Shown: positions 1 to 16,289 of the stretch, one piece after another
Numbering within the stretch: position 1 is the first letter of the stretch
Layout: each line of letters begins with the position of its first letter
Assembly (NCBI GenBank): GCA_019245455.1
Contig: JAFARM010000167.1
Location: forward strand, 1-16,289
DNA: 16,289 nt
Direction of reading: 5' to 3'
DNA from: Sphingomonadaceae bacterium
GTDB taxonomy: Bacteria; Pseudomonadota; Alphaproteobacteria; Sphingomonadales; Sphingomonadaceae
Program-made: the position numbers and the translations under genes
Notes under the pieces: model-generated
The model's database searches: none
The model's input: the letters and a program-made list of their open reading frames with translations, nothing else
Told to the model about the DNA's origin: nothing

Positions 1-1977
1 ACCGCCCTGTGATGCCCGTTGAAACAGAGCGCCGTCATCCTGGCGCAGGCCAGGATCCACGTCTCCGCCTGTCGACATTGCGGAGGCTTGGATGCTGGCC
101 TGCACCAGCATGACTCCGTTGGGGGAAGGGGTGTTCTCATCCTCGACCCAAACGTCGCCGACGATCCACGGCAGCGGATAGGCGTGCGCGTCGGGGCGGA
201 GCGGGAAGTCGTCGTTGCCGTAGAAGTGCGTCCAGGCGATGCCGCCGTGCTCGGTCGCCCAGTAGCTGTTGATGTACTGGCGCGTGACGTGCTCCATGCC
301 GAACGCCTGCACGGCGGGGCTGGTCGGCTCGGCGCAGAAGGTGGCGACGCGAAGGCGCGACAGGTCGTAGCGGCGGATGTCGTGCAGGTTCTGCGCGTCG
401 GCCATGACGAACTTGAGGAACGTCACGCCGGCCTTGAAGATCGTCACGCCGTGCCGCTCGATACTCGCGGCGAAGCGCCCGGCGTGGGGAAAGACCGGCG
501 CGCCCTCGCACATGACGGTCGTCACGCGGCAGGTCAGCGCGGCGGAGAACATATAGCTCTGGCCGGTGATCCAGCCCGGATCGGCGACGACGTACATCAC
601 GTCGCCGGGCCGCGCGTCGAAGGCGACCGGCATCGTCGCGGCGACGCCGGCCGTGTAGCCGCCGTGGACGTGGACGACGCCCTTGGGCTTGCCCGTCGAG
701 CCGCTGGTGTAGATGACGAACATCGGAAACTCGGCGTCGACGGCGAGCGGGCGCGACAGGCTCCACACCGCGCGGACGAAGTCGGCGTCGGGCAGCGCCA
801 GCAGCTCGGCCTCGGTCGCGACGCCCGCCGCCGCGCACAGCCGCTTGCCAGTGGCGTCGGTCAGCTCGTGGCTCCAAACATCGCGCTCGCCGCGCCAGAC
901 GATGTCGGGCAGGCCGACGTGGCGAACGACGATCACCTTGTCGACGCGCGGCGGCGTGGCGACGAGCGCCTCGGCCACCGCGATGCGGATGCGCGCGGCG
1001 GCGGCGGCGTCGAGGCCGCTCTGCCCGAGTTCGGCGAGCGCGCGGCCGACGCCGCGCATGACGTCGCTGCGCTCGACCGTGACCTCGCCGGTAAGCGTCG
1101 CCGCCACCGCTGCGTCGATCGCGGCTATCGTCTCCGGGTCGAGATCAAGCCCTGCAAGCCGCTCCGATACGATCCGCTTCGCCGCCGCCACCGGCGTGTA
1201 GTTGTCGAGCGCGGGGTCGGTGTAGGCGGTCTTGAAGGCGAAGACCTGCGCGTTGCGGTAGCCGCCGTCGGCGGTGACGACGACGCGCGCGCCAGCGTCG
1301 TCGATGCGGTCGCTCAAGGTCTTGTCGGAGAAGCCGCCGAACACGGGGGTGTAGATAATCCCCAGCCGCTTCGCCGCCTCGGTCCAGTACAGCTGTGCCG
1401 GGATCGACGGCATATTGAGCGCGATGCGGTCGCCGGCCTTCAGCCCCAGCTCTTCGAGCGCCAGCGCGCACTTGGCGACCTTGAGCATCAGCGCCTTGCG
1501 GCTGACCGAGTAGCAGTCGACCGGCGCGCCGCGGCCATTGTCGGCGGCCATGTCCCAGCGGTCGCCCTCGAAGATCAGCGCCGTCTCCGCCCCGTGGCCG
1601 GCGAGCACATGGACGTCGACCTCGGCCATGCAGCCGTTCGTCCGGCCCCCGCTGAACCACTTGAAGAAGGGTGCGTCACTCGCGTCGAAGGCGGTCGTCC
1701 AGGGGGCGAAGTCGGCCGGCAGGTTCGGGGTGACGGGCGCGCCGGTGGCGGCGTCCCAGCCGTGCCAGCCGTCGCCCAGATCGCGCAGCCACGCCCCGTT
1801 TGCGCCGATCTCGCGCACGAACCAGGGAATGCGCCGGGCCGTGGCGGCATGATAGCTTCCCGGATCAGCCAGCACCGCGGCGCGCGCGGCGTCCCAGTCG
1901 GCACGGCTTCGGATCGGGTTGGCGATCGGGGACGGGACCGGTGCCGTGGGCTCGGTGGCGGCGCGGGCGGCAGTCAC
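1..1977 (-). CDS. Trifunctional propionyl-CoA synthase, N-terminal ligase part (partial, 3' end off window)
   Basis: The frame is open from a GTG at 1977 to the left edge (659 codons). GGGGAG sits 5 bases before the GTG, and no better ATG exists upstream. It is an AMP-forming acyl-CoA ligase: WFSGG near the N-terminus, YTSGSTGKPKG at residues 423-433, DPGWITGQSY, and YWATEHGG at 572-579. Unlike ordinary Acs/PrpE, it has an extra stretch of roughly 90 residues (about 260-350, including VERSDVMRGVG) between the N-terminal region and the P-loop. From memory, this and the following RPDAHAYPLPW...GDVW are hallmarks of propionyl-CoA synthase, which fuses a 3-hydroxypropionate-CoA ligase to enoyl-CoA hydratase and acrylyl-CoA reductase domains. 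Those later domains and the ligase's small C-terminal domain with its catalytic Lys lie outside the window, so trifunctionality is inferred. Residues 622-648 are encoded by a palindromic repeat. A stand-alone ligase of the same family is the alternative. Confidence 0.75.
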   Translation of the reverse strand, partial: MTAARAATEPTAPVPSPIANPIRSRADWDAARAAVLADPGSYHAATARRIPWFVREIGANGAWLRDLGDGWHGWDAATGAPVTPNLPADFAPWTTAFDASDAPFFKWFSGGRTNGCMAEVDVHVLAGHGAETALIFEGDRWDMAADNGRGAPVDCYSVSRKALMLKVAKCALALEELGLKAGDRIALNMPSIPAQLYWTEAAKRLGIIYTPVFGGFSDKTLSDRIDDAGARVVVTADGGYRNAQVFAFKTAYTDPALDNYTPVAAAKRIVSERLAGLDLDPETIAAIDAAVAATLTGEVTVERSDVMRGVGRALAELGQSGLDAAAAARIRIAVAEALVATPPRVDKVIVVRHVGLPDIVWRGERDVWSHELTDATGKRLCAAAGVATEAELLALPDADFVRAVWSLSRPLAVDAEFPMFVIYTSGSTGKPKGVVHVHGGYTAGVAATMPVAFDARPGDVMYVVADPGWITGQSYMFSAALTCRVTTVMCEGAPVFPHAGRFAASIERHGVTIFKAGVTFLKFVMADAQNLHDIRRYDLSRLRVATFCAEPTSPAVQAFGMEHVTRQYINSYWATEHGGIAWTHFYGNDDFPLRPDAHAYPLPWIVGDVWVEDENTPSPNGVMLVQASIQASAMSTGGDVDPGLRQDDGALFQRASQGG
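34..114. repeat. 81-bp palindromic element inside the propionyl-CoA synthase gene
   Basis: The segment begins GTCATCCTGG and ends CCAGCATGAC. Its reverse complement aligns over the full length with few differences, so it is one long imperfect inverted repeat centred on GTCGAC (71-76). Each arm has its own hairpin (CCTGG...CCAGG at the left, GCTGG...CCAGC at the right), and CTCCGC/GCGGAG forms an inner stem. The length is 27 codons and the minus-strand reading frame passes through without a stop, encoding residues 622-648 of the ligase (ending DPGLRQDD). It resembles the dispersed GTCATCC/GGATGAC repeats of sphingomonad genomes, and the element at 4947-5072 has the same outer ends. Confidence 0.85.
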
Positions 1978-2072
1978 GGCAACTCCCCGGTTCGTCTATG
2001 TCCCGCGTCCCGGCTCGGGTGCAGGTTTGTTACTGGTGCGATGCTGGCACGGGGTGCCGCCGGCCGACAAGC

Positions 2073-2101
2073 AAAAAGGGCGGAGGCCGAAGCCCCCGCC
2101 C
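2073..2101 (-). terminator. Rho-independent terminator of the PEPxxWA gene
   Basis: On the minus strand a 10-bp stem (GGGCGGGGGC with GCCTCCGCCC, one G-U pair) closes a UUCG tetraloop and is followed by five T. It lies 26 bases past the stop of the PEPxxWA gene and separates that gene from the ligase gene. Confidence 0.85.
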
Positions 2102-2126
2102 TGCAATGCGGCGCAACCGGATCGGG

Positions 2127-2930
2127 TCAGGCCGCGACGACGCGTGCCTCGCGGCGGCGAACCGCCCCGCCGACCAGGCCGAAGCCGGCCAGCATCAGCG
2201 CCCAGGTCGCCGGCTCCGGCACGGCGCCGGGGAACGATCCGGGGCTCAGCGGCACGTCGGTGCCGGTGCCCTTGGTCAGGAAGTGGCCAACCGTGTGGTT
2301 GTCGGATTCGTATCCCCCGACCTGCGGGTTCTCGGCAAAGACCACCTTGTCGAACGGCCGGTCGTTGCTGAAGAAGTCGAGGAAGATGTACGGCTCGCCG
2401 CTGTTGTTGTGGAGGAACGAGGGGTTGGGATTGCCGTAGTAGTTGGCGGCGTCGGCGTGGCTGTTGACCGCGGCGATGACGTCGCTGGGATCGAAGGTGA
2501 ACAGCAGGCGGCCCTTGCTGTAGAACGTCACCTGATTGCCGCGATCGAGCGCCGACAGCCAATAGCCGAAGTAGTTGACGCCGTGCGGCAGCGTCGACGA
2601 CAGGTCGAGCGAGTATCCAGTGTTGCTGAACGTCACCGGATACTGGCCGGTACCGCCGGCCCCGCCATACTGATCGGCCGGCAGGATGCGCGTGTCGGCG
2701 CTGTAGGTGCCTGTGATGCTGCCCCCGGTGCCGAAGTCGGTGGTGAAGCCGCCGAAGCCGAGCGGACGGCTCTCGAACGTCTCGACACCGCCGACGGAGA
2801 AGGTCGCGGTCGTGTTCTGGACGCCCACAGCCTCTGATTCATAGCGCACGGCGAACGGCAGCGTGGCACTGGCGGCACCGCCGACGGACAGCGCGACCGC
2901 CATCGCCACAAGGCGAAGTGTAACATTCAT
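2127..2930 (-). CDS. PEPxxWA-CTERM sorted exported protein
   Basis: The protein has 267 aa. The ATG at 2930 is chosen because GGGGAT lies 8 bases upstream and a signal peptide follows directly (MNVTLRLVAMAVALSVGGA, cleavage near ASA). An in-frame ATG 15 codons further upstream would bury that signal. The C-terminus carries VPEPATWA at about residues 236-243, then a hydrophobic helix (LMLAGFGLVGGAV) and an RRR cluster. This is the tripartite PEP-CTERM signal recognised by exosortase, in the PEPxxWA variant typical of sphingomonads. The mature part is rich in Gly, Ser, Thr and aromatic residues, with no enzymatic motif recognised. Proteins of this class are usually surface or exopolysaccharide-linked; the specific role is unknown. 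The exosortase gene is not in the window. The gene appears monocistronic, with its own terminator. Confidence 0.9.
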   Translation of the reverse strand: MNVTLRLVAMAVALSVGGAASATLPFAVRYESEAVGVQNTTATFSVGGVETFESRPLGFGGFTTDFGTGGSITGTYSADTRILPADQYGGAGGTGQYPVTFSNTGYSLDLSSTLPHGVNYFGYWLSALDRGNQVTFYSKGRLLFTFDPSDVIAAVNSHADAANYYGNPNPSFLHNNSGEPYIFLDFFSNDRPFDKVVFAENPQVGGYESDNHTVGHFLTKGTGTDVPLSPGSFPGAVPEPATWALMLAGFGLVGGAVRRREARVVAA

Positions 2931-3049
2931 TACCGTGATCCCCAATATCGTGCGGCAGCCCCGCGCTGCCTGCACTGCGTGGTCGCTCCTATATCAGGGG
3001 ATCAGGAGCGGCAATGTCTTTTACCTAGCGTTAACTACTTAACTTCCAT
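2931..3049 (-). promoter_or_regulatory. Upstream region of the PEPxxWA gene with two dyads
   Basis: This 119-bp gap is AT-rich for the window near 3011-3050. It contains GTTAA-CTAC-TTAAC (3030-3043), which also reads as a tandem AGTTAA pair on the minus strand. It also holds a 6-bp inverted repeat GCTCCT/AGGAGC (2985-2990 and 3004-3009). The second lacks a T-run, so it is a poor terminator for thpR. A promoter for the PEPxxWA gene must lie here if the gene is monocistronic, but no convincing -35/-10 pair was found. Confidence 0.35.
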
Positions 3050-3574
3050 TTACAGCCGGTAGTCGGCGACCGGCGTGTAGACCGCTGCCGCCCGCGTCAG
3101 ATGGCTCTCGAAGAGCGTGAAGCCGTCGATCGGGAAGGGCGCTGCGGCCGGTCGGCTGGCGATGAAGGCGTCGATCGGGCCGGCGTCGCGTCCGATCCGC
3201 GCCAGCGTGACGTGCGGCACAAAGGCACGCGTGTCGGCCGGCACGCCGGCGCGGCGCAACGCCTGGTCCACCTTGTGGTGCAGCGTCGTCAGCGCCGCTG
3301 CCGGCTCGACGCCGATCCACAGCGCGTGCGGCCGGCCGCGTGTCGCAAAGCTGCCCCTGCGGCCCAGCGTCGCCGCGATCGGCGGGTGGTGCACCTCGGC
3401 CAGGCTGGCGGCGATGTCGCGTGCCAGGTGGCGATCGACCTCGCCGATGAAGCGCAGCGTCATGTGGAGCTGGTCGTCGGCCTGCCACCGCGCCGCCGCC
3501 ACGCCGCCCATTATCGCCAGCAGCGCGTCGCGCACCGCCGGCGGCGGCCGCACCGCGACGAACAGCCGCATCAT
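3050..3574 (-). CDS. thpR: RNA 2',3'-cyclic phosphodiesterase (LigT/ThpR family)
   Basis: The protein has 174 aa, the usual length for this family. It carries the two HxTx motifs of 2H phosphoesterases: HMTLRF at residues 37-42 and HVTLAR near residue 123. Family members open 2',3'-cyclic phosphates on RNA in the cytoplasm; the physiological substrate in bacteria is unclear. The start is MMRLF at 3574 or 3571. The first ATG overlaps the tesA stop (ATGA, 4 bases), so thpR is translationally coupled to tesA and forms the downstream gene of that operon. The start of the protein (RLFVAVRPP) is typical of the family. Confidence 0.93.
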   Translation of the reverse strand: MMRLFVAVRPPPAVRDALLAIMGGVAAARWQADDQLHMTLRFIGEVDRHLARDIAASLAEVHHPPIAATLGRRGSFATRGRPHALWIGVEPAAALTTLHHKVDQALRRAGVPADTRAFVPHVTLARIGRDAGPIDAFIASRPAAAPFPIDGFTLFESHLTRAAAVYTPVADYRL

Positions 3575-4218
3575 CGCGCCAGCAGCCGCTCGACCGTCGG
3601 CGCGATGCCGCGGACGATCGCCGCGACACCGTGCGCGTTGGGGTGCATCCCGTCGCCAAGCTGCGTGCCCGGGACGTTGACGACCCCGGCGAGAAAGAAC
3701 GGGTACAGCGGCACGCCGTGGGCCTTGGCCAGCGCCGGGTACAGGGCGTTGAACTCGGTGGCATACACGCGCCCCAGGTTCGGTGACGCGTACATCCCGG
3801 CGAGCAGAACGGGCACATGGCGGCGTTGAAGCTCGGTCAGGATCGCGTCGAGGTTCGCCTTCGCCGCAGCCACCGGCTGACCGCGGAGCATATCGTTCGC
3901 CCCCAGCTCGACGATCGCCAGGTCGGGCGTCGTCTTCAGGCCGGTCAGCACCCAGTTCAGCCGCGCGCGGCCCTGCGCCGTGGTGTCGCCGGACACGCCG
4001 GCGTTGTGGACGGTGACGTTCAGCCCCTTGGCGCGAAGCGCCGCCTCCAGCTGCGGCGCGAAGCCGTCACCGGGCGGCAGCTGATAGCCGGCGGTGAGCG
4101 AATCGCCGAAGGCGAGCACCAGCTTGGCCGGTGCGGCGGCGGCGGCGGTCGCGATCATCGCCGCCCCGGCGATCGCCAGTTTGTAAAGCGCGCCACGCCC
4201 GCCATATCCTGCCCGCAC
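3571..4218 (-). CDS. tesA: Periplasmic GDSL arylesterase / acyl-CoA thioesterase I (TesA)
   Basis: The protein has 215 aa. The GTG at 4218 is chosen because GGGAGA sits 6 bases upstream and the product then begins with a signal peptide (MRAGYGGRGALYK, then LAIAGAAMIATAAAA, cleavage near AAA-APA). The frame stays open further upstream, but only through the antisense of ybbA. The SGNH/GDSL blocks are all present: FGDSLTAG (block I, nucleophile Ser), the Gly block near NAGVSGDTT, ELGANDMLRG (block III) and DGMHPNAHG (block V, catalytic Asp-His). E. coli TesA hydrolyses acyl-CoA, lysophospholipid and aryl esters in the periplasm. It diverges from ybbA as in E. coli, which supports a joint role with the YbbA-YbbP transporter. 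Confidence 0.93.
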   Translation of the reverse strand: MRAGYGGRGALYKLAIAGAAMIATAAAAAPAKLVLAFGDSLTAGYQLPPGDGFAPQLEAALRAKGLNVTVHNAGVSGDTTAQGRARLNWVLTGLKTTPDLAIVELGANDMLRGQPVAAAKANLDAILTELQRRHVPVLLAGMYASPNLGRVYATEFNALYPALAKAHGVPLYPFFLAGVVNVPGTQLGDGMHPNAHGVAAIVRGIAPTVERLLAR

Positions 4219-4239
4219 CCGTCGTCTCCCAGGACCCTC
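4219..4239. promoter_or_regulatory. 21-bp divergent tesA/ybbA spacer holding two abutting ribosome binding sites
   Basis: Only 21 bp separate the GTG of tesA (minus) from the ATG of ybbA (plus). Read on the minus strand, GGGAGA (4225-4230) serves tesA; directly beside it AGGA (4231-4234) serves ybbA. No room remains for promoters, so both must lie inside the opposite coding region. A weak candidate for ybbA is TTGTAA (4181-4186) with CATATC (4203-4208). Confidence 0.6.
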
Positions 4240-4923
4240 ATGCCCGACCATATCGCCATCGCCGCGCGCGATGTCACCCTGCGCCTCGGCCGCGGCGAGG
4301 CGGCCGTCGACGTGCTGCGCGGCATCGACCTCGACGTGGCGGCGGGCGAGCAGCTGGCGATCCTGGGGCCCTCGGGGTCGGGCAAGTCGTCGCTGATGGC
4401 GGTGCTGAGCGGCCTCGAACGCGGGACATCGGGTTCGGTGCGGGTCGCGGGGCAGGACTTCACCGCCCTCGACGAGGACGGGCTCGCCAAGGCGCGGCGG
4501 GGGCGGATCGGCATCGTGCTCCAGGCCTTCCACCTGATCCCGACGATGACCGCGCTGGAAAACGTCGCCGTGCCGCTGGAGCTGGCGGGGCGGGCGGGCG
4601 CGCGCGCGACGGCGGAGGCGGAACTGGTGGCGGTCGGCCTCGGCCACCGCTTTGGCCACTACCCCGGCCAGCTGTCGGGCGGCGAGCAGCAGCGCGTCGC
4701 CATCGCGCGGGCGACCGCCTGCCGGCCGCAGGTGCTGTTCGCGGACGAACCGACGGGCAACCTCGACGCCGCGACGGGGGCGGCGATCGTCGACCTCCTG
4801 TTCGCGCGCGGGGCCGAGACCGGCGCGACGCTGGTCCTCATCACCCACGACCAGGCGCTCGCCGCGCGCTGCGGGCGCGTGATCGAAATGCGCGACGGGC
4901 GGATCGTGGGAGCGGAGGCATGA
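4240..4923 (+). CDS. ybbA: ABC transporter ATP-binding protein YbbA (MacB/LolD-like)
   Basis: The protein has 227 aa. ATG at 4240 has AGGA 5 bases upstream. A complete ABC ATPase domain is visible: Walker A GPSGSGKS (43-50), the Q-loop in IVLQAFHLIPTMTALENV, signature LSGGEQQ (145-151), Walker B VLFADEPTGNLD (catalytic Glu at about 170) and the H-loop ITHD. The LIPTMTALENV and DEPTGNLD wording places it in the LolD/FtsE/MacB group, whose ATPases drive mechanotransmission by FtsX-type permeases rather than import. The partner is the ybbP permease downstream. In E. coli the tesA, ybbA, ybbP order is the same; I recall reports that YbbA-YbbP work with TesA on hydrophobic substrates, which cannot be verified here. 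Confidence 0.93.
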   Translation: MPDHIAIAARDVTLRLGRGEAAVDVLRGIDLDVAAGEQLAILGPSGSGKSSLMAVLSGLERGTSGSVRVAGQDFTALDEDGLAKARRGRIGIVLQAFHLIPTMTALENVAVPLELAGRAGARATAEAELVAVGLGHRFGHYPGQLSGGEQQRVAIARATACRPQVLFADEPTGNLDAATGAAIVDLLFARGAETGATLVLITHDQALAARCGRVIEMRDGRIVGAEA

Positions 4924-4946
4924 GGGCGCGATCCGCATCAATCCCC

Positions 4947-5072
4947 GTCATCCCCGCGAACGCGGGGACCCATCTCCCGAACCCGGAGCTTTCGTGCTCA
5001 ACCATCCCCTCGCCACGAACCGGCATAACGGGGCGAGGGCGGGAGATGGGGCCCCGCATTCGCGGGGATGAC
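4947..5072. repeat. 126-bp palindromic element between ybbA and ybbP
   Basis: The outer ends are GTCATCC and GGATGAC, as in the element at 34-114. The left hairpin is CCCCGCG-AA-CGCGGGG (4952-4967) and the right is CCCCGC-ATTC-GCGGGG (5052-5067). CATCTCCCG and CGGGAGATG pair across the middle, with CCCTCGCC and GGGCGAGG closer in. It fills most of the 172 bp between ybbA and ybbP, which otherwise holds no gene. Because it lies within the probable operon, its RNA form would be a long hairpin between two cistrons. Confidence 0.85.
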
Positions 5073-5095
5073 ACGCCGGTTGCTGGCGTGCTCCT

Positions 5096-7552
5096 ATGAT
5101 CCCCCTCCGCCTCGCGCTGCGCGAGCTTCGTGGCGGCCTGTCGGGGCTGCGGCTGCTTGCGGTGTGCCTCGTCCTCGGCGTCGCCGCGCTGGCTGGCGTC
5201 GGCAGCCTGGCCGCGGCGATCGATCGTGGCATCGCCGACAACGGCCAGCGCATCCTGGGCGGCGATCTCGCGGCGCAGCTGACACAGCGGCGGGCGACGC
5301 CGGCCGAACGCGCCGCACTCGACCGGCTGGGTACGGTGTCGGAGGTGGTCAAGCTGCGGGGTATGGCGGCGGCCGGCGGCGACCGCGTCTTCGCCGAGGT
5401 CAAGGCGGTCGACGGCCGCTACCCGCTGGTTGGCGCGCTGACGCTGACGAACGGCGCGCGGCTGGAGCCGGGCAGCGTCGTCGTCGCGCCGGCACTCGCC
5501 GAGCGGCTGCGCGGCGGGACGATCACGCTCGGCGAGGCGCGCTTCCGCGTCGCCGGGATCATCGCCACCGAGTCCGACGCGACCGCCGACGGCTTCGGCT
5601 TCGGCCCGCGCCTCATCATGCGCAGCGAGGACCTGGCGAAGACCGGCCTGCTCGCGCCGGGCAGCCTGTTCCGCGCCAGCTACCGGATCACGCTATCGCC
5701 CGGCGTTACCCCAGCCGCCGCGGCGAAGGCGCTGAAGGCGGCGACGCCGGGGACGAGCTGGACGATCGGCGACCGCAGCAACAGCGCGCCGGGCACGCGC
5801 CAGTTCGTCGACCGGCTCGGCCAGTTCCTGACGCTGGTCGGGCTGACGGCGCTCGTCGTTGCCGGGGTCGGCGTGGGCAACGGGGTGACGGCGTACCTCG
5901 CCGCCAAGTCGACGACGATCGCCAGCCTGAAGGCGATGGGCGCGGGGTCGCGGACGATCTTCCTCAGCTACGGCCTGCAGATCGGCCTCGTCGCGCTAGC
6001 GGCCGTGGCAGTCGGCGCGGCGATCGGCGCGGCGGTGCCGTGGGCGATCGCGGTGGCGGCGGGCGACGCGCTGCCGGTGCCGCCGGCGCTGGGGCTGTAC
6101 CCGGTCCCGCTGGCGACCGCCGCCGCCTATGGTCTTCTGATCGCGGCAGGATTCGCCGTGATCCCCCTGGTGCGGGCGCGCGGGTTGCCGGCGGCGCGGC
6201 TGCTGCGCGACACGGTCGAGCCTGCGCGCTGGCCGGGCTTCGGCGCGGTGGCGCTCGCCGGCGCGGCGGCGGCAGGGGTGGCGGCGCTGGCGGTTTTCCC
6301 TTCGGACGAGCCGCTTTTCGCTGCCGGGTTCCTGGCCGCCGCGCTTGTCCTGCTGCTGCTGCTGACGGCGCTCGGCGGCGGCATCGCCGCGCTCGCCGCC
6401 CGTGCACCGCGCGCGAACCGGGTGCTCACGAGGCTCGCCCTCGCCAATCTCCACCGCCCCGGCGCGCTGACGCGGCAGCTGGTCGTCGCCCTCGGCCTCG
6501 GCCTGACCCTGTTCGCGACGCTCGCCGTCATCGAGACCGACCTCGACCGCCAGCTCGAGGGCCAAGTGCCGGCGCACGCCCCGACCTTCTTCGCCATCGA
6601 CATCCCGACCGACGGCCTCCCAGCCTTCACCCGCGACGTCCCCGCCGGCGCGACGCTTCGCACCGTGCCGTCGCTGAGGGGTCCGGTGACAGCGGTGAAC
6701 GGCGTGCCCGTCGCAAAGCTGCACGCGCCCGACGACGCCTGGATCCTGCGCGGCGACCGCGGCCTCAGCTACGCCGCCGCCTTCCCGGAGCACAACACCC
6801 TGACCGCGGGCAAGTGGTGGCCGGCCGATTATGCCGGGCCGCCGCTGGTGTCGATCGACCAGGACGCCGCCGACGCGCTCCACCTGAAGCTCGGCGACAC
6901 GCTGACGATTTCGGTCCTCGGCGTCGACGTCACCGCGCGCATCGCCAGCTTCCGCAAGATCGACTGGCGCAGCTTCGGCTTCAACTTCGCCATCCTGTTC
7001 GCGCCGGGGACGCTCGAGGGCGCGCCGCACAGCTGGATGGCGACGGTGGCGCTCCGCCCGGATCAGGAACGCGCCTTCGCCGCCGCGGTCGGCCGCGACC
7101 TGCCGACGACCTCGCTCGTCCGCGTGGCGGACGTGCTGGGGCAGGTGGCGACGCTGTTCGGCCAGCTGACGACGGCGGTGCGCGCGGCGGCGAGCGTCAC
7201 CGTCGCGGCCGGCATCGCCGTGCTGGTCGGTGCGCTCGCCGCCAGCCGGCGGGCGCGGACCTACGACGCGGTGCTGCTGAAGGTGCTCGGCGCGACGCGC
7301 GGGCAGGTCGCCGCCGCGACGCTGATCGAGTACGGGGCGCTGGCGCTGATCGTCGCGGGGATCGCGCTGGCGATCGGCACGGCGGCGGGGTGGTACGTGG
7401 TGACGCACGTGCTGACGCTGGACTGGACCCCGGCGTGGGGGCCGGTGGTGGCGACGGTCGGCGTCGGCGCGGCGGTGACGGTCGTGCTCGGGCTGGCGGG
7501 GTCGTGGGCGGCGCTGTCGGCGCGGCCGAACGCGGTGCTGCGGACGCTGTAG
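5096..7552 (+). CDS. ybbP: FtsX-like ABC permease YbbP
   Basis: The protein has 818 aa, close to E. coli YbbP (about 800). By eye there are ten hydrophobic segments: one near residues 15-40, three at about 243-360, two at about 378-435, one near 460, and three at about 697-805. Two long soluble stretches (about 45-240 and 485-690) would be periplasmic. This duplicated FtsX/MacB-like layout (1+3, then 2+1, then 3) is that of the YbbP/DUF214 family. ATG at 5096 starts the typical MIPLRLALRELRGG, but no clear Shine-Dalgarno precedes it, so translation may depend on ybbA or on the upstream RNA structure. It acts with YbbA in the inner membrane. The transported or extracted substrate is not evident. 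Confidence 0.9.
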   Translation: MIPLRLALRELRGGLSGLRLLAVCLVLGVAALAGVGSLAAAIDRGIADNGQRILGGDLAAQLTQRRATPAERAALDRLGTVSEVVKLRGMAAAGGDRVFAEVKAVDGRYPLVGALTLTNGARLEPGSVVVAPALAERLRGGTITLGEARFRVAGIIATESDATADGFGFGPRLIMRSEDLAKTGLLAPGSLFRASYRITLSPGVTPAAAAKALKAATPGTSWTIGDRSNSAPGTRQFVDRLGQFLTLVGLTALVVAGVGVGNGVTAYLAAKSTTIASLKAMGAGSRTIFLSYGLQIGLVALAAVAVGAAIGAAVPWAIAVAAGDALPVPPALGLYPVPLATAAAYGLLIAAGFAVIPLVRARGLPAARLLRDTVEPARWPGFGAVALAGAAAAGVAALAVFPSDEPLFAAGFLAAALVLLLLLTALGGGIAALAARAPRANRVLTRLALANLHRPGALTRQLVVALGLGLTLFATLAVIETDLDRQLEGQVPAHAPTFFAIDIPTDGLPAFTRDVPAGATLRTVPSLRGPVTAVNGVPVAKLHAPDDAWILRGDRGLSYAAAFPEHNTLTAGKWWPADYAGPPLVSIDQDAADALHLKLGDTLTISVLGVDVTARIASFRKIDWRSFGFNFAILFAPGTLEGAPHSWMATVALRPDQERAFAAAVGRDLPTTSLVRVADVLGQVATLFGQLTTAVRAAASVTVAAGIAVLVGALAASRRARTYDAVLLKVLGATRGQVAAATLIEYGALALIVAGIALAIGTAAGWYVVTHVLTLDWTPAWGPVVATVGVGAAVTVVLGLAGSWAALSARPNAVLRTL

Positions 7553-7556
7553 CCTT

Positions 7557-7722
7557 CCCTCTCCCGCTTGCGGGAGAGGGCGAGAGACGCGCCTGCAGGC
7601 GCGGCCCGGGGTGAGGGTGTGGGGTTGGGGGCGGAGGCTGACGTCTCCATGAGCTGACCTGGGGAACACCCTCACCCGCCGCGCTGGCGCGCGAGTCGCC
7701 TCTCCCGCAGGCGGGAGAGGGG
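7557..7722. repeat. 166-bp palindromic element after ybbP
   Basis: The ends are CCCTCTCCCGC-TTGC-GGGAGAGGG and CCTCTCCCGCAGGCGGGAGAGG. The inner dyad is GGGTGAGGGTG (7609-7619) with CACCCTCACCC (7667-7677). Each arm also has a small GC hairpin after GCGAG. It begins 4 bases past the ybbP stop and could end that transcript in part, though it has no T-run. It shares the arm module GCGAGAGACGCGC with the element at 15099-15216. Confidence 0.85.
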
Positions 7723-7733
7723 GCCCGCCCCCG

Positions 7734-7762
7734 CTTGAATCCCCTTCGCCGATCACCGATAT
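7734..7762 (+). promoter_or_regulatory. Candidate heat-shock (RpoH-type) promoter for the Bax-inhibitor-1 gene
   Basis: CTTGAA at 7734-7739 is followed by CCGATAT at 7756-7762. This is CTTG plus 18 bases to a 6-of-7 match with the alphaproteobacterial RpoH -10 consensus CYTATMT. The same bases can be read as a weaker sigma-70 pair, TTGAAT (7735-7740) and GATATT (7758-7763) with 17 bases between. The predicted start leaves a leader of about 40 bases before the ATG at 7811. Confidence 0.4.
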
Positions 7763-7774
7763 TACGCGCATTGT

Positions 7775-7794
7775 CCCGGCGGCTTGTCGCCGGG
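7775..7794 (+). other. Leader hairpin just before the Bax-inhibitor-1 ribosome binding site
   Basis: CCCGGCG-GCTTGT-CGCCGGG forms a perfect 7-bp stem with a 6-base loop. It ends 6 bases before the GGAGA ribosome binding site (7801-7805). It may shield or expose the site or stabilise the message. Chance formation in GC-rich DNA is possible. Confidence 0.45.
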
Positions 7795-7810
7795 CGATAT
7801 GGAGACCGAA

Positions 7811-8554
7811 ATGGCCAACCAGTTCGACCCCCGCGCCGCCGCCCGCGGCTTTGCCGGGCCGGTCGCGCAGACGGCGACGTTCGACGCCGGGCTGCGGCGC
7901 TATATGCTGTCCGTCTACAACTATATGGCGTCGGGCGTGCTGTTGACCGGCATCGTCGCGCTTTTCTTCGCGCAGACGGGCGCGGTCAATGCGCTGTTCA
8001 ACGAGGTCGGGCGGCCGTCGCTGCTCGGCTGGATCGCCATGCTCGCGCCGCTCGGCATCGTTCTTGCCATGAGCGCCGGCGTCAACCGGATGTCGGAGGC
8101 GAGCCTCAAGGCGCTGTTCTGGGGTTACGCCGCGATCATGGGCGTGTCGCTGTCGACGATCTTCCTGCGCTACACCGGCGCGTCGATCGCGGCGACCTTC
8201 TTCGCCACCGCGGCGTCGTTCGGCGCACTCAGCCTGTACGGCTACACGACCAAGCGCGACCTGTCGGGCATCGGCAAGTTCCTGCTGATGGGCCTCGTCG
8301 GCCTGATCGTCGCGTCGCTGATCAACGCCTTCTTCCCGTCGGCGGGTGTCAGCCTGGCGATCTCGATGGTCGGCGTCCTGCTGTTCGCGGCACTGACGGT
8401 CTATGACACGCAGAAGATCAAGGCGATGTACGACTATGTCGGCGGCACCGACTTCGCCGGCAAGTCGGTGGTGATGGGCGCGCTGACGCTCTACCTCGAC
8501 TTCATCAACCTGTTCCTGTTCCTGCTGCGCTTCATGGGCGGCAACCGGAACTAG
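7811..8554 (+). CDS. Bax inhibitor-1 / YccA-family inner membrane protein
   Basis: The protein has 247 aa. ATG at 7811 is preferred over the in-frame ATG at 7799 because GGAGA lies 5 bases before it. About seven transmembrane segments follow a short charged N-terminus (near residues 36-56, 71-90, 99-118, 124-145, 155-175, 178-197 and 220-240). The wording VYDTQKIK and GALTLYLDFINLFLFLLR near the C-terminus is characteristic of the BI-1 (UPF0005) family, including YbhL and YccA. Relatives are calcium-leak-like channels or modulators of FtsH proteolysis; which applies here is unknown. The gene stands alone, between a palindromic element and a strong terminator, with a possible heat-shock promoter. 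Confidence 0.93.
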   Translation: MANQFDPRAAARGFAGPVAQTATFDAGLRRYMLSVYNYMASGVLLTGIVALFFAQTGAVNALFNEVGRPSLLGWIAMLAPLGIVLAMSAGVNRMSEASLKALFWGYAAIMGVSLSTIFLRYTGASIAATFFATAASFGALSLYGYTTKRDLSGIGKFLLMGLVGLIVASLINAFFPSAGVSLAISMVGVLLFAALTVYDTQKIKAMYDYVGGTDFAGKSVVMGALTLYLDFINLFLFLLRFMGGNRN

Positions 8555-8579
8555 GCTGCGACGATCGCGCTGAACGAGC

Positions 8580-8612
8580 GGCCCCGCCGGCGACGGCGGG
8601 GCCCATTTTTTT
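8580..8612 (+). terminator. Rho-independent terminator of the Bax-inhibitor-1 gene
   Basis: GGCCCCGCC (8580-8588) and GGCGGGGCC (8595-8603) form a perfect 9-bp stem with a 6-base loop, followed by CA and seven T. It begins 25 bases past the stop codon. Confidence 0.92.
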
Positions 8613-8616
8613 CATT

Positions 8617-8729
8617 CCTCCCCCACCGGGGGAGGTGGCACGGCGCAGCCGTGACGGAGGGGCACCGCGCGAGCCCTCGGTTCCGGAGCCCCCTCCGGCG
8701 CTTCGCGCCACCTCCCCCGGTGGGGGAGG
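8617..8729. repeat. 113-bp palindromic element between convergent genes
   Basis: The left end is CCTCCCCCACCGGGGGAGG and the right end is CCTCCCCCGGTGGGGGAGG. Inside are CACGGC-GCA-GCCGTG (8639-8653) at the left and GGCGC-TTC-GCGCC (8698-8710) at the right, with GGAGGGG and CCCCCTCC as the inner dyad. It lies between the convergent Bax-inhibitor-1 and isomerase genes, directly after the terminator. The remaining 43 bases to the isomerase stop hold nothing recognisable. Confidence 0.85.
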
Positions 8730-8772
8730 AGCTTCGCGCCGCCACTTCCTGCCACCTCCCGGTGTGAGGGGA

Positions 8773-9357
8773 TCAGGCCGCCGCCGCCTCGACCCAGTCG
8801 AGCCGGTCCTGGCCGAAGTGCATCTCTTGCGCCACGAAGAAGGTCGGCGCGCCGAACACGCCGCGCGCCACCGCGGCGTCGGTCGCCGCCTTCAGCCGTG
8901 CCTTGACCTCCGGGCTGTCGGCGCGGGCGAGTTCGGCGTCGGCGTCGAAGCCGGCGTTCGCCAGCAGCGCACGAACCTCGGCCGGATCGGCCATGTTCCT
9001 GGGATAGTGCCACATCGCGTCGAAGGCGAAGTCGACGAAGCGCATGAAGCGCGGCTCGCCCCGCATCGCCGTCGCGATCCGGAGCAGCGGCAGCGTGTTG
9101 AGCGGGAAGTGCGGGTTCATCGTGAACGGCACCCCGTCGCGCGCGGCGAAGCGGTCGAGGTCGCGCGCCATCCACGCGCCCTTGGCCCCCACCGTCCCCG
9201 GCGGACGGTTGCCGGTCGCCTGCATGATGCCGCCCAGGAAGACCGGGACGTGCTCGACGGACGCCCCCGTGCGGGCGGCGACGCCCTTCAGCCGGCAATG
9301 GGCGAGGTAGCTCGCCGGCGAGACGAAATCGAACAGGAACTCGATAGGCTGCGGCAT
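8773..9357 (-). CDS. 2-hydroxychromene-2-carboxylate isomerase family protein (kappa-GST/DsbA fold)
   Basis: The protein has 194 aa, the normal family length. The ATG at 9357 shares its A with the SDR stop (TGATG), with GGAGA 7 bases upstream inside the SDR gene. An earlier in-frame ATG at 9375 lies before that site and is less likely. The start LFDFVSPASYLA carries the Ser that binds or activates glutathione in this family (Ser13). GVFGAPTFFV at about residues 167-176 has the cis-Pro of the thioredoxin fold. NahD-type members isomerise a naphthalene-pathway intermediate using glutathione; many relatives have other or unknown substrates. It is the last gene of a four-gene overlapping operon, so a role in ring or quinone metabolism or detoxification is plausible but not shown. 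Confidence 0.88.
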   Translation of the reverse strand: MPQPIEFLFDFVSPASYLAHCRLKGVAARTGASVEHVPVFLGGIMQATGNRPPGTVGAKGAWMARDLDRFAARDGVPFTMNPHFPLNTLPLLRIATAMRGEPRFMRFVDFAFDAMWHYPRNMADPAEVRALLANAGFDADAELARADSPEVKARLKAATDAAVARGVFGAPTFFVAQEMHFGQDRLDWVEAAAA

Positions 9358-10079
9358 CAGAAGGTCTCCGCCCACGGCCTGAGGTCGAGCTCGTGGGTCC
9401 AGGCGTCGCGCGGCTGCGTGTGGAGGAACCAGTAGGCGTCGGCGATGTGGTCGGGGTCGAGGATGCCGGCGTGGCTGCGCGCGGCGTAACGGTCGGGGAA
9501 GTTGTCGCGGATGAAGGCGGTGTCGATCGCGCCGTCGACGACGACATGGGCGACGTGGATGCCCTTCGGCCCCAGCTCGCGCGCCATCGACTGCGCCAGC
9601 GCGCGGAGCGCGTGCTTGGCCCCGGCGAAGGCGGCGAAGCCCGCGCCGCCGCGCAGGCTGGCGGTCGCGCCGGTGAACAGGATCGTGCCGGCCCCGCGCG
9701 GGACCATCACCCGCGCCGCCTCGCGCCCCGTCAGGAAGCCGCCGAGCGCGGCAAGCTCCCAGATCTTGCGGTACTTGCGCGCCGTCTCGGCAAGGATCGG
9801 CGAGGGGACGTTGGCCCCGACGTTGAACACGGCGACGGCGATCGGCCCGACCTCGGCCTCGATGCGGTCGACGAGCGCGATCATCGCGTCCTCGTCGCGC
9901 GCGTCGGTCGCCATGGCCACGGCGCGCCCGCCGTCTGCTGCGATCCGCGCGACGAGCGGCTCGAGCGCGGCGGCGGTGCGGCGGACGACGACGGCAGTCA
10001 GCCCTTCGCGCGCGAAGCGCCGGGCGATCGCCCCGCCGGTGGCGTCGCCGGCCCCGACGACCAGGGCGACGCCGGTCAT
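9357..10079 (-). CDS. Atypical short-chain dehydrogenase/reductase (SDR_c10-like, lacks catalytic Tyr)
   Basis: The protein has 240 aa with a Rossmann start (VALVVGAGDATGGAIARRFA) whose Gly motif is incomplete: Ala replaces the middle Gly of TGxxxGxG. The active site is altered. Phe151 and Lys155 (FAGAK) stand where YxxxK is expected, the Ser position about 13 residues before it is Ala138, and the usual vNxxG Asn is replaced (WELAALGGFL). I recall a CDD subgroup, classical SDR subgroup 10, described with exactly Phe for Tyr and an incomplete Gly motif, so this is a family trait rather than decay. It may still bind NAD(P) or a thioester ligand, but ordinary SDR catalysis is doubtful. The start overlaps the MDR stop by four bases (ATGA) and its stop overlaps the isomerase start by one. 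Confidence 0.88.
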   Translation of the reverse strand: MTGVALVVGAGDATGGAIARRFAREGLTAVVVRRTAAALEPLVARIAADGGRAVAMATDARDEDAMIALVDRIEAEVGPIAVAVFNVGANVPSPILAETARKYRKIWELAALGGFLTGREAARVMVPRGAGTILFTGATASLRGGAGFAAFAGAKHALRALAQSMARELGPKGIHVAHVVVDGAIDTAFIRDNFPDRYAARSHAGILDPDHIADAYWFLHTQPRDAWTHELDLRPWAETF

Positions 10080-11080
10080 GGCCGGATGACGATCTTGCCC
10101 GGCTGCGTGCCGGCCGCCATCATCCGGTGGGCGTCGGCGATGCGGTCGAGCGGCAGCTCGGCGGCGATGTCGGCGACCAGCCGGCCCTCGGCGGCGAGCG
10201 CCAGGATGGCGGCCAGGTCGTCGCGGTAGAAGGCGGGGTGCGCGTCCTTCCACTGGCCGATCAGATAGCCGCGGCGGCCGGTGCCGGCGAGGAACTGCGC
10301 CTGGGCGCTGCGCCGCGGCGAGCGCAGGACGGCCGCCGCTGCCTTGAGCGGGTTCAACCGCTCGCCGCCGAGCGCGCCCTGAAAGCCGAACATGACCAGG
10401 CAGCCGCCGGGGCGCAGCGCCGCCTCGCTGATCCGCACGTTGGGGCCGCCGACGCCGTCGAAGGCCGCGTCGACGCCGCCGTCCGACGCGGCGCGGACCT
10501 GCGCGGCGACGTCGCCGGCGCGGTCGATCGGCGTCGCGCCGCGCTGCCGCACGAAGTCCTGCCGGCTGCCGCTGGCGACGCCGAAGGTGCGGATGCCGAA
10601 GTGCCGGCCGAGCGCGAGCAGCACCGAGCCGACGCCGCCCGCCGCGCCCCATACGAGCATCGTCTCGACCGACGGCTGGGCGACGCAGCGCGTCAGCATC
10701 TGCCACGCCGTCAGTCCGTTGAGGACCAGCGCCGCCGCCTGTACGGAGGGCACGGCATCGGGCACGGCGACGCAGTCCGCCGCCGGCACCACGGCGAGGC
10801 GCGCCGCACCGCCGGTCACGGTCAGCGCCGCGACGCGGGTGCCGGGCGCGATGCCGTCGCCGGACACGACGCGGCCGACGACCTCGTACCCCGGCGTGAA
10901 GGGGAAGCCGACGCCCGGATAGACGCCCTTGCGCATGACGACATCGGCGAAGGCGACGCCGGTCGCCTCGACCGCGATCAGCACGTCGCCGGCGCGCGGC
11001 ACGGGGGTGGCGGCGTCGATCACCTCGACCCGCTCCGGCCCGCCGGCGCGGCGGACGATGGCGATGCGGTTCGCCGTCAT
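10076..11080 (-). CDS. Zinc-free medium-chain dehydrogenase/reductase (NADPH:quinone oxidoreductase-like)
   Basis: The protein has 334 aa. The ATG at 11080 overlaps the hydrolase stop as ATGA. The N-terminal GroES-like part reads ADVVMRKGVYPGVGFPFTPG and YEVVGRVVSG and lacks the zinc-binding Cys/His set. The Rossmann part has GAAGGVGSVLLALG at about residues 160-173 and a conserved VDAAFDGVGG. These are marks of the QOR/zeta-crystallin group, which reduce quinones or enones with NADPH in the cytoplasm. The end GTQPGKIVIRP matches the usual GKxVL ending. Substrate is unknown. Four-base overlaps with both neighbours make it part of one operon. Confidence 0.92.
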   Translation of the reverse strand: MTANRIAIVRRAGGPERVEVIDAATPVPRAGDVLIAVEATGVAFADVVMRKGVYPGVGFPFTPGYEVVGRVVSGDGIAPGTRVAALTVTGGAARLAVVPAADCVAVPDAVPSVQAAALVLNGLTAWQMLTRCVAQPSVETMLVWGAAGGVGSVLLALGRHFGIRTFGVASGSRQDFVRQRGATPIDRAGDVAAQVRAASDGGVDAAFDGVGGPNVRISEAALRPGGCLVMFGFQGALGGERLNPLKAAAAVLRSPRRSAQAQFLAGTGRRGYLIGQWKDAHPAFYRDDLAAILALAAEGRLVADIAAELPLDRIADAHRMMAAGTQPGKIVIRP

Positions 11081-11982
11081 CCGCCGCCGCCCAGCGTCTC
11101 GTGGAGCATCGCCACGGTACGCTTCCACGCCAGGTCGGCGGCGTCCTTGTTGTAGCGCTCGGCCGACGTGTCGTTGTTGAAGGCGTGGTTGACGTTCGGG
11201 TAGACGAAGACCTCGTACTTGACCTTGGCCGCCTTCAGCGCCGCCTCATAGGCGGGCACGCCGGCGTCGATGCGCTCGTCCAATCCGGCATAGTGGAGCA
11301 GCATCCGCGCCTTGATCGCCGGCACCAGCGGCGCGGGCGGCTGCGGCCCGTAATAGGACACGCCGGCGCGCAGCCGCGGCCCCGCGGCGCAGGCGACAAG
11401 GTTGACCATGCCGCCGCCCCAGCAGAAGCCGACCGTGCCGACGCGGGCGTTGCCGCCCTTCAGGCTGCCGAGATAGTCGAGCGTCGCCACCCCGTCGGCG
11501 ACCGTCGCGTCGCGGCCGAGCTTGCCGATCATCTCGCGCGCGGCGTCCTCGTTCGCCGGCGTGCCGCCGCCGGGCGACAGGAAGTCAGGGGCCAGCACGA
11601 TGAAGCCCTCGATCGCCAGCCGCCGCGCGACGTCGCGGATGTGCTCGTTCAACCCGCGGTTCTCGTGGATCAGCATGACCGTGCCGAGCGTCAGCCGGTC
11701 GCTCACCGCCGGGCGGACGAGATAGCCCGACAGGTGGTGGACGGTGCCGCCGGGCCACTGCGCCGTTTCGGCGATGATGCGCTTGTCGTCGGCAGCGACG
11801 ATGCTGGCGGCGGCCGGCGACGCGGCGATCAGCGGCAGGACGGCGTTCGCCGCCGCCGTCCCGCCGGCAAGCCGGGCCAGGCCCGCCATCAGGTCGCGGC
11901 GGTCGATGCCGCCCTCCCCATCGCCGTGGGTGAAGCGGTCGTACAGGTCGATCATCGCCTGAGTGACGGTCGGTCGGGTCAT
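11077..11982 (-). CDS. Dienelactone hydrolase family protein, probably Tat-exported
   Basis: The protein has 301 aa. ATG at 11982 has GGAGAG 6 bases upstream. The alpha/beta-hydrolase core has the Cys-type triad of dienelactone hydrolase: Cys187 in GFCWGGG, Asp235 in GLDERID and His266 in NHAFNND, plus IHENRGLNEHI, whose Glu positions the Cys in this family. It is longer than the classical ClcD type because of about 60 extra N-terminal residues holding a twin-Arg motif (DRRDLMAGL, Arg28-Arg29), a hydrophobic stretch to about residue 54 and an Ala-rich site (SPAAA). This suggests Tat export, although the motif sits unusually far from the N-terminus. It is the first gene of the operon. Classical members hydrolyse dienelactone in chlorocatechol breakdown; exported relatives act on unknown esters. 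Confidence 0.92.
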   Translation of the reverse strand: MTRPTVTQAMIDLYDRFTHGDGEGGIDRRDLMAGLARLAGGTAAANAVLPLIAASPAAASIVAADDKRIIAETAQWPGGTVHHLSGYLVRPAVSDRLTLGTVMLIHENRGLNEHIRDVARRLAIEGFIVLAPDFLSPGGGTPANEDAAREMIGKLGRDATVADGVATLDYLGSLKGGNARVGTVGFCWGGGMVNLVACAAGPRLRAGVSYYGPQPPAPLVPAIKARMLLHYAGLDERIDAGVPAYEAALKAAKVKYEVFVYPNVNHAFNNDTSAERYNKDAADLAWKRTVAMLHETLGGGG

Positions 11983-12161
11983 CGCGCGCTCTCCGCTTCG
12001 CTTCGCCGCCGCTATGCCGCAGTTCGCCGCACGACGCCACCGCCCGCCATGTTGCAATGATGTGACAGGGATGCCGCTGTTTTGCATCGCAGCATGGGGA
12101 AACGGTTGCGCCCGTGGACCGCCGGGATCAGGATCACGCCATAACAGACAAGGGGTGACAG
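11983..12161. promoter_or_regulatory. Divergent promoter region between the hydrolase operon and the TonB-dependent receptor
   Basis: This 179-bp gap lies between two divergent starts and must hold promoters for both. The stretch 12050-12110 is the least GC-rich part (TTGCAATGATGTGACA, TTTTGCATCG), but no -35/-10 pair or operator dyad convinces. Ribosome sites are GGAGAG for the hydrolase and GGGGTGA (12152-12158) for the receptor. Confidence 0.4.
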
Positions 12162-15071
12162 ATGACGATCAGGGCTCTCCTTCTCGGCGGCGCGGCGGGT
12201 GTGCTGCTGCTCGGCGATCCGGCGATGGCGCAGGAGGTCGCGGTCGGACCGGCGGCGGCGGCGACGACCCCGCAGGCGGCGACCGCCGACGAGATCATCG
12301 TCACCGGCAGCCGCATCCGCCAGAGCCCGCTCGACAACACCTCCCCGGTCGTCGTCGTCGACCAGGCGTCGATCGAGCGCACCGGCCTGTCGGCGATCGC
12401 CGACGTGCTGCAGCGCCTGCCGAGCGCCAGCGGCGGCCTCAACTCCAAGGTCAACAACAGCGGCAACATCGGCAACCCGCCCGACGGCGGCGGCGTCGGC
12501 GCCGGCTCGGCCGAGATCGACCTGCGTTACCTGGGCGCGAAGCGGACGCTGGTGCTGGTCGACGGCATCCGCTTCGTCCCCGGCGCGAGCGCCAGCGGCA
12601 TCCCGTCGACCGTCGACCTCAACTCGATTCCCCTGAGCTCGATCGAGCGGATCGAGGTGCTGCAGTCGGGCCAGTCGCCGCTCTACGGTTCGGACGCGCT
12701 GTCGGGCGTCGTCAACATCATCACGAAGTCGGCGCAGGTTGGGCTGCAGGCGTCGGCGCAGTTCGGCACCTATCGCCAGGGCGACGGCCACACCCAGGAC
12801 TATGAGCTGAGCTACGGCATCAAGCTGCCGACGACGTCGATCGTCTTCGGCGGCACCTACGTCAACCAGGAGGCGGTGAGGACGCGCGACCGTTCGACGT
12901 CGCAGTTCCCCAACCCGTTCCAGACGAGCTGCTCCGACCCGATCGGCGGCTGCTCGAGCGCGACGCCCAACGGCCGCTTCGTCTTCAACGAAGGCAATCC
13001 CGCGCTGCCTTCGGGCGGCAGCCTGACCCTGAAGTCGGGCCCCGTGGCGGGCGTGCCGGCGTACAACCCCGCCGACCCGACCTGCCCCGCCAGCGCGTTC
13101 AAGGCGTTCACGTCCGCAGACCGGTTCAACTTCGGGCCATTCAACTATTTCCTGACGCCGTCGGAGCGCTACGGGGCGTGGGTCAGCATCAAGCAGGAAC
13201 TCGGCGACACGGTGAACCTGCGCATCAAGGCGGCGTACAACCGGCGCAACTCGCAGAACCAGGCGGCCTTCCTGCCGCTGTTCGTCGGCCCCGACGCGGG
13301 CAACGGCAACCTGCTCGACACGATCACCATCGATGCGTCGAACCCGTACAACCCGTTCGGCACGCTGTCGGCCGGCGGCAACGGCACGCCTGCGACCTAT
13401 TCCTTCATCGCCCGCCGGCTGGTCGAGGCCGGGCAGCGGACGTACACGCAGCACGTCGACACGATCGACGGCACGGCGACGCTCGACGGCTCGTTCCACA
13501 TCGGTGCCCACAAGTGGTTCTGGGACCTGAACGCCAGCTTCGGCCTGAACGACGCCCACCAGACCTTCACCGGCAACATCAACGCCGCCAGGCTCGCGCA
13601 GGCGCTGGGGCCGGTGGCGAACTGCACCGCGCCGTGCGTGCCGTTCGACATCTTCGGCGGCGCAGGCTCGGTGACGCCGGCGATGCTCGCCTTCATCGGC
13701 TTCACCGAACAGGACAAGTCGAACCAGGAGCTGTTCGACTATACCGCCAACCTGAGCGGCGACCTGCTCGACCTGCCCGCGGGCCCGCTCGGTATCGCCG
13801 TCGGCTATGAGCACCGCTACCAGTTCGGCAGCTACGACCCCGATCCGGTGATCGTCGCCGGGCTGGGCGCGGACATTCCGTCGCAGCCGGCGCGCGGCCA
13901 TTACGACACCAACGAGGTCTATGGCGAAATCCGCGTGCCGATCCTGAAGGACGTGCCCTTCTTCCACTCGCTCGAAGCCGACGGCGCGATCCGCTACGCC
14001 GACTATTCGACCGGGTTCAACAGCATGACCTACACCGGCACCGGCCTGTGGAAGCCCGTGCCCGACCTGCTGCTGCGCGGCAGCTACGCCACCGGCTTCC
14101 GCGCGCCGGCGATCGGCGAGCTGTACGGGGCGGCGAGCCGCGCCGACGCGCCGATCAACGACCCCTGCACCAACGTGCCGGGATCGCCCTATCAGGCATC
14201 GGCCACCGTCCGCGCCAACTGCACGGCGAACGGCGTGCCGGCGAACGGCAGCTATCAGGAGCCGAGCGGCGGTCAGCTCGCGGTGCTGACCGGCGGCAAC
14301 GCGGCGCTGCACCCGGAAAAGTCGCGCACGCTGCTGTTCGGCGGCGTCTATTCGCCGGCCTGGGCGCGCCACAGCGGCTTCGCCAGTGCGCTGAGCCTGG
14401 AGGTCAATTACTATGACATCCAGGTCAAGGACGCGATCGCGCCGACCGATGCGCAGCTGACGCTCAGCCGCTGCGCCCTGTCGGCCGATCCGTTGAGCTG
14501 CGCTGCCATCACGCGCACGCCGTCGGGGCTGATCCAGCGGATCAACGCGACGCTGCAGAACATCGGCGACATCCGCACGCGCGGCATCGACGTGACCTTC
14601 AGCTACCGCTCGCCGAAGACGCCGTTCGGGGCGTTCGGCCTGTCGCTCGACGGCAACTATCTGCTGAAGTACACCGAGACCTTCCCGGCGGCGGTCGGCT
14701 TCACGACGACGAGCTACCTCGGCACGACCCGCGGCTTCCCCGATCAGTCGTACCCGCATTTCAAGGGCACGGGCGTCATCGACTGGCAGTGGCGCGACAT
14801 CGATGCGTCGTTCACCGGCCGCTACATCGACCATGTCTACGAAAGCTCGGTCGTCGCCGGCAACCGGCTGGGCAACACCTTCTACGGCGACGTGCGCCTG
14901 ACCTTCACGCCGGCGGTGCTGAGCCACAAGGTCGACTTCACGATCGGCGTCAACAACGTGTTCAACAAGAATCCGCCGGCCTGCTACAGCTGCACGGGGC
15001 CGAACTACGATCCGACGACGTACGACGTGCCGGGGCAGTTCGGCTATCTGCGCGTGGGCGTGCGGCTGTAG
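12162..15071 (+). CDS. TonB-dependent outer-membrane receptor
   Basis: The protein has 969 aa. ATG at 12162 follows GGGGTGA by 3 bases. A signal peptide (RALLLGGAAGVLLLG, cleavage AMA-Q after residue 23) precedes a TonB box EIIVTG at 44-49. The plug follows (about 57-195) with SPVVVVDQASIERTG, LVLVDGIRFVPG and IERIEVLQSGQSPLYGSDALSGVVNIITK. The remainder is the beta-barrel, with RGSYATGFRAPAIGELYG, ALHPEKSRTLLFG and a final GYLRVGVRL. The last residue is Leu rather than the common Phe. Several close Cys pairs (CSDPIGGC, CTAPC, CYSC) occur in predicted loops. Such receptors import siderophores, vitamins, sugars or aromatics; the substrate cannot be read here. The only hint is its divergent position to the hydrolase operon. 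Confidence 0.95.
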   Translation: MTIRALLLGGAAGVLLLGDPAMAQEVAVGPAAAATTPQAATADEIIVTGSRIRQSPLDNTSPVVVVDQASIERTGLSAIADVLQRLPSASGGLNSKVNNSGNIGNPPDGGGVGAGSAEIDLRYLGAKRTLVLVDGIRFVPGASASGIPSTVDLNSIPLSSIERIEVLQSGQSPLYGSDALSGVVNIITKSAQVGLQASAQFGTYRQGDGHTQDYELSYGIKLPTTSIVFGGTYVNQEAVRTRDRSTSQFPNPFQTSCSDPIGGCSSATPNGRFVFNEGNPALPSGGSLTLKSGPVAGVPAYNPADPTCPASAFKAFTSADRFNFGPFNYFLTPSERYGAWVSIKQELGDTVNLRIKAAYNRRNSQNQAAFLPLFVGPDAGNGNLLDTITIDASNPYNPFGTLSAGGNGTPATYSFIARRLVEAGQRTYTQHVDTIDGTATLDGSFHIGAHKWFWDLNASFGLNDAHQTFTGNINAARLAQALGPVANCTAPCVPFDIFGGAGSVTPAMLAFIGFTEQDKSNQELFDYTANLSGDLLDLPAGPLGIAVGYEHRYQFGSYDPDPVIVAGLGADIPSQPARGHYDTNEVYGEIRVPILKDVPFFHSLEADGAIRYADYSTGFNSMTYTGTGLWKPVPDLLLRGSYATGFRAPAIGELYGAASRADAPINDPCTNVPGSPYQASATVRANCTANGVPANGSYQEPSGGQLAVLTGGNAALHPEKSRTLLFGGVYSPAWARHSGFASALSLEVNYYDIQVKDAIAPTDAQLTLSRCALSADPLSCAAITRTPSGLIQRINATLQNIGDIRTRGIDVTFSYRSPKTPFGAFGLSLDGNYLLKYTETFPAAVGFTTTSYLGTTRGFPDQSYPHFKGTGVIDWQWRDIDASFTGRYIDHVYESSVVAGNRLGNTFYGDVRLTFTPAVLSHKVDFTIGVNNVFNKNPPACYSCTGPNYDPTTYDVPGQFGYLRVGVRL

Positions 15072-15098
15072 TCTGAGGGTGGGGGTGCGCTGTAGCGG

Positions 15099-15216
15099 CT
15101 CCCCTCCCCTTCAGGGGAGGGGCCGGGGGTGGGGAAGTCAGCGGACGACGCCACTTCCCCACCCCCGGGCCGCGCGTTCCGCGCGTCTCTCGCCCCTCCC
15201 CTGAAGGGGAGGGGAG
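15099..15216. repeat. 118-bp palindromic element between receptor and clpA
   Basis: The ends are CTCCCCTCCCC-TTCA-GGGGAGGGG and CCCCTCCCC-TGAA-GGGGAGGGG. The inner dyad is CCGGGGGTGGGGAAGT (15123-15138) with ACTTCCCCACCCCCGG (15153-15168), a perfect 16-bp pairing. The right arm carries an extra small hairpin (GCGCG-TTC-CGCGC) that the left arm lacks. It lies between the convergent receptor and clpA genes, where no ordinary T-run terminator was seen; it may serve both strands. Confidence 0.87.
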
Positions 15217-15257
15217 ATGGCGCGCGGGTCAGCCGCGCCGCGCCGAGAAAATCGGCC

Positions 15258-16289
15258 CTACGCCTCGATCAGCGGTTCGCCCGTCTCCGCGGCGGGCGCG
15301 TCGGGTGCCGCCCCCTTCTTCGCCCGCTTCGGCTTCGGCGCGGCCTTGACGATCTCGAACGCCAGCGCGTCGTCGCGCACGTGGACGCGCACCTCGCCGC
15401 CGCGGACCAGCTTGCCGAACAGCAGCTCCTCGGCGAGCGGCTGCTTGATCTTCTCGCTGATCAGCCGCGCCATCGGCCGCGCGCCCATCGTCTTGTCATA
15501 GCCGCGCGCGATCAGCCACTCCTTGGCGGGATCGTCGAGGCTGATGTGGACGTCGCGTTCGGAGAGCTGCAGCTCGAGCCCGATGACGAACTTGTCGATG
15601 ACGCGCATGATGACCGACGGCGGCAGCGCCTCGAACGGCACGACCGCGTCCAGCCGGTTCCTGAACTCCGGCGTGAACATCCGCTTGATCGCCTCCTCGT
15701 CCTCGCCCTCGCGGGTGACGGCACCGAAGCCCAGCCCCTCGCGCGCCATGTCGGCGGCGCCGGCATTGGTCGTCATGATGAGGATGGTGTTGCGGAAATC
15801 GACCGTCTTGCCGTGGTGGTCGGTCAGCTTGCCGTTGTCCATCACCTGGAGCAGGATGTTGAACAGGTCCGGGTGCGCCTTCTCGATCTCGTCGAGCAGC
15901 AGCACGCCGTGCGGGTTCTGGTCGACCGCGTCGGTCAACAACCCGCCCTGGTCGAAGCCGACATAGCCCGGGGGCGCGCCGATCAGCCGGCTGACCGAGT
16001 GGCGCTCCATATATTCGCTCATGTCGAAGCGGGTCAGCGGGATGCCGAGGATCGAGGCGAGCGACTTCGCCACCTCGGTCTTGCCGACGCCGGTCGGGCC
16101 ACTGAACAGGTAGTTGCCGATCGGCTTGTTCGGTTCGCGCAGGCCGGCGCGGCTGAGCTTGATCGCGCTCGACACGCGCTCGATCGCCTTGTCCTGGCCG
16201 AAGACGACGCGCTTGAGGTCGGCCTCCAGCGTCGCCAGCGCCTTCTTGTCGTCGACCGACACCGACTTCGGCGGGATGCGCGCCATGGT
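15258..16289 (-). CDS. clpA: ATP-dependent Clp protease ATP-binding subunit ClpA, C-terminal part (5' end off window)
   Basis: The frame is open past the right edge; the Met at 16286 is internal (ARIPPKSVS belongs to the linker before the second AAA+ domain). Counting from that Met, visible motifs are VFGQDKAIE, Walker A GPTGVGKT (63-70), MSEYMERHSVSRLIGAPPGY, Walker B LLLDEIEKAH (129-138), TTNAG (172-176), and FTPEFRNRLD with the sensor/Arg region. LGF at 185-187 occupies the place of the IGL/IGF loop that docks ClpP. After the small domain (GYDKTMGARPMARLI) there is a Lys/Ala/Pro-rich tail. ClpA unfolds substrates for ClpP in the cytoplasm. The absence of a ClpB-type middle coiled coil cannot be checked because the first half is missing. 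Confidence 0.93.
   Translation of the reverse strand, partial: TMARIPPKSVSVDDKKALATLEADLKRVVFGQDKAIERVSSAIKLSRAGLREPNKPIGNYLFSGPTGVGKTEVAKSLASILGIPLTRFDMSEYMERHSVSRLIGAPPGYVGFDQGGLLTDAVDQNPHGVLLLDEIEKAHPDLFNILLQVMDNGKLTDHHGKTVDFRNTILIMTTNAGAADMAREGLGFGAVTREGEDEEAIKRMFTPEFRNRLDAVVPFEALPPSVIMRVIDKFVIGLELQLSERDVHISLDDPAKEWLIARGYDKTMGARPMARLISEKIKQPLAEELLFGKLVRGGEVRVHVRDDALAFEIVKAAPKPKRAKKGAAPDAPAAETGEPLIEA

Follow-up and report, generated by a model that had tools for sequence, protein, structure and literature searches.

The propionyl-CoA synthase (PCS) gene at the left edge of the analyzed DNA (a stretch of 16,289 nucleotides from a Sphingomonadaceae bacterium, hereafter the window) carries within its open reading frame an 81-bp palindromic dimer of a CGTC-tagged REP, which is read in frame as 27 residues. 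This observation is confirmed. We consider it very probable that the element is a tolerated in-frame insertion into a flexible loop of the PCS protein: an inverted CGTC-tagged REP dimer would have entered a synthetase-domain loop in frame and would have been kept because this loop tolerates 27 extra residues. The peptide is presumably translated as part of an enzyme that should still work, and its retention would reflect tolerance rather than benefit. Our case draws on the element itself, on its family features and reading frame, on empty sites and further occupied PCS genes in relatives, and on the same pattern in other genes. The relevant features of the window are the following:

1..1977, minus strand: 5′ part (synthetase domain) of the PCS gene, GTG start at 1977, assigned by homology
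1..33, minus strand: linker after the insert, GALFQRASQGG by translation, similar to GIVFPRTTPGG of relatives; the contig end comes next
34..114, minus strand: 81-bp inverted dimer of a CGTC-tagged REP palindrome, in-frame translation VMLVQASIQASAMSTGGDVDPGLRQDD, residues 622-648
34..59, plus strand: REP monomer 1, GTCATCCTGGCGCAGGCCAGGATCCA; the preceding C completes a CGTC tag at 33-36
89..114, minus strand: REP monomer 2, GTCATGCTGGTGCAGGCCAGCATCCA in minus-strand reading; the base before GTC is A
115..147, minus strand: linker before the insert, VEDENTPSPNG by translation
4947..5072, no strand assigned: a further dimer of the CGTC REP family, of class A type, located between two same-strand ORFs

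A preliminary description of this DNA had given the element as 81 bp at positions 34-114, free of stop codons in the minus-strand frame and encoding residues 622-648, and all of this holds on re-reading the sequence. The two arms (34-68 and 80-114) flank an 11-nt spacer and show 86% complementarity over 35 nt. CGTC-1 REPs have been described as consisting of a CGTC tag, an 8-bp stem, a 4-nt loop and a CCA tail (Di Nocera et al., 2013; PMC3733652), and monomer 1 is built in just this way (CGTC-ATCCTGGC-GCAG-GCCAGGAT-CCA), in agreement with the pattern of CGTC-tagged REPs at large (a stem of 8-9 bp from AT, a loop of 4-5 nt, and CCA). Monomer 2 ends in AGTC instead of CGTC, and the tag is hence present at only one end of the dimer; arms similar to monomer 2 occur in other copies of the dimer in this genome, and the 5′ tag of published elements is often TGTC or CCTC (Di Nocera et al., 2013). 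The RNA of positions 30-118 folds with -60.4 kcal/mol, compared with a mean of -33.8 kcal/mol for shuffled sequences (z = -8; none of 200 shuffles was as good). This hairpin, together with the multi-copy matches in the genome, rules out a chance palindrome. A known structured RNA was rejected as well, since the window yields no Rfam hit that reaches the gathering score.

The genome from which the window stems (G000) comprises 2.65 Mb in 430 contigs and is 95.2% complete. When it was searched with the window element, at least 71 match rows were obtained at E <= 0.001 (the element itself is included, many copies count twice, once per strand, and scores were computed for 40 of 54 candidates); the best non-self row has an E value of 3.4e-11. 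In 81 sources totaling 436,139 bases, window included, we counted 110 dimers with arms at least 70% complementary, and an enlarged set of 103 sources (506,172 bases, with one overlap of 2.8 kb) contains at least 129 distinct dimers; the high copy number typical of CGTC-tagged REPs is thus present. Two main types can be told apart: class B, to which the window element is similar, is usually 91-92 bp long, and class A (consensus GTCATCCCCGCGAAAGCGGGGACCCAT...) is commonly 72 bp long; lengths of 74 and 110-111 bp are likewise common. The base preceding GTC is T or C in 97 of the 110 dimers at one end and in 89 at the other. The tags lie at the outer ends of the dimers here, and published CGTC REP dimers are predominantly of the HH type (Di Nocera et al., 2013). 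A 72-bp query found matches in all six genomes of the genus (G000, 84 rows; G005, 77; G002, 76; G001, 69; G003, 28; G004, 12; both strands counted and part of the candidates scored). No other dimer among the 110 has a length of 81 bp. The window copy seems to be old or atypical: identity to its best long match elsewhere in G000 is 76%, and 83% of 30 bases agree between its arms, whereas 29 class B copies average 91%.

Matches to the Y1_Tnp domain (PF01797) were absent from G000 at its 95.2% completeness, while 5 of 14 control genomes were positive, and a RAYT-type mobiliser was ruled out on this basis. The dimers hence share the lack of a linked tyrosine transposase that is reported for CGTC REPs (Di Nocera et al., 2013).

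The identity of the host gene was taken from the names of homologous relatives, one of which (P0008) matches chain residues 436-1366 of PDB entry 6eqo; identity of the synthetase part to that of eleven relatives ranges from 79% to 93%. The preliminary description had named the window edge as its main limit. Base 1 of the window is in fact base 1 of contig C427, and the gene can therefore not be read further to the left. Its remaining 3′ part is located on contig C397 of the same genome, which is open over its whole length (bases 1 to 3360); roughly 45-50 residues between C427:1 and C397:1 are unassembled. The dimer lies wholly inside the ORF, is open throughout, and has coding sequence on both sides, that on the far side amounting to only 11 residues in C427.

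The linker that holds the insert could be compared across 87 PCS loci by measuring its length from WATEHGG to GEKGEIVI. A length was obtained for 84 loci (the three others are the window's own contig and two more; two locus pairs share the same linker), and in 83 of them the linker is 168-225 bp long and has no REP peptide; G003 and G005 are among the genomes with an empty site. The sole measured locus with a REP peptide belongs to G002, a member of the same genus; its linker measures 300 bp, and an uninterrupted ORF of 1539 aa covers the insert together with the hydratase and a reductase-like domain. GIVFPRTTPGG-type sequence, to which GALFQRASQGG corresponds, is followed by GEKGEIVI in the relatives. 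Hence, both the length-variable linker and the KGEIVIT-like sequence after it turned out much as the preliminary description had predicted. Among 120 PCS homologues listed (of 6571), four contain the REP-type peptide motif: P0001 (the window protein), P0002, P0003, and P0004. Class A inserts are present in P0002 and P0004 and a class B insert in P0003, classes assigned from proteins alone, with palindromic DNA deduced from the peptides. The five PCS carriers (these four and G002) represent at least two repeat types. The tails of P0002 and P0003 look frameshifted.

An AlphaFold2 model of P0004 (40 sequences; mean pLDDT 64, pTM 0.48) assigns pLDDT values below 50 to residues 372-407, a segment that includes the insert (381-404), and higher confidence to the flanking strands (364-369, 422-424 and 430-435). 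The model fits an insert placed in a disordered loop; the low confidence may also stem from the thin alignment.

In a tree of 26 synthetase-domain sequences truncated ahead of the linker, the window protein is joined with P0002 (support 100/99), whose insert is of the other class; G002 and P0008 fill less than half of the columns. A single clade of the five carriers is rejected (AU p = 0.002), and with it one ancestral PCS insert. The tree calls for at least three changes of insert presence and at least four of insert type, a pattern that recombination within the PCS gene may blur or mimic. Holding the window protein together with P0003 was rejected as well (p = 7.6e-5). Nevertheless, the two may share an insert moved by recombination, since their insert peptides both comprise 27 residues, 15 of which are identical. 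In G004, the part of the PCS gene before the linker (L029/L061) groups with P0004 and the linker resembles that of another clade (P0010-like), a mismatch attributable either to recombination or to a chimeric assembly.

The preliminary description had proposed a search for other in-frame copies in the genome. Such dimers are present in ten conserved genes of G000 besides the PCS gene, in each of which family matches span the dimer or flank it on both sides; with the PCS gene, this makes 12 elements in 11 genes. The ten genes, by locus, are:

L248: PutA, in-frame REP dimer
L265: MetH, in-frame REP dimer
L238: CarB, in-frame REP dimer
L236: ValS, in-frame REP dimer
L230: CoaBC, in-frame REP dimer
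L246: LigD, in-frame REP dimers at two places
L218: PbpC, in-frame REP dimer
L226: XseA, in-frame REP, recognized by the detector as a half-site only
L271: DnaX, in-frame REP dimer
L213: MutY, in-frame REP dimer

Four further through-ORFs were left out of this count: a CrtB-like one with little sequence between element and contig end (L201), the tail of a TatB ORF (L230:3014-3129), one belonging to no family (L220), and the antisense of FeoB (L319, minus strand). The stretches inspected were chosen around matches and some searches were scored in part (40 of 54 and 40 of 145 candidates), so that the intragenic share is not a genome-wide rate. Element-free versions exist for CarB in G001 and G005 and for MetH in G003 and G005. 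The MetH of G002 (L287) has another expansion, which does not look like a REP, at the loop that holds the dimer in G000.

Decorated genes recur in the genus: FeoB and LigD in G002, LigD in G005, and DnaX in all four genomes with a strong dnaX match (G000, G001, G002, G005), the matches in G003 and G004 being weak only. The DnaX element of G002 was missed by the detector and read from the translation, inside a 620-aa open frame; the dnaX match there holds one TAA, which by its coordinates lies upstream of this frame. The first linker of LigD is occupied in G000 and G005, and the second in G000 and G002; our search pattern did not recover linker 2 from G001 or G005. In G001 (L369), linker 1 contains a half-degenerate REP peptide (VIPAKAGTHLPPPD...) that the dimer detector did not recognize, perhaps an in-gene REP decaying in place.

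One alternative is that the insert is beneficial, either because the peptide or its strong mRNA hairpin tunes folding or activity, or because REP peptides have been recruited as linkers. The return of elements to the same linkers (PCS, DnaX in the four strong-match genomes, LigD) speaks for it, as do the RNA hairpin at 30-118 and the nature of the targets: four of the 11 decorated genes (LigD, XseA, MutY, DnaX) serve repair or replication, a fraction to which no background rate was applied, and many intragenic REPs of other species have been noted in replication and repair genes (Di Nocera et al., 2013). However, the PCS linker is hypervariable and carries different repeat types, or none, in close relatives, which fits tolerance; we therefore hold a benefit to be unlikely.

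A second alternative, that the PCS gene is a pseudogene in this strain whose frame is open by luck, draws on how readily these elements stay open. Among the 72-bp dimers (70 combinations of element and strand), 69 are open in phase 0, none in phase 1, and 62 in phase 2, and two of the three phases are mostly open in several dimer length classes; moreover, the PCS gene is only partly assembled. Against this stand the uninterrupted frame over 1977 bp in the window and over all 3360 bp of C397, and the close identity of the synthetase part to that of the relatives, and we judge a pseudogene highly improbable. A repeat-driven misjoin is more improbable still: it is true that 33 bp separate the element from a contig end, and that assemblies often break at repeats in such places, but the residues beyond it are PCS linker in the correct frame, other sequences have REP peptides at the same place, and G005, a genome of only three contigs, has in-frame REPs in LigD and DnaX, which disfavors an assembly artefact.

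All eleven intragenic 72-mers that we found are in phase 0 (VIPAxAGTH...GDD): those of PutA, MetH, ValS, LigD (two), PbpC and DnaX in G000, of LigD, FeoB and DnaX in G002, and of LigD in G005. If shared sites are merged, eight remain, for which the chance of uniform phase 0 is (69/131)^8, or about 0.006, a post hoc figure biased by the fact that some copies were found with the phase-0 peptide as the query. In a search for broken genes, 12 of the 110 dimers turned out to be flanked on either side by coding signal of one and the same strand. In three of these (ValS, PutA, MetH), the upstream frame is open into the element and the same frame continues; in the other nine, the upstream gene terminates at a stop codon of its own, 6-24 bp ahead of the element. 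No gene broken by a frame-shifting REP was found among the 110 dimers, at thresholds that missed most of the intragenic copies counted elsewhere; the search is therefore weak evidence that genes are not broken.

The tolerated insertion that we favor has close precedents. The intragenic CGTC REPs of Di Nocera et al. (2013) share tag, stem, loop, tail, dimeric organization, intragenic siting and lack of a linked transposase with the elements described here; more than half of the inserts within ORFs are dimers or groups, encoding 20-30 residues. The preliminary description had recognized an in-frame palindromic insert in a variable linker, which stands, and had added that it knew of no such case for sphingomonad repeats, a remark that does not hold in view of the sphingomonads E. 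litoralis and S. alaskensis. Intragenic REPs have already been reported in both, with the superfamily not stated, and the tRNA synthetase and TruB cases involve these species among others (Di Nocera et al., 2013). Literature searches on in-frame REPs yielded, by title, no further sphingomonad example, which we regard as weak evidence. The relevant sections of Di Nocera et al. (2013) do not name PCS, nor do they describe several repeat types at one linker, apart from different REPs at about the same recB site in two Xanthomonas species. The type of event is thus already known; what seems new is that PCS is the gene concerned, that repeats of different types have repeatedly occupied one linker, and that so many conserved genes of one lineage are decorated.

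The comparison with Rickettsia palindromic elements (RPEs, the name for the Rickettsia elements) drawn in the preliminary description is apt: RPEs are likewise palindromic and in frame in protein-coding genes, as also summarized in a MITE review (PMC10969869), and RPE-6 and RPE-4 of R. conorii have been equated with CGTC-1 and CGTC-4 REPs (Di Nocera et al., 2013). RPEs sit in genes likely encoding functional proteins, and in vivo expression is reported for RPE-1 proteins (Di Nocera et al., 2013). In contrast, the host here is a GC-rich sphingomonad, and the insert is read from sequence. The Neisseria element dRS3 is a CGTC-1 REP too, but most Neisseria elements are in large clusters (Di Nocera et al., 2013), whereas those considered here are in-frame dimers inside genes.

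A bolder idea, which we regard as doubtful, is that the CGTC REP dimers of this genus are ready-made coding cassettes that repeatedly colonize the same linkers (PCS, DnaX, LigD), perhaps favoring replication and repair genes; if so, a repeat that has no known transposase would continually supply new linker peptides. The idea builds on the length of the commonest type, 72 bp and hence divisible by three, and on the single phase used by the eleven intragenic copies of this length despite a second phase that is open nearly as often. We have at hand a sphingomonad lineage with REP-derived peptides in many conserved proteins and with empty and occupied versions of the same genes in close relatives. 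Such pairs allow one to test, in harmless enzymes, whether the peptides are useful as linkers or are just tolerated junk, and by what route CGTC REPs, which have no known transposase, spread.

Elsewhere in the window, translation suggests that the ORFs flanking the dimer at 4947-5072 encode an ABC ATPase and its permease. Another kind of inverted repeat, TCCTCCCCCACCGGGGGAGGTGGCACG, is located at 8616-8730, close to where the minus-strand ORF at 8773-9375 has its 3′ end; its arms are 96% complementary and separated by 61 nt.
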